Positions 1 to 64,000 of a stretch of 64,000 bases of DNA are shown here, piece by piece. Positions within the stretch are counted from its first letter, which is position 1. The number at the start of each line of letters is the position of its first letter. The notes beneath the pieces are model-generated. The model was not told the origin of the DNA and ran no database searches. It saw nothing but the letters and a program-made list of their open reading frames with translations. The DNA is taken from positions 8,434,501 through 8,498,500 of the forward strand of contig OX387200.1 in NCBI GenBank assembly GCA_947561715.1, written 5' to 3'. A program made the position numbers and the translations under genes. Origin of the DNA: Ascidia mentula. Its lineage: Eukaryota; Chordata; Ascidiacea; Phlebobranchia; Ascidiidae.

Positions 1-565
1 TCAACAAACCTACAGCGTCAATACAAATCAAATCAACGGACGGAGAATCGTTCATGTGCGATCTTCAAAGTTTTTCACACCCATTGGGGTAAAATGACAT
101 TTTTTGTTATTGGGGTAAATGACAATTGTTTTCTTTTTTTGGGAAAGTTTAACTAACTTAAGTTGTACAATCTGTTTGATTTGACAAAGAAAATGGCGAT
201 TTATTTTGATTTTTATACATCAAAGCAACTTGCTTCCAACTTGTTTTCGCTTTTACCTGTATCAGTAATAACAATAGTACAAAGAAAACATGAAATGCTA
301 CTTTCGCAAAGAAAATTTCATTTATTTCACAACAAGCGCTGACAAAACATAACAGTTGACGAGTGGACCCAAACAGTACGGACACAGCACCACATTAGAT
401 GCACAGTTGATTGGTTGGAGTAATGAAGCAATCAAAAAGGCACTTCAGATAATAGCACCATCATTTGTATACAGTGAAATGCTCAAACGAAACAGCACAA
501 CAACTCACTGTGCTCTATCATTACGAGAATTAGAACAAAGTAAGGCACAGCGCACAGGAAAAACA
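1..565. other. 3' flank of the CCDC74-like gene
   Basis: I see no coding exon here. On the minus strand a polyadenylation hexamer AATAAA lies at 321-326, about 240 nt beyond the stop codon of the CCDC74-like gene, and a second lies at 200-205. The stretch is probably 3'UTR plus intergenic DNA. Confidence 0.5.
321..326 (-). promoter_or_regulatory. Candidate polyadenylation signal of the CCDC74-like gene
   Basis: This is AATAAA on the minus strand, about 240 nt downstream of the stop codon. It is a single hexamer match in AT-rich DNA, so support is weak. Confidence 0.35.
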
Positions 566-3428
566 TTACAAAATGTGAGGACCATCTTTTCTTGTTCTGG
601 ATTTCTGCAAGGCTTGTTGGCGTTTGCGTCGGTCTGCAATGTTGGTGTTCATGCTGTGTTTCAAGGCTGGCAATGCAACTCTTTCAGTTGCTGTATGTAA
701 CCTGCATAGAATTATATTGCCTGATTAATCACATGATTTGGATCATATTTGCCTAAATACAACATCAACAAAATACTGTGCGTCTCTGCACATTTAATAA
801 TTTTTGATTCGAGTTTACCAGACTATCAAGATTTAAAATTCGCATTTTTGTGTAAAAGCTGTGGGGACTTACTGTGCAGAATTGTGCTTTGGAAGGTGCT
901 GCTTTAATGAAACTTTAGGCAATTTCATCACTTCTTCTGACCTGGTCAACACATGCACATGTTGCAGAGTTTAAACACTTGTTAATATTATTATGTACAA
1001 GTTTTGTGCTCAGTAAGAAATACAAAATTCTGATTTAATTTTTTTCCATACCTGTTATTGACAAGCTGTGTAACATTTCGTAAACCAGATACAACTTGCA
1101 ATTATTTTATGTCAAGCATAGTCAATTGGTTTTGCATGCAGGTGTTACAATTGCAAAAAAAACTTTCTTCATGCCTCCAAAATACCTAGATTCTGTGATG
1201 TTGGATTTAGTGGAACCTCTGTTTGCATGTTTTTGATGATACAGAAGGTCTTTTAGGTCTGATTTAAGCATGGAATTTTCTTCCCTTTGTCTCGCACTTA
1301 GCTGAAAACAAATGCGTTCAACAATGAGAAACAAGAGTGGGAGTTGTTTACAAAACAATGATAAAACATTAAGTTTAAATTATTGCTATAGTGACATGTT
1401 CTCAACTCATTCTGTACATTTCCAGATATTTTGCTAACTTGACAAAACTTTAGACAAAAATATCATGTACCAACTTATGTTCAATCCTAATTTTCCCCTA
1501 AAACCCTTGCAATCAAATGGTGTTTCTGTTATTTTTGAGCTCTTATAAGTTTTACCTACCCCATGAAGATATTTGATAATAACTTCACATTCTGGCATGG
1601 AAGGCGATCGAGGTTCGACATCAGGACTTTCTTGCACCTAACAACAAGTTGTGGAAAGATAACAAGTAAATTTACAGAATAGTGTCAAGGCAAATTTGGT
1701 GTTTAAATTTGGAATGCAGTGTACATCATTGTGTTAATGAAGGTAACAATGTTTTACATAGTGGCAACCACACTTCATGGAGACAAACTGTGACTGTGCT
1801 AATACTGACGAAATTTGTTGGTCAATAACTTTTTAACTTACTCTCAAGGGGTCAAGTGAGAGGCCTAATGGCAGAATAGCTTGAGATATAGGGTCCTCAA
1901 AATATGAAGGGTCTTGGTTAAAAGAGCTATTTGCACTTGATGTTACATCATCAGTACTTTCGTTCAACCAACGTGAGGGAGTCTCTTCCTCGACGAAGGA
2001 AGTTGTTGACTGATCTCCATATTCCGTTGATACTTTTCGAGTTTTACCACTGCAGATTCAGAAACAATGGAATTCATATTTTGTATATACTGTCAAATTT
2101 GGTAATGACAACTAGGTATTATATAGCATACATGGGATGCAGCATAGGACATTGTTATATAATGCAGTGGTATGCTGCGACTCTTATTGGCAGTTGTCTT
2201 CAAAACACAATTTTAGGAAGTTTAAAACAACCTTTTTCTTTGACTTTTGAGAGCTTGTTGCAACATTGCATTTCTCCCCTGTGCATGTTTAAGTGCTTGC
2301 TGCAAATCTTTCACCTCCTCTTGTAGAATAATGCTTTGGAGATCACTTCCTACATAGACCAGAATAGACACTTAAGCTTTGTTATGGCACTCAAAGAAAG
2401 TTAAACCAATATTACATAGCTTTCACAATTTATTTTAACAATGAAAGCATCAGCCACAGATTGACAATGACCTGTTACACAGTATCAATAGATGGACTGA
2501 GTGCACTTGTGTCTTAGTGCGGGTACGTAGGCATAGCAACAAACCAGTATAACAGCACTTGACTTACTTAACTTGGGAATAAATTGTACAAGCCTTGCTC
2601 AAGATTAAGTCTGTTTGGTATTGCAATTCTGTTGGTGGCATGCTATGCAACTACTTTTACATTTCACATGTAAGTTTTTACATTCACAAGTAAGGAAATT
2701 TTATGTTGGAGTTATCAAGATCACTGACTAACCCCAATTGTGAAAATAATACCAAACAAAAAAGTAATTACATATATTAGACATAAAGACATACCACTTT
2801 TATCTGTGCTTGCGGAAAGCCTGGATGGAAGGTCACTGGTTGCTGCACAAAATAGCTTGCATTGTACAAAAACAAAAATGCCACAACAGGAAATAAATGC
2901 TTTGTTCAGTGTTTGTGAGCACATACTGAAAATATTAAAAACGATTTACCTTTATTTGGAAAAAGCTTTTTGTTCATCACAAACTTGAACTGCAGATCTG
3001 AAACATAAAAGCCCTTGTGTACAAAAATGAAATCATACATGTAAATGTATATCACACTTTGATACAATACAATAGTGAAAATAAATTGTGTTTTCCATAC
3101 CTTTATTTTCCTGTTTGAGGTGGTCTATTTCCTCATGCAGCTTTTTGAGTGTATCAGCATGCTGCTGCTGCAAAAACTTTATGCTTTTGTTGTAGTACAC
3201 CAGTCTCTGTTGCTCCGCCGGAGTCAAGTTATCGATAATTTGCATGTCAGCAGCCATCTGTGATCCGTCACCATGCCTCTCACCATTTTGGTGAACACCC
3301 ACACCAGCAGGGGGCAGTGTTTGCAGTCTGTCCCTTAAAAATGGTTTTGGGTAGCGGGAACGATCAAGTGTTGAAACTCGTGACCATGAGGGCAGGTTGC
3401 CTAATGGTGGCAGAGCGCTAGATGACAT
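566..3428 (-). CDS. CCDC74-like coiled-coil protein
   Basis: Eight exons on the minus strand: 3428-3101, 2997-2950, 2842-2795, 2349-2232, 2049-1842, 1637-1560, 1301-1217 and 690-566. Phases are consistent and give 345 residues with the stop at 566-568. Exon 1 encodes a basic N-terminus followed by a coiled coil containing SIKFLQQQHADTLKKLHEEI, the most conserved stretch of the CCDC74A/B family. Exon 4 continues as heptad-rich helix. Exon 6 carries PECEVIIKYLH, resembling the family's RQCEVLIREL. The last exon carries ERVALPALKHS and a basic end (IADRRKRQQALQKSR) like the family C-terminus. Human CCDC74A is of similar length. The family is linked in the literature to microtubules and the spindle; that function is inferred here. 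The least certain junction is the exon 7 donor (GTTCCA), chosen because it alone gives the right phase for the last exon. Confidence 0.87.
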
Positions 3429-3955
3429 GTGTGTATTTAACTGCTAGGTCTTTAGTGACATCTTACAAGAATGCCACTCAGCAATTTTCAAAGTAATCAG
3501 CTACACCTGTTTATAACAAAACGCTTTATCAACAAAAGTTGTGAATTTAATATATACTTTTTGTTTAAAAAAGCATTGATGTAAATTCTGTACAAATTCT
3601 TGGAGTATGTCATCTTCTTGGCAATCACTTTTGGTTCTAAGCTGTCACATCCCGTTTATATAATGTACAATCTGCTTTTTTCATTACTTTTTATTGCTTT
3701 TGAAGGGAGAATAAACTATGCTATGCATGTTGGTATGCTACTCACACAAGGACAACACAATAGTTTTTCTGTGCTAATTCGGAGTTAATACCGCCATTAA
3801 CAGCAGGCACTGGAATTTTTGCAGATACCCGTTAAAAAATGTAAATTAATTAAATTACGTTGGTAGAGATCCCCTTATATGTGAAGGTTGCCTGGCAAGT
3901 TGTGCGCTTGCGCACCAGTGTACCTTGGCCACAATATACCCCGTGAAACCACTGA
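3429..3955. other. Intergenic, upstream of the CCDC74-like gene
   Basis: I see no exon or recognisable repeat. It presumably contains the promoter of the minus-strand CCDC74-like gene, but I cannot point to a specific element. Confidence 0.3.
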
Positions 3956-4230
3956 GCTCCTGTAGCTCAGTTGGTAGAGTGTCTAGGTTGGAAAGTTTTT
4001 GTGCAGAGGATTTTGTTAATGCATTAGCTCATTAATATTGCGCTGATTATCGGTAAATTTACACTAAAATGTGCGGCGGATTTATTGACATTTTTTCCAA
4101 TCTGGTAGAGCGTTGGGCCTGGTTAGCCCAGGGTCGTGAGTCCAAACCTCACCGGGAGCTTGTTTTTTCAAATCTTGCTCCGACTTGTAAGGAAAAAGTG
4201 GCTGATCTAGCTAGACTGCATTGCCTGGGC
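3956..4230 (+). repeat. tRNA-derived SINE interrupted by a small insertion
   Basis: Leaving out 3980-4110, the head folds as a 73-nt tRNA-like sequence. The acceptor strand GCTCCTG (3956) pairs with CGGGAGC (4153-4159), with one G-U. The D arm is GCTC/GAGC, the anticodon stem TGGGC/GCCCA and the T stem GTGAG/CTCAC with loop TCCAAAC. A non-tRNA tail follows, containing CTCCGACTTGTAAGGAAAAA, and this tail is found inverted near 14890. A tRNA head joined to a shared unrelated tail is the normal build of a SINE. The same family leaves fragments at 14890-14994 and 29083-29146. Confidence 0.7.
3980..4102. mobile_element. Small MITE-like insertion with 8-bp target duplication
   Basis: A 123-bp AT-rich insert sits in the D-arm region of the SINE and is flanked by the 8-bp direct repeat TGGTAGAG (3972-3979 and 4103-4110). 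Removing the insert and one repeat restores the tRNA-like fold. An 8-bp duplication is typical of the hAT superfamily. Short inverted TTGGAAA/TTTCCAA segments lie near the ends (3988-3994 and 4094-4100) but not exactly at them, so assignment to hAT is tentative. Confidence 0.55.
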
Positions 4231-5201
4231 TGGCAAACCTCATAATTAATTAAATTTATTTTCCCCATGCACAAATAATGAAAACTTTGCAGAGGTAAAA
4301 ACAATAAATCTAACAGATTGGATAGTGAAAAGAGTTAAACCATTCATCACAAATTAAAAGTACTTCTCACACGCAGCAATTTATGACGTATGATATGACA
4401 CATATTATGGATTTGAGGAATTAAATGTTGAAGTCTCACCATTTCTGATAGAGAAACAACACCGACCTTGCAGGTTTACAATAATAGCCCTATTTTAAGA
4501 AAAACATATCACCTTATTCTAAGAATAACACTGCAAAACCAAAGTTATCTAAATAATCTGAAGTGAGATTCAACACAAACATTTTTCAGGCAGCCGGAAG
4601 TAGTCATGGAAATAGACGCAGCAAGAAATCACGAAACGTTGTGAGGTTTTGAGTATTTGCAAAATGTTTAAAAACTATTTTTCTGAAATATTAAATGTAT
4701 ATTAACGCAAAAAAAGAATAAAAAAGTAGTCGTTAAAATAAACAATTTTATAATTTTAAATAGATTAGCACATGGCATTTTCATTAGTTGCCATGACGTA
4801 TTCAATGGTAACCTGACGAAATAAAAATATCATCGCTGTCGTTTGGCAGATGCGAAACGAGATACTGTTGGGCTCGGCTGGAAACAATAGTAAAAACGTT
4901 TCTAACGTTACACTCCCACATTGTAACGTACTACAAATATTCCACTCGTTATTTGCGTTCATTGAAAGTATTACGAAAAGTTTTCCTAATTTGCTGTGGT
5001 ATAGTATAAAACAAATCGGAAAGTAGGCCAAGCTACATGGTAGTATATAAGTCCAGTACTAACAGAGAAGGAAATGATTATTTTGTTTGACATATAACTA
5101 AAAGTCATTAGAAGTGAATTTTGTTCTTTAAAATTGTGTTAGCATAGCCTATTCTTTCTGGGAGAATATTAAAACCTATTCTCGATAGGAAAGCGATAGG
5201 C
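4231..5201. other. Intergenic, upstream of gene A
   Basis: AT-rich sequence without a supported exon. The short open frames here have no splice context and no recognisable domain. The promoter and 5'UTR of gene A should lie in the last few hundred bases. Confidence 0.3.
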
Positions 5202-8200
5202 ATGATGAGTTGGACATTTCTGCTCTGCTTCACTGGTTTTGTGACCTGTGCCTTAGGCCAAGTAGGTTCCCCGTTTATTGACCAAAGCGAATTATCGTCC
5301 ATGGTTGTTGACATCGTCGAAAATTCCTTAAAATATTCCGAAATGCAGGTAAACTAAATTTCTTGTGTAGGACTACCACCTAGGTACTTTAGGTACTCTA
5401 TTCACATTTCACATTTTATTCAGAGCCACTTGGATTCTCTTAGTTACAGCAGCCAAACCTTAAACGGCGAAAGCTTGTTGGATGAGGTGGGCGAAAATTA
5501 CGATCAAGTCTTTAATTAGATTTTAATTTATTTTATGTGATTCGCACCAATCTATGAACAGTAAATAGTAAACACACCGATCTAAATGGTTCAACAATAC
5601 GTAGCATGTGCGGTAAGATGGACTTCTTATAATTCCGGGAACGCTTTAATGTCGTTTACACAGTTGAGCACCACCCTCGGAACAAAGTTACAGAATCGAA
5701 TTTCATCTGTCACGAGCCTGCGTACTGCTGTGGAATCAGCTTACGGCGGGTCACCTAACAATGAACAGTGTTGTGGTCTCACAATCACGCTCACAGAAGA
5801 TTCCAGATTTAAACAACCGGTAAGGCCTCTAAGTTTGCCTTGTTCACATTGCCAACTGCCCCCTAAAACTGAGAAAATAAAATGGAAAAATGCCTCTGCT
5901 TTAATGGGACAATGCTTTTTTTTGGAAACACAGTTTTTCATAAATGTGATTAAAAGTGAGGGTTAAAATCGTTGCGATCATTTAGGGCTAGAATGGCGAG
6001 TGATTACCGAAATCGCTTTATAGGGCTTTAAGAAATAATAATGCTAACAAAATGTATACGGCGTATACATTTTCAATGTATATGACCCATCCCCTTTAAC
6101 TGCTATGTTATGTTTGAAAGGCGTAAGCTTTCAATATCGAAAAAACAGCATTTGTATACGTAGGGGAAAAATTTGGTTTGTTTTTTGCTTGTATGCAACA
6201 GGTGTCAACTGGTCACGTCTGTGAACGACTGTCCTCAAGCGCTCTTTTCACCTCAACTCGCCTCTCGGAGGTATTTCTTTCTACATGCCTTCAAAACCTG
6301 GAAAACACACCTGCACTAAAATGGCAGTACTTTGGTAGTGAGGAGGGTCTCACTACCTTGTTTCCAGCTGCAAAATTCACTGACTGCGGGTCGTATGACA
6401 ATAGATTCAGGTAAAAGATTTACCTTTAAAATTAAGTGGTTTCATTGAGTGTACTGAGTATACTGAGTATACAAATACAGTTCATTTTTGATACAAATCT
6501 AACCCGTAACGAGTTTATTTTCAGACCTTGGTACGTGGGAGCCAACGTCCCAGAAGGGAAGCAAGTTGTGATAGTGGTTGATAAGAGCGGTTCGATGAGT
6601 CAGACCGATGAAAATGGCGTGTCCTTTATTTCCCTGGCTAGAGACGCAGCAAAGACGGTTATCAACACCCTAAATCCGACGGACCAGGTTTTTAGCTACA
6701 TAAACGACATCTGTAGTTTTAGATTTCTGCGTTGCAGAAGTGAACTTTTGTGAAAGCTTACATACACTATATGCTATACATTTCATGAAACTTGGATTAA
6801 TGTTTATTGATAATATTTTTTTAGTTGTAGTTATTCAGCTATTATTTTACTTATGCAAGTAATCTCAAGTGTAAACCCATAACTTTTAAGTTCGCCGTCG
6901 TCACTTTTTCCACCACCGCGGAAGTTTTTTCGGATAGTTCTCTTCCAAATGGTAACTGCTTTTCCACAACATTTGCGCAAGCCACACCTCAAAATATTGC
7001 GAGAGTGGAAGCTTTTATTAACTCAATACAGCCTGGTGGTAAGTATTGCAAGTATTACACTGTATTTGTGTACAGTATGCAAAATGCAGTAAATTGCAAG
7101 AAAATTGTTTGCCTTTTGCACAAAACGGTTGCGTGGTTTTGATAAAAATATTTTGTAAAATCAAATATTTCGCAAATGTTTGGATCCGCGCAAGTGCCGT
7201 CTGCATAAAAAATTATAATTTTAATTCGATTTTCGTTTTTCAGGTGCGACGTATTATGATCGGGCAATGGATGCCGCTTTCGCGTATTTTAGCAACAACC
7301 CAGCAACAAACAAAGGTTAGATATTACATCCATCTAACAAGTTATCTACAGTAATAAACTTCACAATTGCCGCAAAAAGTTACAAAATCTTTTTTCAAGA
7401 ATTATTTTGAAAAAACAGTAAATATTCGCACGATTTCTGAACACATGTTTCGAAAGCACATTTTGTGACTAGAAACACTTGCTCATCCATATGGAATGTT
7501 TGCGCAACACTTTGTAACCGGACACCTGGTTTCTATTGTAAACCCCACATTAGTGCCACAAAAGCTTTCTATAAAAAGGTCGACGTCTTTTGCTGGTTCT
7601 AGACATTGAATAAGTGGCGCGTGATTATGATGCAATATAATTACAGTTACATTATTGGCCTCGACAGATTAATCAACACTGTGACAATTGTTTTATTAAC
7701 TGTTTCTGTTTTTGTGTTATAAATATTAAAAAAAAGGCAAAATTCTATGACATTAGAACAAACTGTTTAACCATCCTTCATCATATTTTTCAATATATTT
7801 GCATGACGTCAGATCGAGTGATTCTGTTTATGTCGGACGGGGAGCCGACGGATGCAAATCCAGTAGCAACCCTTGAGAACTTGAACAACGCAGTCAACAA
7901 TTCTGTGGTTATGCTTACTTACGGAATGGGAAATGCAGGTAAAAGTAGTGGTAAGTTTGTTACAATAATAAGTTGACGCTTTTCGTGGTTCAAAGATTTC
8001 TTGGTGCTCCAGAGGATGGCAGCTGCAACAACCGCAACTGTTGGGTCTGATCGAAAGGTACGATGAGATGACTGCTTGGAATTCTTTATCAAAATTATAT
8101 GACATTGGAATGAAATGGAAAACGTTAAACTGAAATACTGCTGCAGTTTGCAATGTTGACAATCTTATTACTATCGGACTCAGTCCGTCAAAATCGATTT

Positions 8201-11200
8201 CTAAATTCTAGGTTAAATTTCCAAATTAAAACAATTTGAATGCAATCAACACCAAACAAATGCCACCTGGTCGTTTTTTCAGCCTGGAATATTCACGCAA
8301 ATATCGACGCCGTCGAACCTTCGAAACGAGATGGCCTCCTACTATAACTTCTTTTCTGTTACCGGACAAGTTATCAACGAACCGATATGGACTGTCCCTT
8401 ATCTTGATGCTTTTGGACTGGGTATACATAAGCTTTGAGTAAAATTAGTATTTTGGTAATTTGGTTTAAACTTTGGACTATGCTGATGCCTTACACTTTG
8501 TAACAACACCATTTCAGGACTATTGATCACAGCCAGCCTACCTGTGTACTCCAACAACAATTTAATTGGCGTAGTTGCGGCAGATCTTACTATAGAAGAA
8601 CTATTCGCGGATTCCAGTTACTTTAAACCTACAGAAACCTCATACACATTTGTAATCAACTCCCAGGGTATTATTTTTGGTTTAAACAGGTTTTATGTGT
8701 GTAAATTGTTTTATTTTGCCAAACAATTGTGTTAGAAGAAAGATACATTTCAGTAGACTATACAATTTTGAAATATACGTTCGACTATTCACGCAGGCCT
8801 GGTCATCAACCACCCGAACTTTCCATACGTCTCAACGACAGACCCTCTCTTTGTGTCGGCAACTGCTTTTGAGCGTGATGACAATTTTCTTTCAATTTTC
8901 GACTCTATGAAAAGGTTTTTGTGACTTTAATGTTCTATACGTTGGTAATATATTAGATCTTTTTAGTACAGCAAAAAGGTAATATATCTTTTTAGTAAAA
9001 AAAATCAGTGGTTCCCAACCTACAGGGTACGCGGATATGCAGAGGGGTCCGTAGGATGGTTTCAGGGGGGCTATAAAATATGAACAGCAGACCAATCGTT
9101 CAAATTTACCTATAATATGTTGTTTTTCTGCTCTCCTGTTTCTCTTTTATTCGTTTCAAGGTAATTTCGGTTTCTGATCTTTTGTGTATACTTAATGTTG
9201 CACTCATTCTTGTATCTCAAGAAATATAGAACTTATCTGGTGACAAGAACCCAAGGTAAATTTTAGGTGGGGAAAAACTTCGCAAAAGTGGTTTGTGGCC
9301 ACAAAAAGGTTGGGAACTACTTGGGAAACTAATAATAAATGAATTATAGCTTTCGTAACCTTTTTGCGCTTTGTTGCGATTTTAATATATACTTATTGAT
9401 ACGGTGTGTGATCGACAGCATGCCAGGGGCCTTTGGTCTTTTGATCCAGTTTCTATTTATTAATCACATTGAATTATATCTGTTAGCAATTACAAACTGA
9501 CTATATGCTGGTGATGTTTTGTAAGCTGCACTTTTACTCTTGGTATTTAAAACTTTATTCAGTGGCGGTTCTGGCAACAAAACTTTTGTTTCCACGAAAG
9601 TCCTGCCGCAAGGTGACAGCTCCATGTACGGCGTTAGAGTGTTCAGCGTGACATCCACGTACTTTTGGAAACAGGCTAGTTGATATTTTCTGTCTAAAAT
9701 AAATGTGTCGCATAACTTTACAATTTGCCAAAGATTCCTGGGACCACCTTCTCTTTGTGTTTGGTTCTAATTGAAGAAGACGTACAGAAGGTACTACAAG
9801 ACCAGGGTTCCCTTCCTAGAAACAGCTTTCTTTATCACCGCCTTGATTTGGTTTCTCCTCAACAAGGGTGTCAACACTCAAACAACTACGGTGCTCTTGG
9901 TCAGTGATCTTCTATTACATAGTGCTTTTTTTTTATCTTGCGTGCATCCAGATATACCGATCTTTTTGTAGACATTTCTACCACCTGGATTTAAATGTAA
10001 CTGCTTACTTTCCGTGCAACATGACGATACCTTATATTTTAGGTTACACTCAAAACGCTTATATCCATACATTTTAAAGAAAGTTTGCGAAAGTCTTGTT
10101 CTACAAACTATGAAAAATTATTAATTTTCTTCTAATTAAAAAAAATCCGTTTATGTAGCGTAACTGCAGCTCTTTTATGTTGCAAACTTGTCTTGCTATA
10201 CAAACTGCATACTGCTAACTTGTCAAAAGTACGAATAAAGAATGGTATATACCACAAACATTTGTATTATCACAGAGACGGTTACAGTTGATCGTTTTGA
10301 ATTACAAACTTTTGATTTGCAATTGGTTTTATTCAGAAATAAACTGTGCTTCCAGGTGTTAGTTCGGTGGCTCTAGCGGCGAGAGCATTTAAAGATCCCG
10401 AGCTGTATCTTGCAACACAGGAAACTTCCACCGCAGTTCAGGCTATCGTTAACTACATGGAAGGTGTATCTACTACCAGTCCTAACATAAAGGTATGAAT
10501 GAATAACTGTGTTGCTTTTCTGGCACGAAGGTGGGAAAGAAAGAGAAACCACAAAGTCAGAAAACTGTTTTTTTTTAATTTGAAACAAAAGGAACGTGAA
10601 AGTAATACGTTTTGTCGCTGTATACATTTTGCTTATCACCTATAAACTCGCCCTATATACGCCAAGCTAATTTGCGCATGTTTTTGCAGAACGGGGTAAA
10701 GGACTTGGTGGTGGCGACACAGGTTGCCAACCAGTTCTGGAACAACACAAGCGACGTGGAGCTCAACAAACGCGTTTTGTGGAGATACATCGGAACGTCA
10801 GACGGAATGTTTCGCAATTTCCCAGGCACTCAAATGCCTGGCAACTTCGACCCAGTCGTCCGCGGCTGGTACGAAAAAAACGCTTAATGATAATTATCTC
10901 TTCTGTACATAATAAAAATAACACAGTGTTTTGCCATTTTGATCTTGTTTTCTTTGCCTATCGTTCAGAATCAGTTTTTTTGCGTCAGGTACGAACAATC
11001 CCATGCGAACCGCGAAAAATACGTGATCACGCCGCCGTATCGTGACGCAGCAAGTGGTGTCAGTGTAATCACATTGGCCAGGGCATTGTACGAAGGAAAG
11101 TAAGTTGACTTTTTCTGTTCTGTCCGTTGTTAAGGCGGCCAGAAACTTTATGACACAATTGTTGGACACTCGACTGTATCATTTTCTTTTGTGTAGACCT

Positions 11201-14082
11201 AACATAAAATAACTGTAATTTTTATTTAATTAAGTTTGGAACCTTACAGGTATAAAATTTGTTATAGCGCATTTATTATTTAAACCTTTCACTAATTCTA
11301 TCTTTTCAAGTACGTGTGGTGTATATTTTAGATCTGGAGGCAATCACGACCCGAACACAGATGTTCTCATCGGTTCTATGGGTGTAGATATGGTAACTAC
11401 GTATTTTTACAAACTCATGAGAGAGCGGTACCCATCCTGTGATGGCAGCACATACAAGTAAGTTCAACACGTTTTTCCATAGGTGATATCTAGGTTATCA
11501 TCCCTATTTTGTGTAAATCTTGCTCTGGGGAAAAATCACTTGCTCTATTCACCAATAACCCCAACATAAATGAAAATTGCTTTGTTTTTCAGATAAGTTT
11601 TTGTTCAAGAACTGTTTCTTTCATTTGACAGTGAATAAACCTTGTGCTTTGTATGCGATTAATTTTTACATTTTCTAACTTCCCAAGGTGTCTGTTGATC
11701 GACCAGGGTGGATACGTAATAGTGGCTCAACAGTTTTCTGACGATCCTTCAGAATCTTTCAATAAACACATCGTTGATATTGAGCCCTCGGTTGCGGCCG
11801 ACCTTATTGCCAGCAACATTCTGCAAACCAACATGTGCTCAAACACTGTGAACGGCCTTGTGCAAAGAACCTATTTTGTAAGTTATTTTTTTAGTTAACC
11901 CTTGTTATTCAAATGTTGTATTTTAATGAATATGCAACTTCCGGGCTGTGAATGTTCGTTGTACGGTAACCTGATAATTACTACAGTTCATACAGTTATC
12001 TCCAACATGGCAATAAAGATCCAGACGTTCGACAAAAAAAACTAAACATCGAATCACAACAACGACCATTGTAAGTTTCATTAAATTCACAGATTCCAAC
12101 CAGTCAAACCTTATACTCTGGCACAAGCAACGAAGTCAACTGTCGCCACTTCAATCTGATCCCAATAAGTGGCACAAACTCATTTGCGGTTGTCATCAGC
12201 ACCGCAACAACAGGGTGCGCCGTTACAATTCAAACCTGCACATGTCCATCAGCTACTACCTCAACAGGGACGATTGCCTCTCCCACATGTCCAGCTACTG
12301 GAACGTGTACTTGCCCCTGCTCGCTTCATAACACAGCATACCAACCGTGCCTCAATTCGTACACGTTTGAAAGGTATGTTCTGTTCTGCTCAGTATTGCT
12401 GTTGATGTGTAGTTTTCTTATCATTACTGGTCGATGAATCTACAACAATGAAACTATTCTTAAACTGCCTTGAAAATTAGCTTCAGTCCGTGATAGAAGT
12501 AAAAACACCACAGATAGTAGATCAACTATGGGACAAACGTGATTTCCTAAAATTTTGGACACACCCAATTATTTACTAATGTAGTAGTACATTTTTTAAT
12601 ACAACTTTTTAACACGTAAACCTCACTTGATCTCCGTGTATTTTATAAAAATTTTAATCTTTTTTATCGTGTTTTTACCCTTTGTTTTAATCACTACCAC
12701 AGGCAACTCTCTTCGGCTTCTAATTTCAACAATTGCGCTTCTTCTACTCCCTTTTTTACTTACCGCAACTTCACGGTACCATTTTGCTGGTTCGCCTTCA
12801 TTTTACACTGAAAATGATTGTAGTACAACAATCGAAATGTCTGTAGCATGAAATTCTCGACTATTGCTTTGGCTATTTTGTTTGTACTAATACAACAACG
12901 AATATTACATACATGTCCAATGTGGTATAAGTAGATACCACTCTAATGATTAAACTGTTACTTATTTACTTGAACTGACACGAATGCAGTTCTAGCCCAC
13001 AGCCATGCACGCCAGAAACGCCCGATTTGACATTGGTTGGAAATTCTACGGTAGATATATCGTCACTTCCGGTTTGCTACGAAATTGATTTTGCTGTTTC
13101 TGAAGGTAAATCATAGATAACGTTTGTTTCCGTTAAGGTTTCTTAATTTAACTGGTTGGTTTTAATGTACTTGTATACGTTTGTTTATTAACCTTGTCGA
13201 TTATACACGGTCTCAGATATAAATTGCAGATCCATTCACCCTTACCACAGTTACACCACTGGTTAAAAGCATGAGCATAAAAGCAGTTTTGAAAATTTTC
13301 AAATATTTTTTACTGCCCTTCCACGACCACACATTTTGGCAACAACCCTGCATTTGTTTAACGCTGCTTTCAACCAGTGATGTTTGCCAGGCCGAAAATA
13401 TGATGGAGGCTAAATATTGTAAGGAGCGAGTAATTTTATTTTATCTAAAAAATCGCCTTACGCCACAGAAATAGATCTCAATTTTAAATAGCCTTTCTGG
13501 TTGTACGCCAATACCTTTAAAACATAAACAGTAGACAACAAAATGAATAAAAAACTGCTTTTAGATGTCAACATCGGTTTGATTATTGGATGTGTCATTG
13601 GAGGACTCTTTGCGGTCTTTCTCGTGTTCGGAATTTTGATCAGCAAGTTCCCGTCGAAAAGTACCCGCGTAAGTTTGTAAATAATTTTATCAGTGATTCA
13701 GTGAAACCTTTGAACATAAAAACGTTTACGTGACAACAAGCTTTGCACCAATTTGTTCCGTGTAAATATGACAACAAGTGACCTAGAGTAAATGAATGGT
13801 AAAACAGCTCTGTTGCGATTCACTGATTCCACTTACAGAAGTAGACGTGCTAGCTATTGACAATCTCCGGGTTATAATAACTACTAGCTTCAACTACTTC
13901 TGATAACTAATTAAGGCTTCTTTTAGGCTCAAGCTCCCAGTGGAAACTTTCCTCGACAACCCACAGCCCCCCAACAACTGCCAGCCAGCAGTGCCCAACC
14001 AAGTGCACCATACTTCAATGAGTCGTACGTACCACCTCCTGCATACAGCCCGCCACCTTACCCCCATAAAGGCCAATATTAA
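5202..14082 (+). CDS. VWFA and Cache domain membrane protein, paralogue A
   Basis: Exons: 5202-5348, 5424-5486, 5664-5819, 6202-6410, 6525-6687, 6891-7038, 7244-7315, 7813-7938, 7996-8057, 8283-8421, 8518-8667, 8797-8914, 9563-9674, 9734-9899, 10356-10492, 10690-10868, 10989-11099, 11332-11457, 11688-11877, 12093-12373, 12990-13105, 13532-13668, 13927-14082; 1087 residues. Seen in the protein: an N-terminal signal peptide; a VWA_N region (about 30-190); a VWA domain with MIDAS DKSGS at 211-215 and MSDGEPTD near 326-333; a Cache region from about 383 (WTVPYLDAFGLG, then ADLTIEEL); a second Cache-like region (LWRYIGTSDGMF, PGTQMP, VVRGWY, LIDQGGYV); a Thr/Cys-rich stalk; a transmembrane helix near 1004-1026; and a Pro-rich cytoplasmic tail ending in PPPYPHKGQY. 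The architecture is that of alpha2delta/CACHD1 and fly CG16868. A role at the cell surface, perhaps with ion channels, is inference. Oddities: the stalk exon 12093-12373 equals two exons of the paralogues, and the donor after 9674 is GC. Its exon 4 is the most divergent of the five. Confidence 0.9.
6444..6472 (+). repeat. Short 9-bp tandem repeat in intron 4 of gene A
   Basis: About three copies of a unit close to ACTGAGTAT lie just upstream of the exon 5 acceptor. No function is suggested. Confidence 0.5.
9006..9323. mobile_element. hAT-like non-autonomous element (MITE) in intron 12 of gene A
   Basis: The left end is CAGTGGTTCCCAACC (9006-9020). The right end (9309-9323) is its imperfect inverse, GGTTGGGAACTACTTG. 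The inner right side, TTTGTGGCCACAAAAAGG, is also typical of hAT-type MITEs. I see no coding capacity. I could not find a clear 8-bp target duplication, because the left flank is a poly-A run, so the exact ends are approximate. Confidence 0.6.
9380..9471 (+). repeat. Dispersed repeat, copy 1
   Basis: The segment including GATACGGTGTG, ATCGACAGC and TGCCAGGGGCCTTTGG is repeated with small differences at 44261-44354 in the same orientation. The second copy lies next to a GIY-YIG retroelement ORF, so this may be a retroelement fragment. Both copies end in AATCACATTG. Confidence 0.6.
13230..13418 (+). other. Possible cassette exon of gene A
   Basis: An open frame runs from an acceptor (AAATTGCAG) to a strong donor (GTAAGG at 13419). 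The segment is 189 nt, a multiple of three, and keeps phase 1 on both sides, so it could be included or skipped without breaking the frame. It would add 63 residues between the stalk and the transmembrane exon. No paralogue has a counterpart and the encoded sequence is unremarkable, so it may simply be intron. Confidence 0.25.
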
Positions 14083-14158
14083 ATATCTCACCCGCCTTCT
14101 CACATTCTTTTCTGTTATGACTGTTACCTCGCCTGCAACTTGATTTTGTATAACTTTT

Positions 14159-14164
14159 AATAAA
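14159..14164 (+). promoter_or_regulatory. Polyadenylation signal of gene A
   Basis: AATAAA lies 77 nt after the gene A stop codon, followed by a second AATAA. The spacing suits a short 3'UTR. Confidence 0.65.
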
Positions 14165-15303
14165 GAATAATTTCGTAAAAGTACTATGCCGTTTCAATGT
14201 TTTTTTTGCGCTCTGAACTTATTTTAGCTGATGAGATGAGGTGCTTATCCATCTATGACGCGATGCCTAATCCATTAAATTCGTAGACCTTTTTAGGGGT
14301 GGTGTCCTTTGACACAGGGATGCCACACACAAAAAAAAACAGAAAAAAGCTTGGTTTTGACTTTCTTGACCTAAACCAACATAAAAACAAGAACTATAAT
14401 ATTAGTAATTTTCTACGTTGTGAATAATGACATAACATCCAGTGCGGACACAAAGCACGGCAAGTATAACAAATCCAAAAAAATGGAACTGTTGATAAAA
14501 GCCCTGGTTACCCATATGACCGGTTGTGTGCATTTTTTTCGCGTTGTATCAAACGTTTATTGGTCTTTTTTCATTGTATTATTTGGAAACATGTTATATT
14601 TATAGAATTATATGTTATATTCGTAGGTATGAATTACAAATGCATGTATCTCGTGAGAAATATTTTGGTTTCATGCAACCAATGGTTGAGAAAAATACGG
14701 CGTAATAAATCATTGCCTGTATTTACTTGAATTAGAATTACTTGAATAATGAAAATAGCGATCGGATATTGTATTGTATTACCGCAAAAGTATTTTGGCC
14801 AATCAGGTACGGCCTTGTTTTAAAAAATATAAAACATCCTTAAAATTGTGCAAACTTTGCGAAAGCTGAATAATCGTGGCCAAGCTGAAATAGCCACTTT
14901 TTCCTGACAAGTCGGAGAGAGACCTGAGGTTTGAATTCAAGACCGTTTAAATTCGGCAGACGGTGGGCCTATAATAAGCCCATGGGGTCGTGAGCGCGTA
15001 GCCTGTAAACTCCATTTCTCGATGCGATAGCGGTATAATCGCCAAGTAAGGACCTGCGTAGTGAGGCGATCCTGCCAATAATGCGATTGCAAGCTACATT
15101 ACCGCGTTGGTTTTTACTAAATTTACTAAAATCTCATTTTTTGTTATGACCGTTTACAAGTAATTGTAAACAATATCAGGTTGAGGTAAGTAAACGTCAC
15201 AAAGGTGTATTGTTTGTTCAATTGATTGTTGGGTGGTTGGCAATTATCTTATCAAGGTTATGGTTAAAGCAGTTTTTCCTAGTGCCTGAACGCTGACTGA
15301 GCG
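14165..15303. other. Intergenic between A and B
   Basis: No supported exon. It holds the SINE fragments listed separately at 14890-14994. The promoter of gene B should lie near the right end. Confidence 0.3.
14890..14994. repeat. Two abutting, oppositely oriented SINE fragments
   Basis: 14890-14945 is a minus-strand piece of the SINE at 3956-4230: it has the T-arm and the tail with CTCCGACTTG and GGAAAAAGTGGCT. 14958-14994 is a plus-strand piece resembling the anticodon arm and start of the T arm (GTGGGCC, then AGCCCATGGGGTCGTGAG). The pair is decayed, with no complete tRNA fold. Confidence 0.6.
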
Positions 15304-18300
15304 ATGGGGAATTTCTGTGTTTTATGTGCCTGTTTGTTTCTTTTGTGTTGGAACCCTGTAAACACCCAGGACTCCCCTATTTATCGAGTTGACCCGTCAT
15401 TAATGGAAGAAGAAATAAAATCAATTACCGAGTCGACATTAAAGAGACAAGCAATGCAAGTGGGGTTTTAGTCACAAACAGTGTACAACGTACAGTCTAA
15501 TATTATTTTAATGCATCTGATAGTGTGACGAAGACAGTATTATAACAAATTGGTTTTTAAAAGAAAGTTTTTGGCGCAGAACCATTTGGATACGCTTTCA
15601 TACGACCGAAGAAACTTGCAAGGGGATGCCCTTCTTAACATGGTTTGACGCTTCTTATAGACACATAAAAAATATTGATCTTACGTAATTGGTATTAACT
15701 TAAGATTTTAATATTGAGTATTTTCTTGAAAATATCTTATGCGTTTCAGCTAAGCAGCGCCTTCAGTGCAAAGTTCCAAAGCCGTGTGTCAGTGGTAAGA
15801 AATCTGCGGGATGCCGTGGTTTCAGCTTATTCCCAGTCGGCTCCAAGCGTAGGGCATTGCTGCGACGTTTCAGATTCAAATCTCGAATACGACTCTGCTT
15901 TTAAGACTGAAGTAAGCAAATGTTAAATATACGCAGCAAAGTAATTACATGGCCAAACTATATATTAGCCCAGTAAACCGACCGCGGTCCTTTCTGTCAC
16001 ACCACACTACCCAAACACTTTTGCAACAAAAGAAAACACAAAAACATTTATATTTAAACAGGATATTGGAGATTTTTATATCGGTACGTCAGCAGGCTAA
16101 GTTTTCAAAAGCACGACATCAGGACAGCTTTCACAAGCTAAAAATTCATCCTATTTCGTAATACAACATATTAAATACGCAGTGGACAGACTAGCTAAAA
16201 TTTAGAACAGGGACAAAAAATATTTTTCAAGGTGAAAGTTTGCTTATAAAGTAGTTATCATGTCATAGACTAGCTACATTTCGGCACAGCTATAGCGTTG
16301 TCTAACGACAGACCGGTTGCGGAATCCTCTTGTTGTCAATTCGTTGTTGGGAGTATGGACATTGACTTATATTGCTTTGTCTCAAGCATTACTATAGTGT
16401 TATGACAGCAAGAAACCCCATAATTCCAACACTACAATTCACTCACAGATAATATATGTCAAAGGTTTCCACTTCAAAAGTTTGCGAACTTGTATCTTCA
16501 AATGCTGCAGCGAACGCTGCTCGTCTCCAGAACGCGTTCAGAGATGCTTGTGTTAATAATTTGCGAAGTGTGTCATCGCTCAAGTGGCAATACTTCGGCA
16601 GCGAACAAGGTGTCACCACTCAATTCCCAGCCACCAAAGCAAATGACTGTGGATCGTACGACAACAGATTCAGGTACGATTTTACTTTTTTCCCAAAATT
16701 CGTATGACTTTGACTCATGACTTTTTATGCAGTCAATAGGTTATTTTATTTGCTTTCCTTCTCAGACCGTGGTATGTACAAACCAATGTACCAAAGGCAA
16801 AACAAGTGGTTGTGGTTCTCGACAAAAGTGGTTCCATGCAGCAAACATACAACGGAATTTCATACATGAACTTGGCCAAAACCGCCGTGAAGACCGTGAT
16901 AGACACACTCAACCCTTACGATATGGTATCTATAGAAAAGTAAAATCTTGTAAACCTAGGTTTGTACATTTTTAAAAATGAGCAACATATTAAGCACGTT
17001 GCCAAAATGATTCACACCATATTTGGTTTTGCTAAGATCGAATAAAAACAGAATCAACTAAATTCACAAACAATATCAATATGCTGGTTCGAAACGTGAT
17101 TCGCCACCATGCAGCTTAACGCCAAAAACTGTTTTGTTAGTTTGGCGTTGTTGTGTTTTCGTCAACGGCCAGCAGTTACTTGTCACGTTTTCCAAACGGC
17201 GAGTGCTTCTCGGAAAAACTAGCACAGGCAACCCCACAGAACAAGCGTTGGGTCAAGGCCTACGTGGATACGATCAACTATGGAGGTTAAAAAATCAACC
17301 AATTTTATTTTATGATTTCGTTTGTGGCTTTTTCCATCAGAATTTTAGTTGTGTAGTGCCAATACCTTTATTTGCAATTTGTTTTTGTAGGAAACACCAT
17401 GTATTCTAATGCACTGAACCGCGCATTTGAATATTACGAGACATCATGGCATCGAGCTCTACAAGGTAAAACAAACTCAATATTTTTCGCACACTTATAT
17501 CTCCAGTTTAAAGCAAAGCTTTCAAAATGGCTTCTTCTCACCTATATGGTAAAGGTACTCTGTTCTTTTGCAGTTGTATCTATTTCTATTTCAACTGTAC
17601 AGTAGCAGGCTACTTTGTACTTCAAGGTACAAAACTTACAAAAACTACTATTACTCCTCAGCAGAGCGCGTGCTGCTATTCATGTCTGATGGATCACCTT
17701 CAGATTCGAGAACCCAGATAATGGCGACTTTGCAGCAACGAAACAACGCTCTTAATAACTCCGTAGTGGTGATGACATACGGACTTGGAACAGGCATAGG
17801 TAGTATGACTCAGTCTAACTTAAAATCTCAGATAATTTTTATGCCTTCTAAAATATCGTTCTGATGCGTAAACATGTTTTGCCAAAGGGGGTATATATGA
17901 CAAGCTAAACAACATATAAATGACGAAAAAATGTGCTTGGACGTACAACTCACTTCTTACAAATTGCTTTTGATTTAGATTTCTCCGTTCTTAGAGACAT
18001 GGCATCAGCCACCAGCGCCCACGTCGAATCGGAAGATAAGGTTCGTGTTAGTCGCATATTTCGACATAGAATATTATCTTCATTCCTATGGTTGAGTCAA
18101 ACACGTTTTCCACAGGCCGGAATATTCACCAATATCGGAAACCCATCTCAGCTGAGAAATGAGATGGCGTCGTATTATAGCTTTTTCTCGAGTCGAAGTC
18201 AAGTTACCAATGATCCTCTTTGGACTGTTCCTTACTTGGACAGCTGGGGTTTGGGTATGCTGTTTCACCTCAATGTGTCACAGAATTTGTATAATTGTTT

Positions 18301-21300
18301 CTATAACGACTGCCATGTAGGTTTAATGGTGACAGCAGCGCTTCCAGTGCATGCAGGTGGAAGCCTGGTTGGAGTCACTGCAGTTGATATCACCATAGAA
18401 GAACTCCTCGCGGAATCGAGTTATTTCAAGCCGACCGAGTTGTCGTACACGTTTGTCATTAATCAAGGAGGTTGGGAACAGTCATAAATATACTAGTTCT
18501 AGTTTTTGTAAAATAATATCGTCATAGGTCTGGTGATCAACCATCCACTTTTTCCATACGTTTCTGATCGTGAACCACTCTTCGTAGAGGCGACAGCGTT
18601 TGAGCGTGATGCTGAGTTTTTATCAGTGTTTGAGTCAATGAAAAGGTATAAGGGCTTATCTCAACATTAATAGGCCTAATGTAGGCCCAAACTCATTTGC
18701 ACATGCTTAAATGAAAATATTGGCATGCTTGGGACATGTATAAACCAACTTATTCATCATAAAGCTCTGTTGTTTTGATTATTTGCGAAACTCCACATTT
18801 AGTGGAGGATCAGGGACAAGCACGTTCATATCCACAAGAATTCTCCCCCAAGGAGACAGCAAAAAATATGGCATCAGGACGGTGCGGGTGCAGTCCACGT
18901 ATAGATGGAAACAGGTGTGCTGACGAAAGCCGAAAACAGGCCTTCTTGCTGAGATGAATTGTGTCATAGATTCCAGGAACCACATTTTCACTCTGCTTGG
19001 TGCTGGCTGACGGAGATACACAGACAGTCCTTCAGCCACTCGGCCATCTTCCAGCAGGATCGTTTCAGTATCATCGTCTCGATCTAATGCCACCATCCAA
19101 CCCCGCCGATCAGTGTCAACACGTCAACAGTTTTAGTGTTAAAGGTAGTAAAACATTTTGCCTGAACAACATGAAAAGACAACCACGCAAACACTGATAA
19201 GTAGTCATAATAGTTTTATGATTTTTTTGGCACTATTTATTGAAATTCAAGGTAAGGCGCTACTTGCACTGAAAACACGTTCGACAAAGAGTTTGCTATG
19301 TAAAATTGGCGAAAAGACTTTTTGAAATGCACTTCAAAACTAATAAATTTGTGTCGCAACTTGAGGCAAAGAACATTACCTTGATTTGTATTTGTTCTCA
19401 TGCACAAAACAGTTTTCGTTTACCTAACGTACTCCTTATTAGGAAAGAGTGCCGTCGCCTTTGCAGCAAGGTCGTTCGAAGATGCCGAGTTGTATTTGTC
19501 GGGAAAAATGAGTGCGAACGATGCGAGGAATATTGCAAATTACATGGAAGGGACAAGCGCCATCAACCCAAGTATAAAAGTAAAATCTCAAGCACGCTTG
19601 TATGGTATGCCAAACATCTGTAACAACTGTGGCACCTTACTAACAGTCCAGGTCACAACGATTCTGTAAGATTTATCGAAGGTGTTCCACCCAGGGTTTG
19701 AGATACAAATGAAAAGACATTCACGACTCAGTAGCCAGTGTGACAGTTATGGAGTAAAACTGTTTTATATATTTTTGGTCAACAGGATGGCGTTAAAGAC
19801 GCAGTCGTGGCCACATATAAAGCGGATGAGTTGTGGAGGTCAACCGAAGATGAAAATCTCACCGCACACGTATTTTGGAGATACGTGGCCACTAAAGAAG
19901 GAATTTTCAGGGTATTTCCCGGTACTGAGATGCCATACAAATACGACCCAGTTGTGCGTGGTTGGTAAGAATCGAAGATCTTTTATTGTTAATAGTTAAG
20001 ACAGTTTTTTTAACAATTCCATGCAAAAGGTACGAGAACGCGCAGGCAAATCGTGACAAATACGTCGTAACTCCGCCGTATGAAGATGCGGCAAGTAGGA
20101 TCAGCGTTGTTACGATCAGCAGAGCTTTGTTTGAAGGCGGGTGGGTGTTTAGGGTGAAGTTCCCCAAACTGGTGTCTGTGACGATCAGAAAAACCTTATT
20201 TAGTGAACTTTTGCGATCATGGATCTAGATTGTTTCGTTAGTTATTAGTTGTTTTAAATTGTCTTCCTCACTGATTGGGCGCAAAAATTGCTGTGACATA
20301 AGACAGGGGGTTCGCGATAAATCAGATTCACAAATTAAAGTCCGTGGCCAAAAAATATTTGGAAACCCTGGTTTGAGGTTCATCATGGTTTCCAAACCAG
20401 TAAAGCCCTGAAGTAAAATCAGTAAAGAGACAAAGTTTATGACGATTGTAAAATACAGATAACAAATGTAATATATTGCGATCTTTTCTTTATAGGTCGG
20501 TCGACTACACTTTGAGAGACAAACTTGTTGGTGCGATGGGCGTCGACATCATCACCACTTACTTTCACGAGCTCCTTCTCAATATTTATCCGCTTTGTGA
20601 GGACACGACTAAGTTTAGGTAAGACAGATCGCAACACGGGAAACCACGAAAACAGTGTGCCAAGTTGTGGTGATGTATATGGGTTGTTTTGAAACAAGCA
20701 AAAAATTGTCAGGTGTAAATTGACCCCGTGGCTCGTATAACACCAATTGCAACATAGCACAACTGCCTAACTAATAGGATCAAGTATACAATCCTCGGGC
20801 CATTATGCCCAATTTTAGTTTTGCAAGCCCACAAATTTATACTCACCACATACCAACATCTAATATTTCCTCTCTGAAATCAACTTTTTTCCAACGCCTG
20901 CACTTGTGCGTGACACAAATGGCAACTTTACATTTAGTAGTTGGCACCAGCTTTCTATATGTTCGGCCAGTTGTGACCATTTCAATTTCTAAAACACTGG
21001 GTCATTTATATAGTAATTGTATAAACACCAAGGTCGTGTTACTTTCCGTCTTTTAGATGTTTGTTGTTGGATCAAGCGGGCTTCGTTATCATGTCCGACC
21101 AGTTTATCACCAACCCAACAGCAACCACCGACAAACATGTCGCAGAGATCGAACCTGAAATTGCAAACGTTCTCATTGAAGAAAGAGTGTTGCTCCCACG
21201 CACCTGTTCGCATATCGATCGCGCCCTCGTACAACGAACGTTCGAAGTACGTTTATCACAATTTTAACCTGATTTATGTCAGCACTACGTAAGCCAGTAC

Positions 21301-23473
21301 AAGCAAACTCACGACAAACTACTAACCAAAATTCGCTCATTTGAACAAAGCGGTGTTCCCAATTTTTTTGCCTTGTTTGAAATTAGGCTGACAACGATAA
21401 AGTTTCTTACATGGACTGCAAGAATAGTCATTACTTTTGCAAGTAATATATTTGGCTACCACCAGACATCACGTAAATGTAATGTATGTTTTACGTTTTT
21501 TAGATTGCAGGCAACCAAACCCGCTATACGGGAACCACAGCATACCCAGGATGCCACCTCTTTCAGCTGATTCCGGTAGGTGGCACCAACGTCCATTTGG
21601 TGATCCTCGACAAAGACTGGCACAACTGTGGTAGCAGCCACCAGACGGCTTGCTACTGCAACCACTTTTCATCAACTGCTTTTGTAAGTGCCAATGTGAC
21701 ACGTTGGAGTGGTTATAAGCTCATTAGGCCACTGAAGTGGTCAATTTTCTGCTACAAGTGGTTATTTATTGCAATATTTTCTAAACTGTGGCATGAAATA
21801 TCAGAACAGTTTTGTAATGAAGTCCTCTGTTATGAAATATAGGCTTCATGCGACCAACATACTGAGAGGAGCTGTGAGTGTCCCTGTACTTCTCACGCAA
21901 CCTCATTCTTCCCTTGCGAAAACATCTACAACTACACGAGGTAAAGTTTGGCATGTGGGCGGTTTCCAATAGCAATATCACATTCTAAATGTAAGCCAAA
22001 GCGAATATCTCCAATTTCATGTCATCAAATGATACCTTTCATATCCACTATTATAAACGCCAAAATGTGGTTACGCTGACTAGCACTAAGAAATTTTCAA
22101 TTATTTGTTTTCGTTAGAACGACTCCCCACCCCTGCACCCCTGAAGCTGTGGACGAAATTTTAACTCTAAATCCTCGAACTGACGTCCGTTCCCTTCCAC
22201 CATGCTACAACTTATCGTTCCAGTATATTCCTGCTGACGATAACAGTATCGATGCACCGGAGGAAGGTTTGTCAAATATGAGTTTGAAAACAGAAACTAG
22301 GTTTTGGCCAGCACCAAGTAACATGGTTTATCTTTAAAAAAATGTATATTTGTGTTTTTTTTCACTGAAAGAACGAACAGTTAAGTAACTTTGAGTTTCT
22401 TTGGTTATACGTCTTCGATCGCTATATATCTAAAGGTTATTTTTGTAACGACTCCTAAAAATTTTTTCACCACGTAAATAAAAGCCTGCTTTTTCTGTTG
22501 CCTTACCGTGTCAAAAAATGTGCTGACCTAGTATACGCGTACATCTACAACCTTTCAGGCGTTCTCGTATAACAAATGCTTTGAAATGATTGCTTGGAAG
22601 TTTAAATTTCATGAATAATCAAGTGTCTGTTAAACCAGTTGTTTACAAATATATTTGTTTTTGATTAAAAGCTATGTCCTGTTAATGGCCCAGTACTTTT
22701 ATGATGAGTGAATTACCAAATTCAGGTGTTGACCAAAATATGTGAAATTTGTTTATGGTACATGTGCAAAGCAATTTAAATTTTGTATGCCGGGAGACTA
22801 AAAGCTTAGTCAAAAAAAGCACTGAGCTGTGCACGGTGATTTGTCGTTGTGCTGGGTAATTAATCTACTCCCAAAAATATGAACAGAATTAGGACCTTTT
22901 GTTTAGAAAACGAAGAAGGCCTTCATCCAGCTGTAATTGCTGCCATAGTTTTTGGAGTCGTTGCCGGGATAGCAATGCTTTATAAGAAAAAGAAAAAGCC
23001 TAACAATGCGACCCAAACTACTGAAGCGGACCCTTATCCTAACCAGCAGGTAAATCTCCTCAGCAAACTGAATTACAATAAGGCATTGACAATGCAAACA
23101 TTTTTTGCCATTTATGACTTTCTTATAGTTCCTGTGAAGGTAAGTCTTTGGTAAAACTGTCAGTTACAAGAAACGAAAAACTTAATCACAGAAAAATCTA
23201 TTTTCTTACTTCGATTTTACCTGTTTCGAATATATTTAACCAAAATCAAATGCATTGGTCATGTTTCAGAACCAGCCTCCAAAACCTTCAGCCCCACAAG
23301 CTCCTCCACCCCAAAATCCCCAATACGGTTACAAGTACCCTTCTTCGGTTCCACCTCAATCGAACGTTCCCCCTCAACAAAACCACAGCTACCTTTACGG
23401 AAATTCCCCTGCAATGTATCCCGACACTAAAGGGGCGGCGCCACCATCTTACAATGTTGCGCATCATTATTAG
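15304..23473 (+). CDS. VWFA and Cache domain membrane protein, paralogue B
   Basis: Exons: 15304-15459, 15580-15642, 15750-15911, 16465-16673, 16766-16925, 17141-17285, 17391-17465, 17662-17799, 17979-18040, 18116-18254, 18321-18470, 18528-18645, 18803-18914, 18970-19144, 19443-19579, 19786-19964, 20030-20140, 20496-20618, 21057-21246, 21504-21683, 21843-21940, 22118-22266, 22907-23049, 23270-23473; 1125 residues. It starts MGNFCVLCACLFLLCW, a clear signal peptide. It has the full set of domains: VWA_N, VWA with MIDAS DKSGS at 216-220, and Cache regions (WTVPYLDSWGLG, AVDITIEELL, VFWRYVATKEG). The Cys-rich stalk (CECPC) follows, then a transmembrane helix near 1018-1036 with a KKKKK stop-transfer run, and a Pro/Gln-rich cytoplasmic tail with a late PPSY. 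It lies in tandem downstream of A and converges on C. Its exon 4 is nearly identical to that of C, D and E. The exon 1 donor (CAA then GTGGGG) is the weakest site. Confidence 0.9.
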
Positions 23474-24598
23474 TGCTGATTGCGATTTTCAGTTATATTT
23501 TCTTTTAACTAGCTCTGTTAAAACTTTCCCTACTGAAAGATATTATCTAAACACCATGCTTCATTATAGTTTGCCCTGTGCAATGACCGATGTACGACAC
23601 TCACTTGCATGGGCGGAAATCGGTCGCTAAATTGTGTTAGTTCTTTTGACGGAATCTTTATCTTATCTTCACTAGCAGAAAACTAACAATGACATCGATG
23701 TTTTGCAAACGATGATTGTATTTTGAAATTCTTCAATCAGTCGCTTAATATTTACAACAGGATTATGCAAAACTGGGCATCACCGTATTTTCTGTAGCCA
23801 CCAATAGTGAGAATTCCATCATTAGTGAGGAATAGGTGCTGTCTGTAGTTTATTTATGACTATTGTGGCACTTCCAGCCACAAAACAACACGATATTATT
23901 TCACATTGGCAGCTTGGCCTCAGTGTAGTTTTGTTTCGTGTATTATTTTGATGACGCGGAATCGTTTTTCTCCGGCCAGTTAAACTACTCTAAAAACTAC
24001 TGCCTGCAAGTCACAAGTCACATATATATTTTTGTGGAAATGTGTATGTGAGAGTGAACTGTATGGAAATATGATTCACTTGTTTTGGAGTCAATGTTTT
24101 ATATAACACAGTACTTCCCTCACATTCTGAAATATCAATGATGATTTATTCAGCAAAACACGATTTCGTCATTTAAATTTTTTTAAAAACTTGTTTAAAT
24201 AAAAGTTAAAAACGCAAACAACATCAAAAGAATAAACATACACAGAGCTATACTAATAACAATTATTTATGCAGAAAATAAAGTTATGTTGCAGGCAGAA
24301 ACTTTTCAAATCCAACAAAGCGCCATCAAAGCGTATTTTAGCAGAAGAGGCACCAAAACGTCGTGAAAATAACTGCTTTATGCGCAAATTAAGGACAAAT
24401 CAAAACATGTTGTTTCGCATTTCATTACCAGGCATTATAAGCTGTCTATCTTTTATTGGAACTAAATGGAAATTGAACTTTTGCAAACAGATTCAATTTT
24501 GCGTCTTATTCACAGTAAAATAGGTTGAACTTACATGCGCAACACTTCTAGATAACAACAAAAAACACTGGTTGGATGCAATGCCAATGTGTATAAAC
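23474..24598. other. Intergenic between convergent genes B and C
   Basis: AT-rich with no exon. Candidate polyadenylation hexamers are AATAAA at 24198-24203 (plus, for B, far from its stop) and at 24452-24457 on the minus strand (for C). If the latter is used, the 3'UTR of C spans the ribozyme-bearing inverted repeat. Confidence 0.35.
24452..24457 (-). promoter_or_regulatory. Candidate polyadenylation signal of gene C
   Basis: AATAAA on the minus strand, about 490 nt beyond the stop of gene C. I see no canonical hexamer between them inside the inverted repeat, so the 3'UTR would include both ribozyme copies. Position-only evidence. Confidence 0.35.
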
Positions 24599-24645
24599 TT
24601 TAATATTTATAAGCAATGTGGAGCCAATAATATGAATTGTGTATA

Positions 24646-24698
24646 AGCTGCAGACAGATGGCCACTGTTTCGACCTAAAAGGTCTCATCAGTGCAGCT
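24646..24698 (-). ncRNA. Hammerhead ribozyme, left copy
   Basis: On the minus strand, in order: stem I AGCTGCA (24698-24692); core CTGATGA (24691-24685); stem II GACC, loop TTTTA, GGTC (24684-24672); core GAAA (24671-24668); stem III ACAG...CTGT, sharing the last core A, around a 7-nt loop; the cleavage triplet GTC, ending at 24653; and stem I TGCAGCT (24652-24646). Every invariant core position of the family is present and all three stems pair fully. It is in sense orientation in a gene C transcript that extends past its stop codon. Cleavage activity is predicted, not shown. Confidence 0.85.
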
Positions 24699-24886
24699 GG
24701 TGTGACTAACAGACAACTTTGCTGACCAAACGGCCAAGCAAAGACTTCCACTTTGTGGTGACTATACAATCACCGTCATCCGTTGGGCACCAAACTAGGT
24801 GCAACCAAAACGGAGAAAACAAGGTGGAAACACTATGGCCAAGCCAGCTTTGCGTTTGGTCAGCAAAGTTGTCTGTTAGTCACACC

Positions 24887-24939
24887 AGCTGCACTGATGA
24901 GACCTTTTAGGTCGAAACAGTGGCCATCTGTCTGCAGCT
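24887..24939 (+). ncRNA. Hammerhead ribozyme, right copy
   Basis: Plus strand: stem I AGCTGCA (24887-24893) pairs with TGCAGCT (24933-24939). Core CTGATGA is at 24894-24900. Stem II is GACC/GGTC (24901-24904, 24910-24913) with loop TTTTA. GAAA is at 24914-24917. Stem III is ACAG/CTGT (24917-24920, 24928-24931) with loop TGGCCAT. C24932 is the cleavage nucleotide of a GTC triplet. Because strand ends leave from stem I, it is a type I topology. It is the same motif as the left copy, inverted. Confidence 0.87.
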
Positions 24940-24949
24940 TATACACAAT

Positions 24950-27900
24950 TTAATATTTATAGTTATTTGTTTGTTCCACACTATATGGAGGCGGAAGTCC
25001 ACTTGGTGGAGCAGAAGATGCTGCCGCTGGTGGTTTTGTCACTCCCATGTTTACCGTGTAAACAACCTCTCTCTGCAAGTAGACATTTGTTGCTGGGTTC
25101 GGTGCCGGTGTCGGGGCGGTATGTGCAGTCTGTAGAAAAAAAGGACTATTATCATGTGCTTGCATTGTAAATTTTACTACTTGAGTGAATTTGCCCTTAT
25201 GGATTTTCATTTTCGCCAAGTTATCGTAGTAGGTTTTGAAAACAGTGTCCAATAAATAGTTCGTCATAAAAGCATAAAATAATATCAAATTCAAAATCGT
25301 GTTAGTTTTAATTTACAAAAAATTAATTCAACCATTTTTGTAGAGTAAATATAATAACTATATTTCAGTTAAGCTGAACAATAAACTTGTTGCAGAGAAC
25401 AACATTGTACTCGCCGTGGTGGGAGTTGTACGTGGGGAATTTGTGGGTTTGACCTTTGCTTTTTTATTGTGTTGATGAATGACGTAACAAATTAAAAGAA
25501 ATGCCGCAACACCTCCGATTGATGCTCCGATCACAACGTCGTCTGTAAAAATTACTTGTCAGGTGGTGTTGAAGAACTTGTGTCCTAGTTTTACAAGTTA
25601 CGCTATACTACATTGCTCTATGGAATACCTAACCGGTAAAACTTAATGAAGTTAAATTTTGTTGCCTTGATTCGCCAAAATGTTAGGTTTTTTACACACC
25701 ATTTTTATCCGTTGTCTTTGTGTCCTTAGTGTTGTTGTATACATTCGTATACGAATAAGCCAATTGGTAGCAGATCTGTAACGTGGTCAGGTCGACTCCA
25801 GGGGGCGTTCCCGCATTGGTGAGATCAGGTGTATCCGGTGTGCAAGGTAACGGCCAGGAGCTGTATGAATGGTCTCATGAAAATTGTAGAGATATTTATC
25901 ACGCATCGTCTTTAAACGTGAATTCACCTGTTGCTGATGTATTTGTTCTTGCAGGGAAAGAAGGCATTATTGTGTGTTGTGCAGGGGCAGTTGCAACTTG
26001 CGCTTGTACTGCATGTCGGTTCCTTGAAAAAGAGGTTTTTCAATTAATATAATAACCCCAGACAGCGAAACATCTCTAACCACGAAAAATTTTAGAATAC
26101 AGTTGCTTTCCGCTTGATTTATACTCTTTGTGTGGTTTACCTTGATCAATAACACCATAGAATGCAACAACACTGATATTATCCATTTACTAATAGCAAA
26201 CCAATTGACAATGTGATATCAGTACAACTGGTACAGTTCATTGTTTACTGACACATAGACTACGTACTGCTGCGTTGCCGATGATTTGATTGCAGGAGCA
26301 TGAATCATATGAGAAAGAGGAGCAACTGCCTTTGTTGTTGATGACTAAAATAAAAGCGTTAGTTTCCTGCACTGGGTAAATGACGAACGACTTGCAACGT
26401 GGGTGGGAAGTTTTGCCGTGGAATTCACGTCCATTGATCTTGACCTAACATACAAACGAAATATTGAATGTTTTACTCGCTTCAAACACTATCATGGAGG
26501 CAAGTTACATTATAGTTTAGGATATGTGAGAAGTAACCAAAGCTACGAGCATAAATTACATTTGCTATTTTTATTTTTGTAGTTGAGTGTTGAACCCGGT
26601 CTTCCTCAGTCAGCTTTTGCTTTTCATTAAAAAAAGAAAAATTTCTAATTACAATGGCCAATATAGATATGACTAATACAATAAATTTGTGCAGCAGCGA
26701 ATGTGAAGTATTCAGACGGAAATATCGGTTTCTTTATAAGTGTAAAGGTTTCGTATCATAAATGTTACTCTTTTACCAAAAATGTGTGTTGAATAAGAGC
26801 GTCTTCAATATTTGAGCAGGACGTGTTTTGCATGATGCCTTGTTTCACCAGCTGGGCCGATATGCCGGGCTCTAATTCGATGACGTGTTTGTTTTCCGAA
26901 GTTCTTTTATCAGTAGTCATAATGACGAAACCTCCTTGGTCGATAATGATGCATGTGCTAAAAACACAACATTTAATCATTGGGTTTTCGCCGGCCTGGC
27001 CTAAACATCACAGTTAAACACATAGTGCTGGTCGATATTTGCTTAGTTTCCTAAAATTAACTGGTGCTACGAAATGATTTCCTCCTGAAAGTAGAGAATT
27101 TCGCCGAAAAGTAATTTTCGATAGTAACGAAGTTTGTGTTTATCTTTTATAGCCATGTTTATCGTTTGCCAATAATTTCATCAATGCTACGTTTCTATAT
27201 ACAGTTTTATTTAGCCAATAAACTACGTACTATGTTGACAATGAGTCGTTGCAAATCGGATAAAGTTGGTTCACAATTGTGGGAAAGTAATTTGCTACAA
27301 TATCGGCACCCATGGCTCCAATCAGCTTCCCAGTCGTGCTCCCTTGAACTCCAGGACTGCAGATCAAACGAGTATTATTGCTGGTAAATTTTCAACGCAT
27401 CTTTACTAATTCCCTTACCTTTTTTCGAATAAAGCTCTGGTCAGGGTGATGATGTTGATAGCACTGGCTGCGTCACTATACGGCGTCGTGATGACGTATT
27501 TGTTGCGGTTCGCTTGCGACTGCTCATACCTTGAAAACAAGGGTCAATCTTCGTGCAAATGTTGTTGGTGTGAATTTCCTTTTTTTGTTTCGATGTCGTT
27601 TCAATAAGTTTAGATTCGGAGAAAACTAAAATTATCTTTTCCGGGTCAATCGAAAGTAACGGAGCATGGCAAACATTACAGTATATGTTTCCTACTTTAC
27701 GGCTTATCTCATCCGTAGGCACAGTTTCTATGCGATCCAATAAAAATTCCATTTTTTACACCAATTGGTTACTTTGTATACACATATATGTGGGCCCTAA
27801 TACGATTCATCTACCTCAAGCACTTACCAGCCCCGTACTACCGGGTCGTAATTGTCAGGCATTCGGGTTCCTGGAAATATCCGCATGATTCCCTCTTTCG

Positions 27901-30900
27901 TTGCCACATAACGCCAGAACACATGTTGCGTTAGCTGGTCATTGTCCGCCTCATTCCAAAGACTGTCTGCTTTGTAAGTTGCCACGACCATCTCCTTTAC
28001 ACCTTCCTAAACGTGAATATTTTGTTGATATAAACTTTTCTACGCAAGTGGAACAAACGTATGACAAGACTCTTGCTTATATCCTATAAATTTCTTTCAA
28101 TCAAAACTACTTATACAAACAGCTAGAGATTTTGAGTACTGATGATGAGCCCTGTATGAGTTCGAAACGTTTACCAGCATTATGATGAACAGCATTCTAG
28201 CTCTGGCTTTTTTTATTTAAGCTGGGGACATCTATGCAGATTTAGGTTGTACAAGCAAAGCAAAAAATGAACTGAGAATGTTCTAGGAATCCTGATAAAA
28301 CGCTTCACCTTTATATTTGGAGTTGTGGTGGTTTTTCCCTCCATATAATCAACTATCTTTCGAACATTTGCCACTGTTGCTTGGGTGGATAAATAAAGTT
28401 CGGGTTCCACAAACGACCTGGCGGCAAGGGCCACTGCACTGTGATCTGTTGCAGCATAACAAGACATTATTATATCTGCCTTTGACGTTGTGCACGTTTA
28501 AAAAAAACTTTTTACTTGTCTAAAAAGCGAAATCAAACAAAAATCCTACTCATTATAAAGTTGGAGATTTATAAAGTTGGATATAACTACAGTGACTGCA
28601 TAGATACCTATACTATACAAATTAGACAATTCCCAGCAGTAATTAGAGACACTATACCAAGCTTTTATGAGTGGTCTGTCGATCCTAGATTTAGTTTTTA
28701 TACCTTTTGATCCATAACTGTTTACGTGAGCACACGGCTGGCGAGGGTGGACAAGATCAAGACGGTGATAAAGAAATCCCCCTGCGGGAATCGATCCCTG
28801 TGATCTGAGTGACGTTTGGAGATCCCCCTCTGTTAGTACCAGGCATATTGAGAACTTGGTGCCAGGGATCTGGTATGTGTAAATGTTAAGTCATCAATTA
28901 ATTTATGTGTGTCCTCTAAATTTCCAAATTGTCAGTATAACATAATATGTTTTTACCGGTAAGATGTCTTAAAGATTTTATTCCAATTTTGGACCCATGT
29001 CGTGTCCTATAATACGTCATTGTGGCCTCGGAGCTATTGGATAAAAACTACTTTTACCCAAATGGGAGCGAGAAACAGAAAAGTATGCTCCCAGTAAGGT
29101 TTAAACTTGAGACCGTGGTCTATTTTTTTCAATTGAGCTGCAAAAGCTCATCGGCCAAAGTATATATTTAGTGATGCAGACAGAAACGCGCAACTTCACT
29201 GTAAGCTGTGGCTCTAATCTTTAAAGAGTGGCCATGACATGTCTACGATTGCGATGTCTTTTTCCTTAGTCTCTTACATGCACACTTTCTAATGCTCTAA
29301 TACTTTTGAGGAGTAAATGGGCTCGTCTACTCACTTTCTTCCAGTAGTAGGTGGAGTCAATGTTAACAGTCCTGACGCCGTATTTTCGTCCATCTCCTTG
29401 AGGTAAAATTCGAATCGAATTGAACGTCAAGGATCCAGAATTACCTCTGTAAGTTGTGTTGTCCGTTAACAATGACATACCAAAATTTATGTACATAGGT
29501 GTATACAAATATCATTGTGGTTTACCCTTACTCTATTGTATCACAAACTCACTTTTTCATGGAATCATAGACTGTCAGAAAATCCTCGTTACGCTCGAAC
29601 GCGGTCGCTTCCACATACAAAGGATCACGATCAGTGACGTATGGGAAGAGTGGGTGGTTGATCACAAGACCTGGTAACAAAGAAACGCTTAACGTGTTTA
29701 TTTTTGACTTGCAATACTCTGGCGGAAAAATTCTTATAAATTACTAGGCATAGTACTAAAATTCTCAACTGATTTGATGACAGCTATTTAAAACATTGCA
29801 GGTTAAAAGTTGTCACTTGTTTTCTCTGCTTACCTGCTTCGTTCAAAACGAACGAGAAAGAAAGGTCTGTTGGTTTGAAGTAACTTGACTCCGCCAATAA
29901 CTCCTCAATCGTCAGATCCACCGCTGCCACGCCCACCAAACGCCCACTTACGTACACAGGAAGACTGGCTGTCATCATTAAACCTGCAAGCAGAGTCGAC
30001 TGCCATCATTAAACCTGCAAGCATCATCGACAATCTTATCTGAAAATTTATTTTCCCCTGACTAACGTACATTTTATTGCCAAACTGCATAGAGAATTTA
30101 TTTGTACTAATCATGTGCAATTATACTGCACTCCCTTGGTCAATTGAACTGTGTTACCTAGCCCCCAGCTGTCCAAATAAGGAACTGTCCAGATAGGTTC
30201 GTCGCTCAGGCTTCCAATGCTTTTGGTAGAGAAGTAGTTATAGTAGGAAGCCATCTCATTCCTCAGATTGGTTGGAGTGGTAATGTGTGTAAAAACACCA
30301 GCTTGGTTCTGGTTTGTAGGAAATATACAAAATAATGTATACTTTTAACTGTTTGGCTGGTGTTTGTTTTGGAATTATCTTTTCAAAGTTTATCTTGTTA
30401 TATATTGTTTCATGAAAACAATTAATGTATAATATACATACACATTGTGTAGTGAAATATAATTATACCCGTATAAACATGAATTATCGTGGTTTTGAAC
30501 TCACCTCGTGTGATGTGGATGTTGCCATTCTCTGCAAGACCCCGAAGTCTGTAAAAGTATCGTATCGCTAAAATATATTTGCTAAAAAATAGAGAAGATT
30601 AAAAATACACTAACTTGCACTTCCCATTCCAAAAGTCATAAGAACTACCGAGTTATTGAGGAGTTGGTTTCTCGACTTCAAAGTTCTTTGTATGTCAACT
30701 TCTTTGTCATTAGGCTCACCGTCAGACATAAACAAAATCACACGCTCCACTGCAACAAATGCCTGTGGCTCAAAAGGTGGATACAGAAATCACAAAAAAA
30801 ACAACTTAAAACTAAATTTCTGACACAGGTTTGATAAATAAACGCTTGGCATACTTTAGTCCCCGTTTAATGGCCAGTCAACACGGAATCAATAACACGA

Positions 30901-32647
30901 AGGCGCTGAAACCGAACAAAAGTCGGTCTAATTAAAAGAAAGTGAAACAAAATTCTTACTCTTTCTGTTGAGCGAGTCTTTCGCCGAGTCGAAATAGTCG
31001 AAAGCTTTCTCAAGTGCGATGCCATATTTTGTACCACCTAAAAGTCATTGCATATAATTTTGGTGTATTATGTTACTTATAATGGAAAAAAAGGTGAATC
31101 TTCTCATACCATTGGCGTAAACGCTTTCTGTAAATTTTCGCATAAGTTTCTTGTTTTGTGATGTTGCTTGTGCGAAGCTTGTTTGAAAGCAAAAATTATT
31201 GACTGGAAATCGAGATTGGTAAGTCACAGCTGACGAGGAAAACGCGATTAACGCGAACTAAAAGCATAATTTAGTTTAGTAAAGTTTCAATTATCTGAAA
31301 CTATATTTATTGGGTTCCATTTTAAGCAATAAATAAATAAATTTGTTTTCAAAAAGTGTTGCACCTGGTCATATGGGTTTAATGTGTCAACAACTGTATT
31401 AGCGGCTTGTTTGGCCAAATCCATGTACGTTGTGCCACCATACGTTTTGCTCATTGAGCCACTTTGGTCGATCACAATTACGACTTGTTTCGGTTCTGGA
31501 ACATTCGTCTGCACATACCAAGGTCTAAACAACACAAAATTTGTTACGAAAGAGTTTTGCGCTTTGTAACCAAAGTAATAAACCTGAATCGGTTGTCGTA
31601 AGTTCCACAGCTGCTCGCTTTGGTGGCTGGGAATTGAGTGGTGACACCTTGTTCGCTGCCGAAGTATTGCCACTTGAGCGACGGCACACTTTGCAAATTA
31701 TCAACACAAGCATCTCTGAACGCGTTCTGGAGACGAACCGCATTTGATTGCGAGCTTGATGAAACCAACTCACAAACTTTTGACGGCGATACCTGAAGTG
31801 CAATTTTCAACACATGAATGCAATGTTTGAAACATAACATCTGGATCCACTAATTTTTGAAATGATATTGTATTGCTCTTAATCAATGCAAACGAAACAA
31901 AATTCGTCACAAAAAAAGTTACCGGTTGTTTAAATCTTGAGTCATATTCTAATTCTCCGGACGAGGTTCGACAGCATTGCTTGGTGTTGTAGTTTGTGCC
32001 CGAGTAAGAATTGACGACTGCTTCTCGCAAACGCTTGACCGCAGAAATCCGACTTTGGAATTTGTTACCAAACGTGTTGCTCAACTACAAGAAAGCAGGA
32101 TTGTATCGTATATAGGCTAATAATACGTAATAAATAGCTGTGATAGTGACAGTGCTATATTTTGAGAATTTACATGTATGTTGAGCTTATATTTTTCTTA
32201 TCACGAAAACGAAAGGAGCAATTCACTTCACCAATGTGTTACAACACTTAAATTGATATGCATTACATATTACCGCATCAAGAAGGTTTCTTCCATTGGG
32301 TGAATGACTAGTGTACTGAAGGGTATCAAAATGATTCTAGAATAAAAACAAAAATTGGCGTTGCGTTAAATTGGGCGTCACTATGCTTTGTTCCCTTTCA
32401 GATGATACACAAATATATCATTCAAACTAGCTCAGTACACTCAGTAATTAGTTTGTCCACTGGCGACACTACTAAATATTTTGCATTATTTTGCACTCAC
32501 CTGCATTTTACTGTACTTGAGTGTGCTCTCCATTAGCTCTTTAACCTTGTTCGTGAGCAACTGTGGATCAATAGAGGTGCCAACCGTTTGGGAGTGACAC
32601 CGCAATATAAGGCAACAGTAAATTGACAAAAGGCAATAAAACTTCAT
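24950..32647 (-). CDS. VWFA and Cache domain membrane protein, paralogue C
   Basis: Exons (5' to 3', minus): 32647-32501, 32336-32274, 32084-31923, 31792-31584, 31524-31365, 31257-31110, 31037-30960, 30749-30615, 30548-30505, 30308-30158, 29983-29834, 29670-29553, 29446-29335, 28869-28704, 28445-28309, 28006-27828, 27529-27419, 27356-27231, 26957-26777, 26454-26269, 26022-25928, 25860-25700, 25542-25454, 25129-24950; 1095 residues. Signal peptide MKFYCLLSIYCCLILRCHS. The VWA MIDAS is DQSGS at 213-217, with MSDGEPND later. The Cache regions, the Cys-rich stalk (CNCPC), a helix near 1009-1029 and a tail ending LPPPYSVEQ... follow. The boundary between exons 9 and 10 is shifted compared with its paralogues (44 + 151 nt against 62 + 139). 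The stop codon lies inside the target duplication of the ribozyme element. The donor after 25454 (GTCAAA) is weak; reading through it instead would give a short alternative C-terminus. Confidence 0.88.
29083..29146 (-). repeat. Degenerate tRNA-like SINE fragment in gene C intron
   Basis: Minus strand: a T-arm-like stretch GGTCTCAAGTTTAAACC followed by CTTACTGGGAGCATAC matches the T arm and acceptor end of the SINE at 3956. The 5' half is decayed. Confidence 0.45.
29969..30030. repeat. 31-bp tandem duplication over the exon 11 acceptor of gene C
   Basis: 29969-29999 and 30000-30030 are near-identical 31-bp copies. Each holds the minus-strand acceptor TTGCAG followed by the first bases of exon 11. 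The proximal copy keeps the reading frame. Confidence 0.75.
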
Positions 32648-34815
32648 GATATCTGCTGTGTCCAGTGTAGCCAGTTTCGCTTATCTGCGGATCATCAGCT
32701 ATTCCCGCGACGTTTAGATACCGCGCTTTGTCCCGTGACTGCAGGTCGGTGTATTTTGTGACGTAAGCACACGCAATACTAGATGCGCCTGCGCATTTAC
32801 CTACCACCGGAAATGAGGCCTACGCTGTCTATTGAACAATGCATTAGAAACAACCGGTGATGACTTTTATATCGAAACATGCCTTGTGAATGTTTTGTTA
32901 TTGCGGCGTACTTTAGAGCCATTTTCGCTCGTTCTGAAATTAATCAGATGGCGCAAGAAACCACAGTTGCAACTCTTTATTTAAAGTACCAAACTGTTGC
33001 CTAATGATATAGTAACATTAATACCCTTACCAACGCATAAACTTAATGCATGATTTCACATATTGTACATTGCTTTTCACACGACTCCTCTAATCATACA
33101 AATTATACACGAAACAACCAGCAGACAGAACTAATGGGACGACAAGAAGTCAATTTGTCTCTTTGCACGTTTCATGCGCAATCTTCGTTCTAAAAATATC
33201 CTTCACAAAACACGACGCGCGATCTGTCCTTGTTTCTTCATGTTTAATTGCCTACGCATTCAATGTGCTGGTGGGGTTTGTTAAAGATGAATTTAAGCTC
33301 AGTTTACTAAACTATTAATTTCACTCTGGGCGTGACTTTGCAAAAAGCGACAAAACACAAAAGCCAAAAAGCAATATACACGCATTATTGCCTCTGTCGT
33401 ATCAAATTTCGTCACTTCTTAAAACTAGCCTCAAGATTCACTTAGATTTACCAACCCAACACATAGTTCGATGAATACATCAACCATATTAACCTGCGAT
33501 GACTTGCTTACCCGCAAGTCGTGGTTAATTGATGCTCAGGAAAAGGCAATCGAAATTGCCCGAAGGCGCAAAGGCTGCACAAAACCGTTCCGACGAATCT
33601 CGCGTAACTGTTACCTGCCATGCTCCTTTCTTTTCCTCACGCAATGCACCTGCAAAACCATTCGGCCCTTCCGTGTGTTAATAAAACTAAACAGGAATTA
33701 ATACATGAAATATATTTGTTGAACAAACTTATAGCAATGAATATGTGTATATTTGTCACGAAACTATCCTACCAGACACAACAGGTGGCGCAAAACCATA
33801 GCACGGCCTAGATCTTCTCGCTTTGCTGCATATACTTGGTCTGTATTTCGAGGGCATATGACTTTTCACAGATCACGCCCTTACCAATCAAACCATGTAT
33901 AACAATACAAGCATATAGATATAAGGTAGAATACCGCAGCACATCAACATAACAAGCTCGTGCTGTTTACAATCGTTTAATAAACACAAATAATTTCATA
34001 ATAGTATTTCACATGTGACAGGGCAGTGAACATTTGATCTTGCAAGCGATTAAAATTCATCCATGACGTTACATCACGAATGTGTCTCGCAGGTGGAAAG
34101 TCACTTGTAATTTTCCAGGGTGCCGTAGGCTGTTGAATTTGAGCGAATGGACGGTTACTGTCCTGACGTATGCATGTTGTCGATCGTGTAATTTAATCAA
34201 CGAAGATCCTTAACCAGTTAGCAGCACTTTTGTAGAAGAACTGCTCGTTATTTATTTTATCACTGTTATACTGACTGTCACTCTGTCATTTAAATCATTT
34301 CAGCATTTGACTAAAAAACATAAATAAGACATTTCTTGACCCAGAGGAGTGGTTGATTTCCAATACGTTCAATGTGCCATATGCTTCAGGTCTACATTTA
34401 ACATGTCACGCACAACAATCGTTTGGTCCGCTGCTGACCAACCTTATATCATTATACTATAAAGCGTTTTTTTAACTTAGCGATTATGTAACTGCACTTA
34501 CGTACACAATCGAGACATGAAACAAAATTTCATGGAAAAGTCACGCCAGGGTAGCATTTTTGCACAGTTTCATGTTTCATAATGTTAGTATGGCTATATG
34601 CTTGTTTAAGTCTTTTGCTCGGAATTGTGGCAAAAAACGAATTGTCGCTGTTCTGGGAAGTCGTTTTGCAAAAAATGTTTAAGCAAAATAAAAAAAAAAA
34701 GTGCCAAAATTATAGCAAATAAAGTACGTCTAGAAAACAAGTGCATAATGCATGCAATATACAGGTTGTTAAGTGATGTATCGTATGAATCCGATGTAGT
34801 CATCAAAAATCCTCC
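32648..34815. other. Intergenic between C and D
   Basis: Upstream of C and downstream of D, both on the minus strand. I see no supported exon or known repeat. Short open frames near 33471-33811 lack splice context or a domain. A minus-strand AATAAA lies at 34251-34256. Confidence 0.3.
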
Positions 34816-37800
34816 TCAATCTCCTCCACAATCTCCTCCACCGCCGCCTCCACCACAATCGCCGCCTCCACCTCCACCACCACCTCCACCTCCTCCGCAA
34901 TCACCGCCTCCACTAGAGTAACCTCCTCCTGAGTAACCACCTCCCGAGTAACCTCCTCCTGAGTAACCTCCTCCGCCTCCGGAAAAATCCACTGCTGTCG
35001 ATGAATAATCGCCAGCATGTCGTGAATAGACTCCCCTTCCCCAAAATTTATCTTCTTTGTTTTTTTTGTTGCTGGCCACCGGCGCGCTTGCAACAACGCT
35101 GGTTGTGTTTTGGTAGCCGTAGTTTGTGCTTCCACGTGGTGGCGGCACATACTGGAAATTGGCCAATGCGCAAGAGTTACACATCGAGGAACAAAATTTT
35201 AACAAAAACGCATTAGGATGTCTCGAAAAAATTACTTACCGGCCCTGGATGGGCTTTGGATCTTCTGTAACACCAGTAAATTCCACCCAACATTAAGAAT
35301 AGAAACACAATCGAACATACAACAGCAACTATTGTTCTGACTAGGGTGGGATCGTTAACTACGAATACAAAAGAGCTTATCACACAAAAGGGCCACCAGA
35401 CCCCACTCCTATTACTATAAAATGATGCTACTTGGACTAAATAAAAAAAGCTCTAATTTTCTACGGATAGCTTTTGACAGGTCAATTCACGTAAAAGAAA
35501 TACATTACCCACCAGTGTTTACAGGTTTTGGCGTGAAAAAGCTGATAGCGTAACATTGTTGGAGGGTATCCAACTTGATAGGTGGACTTCCTATTTCCGT
35601 AAGGTCGGGAACCTCTGGTGTGCACGGTAGAGGGCTGGTTCTGAAAAGCAAACAGCACCCAAGATTGAAGTATTGTTTATTGAATACCAGACCAATTTGA
35701 TGCAAATTCAGTTAAAGTGTTGTAAATAATGTCCCGGGACAAAAAACATGCGGCTTCAATGCAACTGGAACAAACAAGATTAGATACTAAATTTACATGC
35801 ATACAAGCTTTACCTAGTAAATGTATACCGGTTCAGACACGGATTGTAATCGCTGTTGTAGGTAAAACACGGTCGGGTACATGTGCCAGATTGTCTTTCG
35901 CCACAAATGCTATACTAAAACAAACACAGTATTTCCATGTAAGTTTAATTAACATGATAATAATGCTAAGTTTGCTGACTTGGAAAAACTATTTTAGTAG
36001 ATTTTTAATCATACACAAAGGTAGGAAACATGTTTACAGCATTTTAGCAAAACATTAAAACTCACTTGGCTGCTGTAGTAAGATTTGCATAAGTTTACAA
36101 AGGCATTCGAACATTCACCACGCGTCAATTGCATCATGATAAGGTAGGCGTTCGTTCCATGGACGGGTTTTAGTTCAAAGTTATAGCAATTCCCCTTTAC
36201 TGTGTTTCCGACGTAGCTCTTTTGGCCATCACGGACCTGAATCATAATCAACAAGCAAATGTTTAGGGTTGCTGGCAAATCGTTAATGAAGCACAATATT
36301 GTAAAAATGTATTGCCCTGTCACATTTCTGTGGTGTACCTTGCTTTCGACCAACGAAAACGTACGAATATTTCATGTGTCTATGACTTTTGGTGCCATTT
36401 TTATGTGTAAATAATGTAATTGTTTTAGTTGCATAAAACAGTATTGGAATATGAACTGAAACATATGTCATAACCTTATTTAAACCTTACAGTCCAAATT
36501 ACTTTTGACGCTTTACCTCATAGGTTTCGTAAACGCGAGCACTCTCTATATCAGAACATTTCTGTTGTTGTAAGATACCGTCCCGTATTAGCGCAGCGGC
36601 TAATAAAGGTTCCCATTCAACTAAGTGTTTACCAAAAGCACGGCTTGGATTGGAAATTAAACCTGGTGCAGAAATCACCCAACCGCCGTTATCGATCAAC
36701 ACGCATCTGTATGATAAGTAAAACGTTAATTTTCATCCTTCAATATTAACATTCACAGCAAATATTTTTGACAGTTTTAATTAGTTGGTCATATTGAAAC
36801 GTATAATATATCTGACCACCACTGCAGTTATAAATTCCTGGAAACAAATTAAAAGTTCTACCTGTATTGACTGCTTTGATTGCAAGTTGGATAGAGATCG
36901 ACGATCAACTTATGAAAGTGTGACATCACAATATCTGTTCCCATTGCACCGAAAGTTTTGTCATTCAAAGGGTCGTGGACTCCACCGGACCTGTATACGA
37001 ATCACGTGTGTTGTGAGAGAATCACTTTGTTACAAGAAAATTAAGGCTCAAAGAATATTGTGTATGTCATGTTATCGTATCTTAAGCAAAATAATAATGA
37101 TTGACAGGTTAAAAGAAGAACTTTTTTAAAGCTATAGTTTTCTGAAAGGATTGCAGATGATCCATACTTTCCGTCAAAAAGTGCTTTGGTGAGTGTGACG
37201 ACGCCTATTCCGCTTGCTGCGTCATGGTACGGTGGAGTGATAACATATTTGCCACGGTTCGCTTGTGCAAGTTCATACCTTTAAATAGAAATGATGTGCA
37301 TACAAGTCGAATAAAGTTTGGAGCAACAGTTAAAAGCCATGGCAGCTAAAAAGTGAAGGTTTGCGAGCGAACGTGTTGTTGAAATTACAACATAAATAAC
37401 CTTGTGTCAAAACCTTGTGTTATTTTAGGGATTAAATGTTGTTCTTTAATACAGACTCAAACGGTATATCAGCCATAAATAATATTTGCCATCGGTACCC
37501 TACCACGATCTTGTTAAAGGATCAAAGTTGCTTGGCATTTGAGTCCCTGGATATATTCGGAACATTCCTTCCTTGGTCGCTACGTAACGCCAAAAGATTT
37601 CTTTGTTGAGTTCATCTCTTTCTGCATCCACCCAAAGTTGGTTTGCTTTGTAAGTCGCTACTATAACATCTTTAACGTTTGCCTGCAATAAAAAAAATCA
37701 GTCGGAATTGTGCAGAATTTAAAAAAGGCGTTTTTTATGACCTAAAAAGTTTAAAAATATTCATTAAAATTTCTAAAATATGTTTATTGCACATATACAA

Positions 37801-40800
37801 GAACTCCAGGAATGCAAAAGCAAAAAAAAGGATTTCGCGTGTATAAAACCCATTGAATGAGAGATGACAGCAACAAGGGATATCAAATGACAAAATGTTA
37901 GTCCCATAAGCTTAAAAATATGTTTTTCAGAGGTTGTTTAAAGTTAATGACTTCAAAAACAAAAAAATTATGTGATCGCCTAAAACATGATTTTCCATGT
38001 CCTTTTCATCGGTCACCATGACGCAAAAGTAATGTGATAGTTGTGCTTGTCATAAACATCGAATCGATGTGACAAAATACATAACTTAAAACTGTTAAAA
38101 AAAGCTTATTCATGTTTAACATCTTTGGCATTACCTTTAAGTTTGCCTTGTTTGTAGACACTCCCTCTATGTATTTGGAGAGTGTTTTCACGTAGCCAAT
38201 GGAGTTATTCTGGACCAAATAAAGCTCAGAATCTTGAAACGATCTTGCAGCCAATGCGACAGCGCTTTTACCTGAAGCAAAAAAAAAATATTTATTTTTT
38301 ATTGCACTGGTGTGTGGGTTTATATCGTCCAGAGCAAAACAAAAGCTCCTGGCAGATCGATTGTTGCCCAGAATTGATTGAATAAAACCGTTACCTTTGG
38401 CGCAGAAGTTTTCTACGTGACGACATGGTGTCGCTGGTTGTATCAGATCAAATCTGTGATAAAGAAAGGTTCCAGGCCGAAGTGAACCCTGTGGGGTAAG
38501 AACGGTTTGCGCGTCTTCCATTGCCAGCACAAGACACAGTGAAAACTTTGTTCCTGGTATCTGAAAGAGATTTTCATAAAAGGGTTGGATTAAACTGCTA
38601 AAACGTTTTTATTCTCCATCGGGGAAAAAACTGGCCTTTGCGCCGTTGATAAATTGGCCGTTCACGTTAATATCTTAGAAAGTCTCCGTTGATTGAAAAA
38701 TCTTTTTGTCCCTTGCTTATTCACATTCAGGTTTTCCCCTTGTCTTAATCTTACCTGTTTCCAAAGATACGTGGATCGCACTGGGACTTGTCTATTAGGA
38801 TACATTGTGCTGTCTCCCCCAGGCAAAACCCGTGTTGACTGGAATGTTTTTTCTCCGGAATCACCCCTGTACTCCACAAAAAGCATAAATATGCAAAATA
38901 ACAATTCTTTTGTGTCATATTTGTATGTTTTTCATTTCTGCGATGTAGAAAATAATTTTAATAACCCTAAGTCGTCTGTTTAAGTTTTTTTTTGATATAT
39001 ATATTTCGCCTGTGTTTGCAGGCATGGCATCATCAGTATCGCTGATTCAAATAGATTATTTTCGGCTAACCAGTTACTAAGTTTCCGTTAGTCACAGAGA
39101 CAACAGGCGATTCAAAGAAAATAAACTTTCATTTCTGCGATGCAGGTCTAAAAATTGTATTTGTTTCACTGATTTACCTTTTCATGGACTCGAACACTGA
39201 CAAAAATTCTGCATCCCGTTCGAACGCGGTCACTTTAACGAACAGCGGGTCATGGTCGGTAACATAAGGAAAGTTGGGGTGGTTTATTACCAGGCCTAAC
39301 ACCGAAAACATGGCGAGTATTTGCATTGTTACAACTCACAACATCTTTATCAATTCACGATATTATGATGTAGGATTACCTTCGTTATTTATGACAAACG
39401 AGTATGACATTTCAGTAGGTCTGAAGTAACTCGATTCCGCGAGTAGTTCTTCCATGGTTATGTCAACTGCCGTGACTCCAACCAACTTTCCTTTCACGTA
39501 GACTGGTAAACTGGCAGTCATCAATAGACCTAATAGGTTCCTTTCTTATATTCTTGTTTTGGTTTATGGGTATATTTACTCTTTTTAGAGACAAATTTAG
39601 GGTCAAAGTTTGTTAAGTTGTATGATAAGATCGATAAATGTCCATACCAAGGCCCCAGCCGTCCATATACGGAACTGTCCAAATGGGGTCTATCAGCTGA
39701 TCAGCTCGAATTGAAAAGAAATTGTAGTATGAAGCCATCTCGTTTCGAAGATTTGAAGGTTCGGTAACAGCTATATATATTCCATCCTGCCCCGATATTT
39801 AATAACATATTATGTGAGTAACAGACCTTGTCCTTCTTGCATAGAAGAACCTGTCCCTATGCGCTAGAATAAATGACAATTAAAGCAAATGCAATAATGC
39901 TGTGCAAACAGGACAAAATCTAAACTCATGCTCGTCTCATAACATGAGAAACTCCTTACCATTTACTGAGCCAATTTACATACCTTTACATCAGTGCCAA
40001 CTTCTACATGAGTGGATTGAGCCATCTGTCGCAGAATACTACCATCTAAAGGAGTAAAGCGATTTAGTGTTCATCCTTTGTTAAGGATTTTTAGAATAAC
40101 TAAAAAACGCTTTGCTCCATCGCACTTGCAAACATGCTTTTCTGGGCACATTACTTGGTATTTTACTCTCAAAGAAACGCACCAGAAAAGCAAATCTAAT
40201 GAAAATTAAAAAAAAAATTGGTATGTAGTTACCTGCATCGGGACCCAGGCCGTATGTCATGATTACCACAGAGTTTTCCAGCGCTGCATTGTGAATGTTA
40301 ATAGTTTTGAGAATCATGTTATCGGGGTCTGAAGGTTTTCCGTCCGACATAAACAGAATTGCTCGATCAACTGAAATTGGTAAATTGTAAATCACATACA
40401 GAAATGAAGCGGGAGGTATTTGCAAACGCTAGTGTATTTACAACACAAAGTCAGTCTTCTCAAAGAGTGTCAAACAAAAGAAATACTCAGAAGCTAAAGT
40501 TTTGTAATTGTTTTATTTTCCTTGGCTTTAACATGCATACTTCCAAAAAACACGAGATTAGCTAAATAAAAAATATTGTCAACGGAAAAATTAATGGTTA
40601 TGTTCGCAAGTAAAGAGCAAATTTCTTGCAACTGTAACCAATGCTATGTATTATGTGACGCTATACATTGTAAAGATCGTGCCAAATGTTCTATAGCGTG
40701 TATTTGTCAAAAAAGTCCCGGTTGCTTAGGTTTACATACCAACGGTGGAGTTGTTGACGTTGCTGAAGAAAGCAAAGGAGGTGTTCAGCGGTCGAACAAA

Positions 40801-42837
40801 CTCAGTCCCCCCTGGAAGTTACATATAGATTTTCTCATTACCGTCAGAAACATGTCAGACAACAGACCTACCGAATGCTTTAATACCACTGATGTATCTG
40901 TTTACACTGTTCTTGTTTTGAGGTGTGGCTCGTGCGAACATTTTGCTGAAACAATCCCCGTTCGGAATGCGCCGATGAGAGTAAACCTCAACTGTGTGAG
41001 AAAATGCGACGATGGCAAACTGTTGAAGAGAAAACTGGATGAGAAAGAAGGTTTAAATGACGACAAATATTTAATTAAAACTTAGTTTTAACTCTTTTGG
41101 TACTGAACCAGCAAAACGCGGTAGCTAAATTTAGAGCATCACCGACATGTCACAGTTTACAAAATACTAATTTAAGGCTAAAAAATTAACCATGAAAGTA
41201 AGCTTGGTAAGTAAAAAACAAACAGAATATCTACCTCGTCGTAAGGATTGAGTGTATCTACTACTGTTGTTGCAGCTTGGCGAGCCAACTGCATGTAGGA
41301 AACTCCATTGTTATCCAATCCGTTCATGGAACCACTCTTGTCGATTACAACTACAATTTGTTTGGGTTTCGGAACGTTAGTTTGAACGTACCATGTTCTG
41401 AAAAATGTTTGAAATTGGGTATGACACCGAAAAATGACGACTAACCGTGATCATAACATGTACTTTTCAAGTAATGCCTTCGTCACGGTTTGTAATTTTA
41501 GAAACTTTTTGAACGAATCTTACTTCTCAATTGTTCAATTGTTGTTTTGCGGCAAAGTGAAATACCAGCACCATATGCCAAACATCCAAAAAATAGTTTT
41601 TAAAAAGATACGGCGATGGTTAGTTTTTCCTTAAGTTTTTAAATGCACGAATTTCCGAGGATGGTTTATATACTTAACTTAGACCAATTTTTATCACAGC
41701 TGCAGCAAAGGTCCCATAGGGGAGATATTTTGCTCATTTAGGAAAGCGGGAATTGAAAGCAAATTTAAGTTTAGGAAAGATTAGAACACGAAAAACACAA
41801 GAACCTACTACCTAAATCTGTTGTCGTACGATCCACAGTCTTTCGCCTTGGTGGCTGGGAACCGAGTGGTGACACCTTGTTCGCTGCCGAAGTATTGCCA
41901 CTTTAGCGACGGCACACTTCGCAAATTATCAACACAAGCATCTCTGAACGCGTTCTGGAGACGAACCGCATTTGATTGCGCGCTGGATGAAACCAACTCA
42001 CAAACTTTTGATGTAGATACCTGAAAATCATTTAGATTTTTTGAACTAGTGAGCGTGGTAACAACCTTGTTTCAAAGAGCCTATAAAACTTCATTGAAGT
42101 GCAAAAGATGACGAACAAGTTACTTTACCGGCTGTTTAAAACGCGTGTCGTATTTCAGTTCGACCGATGACTGATGACAACATTGTTGTGTGCTTGGGTT
42201 TGTTCCGGAATAGGATGAAACGACTGCATCGCGCAAGTGTTTTACTGCTTGCGCACGTGATTGAAACTTGTTGCTGAAGGAACTCGCAAGCTGCAAATGG
42301 CAAGGCTTTCATATACATGTGGTTATTTCTGCCGCTTCTGGCGGAAAGGTCTTTTATAACGTCACGCACAAGGATTGCGATGCGGAAGCACGATGTATGA
42401 CAAACTAGCGACTATCTAATTAACATGGCTACCAATTGTAACATACCGCGTCATTTCAATGATACATGTATATTGTAATAGTCTAAATTTGTTGTACCCC
42501 TTTGTTGTATGTAAGTTTAATTATCATTCTATTATTGTTAAAACAGATATATCAATACACATACAGCATTAAGCAATGTATTTCCGCGCAGTGTTTGTCT
42601 GTTGTAAGTTAAGCCGTCCAGATGACTCTGTGAACACAACATTGGGAAGTTAACAACTATACTGTAACTACATATAAGCGTCCTGACCTGCATCTCGCTG
42701 TACTTAAGAGATATCTCAGTTAGTTTCTTCACTTTATTGGCCAACAAATCAGGATCTAATGCAGATATTTTCTTAATATGCAGCACAACGACTCCAAAAA
42801 GAAGCAAACTATTCACCACAGCTCTTACATTCAACAT
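34816..42837 (-). CDS. VWFA and Cache domain membrane protein, paralogue D, Gly-rich tail
   Basis: Exons (minus): 42837-42688, 42627-42565, 42290-42129, 42020-41812, 41397-41235, 41019-40872, 40811-40740, 40370-40233, 40045-39984, 39786-39648, 39529-39380, 39295-39178, 38866-38755, 38560-38395, 38271-38135, 37682-37504, 37278-37168, 36990-36862, 36706-36517, 36236-36066, 35914-35814, 35640-35513, 35358-35240, 35151-34816; 1150 residues, the longest of the five. I start at MLNVRAVV, which gives a good signal peptide; an in-frame Met 19 codons upstream is less likely. The MIDAS is DKSGS at 214-218. Cache motifs are WTVPYMDGWGLG, AVDITMEELL and IFWRYVATKEG. The transmembrane helix is near 1007-1030. 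The last exon encodes not a Pro-rich tail but GGGYSGGGYS repeats, then Gly runs with GGDCGG. D is closest to E in exons 11 and 18 and lies head-to-head with it. Confidence 0.89.
38997..39035 (-). repeat. Hammerhead-like core relic in gene D intron
   Basis: Minus strand: CTGATGA, then T, then a hairpin GCCTG...CAGGC, then GAAATATATA. The same arrangement, with GCC...GGC and GAAATATAT, recurs at 43200-43230. There is an extra base before stem II and I find no stem I or cleavage triplet, so it is at best a relic of a ribozyme-bearing repeat. Confidence 0.35.
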
Positions 42838-43705
42838 TTTGTTTAAAAAGCTGCGAAAGGAATAAAGTCCAATAGTCAACCGATAGAACGACACTTACTA
42901 TAGTAAACTTAAGCTATAACTGACACAACACAGACCTAAACGCTGTTATTTAATTTGAATCCAATTGCGTCAACATGACTTAGCAGCATGACGTAACAGC
43001 AGCAACAGCACGAGCCACAAAACGTGAAAGTTATTCGTACTTTTCCATTTCGCCCTCAGGCTATATATTGAAATATTACATACGCAGTACACGCCAATCC
43101 GGGATGAACAAATTTATGCTCGATTTTTATATTGTAGATAAGCTTAATAATGTATTAAAATCCAAACACAGCGATCTTCAAACAGCTCAGATCGATTTAT
43201 TTAGAGAAAAATATATTTCGCCTAAAACGGCATCATCAGTTTCTCCATTTACCAAAACTGCCAAAAAGGAAAAACAGAAAGAAAAAAGTCAAGAATCTAA
43301 CGCAAAAAGGTTACGCAAGCTAAAAATAAATAAAAATTAATAAAAACTATAAAAATATTCAGGTTTCAAGCATTAACTAAAAAATAATAAAAGTATGAAT
43401 TAACTGCATGTGGTCAGACCTGTCTGTACTACTTTGCTTTCAAAAAACCACTGGCGCTGACACCGAGTGAGCACACAAACATACAGAAGCAACTGAATGT
43501 AAAAACAGAACAAAAGTGGAAGGGGAATGGACGTCACGAACTGCAGACAGGTAGGCCTGTGGGCGAACAGGTGTGACCGATAAGACTCGGTGAATGATAA
43601 GACGATAAAAACAGGTTAACAACACAGGAAAAGTCATCAACCCGTTACAGCGAAAACAAGCGCAAACAAAAACATAGTCCTACGGGCGGGGAATAGCAAA
43701 ACAAA
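42838..43705. other. Divergent D/E intergenic region, left part
   Basis: Upstream of D. An open frame at 43068-43340 has no recognisable domain and low complexity (Lys-rich). It overlaps the hammerhead-like relic at 43200-43230 and is probably repeat-derived. No other feature seen. Confidence 0.3.
43200..43230 (-). repeat. Hammerhead-like core relic 3' of the GIY-YIG ORF
   Basis: Minus strand: CTGATGA, T, GCC, loop GTTTTA, GGC, GAAATATAT. It shares ACTGATGATGCC and GGCGAAATATAT with the relic at 38997. It lies about 480 bp downstream of the GIY-YIG ORF on the same strand, where Penelope-like elements often carry hammerhead motifs. Incomplete: no stem I or cleavage site identified. Confidence 0.4.
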
Positions 43706-44230
43706 CTATTTGCATGATGGTGTTACCATGGTTTGCACATTTATTTGTGCCCGTATTCTGTGCAACCATAAGTCCTCATATAGATCCAAACTCCCTGCAG
43801 GTGGTTTTTGCACGAACGTCACGTCATAGCAACTTGGCAATATGGGTCTTTGCTGGAATGTCTCGCTATGCTTCTTCAGGTAGTGGTTACCCAGCGCCGT
43901 AGCATCGCTATCTAGCGAGCACTCGAAGTGGTACCAAGTAGACCTGTGAGCATTCCAGCGAGTGGAGAACTTGTTTTTCGTCTGCCCAACATACTGGGCT
44001 CCGCAGGTTTTGCACGAGGCCACATATATCCCATAGTCGCGACATGTTAGTCGCTGACGCAACATTATTCTGCCTTTGGGGGTACACAGGAAGGTAGTTG
44101 TGGGCACCATGGGCTCGTGGTTACCATGGTGCCCGCACAGCGCACAGTGGCCGCAAGGGGCCGATTGGCCAGTGTCCCGAGGCTCGGTGTGATGGGCAAG
44201 CTGCTTGTAGTGGCATAGTTTGTTAAACAT
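43706..44230 (-). mobile_element. Retroelement fragment with GIY-YIG endonuclease domain (Penelope-like)
   Basis: A 174-codon open frame on the minus strand. It has a Cys/His cluster, CGHCALCGHHGNH, followed by the GIY-YIG signature: YGIYVASCKTCGAQYVGQT, then FSTRWNAHR with the conserved Arg. This pairing of a zinc-binding motif and a GIY-YIG nuclease is typical of the C-terminal part of Penelope-like retroelements, where the nuclease nicks target DNA. No reverse transcriptase is visible upstream (above 44230), so the copy is 5'-truncated. It separates the divergent genes D and E. Confidence 0.7.
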
Positions 44231-44260
44231 CGTTGGTCCTTTGAAGATCGCTGTGTTTGG

Positions 44261-44354
44261 ATTTTAATACATTATTATTGATACGGTGTGCGATCGACAG
44301 CCTGCCAGGGGCCTTTGGTTTTTTTGGATCCAGATTTGATTTACTAATCACATT
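44261..44354 (+). repeat. Dispersed repeat, copy 2
   Basis: Matches 9380-9471 in gene A (TTGATACGGTGTG, GATCGACAGC, TGCCAGGGGCCTTTGG, AATCACATTG). It lies just upstream of the minus-strand GIY-YIG ORF and is probably part of the same element or its insertion target. Confidence 0.6.
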
Positions 44355-45176
44355 GGGTAGATAAGCTTATTTTGAAATGACCGAGGAAAATTTATGTTAC
44401 AATTACGATGGGTCATTCTACGTTATTCGAGTTACTGTTGATTTACTGCAAAACACTGTACATTTGATCAACTGCTCGGACACTGTGTGCAATTGTTTGA
44501 GAATAACGATACGGATACGTTGTTAATTGGTTGAAATTGAAGTTCCTTTCCTAATTATTTTTCACGCATGACCAGAATGCATAAAACAAGAAAAATCTAT
44601 TTGTGTGCAAGTTTCTGTCATTGTTTCTCCAAGTAACTTTCGAGTGTCGACGCAAATGATGGTGCCAAGTGTATTTCATCCAAACGCGATTAACTGTACG
44701 ATTTGTTATTTCATGGGTATTATATATTTCACGTAAGTTTGGTTCAATGTTGTTTGGGTGTGACCAACGTAACAAGATACCATTACATCGCGCTGTAAAG
44801 GTAACCTTCGAAACGCAATTATTAAAGTTTGTCAACCTTTTTTGGGCAATATAACCATTATGTTTTATGGATTCTTGATACTTTAGCCTTTTATGTTAGA
44901 AGTTAACAATTTTATTTAATTATTACAGATCGAATTGTTGCAGCGAAATATTAAACTTCAAAATCAAAAGTTTAACACCACTGTCCTAAATATGCAACAT
45001 GTAGTTGATTACCGAGAGTGCCTTACGTCAAACCGAAAAATACAACTTTCGATGAACGTGCAGGATATTACGTCATACCACAAGCCGAATTCCACTTGCC
45101 GATTGTCAGTGCAACATATTTTTATTTGGAAGACTCAGTAGGCCTGATTGGTCGACTGGATTGTTGTTTTTTTACA
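44355..45176. other. Upstream region of gene E
   Basis: No exon or recognisable repeat. It presumably includes the gene E promoter. Confidence 0.3.
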
Positions 45177-48100
45177 ATGACATCGCGAATATATGCTATG
45201 ATGAAATCACCTGTGGTTGTCATCTACCTTTCACTTTGTTTCGGAGTTGTTGTGGAGGCGAAAATCATACCAGAAGTGGATGCAAGTTTGTTGGCTAACA
45301 AAGTAAAGGAACTTACAGAGTCGTCGCTGAAATACAGCGAAATGCAGGTGGAATATTTTTATCAAAGTTTTTAACACATTTTTATCCTGATTGCAAACCT
45401 TTGGTTTAGGACCACCTGAACAGCTTGAGATATGAAAGACATATATTAAGCGGAACTACTCTTCTCAACGAGGTAGGTTTGTGTTCACCTTTAGGACCAT
45501 AGTCGTCCCAAGCTAACATTATATCGTGGTGTTTTAAATAAACCAGTTGTCTTAAATTTATTAGTCTTGAATATCAAAAGCACAAATTCGCTTTGTACAA
45601 ACTACAAAAAGTTCGATTTATTTTTTAAGCCTAAAAATAAATAAATTTGCTTTAACTGAAGAATAAATGAGCTTTGAAGGTTTGGATATTGTTTAAAAAA
45701 GGCTGCACTGGGTTAATAAACGTAAAACAATGTCGTAATTGTGCGGGATAGGTTTTTTTTTATGCCAATCCAGTAGTTTCCCGTGTGCCTGATCGAAACT
45801 CCATCATTGCGTAAGAAGTAGGCTTCGTCATAACTGTCATCCTTCGTTGGTAATATCATTGTTACAAAACGTCACGATAGCTTCGGGAAAACCCTGGTTC
45901 AAAACACATGTTTTTCCATCAGCCAGTGACTAACCGTGTTTTGAACCAGGGTTTTCCCGAGCACGAAACCTGGGATTTTATGACAGTTTTTAAACCAAAG
46001 CAATTTTTGAAACGCCGTGTGGATGCAAAAAGATTTTCGCTGAAATGCTAATTTCGAAAAGGCGATTGTTCGATTTCGATTAATGTATTACTGGCATAGA
46101 CAAGTTATTTTATAAATAGCAATTTCACATTTTCAAGTTCTAAGAAATTAGCGATTAAAGAATCCGCTGGGTTCAGTCGTGGCTATTAAATGTGTAAGCT
46201 GCATACAGATGGCCACTGTTTCAACCTATAAGGTCTCACCTATAAGGTGGTTATTAACATGACGTAATTTAATGGTACTTCCACGAAACGCGACGTTGTA
46301 ATTTCCGGTTTGACGGTTCCAGTTCTCGACAATCTAGAACATAACCCGGGATATATGTTTCTTTGCAATAACACCATAGAAAAAATTATCATAAGTTTGG
46401 TAATATTACTCGTATAACAGGAGTCAAAAAGTTGTGCTCAGTGACGTAGCTGGCATTTAAGCACAAAAATTTCCAGTCATATTTCGTATCAAGTGGTCTT
46501 CAAATCAACTCATTGATTGCGTGGCTGAGATTTACTTTTAAACCGCTTGGCTCGTATTGCGTTACATTATACAAAATAAAAGACTAAACTGAAATATATA
46601 AAAAATGCGTTGATTCAGTTTTAGCGAAATATGAACTGAATATCGGAATCCCGAAATTTGGGTTTGGATTTAAATTGAAACACTATGTGCTCACAAAATG
46701 CTTTTTCCAGATTTCAAACTTACTGAGTATCAAGTTTCTGTCAAGTGAAAGAGCACTACATCGTTTGAGTAATACAGTCGTTTACTCCTATCTTGGGACC
46801 AGCATGAACACAACCGCCAATCAGCAATGTTGCAATATTTCATTTGAGGAACTTAAGAATTACACGAGGTTTCAGCAGCCGGTAAGGTTAAAAACTGTTG
46901 TTGTACAAAAAAATTCCAAAGAGTATGAAATGTATAAGAATGACCAACTTGTGACAAACATAACGTACAAATCTATAAAATATCGCCAGGAGATTTGTGC
47001 GATTGCGCCTTTGTAATATTCCACCTGGGCAAACTAAAATGTCTTTTGTCTGTTGGAGCGAAATATGGAAATAATAAAAGGACGACGGTAATGCTGATAA
47101 AAAGGACATTCGTATGCTGTTAAATAATTTGCGACTATTTAAGCAATTTCAGTTGAAAGTAAAAGTCGGTGTTTTGTCTGAATCTCCGAAAAACCAAAAA
47201 CATTATAACCGTGCACCATTTTGCAGGTTTCAACTTCAAAAGTTTGTGAGTTGGTTTCATCCAGCGCGCAATCATTTGCGGTTCGTCTCCAGAACGCGTT
47301 CAGAGATGCTTGTGTTGATAATTTGCGAAGTTTGCCGTCGCTCAAGTGGCAATACTTCGGCAGCGAACAAGGTGTCACCACTCAGTTCCCAGCCACCAAA
47401 GCGAACAGCTGTGGATCATACGACAACAGATTTAGGTAAATAAGTTTTGTGTTTCTTGGTCTTAACATGTACATTAAGTGAATCAATAGCAAAAACTTTA
47501 CCCAGATTTACTTGGAAAATTTCTTCCCACATGAACCTATATTAAACATAAAAAAAGTATTTTCTTTCTTCACGTAGAACGTGGTCCGGGGACCGAATGT
47601 GGCCGTTCATATTAGTGCTTATTATTGCACTACGCTTGTTAACGGTTTTGGAAACAAAACAAAGGTCGTCAATCGCATATTATTGTTTTGCCAAAAAACT
47701 TTACGCGTGCTGGGCGTCTTTACCTGGTTAAAATTGGCCCCCATCACAACAATATATACAACGAATTCCAGTTACGCTGTCGTTTATTTAGTGGTTTTGA
47801 AATTCACAAAAAGTACATTATGGGCAACAACTAACATATCCCACTGCATCTTTTCAAATGTTTTTTAAGGTGCGATTGATTTTTAATTTTTTGAGGTATT
47901 TTGAAATAAAGAAAGCATCACAAAATAAAAATAAAGTTCAATAAACGAATTTTGCAGCCTTTACAAGTCATTCGAATCCTTAAATGTTTTTTGTTAATTT
48001 TTCACGCTGTACGTGTTGTCATCATACCTTCTGATCGATGTGTGATACTCAGCATTGCCATGTGAATGTTTTGTAGTGCATTGACATGCGAGGACGTGCT

Positions 48101-51100
48101 TTGCTTTTGGTTGTGTGCTTACTGTAGTGAAGATCCTAAATAAGGCTCCTTTTGAGTGATTCAAATTCTTCGCGATCCTTCATGCTGGACAATCATTATT
48201 TTTCAGTCACTTCTCAACAAAAATTTTAAAGAAACAACTTTAAAACTTCACGCACCCACAGTATTCCAGTATATATGTCTGTAGGCGTGGTTTGAGAAAT
48301 AATGTTGTTTAATGTTGCGTTTTGTGCCATAGAATTGGTCATGCGACTATAAAACTCAGTCTGCAGAACATGGGCCTGTGTCCAGGGTCGTAAGCTTGAA
48401 CTTCGCCGGTGGCATGAATTTTCGTAGTCCGGTGAATTTTTCGTAGTTAATGAAGGGAATTGTTTTCACTTTTTTAGATCGTGGTACGTTCACAGCAAGA
48501 CACCAAGGCGTAAACAGATTGTAATAGTAATAGACAAAAGTGGGTCCATGTCTACCTATTATGGCGCAGATTCTTACATGGAAATGGCTCGTAAAGCAGC
48601 GCAAAGTATAATAAACACTCTAAACTATTACGACGAGGTAAGCGAAACCAGAAGCGAAAAAAAATACATTTATCGCTTTAACTTAGCTTTAGATAACGTT
48701 ATCAAATATAAAAAAACATTGTAATCATATTTAATATTCAGTGGTAATCCTGAAAAGAAACAACCACATGCCAAACTTTAACTAACAAGCAATCTGACAC
48801 CCTAAACTGTCGCTACAAAAGTTTTTTTTTTAAATGGAACAATAATGTTGGAATGTCACAATTTTGATAGGTCTTGCTTACAATAATTACTTTTTAGTTG
48901 GAAGTGTTTGTTAGATATAAAATCGGTTTTCTGAATATTTTGTACTTGCCGTCGCAGTTTGCCGTCGTATTATTCTCTCACGACGTTCAAGTATATCCCG
49001 GTACAAACAATCCCAACGGTGATTGCTTTCGCAACACGTTTTCACGAGCTACACCTCAGAACAAGAAACAAGTTAATGCTTTTATCAACAGTATTGCAGC
49101 AAGCGGTAAGATGTAGCTTGTTATTAAAGGAGCATTAAACCTGGTGCCGTATTACCATGATTATATATTCAAATTTATATTAGAGCTATGAATTGTATGT
49201 TAATGTAGATCAACCCTTACACACAAAATGGCGAATTAAATTTGGTGCAACTTAAGGTAAACAATAATATCTGGTTCTACGTTAAGTCGTGTTTACTTTG
49301 CAGGCGGAACTTCCTATGTACCAGCTCTAAGCAGTGCATTTACTTTCTTCAAAAACTCGTCTCAATTTGGTTTGTGCGTTTGTTTGGTGCCTAATAATTG
49401 TTTATTTGGAGAATTGTGTGGTGATGCATTATATCGTTTATTTGATTATTTTATTCGTCTTATCATGTATTGGTTATGAGCAGCAAGACGTCCAGAAAAT
49501 ACTGCATATATATAACACTAGTTTTAAAGAACTGTTCTTTCATAAGGCATAATATTACGAGATTTTTATTACAACCGACTTTTATTACAACCAAGTTACA
49601 ACTTGTTGCCACATATTACGAAGAACAGGTCTTTAAAATAACGAAGTTGCACTGATCAAGAAAATTTTCGAACATTGTGTATCAAAAATATAATCACGAG
49701 TTTTAGAAATTTGCAATTTTGATTCCGCTCCTTCTGTTGAATATGCTCTTGTTCCGCAATGCACAAAATAGTAAGAAACCCATACCTGTCTATTTGTAGA
49801 GGATCGTGCAATTTTGTTTGTTTCCGATGGACTCCCAACTGAGGCACAGGATTCCATCCTTGATGCTGTAAATCTTCACAGTGCTGCGCTCGGAAACTCG
49901 GTGGTCATACTGACCTACAGTCTTGGTTATTATGCTGGTAGGTGATTTTCATTACTTGAAATAAGTAAGCATACGGTACTGATACATTGTATCATTTATC
50001 AAGACTTTGCAACTTTGCGCAAAATGGCTATCTCTACATACGCCGAAGTGGGAACAAGTAGAAAGGTATGTACTTTTGTAACGTAAGGTACTTTTGTAAC
50101 GTTTATCTTTCTTAGGACCTGCTTAGGGTGTATATGCCTTTATTAAAAACGTGAAAGCGGCCCAACAAAATAAGCTCTTCACACAACGAGTCCATTGCGT
50201 TACTGCCACGCATACATAGTCTCAGGTCACCACACCCAAAAGCAGTCATAGATGACATATTAGCGAACGCTAGGGGCGGTAAGGAGATGGCGATAAAAAT
50301 ATGTAACACTTTGTCTCGGTCATATACACGAAGTTGATGAAAAAAAGTAGGCCTTATTACACAAATGGACGCTTTGCATCATAAAGTACATCATAACTTA
50401 CATTAGCATCTATGGTTTCACAATTATGGTTCATGTTATTATATGAGCATTTTGTCCCATGTAAGAAGTTGTACGTATACTAGTTGATTTACCTGGTGAT
50501 TTAGTTTTAGGGGTAAATCGGTTCATGGTAATCAGGATAAATGGATTAACTTTATTCTTTTTTGTTGGATGTGATAACAAAAATATATTGCTATTTTTGT
50601 TGCCGCCAAGTATGGAACGTATACAGCGGTTACCCAACCTTCAAATCTTCGAAACAAAATGGCTTCTTATTACAATTTCTTCTCCATTGGTGAAAATCAA
50701 CCCAACTATCCCATATGGACAGTTCCCCACATGGCAAACTCAGGTCTGCGTAAAACCAATTTTGCTCAATTTTATAAAATCAACAGTCGTTGCTGACGTA
50801 GGCAAATAGACTGTGTTATATTTTGCTGTAAGTGTTTTAAAACCTAATGCAATAAAATAAAAACAACATGATTCAAATATTTTTTAGAACTAGTAATTAC
50901 TACCAGTTTACCAGTCTACTTGAAAGGAAAGTTGGTTGGAGTCACTGCAGTTGACATAGCAATGGAAAAACTATTCGCTGATTCGAGTTACTTCAGACCT
51001 AACGAAATGTCATACTCATTTGTTATTAATGATCAAGGTATAACTGAAATTCATTGCACACTTGTTGTACACATAGTAAGCGCAAATTGTAATGATTTTT

Positions 51101-54100
51101 TCCAACACCTCTGGCTTAGAAACACTAAAAACGGAATTACTCTACATTTTGAGAATAAAGAGACTGGCCCACATTGATAAAAACATTGGCATGTTTTACC
51201 TCAGGCTTAATCATTAATCATCCGAATTTCGCTTACGCTGCTGATTCGGAACCGTTGTTCGTTGAAGCGACGGCGTTCGAACGGAACGAAGAATTTCTGT
51301 CAGTGTTCGAGTCAATGAAAAGGTAATTACTCTCGTGATATTTGACTGTGCTTAAAGTTTGGAAAGTACAATTGTTTTAGCTAATACAGTAACTGCTGTT
51401 GTATCGATGTGTTGCTCACTGGGTCCATATAACATTTGAAACAACAAATAACTTTTTGTTTTTTTCCAAAAAAAGTTACTTTTTACACTTACAGCTTAAT
51501 CATTTTGCTTGCTTGCTGTATAGTCAACACTTGACTTTGTACTGTGTTTCCTGACAGAGGTGGCTCAGGAAACAAAACATTTATGACGACCCGAGTTTTA
51601 TCTGGGGGCAGCAGCCAAATGTATCCAATGAGGGAAGTGCAAGTGAATTCAACTTATTTCTGGAGTCAGGTGAATAAAAAGTAGAAGGGTACAATTCACG
51701 ACATGTTGTTTCGGGCTTGGAGTATAAGTTATCACATAGTTAAGTAACATTTGATCATAAATATATATTTATTTGGATAATGTCACTCTCCAATGTTAAT
51801 CCCAATAAATCGTGAAAATAACTGTCAGAAGTCGCCTGCGGCCTCATGTGAACCACAAGGATCGAGTAAAAATCCACTCTGGTCTGTTTTAGATGCCTTG
51901 ATAATATAATCAAACCTACAACCTTAATCAAGAGGTTTTCAAAAACTCCTAAAACGATTCAGATTCCTAGAACCAAGTTTTCCCTCTGTGTGGTTCTGGC
52001 AGATGAAGAAGTGCAAACCGTTCTGGCCCCACAAGAATCACTTCAACCAGGAACATTTCTTTACCACAGATTCGATCTCGTACCACCAAAGACAACTTGT
52101 CGGTACAGTGGAAAAGTATGCGTTAAAGGTAATTAGAACATAAGGGCACTCGTACAGTTTTCCGGTGTCCTTTAGGTGGTTCTCGGTTGATCTGTCAGTT
52201 TAAGTCATGTGTTCAATAAGTTTTGTGAAAAGGTTTGTATAAGGGAGTGAGTGAAATGATTCACATTCTGGCTTAATTGATTCACATACAACCACTACTA
52301 AAGTGAAATTACCAAAAAAAAGTGTGATTGTTTTACGTTTAGCTGTGTGCTGACTCTAACCGGTGCGTAAACACACATTCGTGCATGTGATTGAATATAT
52401 TCCAAAGACGTTTCTATGTAATCTCATTAATTTTTTTTGTTAAATATGAAATAGGCGGGTTTTGATGGAATAGAAAAGTGTGCCACACGGCCCAGTGTTA
52501 TTGACTCGATCGCAAATGATTGGAATATCGTTACTCTTAGATAAAAGCGCCGTTGCACTGGCGACAAGATCCTTTCGAAATTCTGCACATTTTCGCCTCA
52601 AAAGCAATAATGCCAGCTTTGTAGAAGCTCTAACCAATTATATGGAGAAAAACAACACAAACCAGACTAATTTGAAGGTGAGTAAAAATATCCGCTCAGT
52701 ACATTTAGGAACCATTCGTTCATGAAATCGCAAACCCACTATCGAACATTATCGTATCTCTATATTACTTCATGTAATGTGTGATGTTGGTTACGCTTTG
52801 TATGGTTAATTATGAAAACACAAAATTCAGTTGACTAAGTGGTAACTGTGGCATAAGCAGGAAAACCTAGGGGGTTGCTTCAGGTGTTCCAATTTTTTCA
52901 GCATGGCGTTAAGGATGCTGTCGTGGCGACTTACAAAGTCAACGATCTATGGGAGGTAAACGATAACGAAACCTTATGGCGTTACGTGGCCACCAAGGAA
53001 GGAATGTTCCGAATATTTCCTGGGACTCAAATGCCAAGGAATTTTGATCCTGTAACAAGATCATGGTAACTTATTATGTTAATTCTTATACGTTTCGACT
53101 GACAACCGAACGTATGTCGATGTAACGTCACATGGGAATATCAAGAGCTGGCAAAGAGATGCTGCTTATCGTGTTAGGATTTAAAGATGCAATCAACTCT
53201 TACACACAAGTGTAAACAAAGACAATTTTGAGAATAGCATTTTTTTCTTTTTCGCAAAATACCCCATACTGCGTACAACATATTTAGCATGACTGATCCG
53301 ACGAGTTTCCAAAAAAGTAATAATGTTACGTCCAGGTACGAACTCGCACAAGCGAACCGTGGTAAATGGATTATAACCCCTCCGTATACGGACGTCTTGA
53401 GTGGATTAGGGGTCGTTACACTCGCCAAAACATTATTCGAGGGAAAGTAAGTATTTTTTGTGTTTTTCTCAAACAATAAATCACCATGATTTTGTTTTCT
53501 ATGTGCTTATTTTCATACCGTCTTTGTGAAAATCGTGTTGTAAAGAAAGTTTCGGTCATGTTCAATTGATTTCAATGTGTGTCATTACTGCAGACCTGGA
53601 GGAATCAACGACCCTGCGATTGACGAACCGATCGGTGTTATGGGGACAGATATTGCCATGTCACACTTTCATGAGTTGGTCGTCGATCTCTATCCGATTT
53701 GCAATCAAACTCTGCAATACAAGTAACAAAGTCGCAATTTCTGTTTTTCCCGTTTATTGTATCCAGCCCTAACAAAACATAACCCGTATCGACATTTTCT
53801 TTGTTAAATTTTGGTTGGCAACGCACGGCATCCAATGCACTGTCTTTTGGTTGTAGCACCAATGACCTGTTTCATAACTAAGATATGAGAGGGTTTAGAT
53901 AAGAATAAAAGTGCACCTTTACAAATTGGTCACTGTAAATTTTGTCCTTCATTCAAACCGTACTCTTTTATCATTTACCACTAGATGTTGACAAAGAGCC
54001 TAATTTCGTGTAATAAACATATAAAATCCTTGTAAAACATACATTGATTCTAAAATAATTGAACACTTTTAAGAATAACTCCTGTAAATAATCTTTGGTC

Positions 54101-55784
54101 GTTTATGTGTCTTATGCGCTGTCCAAATATTACAACCAGCGGTATTACTTTCCACAATGCATTCTTTTTCAGGTGCATACTCGTTGATAATGGCGGGTGG
54201 GTGGTTTCGGCACCAGAATGGTTATTATTTCCAGTCCGGGAGTACAGTATAGCTAAATGGGAACCACAAATAGCAGCTGTGTTGGCGGCCGACGGAGTTT
54301 TGCAGAAAAGGGAATGTTCCAACATCGCCAATGCTCGCATTCAACAAACTTATGAGGTTTCGTTCCATTGGACCATGACAACACATAAAAAACTTAGACA
54401 ATAAGGAAGGCAGAACCGATTATTAGAATCTGATAAAGCCTACTTTCAAATGTAGAGCCCGGAATCTCGAGAAAAAAGGTTTCTCACAAATCCCTTGCAG
54501 AAATAAACTCAAATGAACTAAATAAAACGGGGTAACAGGAAAATATTCTTCTGCTACAACATCGCTTTCCCTGCTTCCGTGACCGTTTTATGATTGTTAT
54601 TACTAGGGAAACAAAATCGTTACTTCAAAGTGCTCACGTGCTACAACCCTTGCAACCTTTGGGCCTAACAATGTGGATAAACGTGTCATGTCAATTGCCA
54701 TACTAATGTCTATCTTATAGTCTAAAACATTTCATTACCAATCTCGATATTTCAGATCTCACCAAGTCAAGGAATCTACGCTGGGACCACCGGATACCCC
54801 AGCTGTAATTACTTTGAACTAAAACCTGTTAATGGAACAAATGCTTACCTGGTTATAGCAAATTTGTCATACGGTGGCTGTTCGAATCCTTCTCCAATTT
54901 GTACGAGTTGTTATTCCAATCCTCAAGTACGTCAAAACGTGTTTATCAATTCATCAAAATAGAAAAAGGTTTAACTGTTGCATTAAAGTTTTGAACGTTT
55001 TCTAAGCATCTTGGTTTGTGGCAATAATGTTGCGAAAATATATTTGTTTTTTATGAGTTGTTTTCTTAATCTTTAGCCACCGTGCTTCGGACAAGCACAA
55101 TGCAGCTGTCCGTGCTATTCCGAGAGCAAATATTACAATCCCTGTACGAACCGTTATATATTGAGCAGGTAGTGTAACCTTACTTATACAGTGCAAGTTT
55201 TTTTTATGACTTTACTACTTTTGTAACATGAAAGAAGAGTAAAGCATGCATTATCGTTTAATTAATCCGACCAATAAAGATAAACAATCACCTCGACGCG
55301 TATATAGTTACCCATGGTGGTAATTTTTAGCTCAAGCCCTCGACCATGTTTACCCGAGGTTTCAAAACTGAAGAAACTTGCAACACCTGTTGAAACTTTA
55401 AACCTTCTCGATCAGTGTTACGAATTGGGCTTTGCTGCGAAAAATATCAGTGAGGAATTTACTACGGGTAAGAATTGCGCAATAAACTATCTTTGCATAT
55501 CTTTGTATTTTCAAGGAGCTGCAAGCCCATACCTAAACACCTAGGTTACCAGTGCAAAACAAACTGCAACAATTGGTCCAATAATAATTTGTTTTAGTAA
55601 CCGCTTAATTTTTAGTTCACTGCCTTTTTTCCTTTCATTTGCGACAGAAATGCCGATGGAAACATCTGAAACACAAACGACAACATTAGCTTCCAAAGAA
55701 AATGTTGGCAACTCGGTCAGCATGTCTTCAACTTCAATCATATTTGCTGTATTTTTTTACATTTGTTTTAGTTACATTCTGTGA
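45177..55784 (+). CDS. VWFA and Cache domain protein, paralogue E, GPI-like C-terminus
   Basis: Exons: 45177-45347, 45410-45472, 46711-46881, 47227-47435, 48478-48637, 48958-49105, 49304-49369, 49800-49937, 50004-50065, 50611-50743, 50888-51037, 51205-51322, 51558-51669, 51963-52128, 52541-52677, 52902-53065, 53336-53446, 53594-53722, 54173-54356, 54756-54926, 55077-55168, 55331-55467, 55648-55784; 1042 residues. A Met 8 codons later (MKSPVVVIYLSL) is an alternative start that gives a tighter signal peptide. MIDAS is DKSGS at 224-228, but the later motif is VSDGLPTE. Cache and stalk regions are complete (WTVPHM, AVDIAMEKLF, TLWRYVATKEG, CSCPC). The last exon ends in a Ser/Thr stretch and the hydrophobic run SIIFAVFFYICFSYIL, immediately followed by stop. 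There is no cytoplasmic tail, as in GPI-anchored alpha2delta proteins. Introns are longer than in A-D and hold repeats. Confidence 0.88.
45883..45960. repeat. Perfect 25-bp inverted repeat in intron 2 of gene E
   Basis: The arms are 45883-45907 and 45936-45960, with a 28-bp spacer. The left arm starts TCGGGAAAACCCTGG and the right arm ends CCAGGGTTTTCCCGA. It would form a stable hairpin in the pre-mRNA and may be a small MITE. Confidence 0.75.
46197..46250 (-). repeat. Decayed hammerhead copy in intron 2 of gene E
   Basis: Minus strand: stem II GACC...GGTT, GAAA, the stem III hairpin ACAG/CTGT with loop TGGCCAT, a GTA triplet and TGCAGCT are kept. The CTGATGA core and the 5' strand of stem I are replaced by an AGGTGA-like stretch. 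It is clearly related to the copies at 24646 and 24887 but should be inactive. Confidence 0.7.
50068..50103 (+). repeat. Tandem duplication of 18 bp in gene E intron 9
   Basis: GTACTTTTGTAACGT occurs twice, separated by three bases, directly after the exon 9 donor. No function suggested. Confidence 0.6.
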
Positions 55785-56501
55785 ATCGAAAACATGTTTA
55801 GCATTAAAACTAAAATTTAAAGTTAAAGTTTAAAAGATAGCATAACTGTGTAATACATTTTATATTAACCTTAACATATCTTTGGAAGGATTTTTCAACA
55901 AAAAATTTTTTTTTACCCAAGGCACGTATTGATAAACTGTGAATTTGGAACATAAATCATTCAATTTCTTTGTTTGCATATTTGCAATACTTTTGTTATT
56001 TTCATGGTTCAATTGGTAGCGCATTTTATAGTACATGGCGTAAATATTTGATGGCATGTTTTAGTAAGACCGTTGAACTGCCTAACACATTGATTTGACA
56101 GCCCTTGTAACACCCGCGCATGACCTACTGAACGCCTGTATGTGACAGAAGTGAAATTTAAATATGAATCCGGGGATCCCGTATAATTATGCACATGGAC
56201 TATTCAGCAGCGTTGCAATGTACCGCTGTGACCTTAGCAGAAATAACCATTATGACGTCATATTAAGTCTTTTATACAAATGCTGGCATCGTGAAACGTC
56301 ACTAATTTCGTAAGCAGTGTGTAGGGAACTACTGTAGAGGAATATCGAACGTTTACAACAGAGCTTTTGCACTCGAGCAAATGAAACGGATTATGATGCT
56401 CAAACGTCGCGTCGTCGGCTACGAGCGGCTTCTTTAAACCAACCTGTCAAGAAAAAAAGCTCGTTGTTCAGCTACATAGTATAGGTCATCGAGTGACACG
56501 C
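55785..56501. other. 3' flank of gene E
   Basis: No exon is supported. The only polyadenylation-like hexamer near the stop is ATTAAA at 55803-55808, very close to the stop codon. GC content rises near 56400. Confidence 0.3.
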
Positions 56502-57566
56502 ATGGGTCGGGCAGCTGATCCGATGGACTGCCATTCGCAGCGGTGCATTAATTTCGCCAAACGGGAGGGATTTATCTTCCGGCCATTCAAATCTCCTTCG
56601 ACCGGCTCGGTCATCCCCACGAACAATTCGGATCTGCGATTAACGCCCCTAAAGCCGCACCGCAAATCGGGCGCCGATCAATGGAAAGCGCCTCAGCTCT
56701 CTGTTTGCACAAGACAGAAGGGACAGTGGGGCTGCGCTTTGGAAGATTTGTTCGTCGCTTCCGTTTGTTTGAGGTTTGAGTTAAAGGATCAGTTTCGGAA
56801 ATACAGAAAAGTGGAGGAGTTTACTCGCCTTTTCTGTGTGTTTGTGTCGAATTGATAGTTTTGTTATAATCACAGGCGAGGCTGATTTTGGGATTTTGCT
56901 GGCGAAATTGCTTCGCGCAGAGTTTTGCATTTTTGGTCTGCACTACTTGCAAAACTTTAACGTAAAAAAAATTTTTGCTTGAGTTGGGGCAAGCCCTTGC
57001 TGTGTAAAGATTTATTCCAACCATAACATAATATGATACTTCGCCTACAATGCCAATATTTGTCCGCGAACACTATATCATAAAACCATGGTTTGAGCAA
57101 GGAGATTGTGCTAAACAAAACAAGTCGAAGCGTCGTGATGAAAAAAAATATATTTTGTTAGAGGCATATTTAGTTGTGTTGTTGGAAGAAACACGTGAAA
57201 TTTACCAAGACATTGAGGCAGGAATTTCCAGCAACACTGGGAAGGATCAGATATGGGTAAGGGACGGTCAAGTTACAGGTAGCAGCAGGTGTTGAACCAT
57301 AGGTCGGTCGTTGGCATATCCGAATAAAACGTACAGATACGAACTTGCGTAACGCGCAGATATATGATGGAGAAACACCATTTAAAGCCATAGCGCAGCG
57401 CACTCGAGAACAATATGCGATCGACGGCGACATTGTCGAACGCTGCCGGAGTCTTTTGTATGCGTCTGTGCGCGGTGTAATATTACCGGAAAAATCGAAA
57501 TGTTTCGACAATCAGTTTGCTCTGGCCGCAGTGGAGGTGTATTCGTTTGTGCGGGCGGAAGATGAT
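56502..57566 (+). CDS. Possible uncharacterised gene (partial model)
   Basis: I do not recognise this. Three plus-strand open segments are unusually GC-rich for the region. 56502-56855 starts MGRAADPMDCHSQRC and has no clear internal splice choice. 57050-57255 (MPIFVREHYIIKPWFEQG...) ends at a good donor, GTAAGG. 57363-57566 lies between an acceptor (CGCGCAG) and a donor (GTAAGA) and encodes IYDGETPFKAIAQRTREQ.... The second and third segments join in phase 0, which supports a real gene. I could not link the first segment or find the downstream exons. There are no visible signal peptides, membrane helices or known motifs. It could be part of a longer gene or an old repeat. Confidence 0.35.
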
Positions 57567-58929
57567 GTAAGAACATTATTATATTAGCGGTTTCCATTTC
57601 CCCGAAATATCCTTTTCAAGCCTGATGCAATAAGTATTCGAAAGCAAAAGATATTGCCAGTATAAAGAACGAGATGACACAGAACATAGGCGTTAAAATT
57701 TTGCAGGGTGTGAGGTTGAGTTAGGCAGTTGTCGTCAAAGTACGTAATCATGGAAACTCGATGTTTATTGTGGTTGGTGACCTGAAGGCAAAAGGTTCAA
57801 AGGATGTTTTGGGCCAATTTAAATAACCTGCCCGGCATTTTGCAAATCTCATACATTTAGTTGATCATTACTCTCAGCAATGAACGGGATTTAAATCTTC
57901 AAAAGCAATTTTTAATACAAGCACGCAAAGAAAAAACTCGTTTATCGGTATGTTATCATCAGATTTATGCCCTCAGACACCACTTTAGTGTTTATTTAAT
58001 TAGTTGGTTTTAATCTTGCTGGTTTTAACGCCCGCCCGTGTGGAGTCAGAGCAGGTGAAAATGTCACGATCCCGTGTATAAACGACCAGGCGCCGGGGTT
58101 TGATTAAAAGCCGTGACCCTTTGATATCGATCTGTTTGTTGGGGGACCTAACCGTTTCCCCGAGTGATTGCTTCATATCCTGTAAAGCTTGCAACCATAT
58201 AATAAATGAAACACTCCTTTCTTTCGAGGATAGCGCACATGTTGTAAAGTGTGTACAGCCAGCGGAAGCAGTGTATGAAATAAGAGACATGTAAAATCTA
58301 CATGTATTCATAATCCAACAGACTTTTATTGGCACAATAATGGCGACAAGTAAAATCAATAGAAACAGATTCCGAAGGTCTTTTCAAAGAATTAAGTTAG
58401 TGTCTATTTTGGCAAAATCTTTTTGTGTCAAAACACTACCACAGCCATTTACCATTGCGACATACAAAACGCTGGACAATGTTATTAAATCGATTGACAA
58501 ATCCGCGTTTTCTCTAATGGACACTCTGGATTTCAAAATGACAAAGCACTTTCCTATAATGTGGATTTGTGTGCTCACCTCAAAAAGGTTATAGGATACA
58601 TTGAGGTTGAAATATCCCGAATTCGAAATTGTTGTGACTATTTTCCATGTTATGAAGTTGTATTATATCGCGGCCAGCATGTGTGAATATATTCATATAT
58701 TATCTACATAAAGGAATGTTATGTTTTCAATTACAGAACTTTTTTTTATGTATACGCACAGGGTACCTGTCTACCCTTCAAGAGATCACGGAGGGGAAAT
58801 CGATCAATTATTTATTGTATTCCTTTGTAATATAGCGTTCAGTTAAATGCCATCTGACCTCGCGAGGCACTGGAACTGACGATTGTAACCAAACGCCCGT
58901 GATCGCTACCGAGATACTGAGACCCAAGC
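57567..58929. other. Region upstream of the SLC8 gene
   Basis: No supported exon. Open frames at 58100-58294 and 58340-58594 show no domain or clear splice sites. The 5'UTR and promoter of the exchanger gene are expected near the right end. Confidence 0.3.
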
Positions 58930-61900
58930 ATGGCGACCAGGAACGTTACAACCTATTTTACGAACGGTTTTATCGTTGAGTATGCTCCGATAGACGACAC
59001 CGGCAACTTTACGTCGGGTTACTGCGAAAGTTGGCTTCTTCTTCCCGCCGAAAACCTGTGGTCACCCGCAATGCGCGGAGCCCTCTACATACTAGCAATA
59101 ATATACCTATTCATTGGAGTGGCGATTGGCAGCGATGTCTTCATGACTAGCATCGAGGTATGTTTCGAAGATACCCCAGCAGAACAACTAAGTGGTTACA
59201 AATGCGTAGTTTGATTGTCTCTTTGTTAAGTCGTTTGGAATTGTCTGAAACAAGTCAACTTTACTTCTTAACTTTCTTAAAAATGTCCGATATGTTATTT
59301 CAATGTCCGTTTTTGCTAGTTTAAAGTAAAACTACAAACAAAAAAATATATACAATTATAACAATGTGTATTCAGGCTGTTGTTTGGCCATTTTGAGGGC
59401 AGAAATGGTGAAGTTTTCATGCGAAAAATCCTCTTTCAAATTTTGAACAGGTCATCACAAGCAAAAAACGCACCATCATTATGTGGGATGAGGAGAAACA
59501 AAAGAGTGTGAATAAAGAGGTCCTCATCTGGAACGAGACAGTCGCAAACCTCACCCTCCTGGCTCTCGGAAGCAGTGCCCCTGAGATCCTCCTGGCAACC
59601 GTGGAGGCGCTCAACGAGATACTCTCAGGATCAACTAAGAGAGATGGAGGGTTGGGATTTTATACAATCGTCGGCAGCGCCGCGTTCAATCTTCTTGTCA
59701 TTACCGCTATCTGCATCGTGTCGGTGCCTTCCCCTGACGTAAAGAAGATACGTGACGTTGGTAGGTGGCGTGTTACATTGCTCGGTATTTGCACAATCGC
59801 TTCCGGCGAAATAGTATCTTGAAAACCGAATGTTTTAAATTTTGTGCAAAATCGGTGAGATACCTGATCCGTGTCGGAGAGTTAAAAAGTGGTCTAGTTC
59901 ACATTTCTGAGACCAAGTAAAAAAACGAATTAAACAATAACGATGAACACCAAATGGTCTCTTGCTTTCGCTTGCGGTTAGAAATCTTACAGTCAAACAT
60001 TACATTTTCCTTGTTGTTTCCTCAATAATAACGGTCAATATGCAATAATGGATATTGTATTTGAGAGGTTTATAACCCTACACTAACACTTGAAACCAGA
60101 CTATACGGCATGACGTACATAGATTAAACCACAAGCGCATGTGGTAAAAAAGGAATCGCAAACGTTATTTCAACCGCAATGAGAAACAATTGATGCCAAT
60201 GACTCAAAAAATGTCGCATAAAATATTTGTGGGGCGCGACATAATAGTAACGCTAAATAGGGAATATCATTTCATTCACAAAACACATTCGTTTTTAATC
60301 TACATTATAAAAGAAGACGATTGTCACATATTCCACTAGGTAGACAAAAATTTTGTTGAAACTTGGTTATCAAATTGAAGTCAAACAATGTCATCGCAGG
60401 TTGTCTACCTATCCAAATAAAGCGGTTATGCGGGTCACGCTTGTTGTATACTATCTATATTGCGTGCCAATTATTTGTCAGAAACTACTTTTTATCGAAG
60501 CTGTGAAAGCCATAATCAGGTAAACGTTGCATCTTCCACAGGTGTCTTCATACTCACTTCGGTGTGGTCTCTTCTCGCCTACGTGTGGCTCCTCCTTGTG
60601 TTATTATGGAGTTCACCCGATGTAGTGGAGCCGTGGGAGGCGTGGGTTACTTTGCTGCTTTTCCCAACTCTTGTGCTTACGGCCTATGCTCAAGACAGTG
60701 GCTGGTGGTTACACAAACTGAGGTCTTCGTCCGGCAGCGTCGATATAACCAATGGGCAACAAATCAACGATCAAGCAGTAAGCCAAATGTTTTGTAATGT
60801 CTTCGCTTCTGTTTACAAACTGCTCGAGGTCGCCCTTAACGTGCAAAATCATAGTCTCGTAAAGAACCAAAATGTGCCGTGTCTAAGGAGAGGAGAGTGC
60901 ATTGATTAGAAACAGATTGCACCAAAGGTTTTTCAAATTGAAGCATGGTAAATAACATTCAAAACTTTTGATTCTCCGGAGTTAGTCCACCTCACCTGAT
61001 ACTTCCCAGAATTATGGTTAAAAATATGTTTCAACTCTTTAAACTTTGCGTTTCCAGGTTTCGAATGGAATCAGTATGACACGCCGTGGTTCGGTGACCA
61101 TCCGTTTACCTCCGCAACAGAAGGCGCACACGAATAAGTAGGTGTATATGTACTCCTATTGTTACATGAACAAGGCCGGCAAGGTTATTTCGGCCCAATG
61201 TCGGCTCACGTTACGCGTTCGGCAACTCAGCCTTTGTAATACCACTGCCGCCGCATTCGCGTTCACGTAACTGCGTACCTGGTTACGCAGGAAAGGTCAC
61301 TAGATGCCCTATTTTTAAATACAGCGTTTTTTAGTTCTGTTCAAGGTAATAAAGTCGATACTTCCTTGATTGCAGCAATCTAACACGCTGCACCGTAAAA
61401 TTTAAAAATAACACCGAATTCAAACAGAAACATACATTTTCCATGCTCACTATTACGTTTGTCATTATAACATTTTGCTGGAAATGAGTGCGTCACCGAT
61501 TAGTGAAACTTGGGAATCACTTGTTCATGTTAATCCAAATCAGATGATCAATACAGCTTTTTTTATTTACTTATTCAGAGTTTTAATTATTTTCCATTCG
61601 TTGTAAACGTTCGAACGTGACGCGTAATGTAATATGCTCAACGTATAGCACCCACACAACGCAGGAAACAAATAAAGACGAGTTGTTTTCCGCCACTGTG
61701 GTGTCCCTCAAAGCAAGTTGAGGTGTCGCAATATACTTTTTGTTGTGAATGCAGCAACGACTCCATCTACACGATCAACGGCGAGACAAACTCTCACAAC
61801 AACCACACACATGTGGGGACCCCGACCTTGCGGCACGTGAGAAAAGTGTCCATAGCCGACCCCAAGTAATTGGTTTGTGTCAAATTAAAATGAACTGATT

Positions 61901-64000
61901 AAATGCTGGATAACTTTGAATTGTTAAGTAACGTAGTTTATCTTCATACGGTGTTCGCACCGTTTTATGGCTTTCAATCCACACGGGTCCGAAGTAGTAT
62001 AACTGCAGTAAAATATTTCTGACAAACTTCACTGCAAATTAGGGACCTGGAAGCAATTTGCACTCAGCGATCAGACCTTCATTACGTGCCGCAAATTTCA
62101 TCCCTGCATACTCCTGAACCAGTTTACAAGCCTTTTGCAAGAGCTCGGTGAGTTACGAATTTATTGTTACAACAAAACTGTTTGTCATACAACCATACCT
62201 CTTGTTAACTTTACTTTTCTCGTTTTTGTAAAACGTACAACGAACACACAACAAAAGTGGGAAGTAATAAGGTCGTGTATTTGGCTGTAAGATAGCTCCG
62301 CACATAAGATAGCTAAGCATGGGATGCATTGTAGGACACGGCGCACCCGGGGCGAGGACAACCACTGTAAAAGGGCTACTTCCAGAATGACACCAGCCCC
62401 AAGTATATAAGGGTGGGCTGAGTTAAAGACAACTGGGGAGTAACAACCTGATAATGAAACTAAAAGCATCGTAACAAGGAATGAACAGTGTGTTAGCGTG
62501 ATGAAAATCACAGTACTAAATCAAAGCATAAGTATGGGAAGAACAAGGAAAATGTGAATGACGACAGTACCACATTTAAAAGGATTCACTGTTGTGCGAA
62601 CTGATTTAGAAATGGACGGAAATGATTGCAAAAAGATTTGGTCTGTGACTAGACTGTATCTTTTAAGACAGATTTACCAAACAAAGCACATCCTCAATGA
62701 AGTCATGTTGATCTTGAAACATTGTAACAGTACCAGACACGAAAGTTTCGTTTCTCGCTGCAGAAATTCCAGTTTGCGATTTGTAATCACCTTCTAGCCT
62801 GTGCGTGCTTTTCCGCTGATAAGTGTAAATAATCCTTTGGTTTCGGTCATTCTTGTACACAAAGCACGCGCATGGCTGACCTGTGTTCGGCAATGTAAGC
62901 CAATAGGTTTTGTGTACTGGAGAAATTCGCGCTTTCAGCAAGGGACTTTGGTATTATGGGGATTCCAAGAAGGGAATTTCTTATAATGTAACCAAATGGT
63001 TGGTAACCTACAAAGAAACACTTTGACAACAAATTTATCGTAGGAACCTCAGCACGAATTGGAATGAGACTCTTAGAAATGAGTTGTCCCACAATCCACT
63101 CAACATAAAGATATTCTTTGTTATGTCAATATCATCTTCATTGTGTGTTCACTGTTGTATGTTTTCGTGTATTTCGAATTCAGTCGTAAATTGAAATCTT
63201 ATTCCTGATCGTAGTCGATGTCAACTTACTTAGTTTCCCGGTGTATTTCGACATTAACTATATTTACGTCACAGATTTCGTCACGCCGCAATACGGAGCA
63301 TTGGAGGCCGAAGAAAGCTCCCCAATAACGTTACAGGGATTACCTCAAGCCATTCAACAAACCCTAACCAGCCCGGAGTAAATAAGGTGCCTCGTTTATT
63401 GGCGGTCGTATCCAAACTTGCCTCAATTCGCAAGTTGTACGCCAATAATTCGATTCGTGGTAAGGCTTGTTTTGTATCGTTTGCCCGTACGGTTTTGGTT
63501 TTCGGAAATTAAAAAACAATACTTCTTGCAGCCTTTCCGTTGGAAAATTTCGGTGAGATTACACCAGCAGGCTTTATGTTGTATATATGTCGTCGATGTC
63601 CGGTTTTGTCGTAGCGTTTTTCAGCGAGTTATTTATTCTAACTCACATCATTGGTGTCGGTGATTTATATCTCCAACAATAACAAATGTTGATTTGGAAC
63701 CGTGCACATTCATTCAACTTAAAAATGCTTTATCTTTAAATGTGATAACACTCTTGCAACACTCATTTAACCATTTGAAGTAACCATCGTAGCTTTCTCA
63801 AAGTAGCAAATATTTATGCATAAATATTGTTGTCCTAAGTCACACCGTATAAAAAAAAAACACTGAAAATATATTGGACAATCGTGATGTGTTGGCCTGT
63901 CACGGTGATATAACCATCGGCTTTTACCTGCAAAATGTGTAGACGAGTCAAGTGGAAACGTAGCGTTCGCTTCATCGACCTACGCCGTACTCGAAAGCGC
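58930..64000 (+). CDS. Sodium/calcium exchanger (SLC8/NCX family), 5' part
   Basis: Exons: 58930-59157, 59451-59760, 60542-60777, 61058-61137, 61755-61865, 62043-62147, 63275-63459 and 63943-64000 (runs off the window). Phases agree, giving about 437 residues so far. NCX proteins exchange about 3 Na+ for 1 Ca2+ across the plasma membrane. Seen: an N-terminal segment with an N-glycosylation site (NVT) and no obvious cleavable signal; a first helix, IIYLFIGVAIGSDVFMTSIE; then VITSKKR. The alpha-1 repeat follows, with WNETVANLTLLALGSSAPEI and TIVGSAAFN, the ion-binding signature of the family. Exon 3 gives further helices (WSLLAYVWLLLVLLW, VEPWEAW). Exons 4-7 encode the start of the large cytosolic loop (FRHAAIRSIGGRRKL). 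The last partial exon reads VAFASSTYAVLESA, the start of the first Calx-beta (CBD1) domain. Calx-beta 2 and alpha-2 must lie beyond the window. The usual basic XIP segment after the fifth helix is hard to see. Confidence 0.9.

What the first reader, a model, noticed from the sequence alone, without database searches (positions are those of the whole stretch)
24612..24948. Two complete hammerhead ribozymes in an inverted-repeat element
Both arms of a near-perfect inverted repeat carry all hammerhead parts. These are CTGATGA, a GACC/GGTC stem II with loop TTTTA, GAAA, an ACAG/CTGT stem III, a GTC cleavage triplet and a 7-bp stem I (AGCTGCA/TGCAGCT). The 13-bp direct repeat TTTAATATTTATA on both sides looks like a target duplication, so the whole foldback was inserted as a unit. 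Known hammerhead elements (retrozymes, Penelope-like elements) carry the motif in direct repeats. A mirror-image pair gives an active strand whichever way it is transcribed, and could also fold into a long hairpin that blocks both ribozymes. I infer a distinct mobile family.
Basis: partly seen in the sequence, partly recalled or inferred. Interest (0 to 1): 0.88.

Follow-up and report, generated by a model that had tools for sequence, protein, structure and literature searches.

The report
Self-cutting RNA parasite inserted back-to-back
This is one copy of a small jumping RNA element that carries a self-cutting ribozyme, and the way its copies sit in this genome points to the kind of enzyme that pastes such elements into DNA, until now only a suggestion.

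Summary
The foldback is real: a type I hammerhead on each strand at 24887-24939 (+) and 24646-24698 (-), between exact 13-bp target duplications. It is one insertion of a family with 1,222 ribozyme matches in this 195.8-Mb genome. The unit is a 284-nt non-coding monomer, also found in head-to-tail arrays: a metazoan "non-LTR retrozyme". The mirror form is not a separate family. Of 91 loci read, 48 are [-]n[+]m with ribozymes reading outward, none the reverse, 43 single-armed.

Outer ends fall at two RNA sites, about 15 and 44 nt past the cleavage site. In 36 of 48 two-armed loci both ends could be measured; all 36 use one of each, 30 with a target duplication. That is the "tail" signature of Penelope-like elements (PLEs), whose enzyme cuts and extends both DNA strands from two internal RNA sites. 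Seven of seven PLE end pairs read here show the same rule with a longer tail. Best reading: PLE-type machinery reverse-transcribes retrozyme RNA from both sides of a break. PLE involvement was proposed before from shared features; this is structural evidence. No helper PLE was identified; no RNA or activity was tested.

The parts
24599..24611 (.). left copy of 13-bp target site duplication TTTAATATTTATA
   Evidence: exact repeat; family-wide target duplications
24612..24849 (-). left retrozyme arm, minus orientation; outer end about 41 nt past the cleavage site ('tail' end), inner end about m88
   Evidence: alignment to the 284-nt monomer; end refined by target duplication, (42)
24646..24698 (-). 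type I hammerhead ribozyme of the left arm; cleavage predicted between 24653 and 24652
24847..24849. centre junction where the two arms meet (3-nt overlap of the two alignments; the exact-match measure instead gives a 7-nt mismatch/filler zone here)
24847..24948 (+). right retrozyme arm, plus orientation; inner end about m197, outer end 16 nt past the cleavage site ('short' end)
   Evidence: 17
24887..24939 (+). type I hammerhead ribozyme of the right arm; cleavage predicted between 24932 and 24933
   Evidence: relaxed Rfam hit
24949..24961 (.). right copy of 13-bp target site duplication

Best explanation
The element is an insertion of a non-coding metazoan retrozyme (284-nt monomer, type I hammerhead) made by Penelope-type target-primed reverse transcription running from BOTH sides of a staggered cut. 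Proposed steps: (1) an array is transcribed and the hammerheads cut the RNA into 284-nt units that are circularised (inferred; reported for other animal retrozymes). (2) A PLE reverse transcriptase/GIY-YIG endonuclease, probably a dimer, cuts AT-rich DNA with a stagger of about 12-13 nt (stagger shown by target duplications; enzyme inferred). (3) Each free 3' end primes copying of retrozyme RNA, one at about m15 and the other at about m44, either side of a predicted hairpin (positions shown; priming inferred). (4) Each copy runs a fraction of a turn to about six turns round the template (array lengths shown; circularity inferred). (5) The two cDNAs are joined in the middle, giving [-]n[+]m between target duplications (structure shown). 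If one side is not extended, or is lost, a single-arm copy results (structure shown).
For: Orientation: 48 of 91 loci are [-]..[+], 0 are [+]..[-], counting segments within 170 bp of each other as one insertion. Ends: in 36 of 36 two-armed loci with both ends measured (12 of the 48 could not be), one end is 'short' and one 'tail'; for the 30 with a target duplication the ranges are m10-20 and m39-51 without overlap (L045 and L046 share one duplication, so 29 events). Three more short second arms (26, about 40 and 8 nt) obey the same rule (L021, L022, L063). Target duplications: mode 12 bp, 80% AT. A divergent subfamily shows the same in L113: 12-bp duplication, ends about 10 and 38 nt past the cleavage site (read by eye). 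PLEs of this genome: 7 of 7 outer-end pairs read have one short end and one 71-85 nt longer, with shared 9-14 bp target sequences (L097/L098 by eye; in L093/L094 the shared sequence is only nine T), and a PLE array at C52:9243748-9259878 is [---][+++]. Published: the Anolis PLE cuts and extends both strands and starts at two adjacent internal RNA sites, matching the genomic tail (PMC11167929, text parts 1 and 2 of 4 read); PLE insertions with a head-to-head inverted pLTR, a 31-bp tail on one inverted pLTR and a 9-bp target duplication (PMC3846280, passages). One template per insertion: arms more alike within than between loci in 20 of 23 loci, identical in 8; full units within a locus differ by 0.7% against 2.9% between, and five units over both arms of L032 are identical.
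Against: The PLE tails read in this genome are 71-85 nt, the retrozyme's about 29 nt, and the end regions of three PLE families show no convincing sequence similarity to the retrozyme's, so no helper is named; the minimal hammerheads of these PLEs differ as well. No RNA data: circles, transcription and cleavage are not shown. Of the non-consensus bases in the compared arms, 33 are shared by both arms and 62 are in one arm only, so many differences arose after insertion or the arms had different templates; in L009 units differ more within the locus than between loci. Centre junctions show only slight microhomology (mean 1.48 against 0.65 nt for random joins, 27 joins without filler; 15 of 42 have filler or mismatch). 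Homogeneous linear multimers could serve as template instead of circles. In the Anolis work unprocessed RNA was the dominant substrate and start sites did not differ between the two DNA strands. The 2013 PLE paper preferred self-priming on an antisense template for inverted structures.
Confidence: 0.83

Rival explanations
1. Snap-back (hairpin) synthesis: one target strand primes a cDNA, whose 3' end folds back and copies itself, giving a mirror.
For: Arms of 8 of 23 loci are identical; in a large PLE array the arms are complementary over 574 nt with a 27-nt loop; self-priming was proposed for PLEs in PMC3846280.
Against: A folded-back copy should end where the first arm began or at random. 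Instead the second arm ends at the other of two fixed sites in 36 of 36 measured loci. Arms can be very unequal (L055: 0.5 against 5.9 monomers).
Confidence: 0.08
2. A foldback/MITE-type DNA transposon family that happens to carry ribozymes and is moved by a transposase.
For: Inverted repeat flanked by target duplications; non-coding; many copies.
Against: Arm lengths and inner ends vary, tandem multimers of a 284-nt unit occur inside arms, single-arm copies carry the same kind of duplications, duplication length varies (10-18 bp), and the outer ends are two scattered sites about 29 nt apart.
Confidence: 0.02
3. Mobilised by a LINE-type (non-PLE) reverse transcriptase with twin priming.
For: Twin priming gives inverted insertions with variable target duplications (recalled, not looked up).
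Against: Twin priming inverts the 5' part and leaves one 3' end (recalled); here both outer ends are the same 3' region at two fixed start sites, and the pattern matches PLEs of the same genome. LINEs of this genome were not searched.
Confidence: 0.06
4. Ordinary satellite-type tandem repeat with chance inversions or assembly errors.
For: Related ribozymes were first described in satellite DNA of newts, as PMC7229834 recounts.
Against: Dispersed copies with their own target duplications (48 of 91 against 1 of 455 controls) and a single order of orientations (48 against 0).
Confidence: 0.01

Closest known systems
Metazoan non-LTR retrozymes (Cervera and de la Pena 2020, PMC7229834; parts 1-4 of 6 read)
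   Same: Type I hammerhead, non-coding unit of a few hundred nt in dimers to multimers, no LTRs, target duplications longer than 4 bp, co-existence with PLEs.
   Different: That main text describes tandem copies ('inverted', 'head-to-head' and 'orientation' do not occur in it) and proposes PLE mobilisation from shared features. Here mirror insertions with paired short/tail ends are common.
Penelope-like elements with GIY-YIG endonuclease (PMC11167929, PMC3846280)
   Same: Head-to-head inverted arrangement, tandem/partial tandem copies, a tail on one of the two outer ends, short target duplications, AT-rich target, hammerhead close to the reverse-transcription start.
   Different: No protein coded; hammerhead with a 4-bp stem III (these PLEs carry minimal ones, e.g. 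CTGATGATGCCGTTTTAGGCGAAATA, window minus strand 43239); tail about 29 nt against 71-85 nt in this genome's PLEs.
Plant LTR retrozymes (PMC4918200, search listing only; as described in PMC7229834 and in passages of PMC7761336)
   Same: Non-autonomous, hammerhead-bearing, circRNA stage.
   Different: Type III hammerheads in direct LTRs of about 350 bp, 4-bp target duplications, thought to be moved by Gypsy elements.

Membership tests
Metazoan non-LTR retrozyme | Type I hammerhead (open stem I, closed stems II and III, conserved core) | tested here: met
   1,222 core matches with 0 reversed-pattern controls; relaxed pattern 1,735 with 0 controls. Against: Rfam below gathering score, fold no more stable than shuffles.
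Metazoan non-LTR retrozyme | Loop 1-loop 2 tertiary contact of canonical motifs | not testable with these tools
   No 3D RNA modelling.
Metazoan non-LTR retrozyme | Unit of about 170-400 nt in tandem, low GC, no coding capacity | tested here: met
   284-nt consensus, GC 47.5% (paper: below 50% in the text, below 45% in its Fig. 1 legend, so only the first is met), longest stop-free stretch 81 codons in a dimer; an arm over 1.2 monomers in 21 of 91 loci.
Metazoan non-LTR retrozyme | No LTR/PBS; target duplications longer than 4 bp | tested here: met
   Target duplication mode 12 bp; no LTR-like layout in the mapped loci; PBS not searched for separately.
Metazoan non-LTR retrozyme | Abundant self-cleaved linear and circular RNA | not testable with these tools
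   No transcript data.
Penelope-like element (as autonomous element) | ORF with RT and GIY-YIG endonuclease | tested here: not met
   Monomer is non-coding; PLE frames of 936-954 aa exist elsewhere in the genome.
Penelope-like integration mechanism | Head-to-head inverted insertions, target duplication, tail on one of the two outer ends | tested here: met
   48 of 91 against 0; 36 of 36 measured one short plus one tail; 7 of 7 PLE pairs read in the same genome.
Penelope-like integration mechanism | Helper shares its RNA recognition/start site with the retrozyme | tested here: inconclusive
MITE/foldback DNA transposon | Fixed terminal inverted repeats and fixed-length target duplication | tested here: not met
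   Two scattered end sites, variable arms and duplications.

The most novel reading that the evidence does not exclude
Integration is a two-headed rolling-circle reaction: both partners of one PLE-type dimer, each holding one side of the staggered cut, reverse-transcribe the same retrozyme RNA circle from two fixed sites flanking one hairpin, so every two-armed insertion records one circle copied twice from opposite sides of a break.
Probability: 0.4. Interest if true: 0.78.

Novelty: new variant of a known kind. Interest (0 to 1): 0.62.

Why it matters
Which enzyme spreads animal retrozymes is open: the 2020 paper and a 2024 review name LINEs or PLEs as candidates, PLEs from shared features and co-existence (PMC7229834; PMC11722881, passages). 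The paired short/tail ends give a countable genomic footprint that can be checked in any retrozyme-bearing genome. They also suggest that both sides of a PLE-type cut are extended in vivo, as a purified Anolis enzyme does in the test tube, and that one insertion event uses both start sites, which the test-tube data, with no start-site difference between strands, did not show.

Tried and rejected
Rfam at gathering threshold found nothing. Seeking a helper PLE by sequence similarity of the end regions gave nothing convincing (PLE-a 42 of 500 shuffles as good, PLE-c 387, PLE-d 396). Looking for a fixed spacing between the two inner ends, to test whether one enzyme follows the other on one template, showed no constant value by eye. 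MITE, LINE twin priming, snap-back and satellite/assembly-error readings were considered and put down for the reasons given. The first arm-identity count was contaminated by flank bases aligned at the ends and was replaced by the trimmed one. The organism was not identified: Pfam on four window ORFs gave only GIY-YIG for the PLE copy (22.3 bits, just under its cut-off of 22.6) and a sub-threshold PDC hit, and the protein search returned 25 relatives, none with a telling name. Literature: searches; papers PMC4209133 and PMC8557442 are not held, so a statement there about inverted retrozymes would have been missed.

Full report
What is there. The 13-bp repeats at 24599-24611 and 24949-24961 bound a 337-bp insert. 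It has two arms that are 100% complementary over 98 nt and each hold a complete type I hammerhead sequence, on opposite strands. A read-through transcript would fold into a very stable hairpin (-238 kcal/mol, against a mean of -92 for 100 shuffles). Rfam does not call the motif at its curated cut-off and gives only a weak, differently aligned type III match at a relaxed one; the ribozyme stretch alone is not more stable than shuffles. The ribozyme assignment therefore rests on the intact core, its repetition in the genome and the unit structure.

Family. The window lies in a 195.8-Mb, 79-contig genome; that it is an animal is my inference. The 39-nt ribozyme core occurs 1,222 times with up to 2 mismatches, with 0 matches for the reversed control. 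A looser pattern occurs 1,735 times, again with 0 controls; the 100 places listed show several subfamilies that differ in loop II and stem-loop III. Loci were taken from two sources: the 40 candidates scored as best matches to the window element (which favours mirror copies), and the exact-core matches on the capped list (contig C1 and the start of C2). L005 was dropped as a duplicate of L009, leaving 91 loci. Arrays gave a 284-nt consensus monomer (37 units; three of them from the duplicate L005, dropped), GC 47.5% and non-coding. Position m0 is the first base after the predicted cleavage.

Architecture. 48 of 91 loci are [-]n[+]m and none is [+][-]. Segments up to 170 bp apart were chained as one insertion; more distant, mostly diverged pieces in L011, L032, L040, L073 and L085 were left out as separate copies, and in L085 that left-out piece (77% identical, 250 bp away) would read plus before minus. 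In the 59-locus sample 28 are two-armed and 31 single-armed. Arms run from a few bases to 5.9 monomers. Target duplications scoring >=9 occur at 48 of 91 loci, against 1 of 455 when flanks of different loci are paired; they are present in 34 of 48 two-armed and 14 of 43 single-armed loci, mode 12 bp, 80% AT.

The end rule. In 36 of the 48 two-armed loci both outer ends could be measured; in all 36 one is short (at most m30) and the other carries the tail. In the 30 that also have a target duplication the ranges are m10-20 and m39-51; in the other 6 the ends are less sharp (short 17-28, tail 47-59). L045 and L046 share one target duplication and are one event. Of 42 single-armed loci examined for a very short second arm, 21 had a target duplication; three of these have such an arm (L021, L022, L063; the last only 8 nt), each complementary to the first; 14 have the duplication within 3 nt of the inner end, 7 with a short and 7 with a tail outer end; in the remaining 4 (L062, L079, L086, L089) 7-22 nt between arm and duplication are not accounted for; 21 showed no duplication. 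Subfamily B, about 67-73% identical to A in the longer stretches that align, shows the same rule in L113: 12-bp duplication, ends about 10 and 38 nt past the cleavage site (read by eye). By eye L112 and L114 look the same; L115 is unclear.

The same rule in PLEs. The genome gives 151 matches to the GIY-YIG part of a PLE among the 150 of 1,007 candidates that were scored, among them frames of 936-954 aa. The GIY-YIG hits of the PLE pieces lie just below Pfam's cut-off (22.3 and 21.0 against 22.6); of two relatives scanned, one has RT above and GIY-YIG below the cut-off, the other GIY-YIG above it. The array at C52:9243748-9259878 has three copies in each orientation, minus first. Seven of seven PLE end pairs read have one short and one 71-85 nt longer end, with shared target sequences of 9-14 bp. 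Caveats: for L097/L098 the script picked another shared 18-mer and the 14-bp duplication was read by eye; in L093/L094 the shared sequence is nine T. PMC11167929 (parts 1 and 2 of 4 read) reports that an Anolis PLE cleaves and extends both strands, prefers AT-rich DNA, and starts reverse transcription at two adjacent internal sites that explain the genomic tail, which it calls unique to PLEs. PMC3846280 (passages read) describes head-to-head inverted pLTRs, a 31-bp tail on one of them and 8-10 bp target duplications.

One template per insertion. Arms of the same locus are more alike than arms of different loci in 20 of 23 loci, and identical in 8; but of the non-consensus bases 33 are shared by both arms and 62 lie in one arm only. 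Full units within a locus differ by 0.7% on average, between loci by 2.9%; of six loci with two or more full units five follow this and L009 does not; in L032 five units across both arms are identical. This fits a single RNA copied in rounds from both sides, but a homogeneous linear multimer would look the same.

Start sites. The predicted circular fold places m18-m50 in a hairpin, with the two start sites at its feet. A motif in this stretch is shared by subfamilies A and B (4 and 30 of 500 shuffles as good), while the ends of three PLE families show no convincing similarity. The hairpin as recognition site is inference.

Verdict. The 'distinct mirror family' does not: it is a retrozyme family whose insertions carry the PLE footprint. 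[quoted passage not shown] I found no report of the paired-end signature in retrozymes in the listings and the passages I opened from them, but subscription papers, preprints and supplements were not searchable.

Noticed in passing
window 43134-44368, minus strand: A 5'-truncated Penelope-like element: GIY-YIG reading frame 43706-44263, minimal hammerhead starting at 43239, 12-bp repeat (GTAGATAAGCTT on the plus strand) at 43134-43145 and 44357-44368.
   Followed up: partly
window about 39000-39036, minus strand: A second minimal PLE-type hammerhead (CTGATGATGCCATGCCTGCAAACACAGGCGAAATA); the surrounding element was not worked out.
   Followed up: no
L094, last 120 bases: A diverged retrozyme hammerhead (loop III TGTGTACA, cleavage triplet GTT, by eye) next to the end of a PLE array.
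   Followed up: no
L101 (C52:9250700-9252400): Centre of a [---][+++] PLE array: arms complementary over 574 nt with a 27-nt loop, so both arms stop within 27 nt of each other in a 3.5-kb unit. Hard to explain by independent truncation; it could mean two enzymes on one template or fold-back.
   Followed up: partly
L045/L046, L050-L052, L010/L025: Retrozyme loci that look duplicated with their surroundings (same target duplication or same truncation), i.e. possible segmental duplications.
   Followed up: partly
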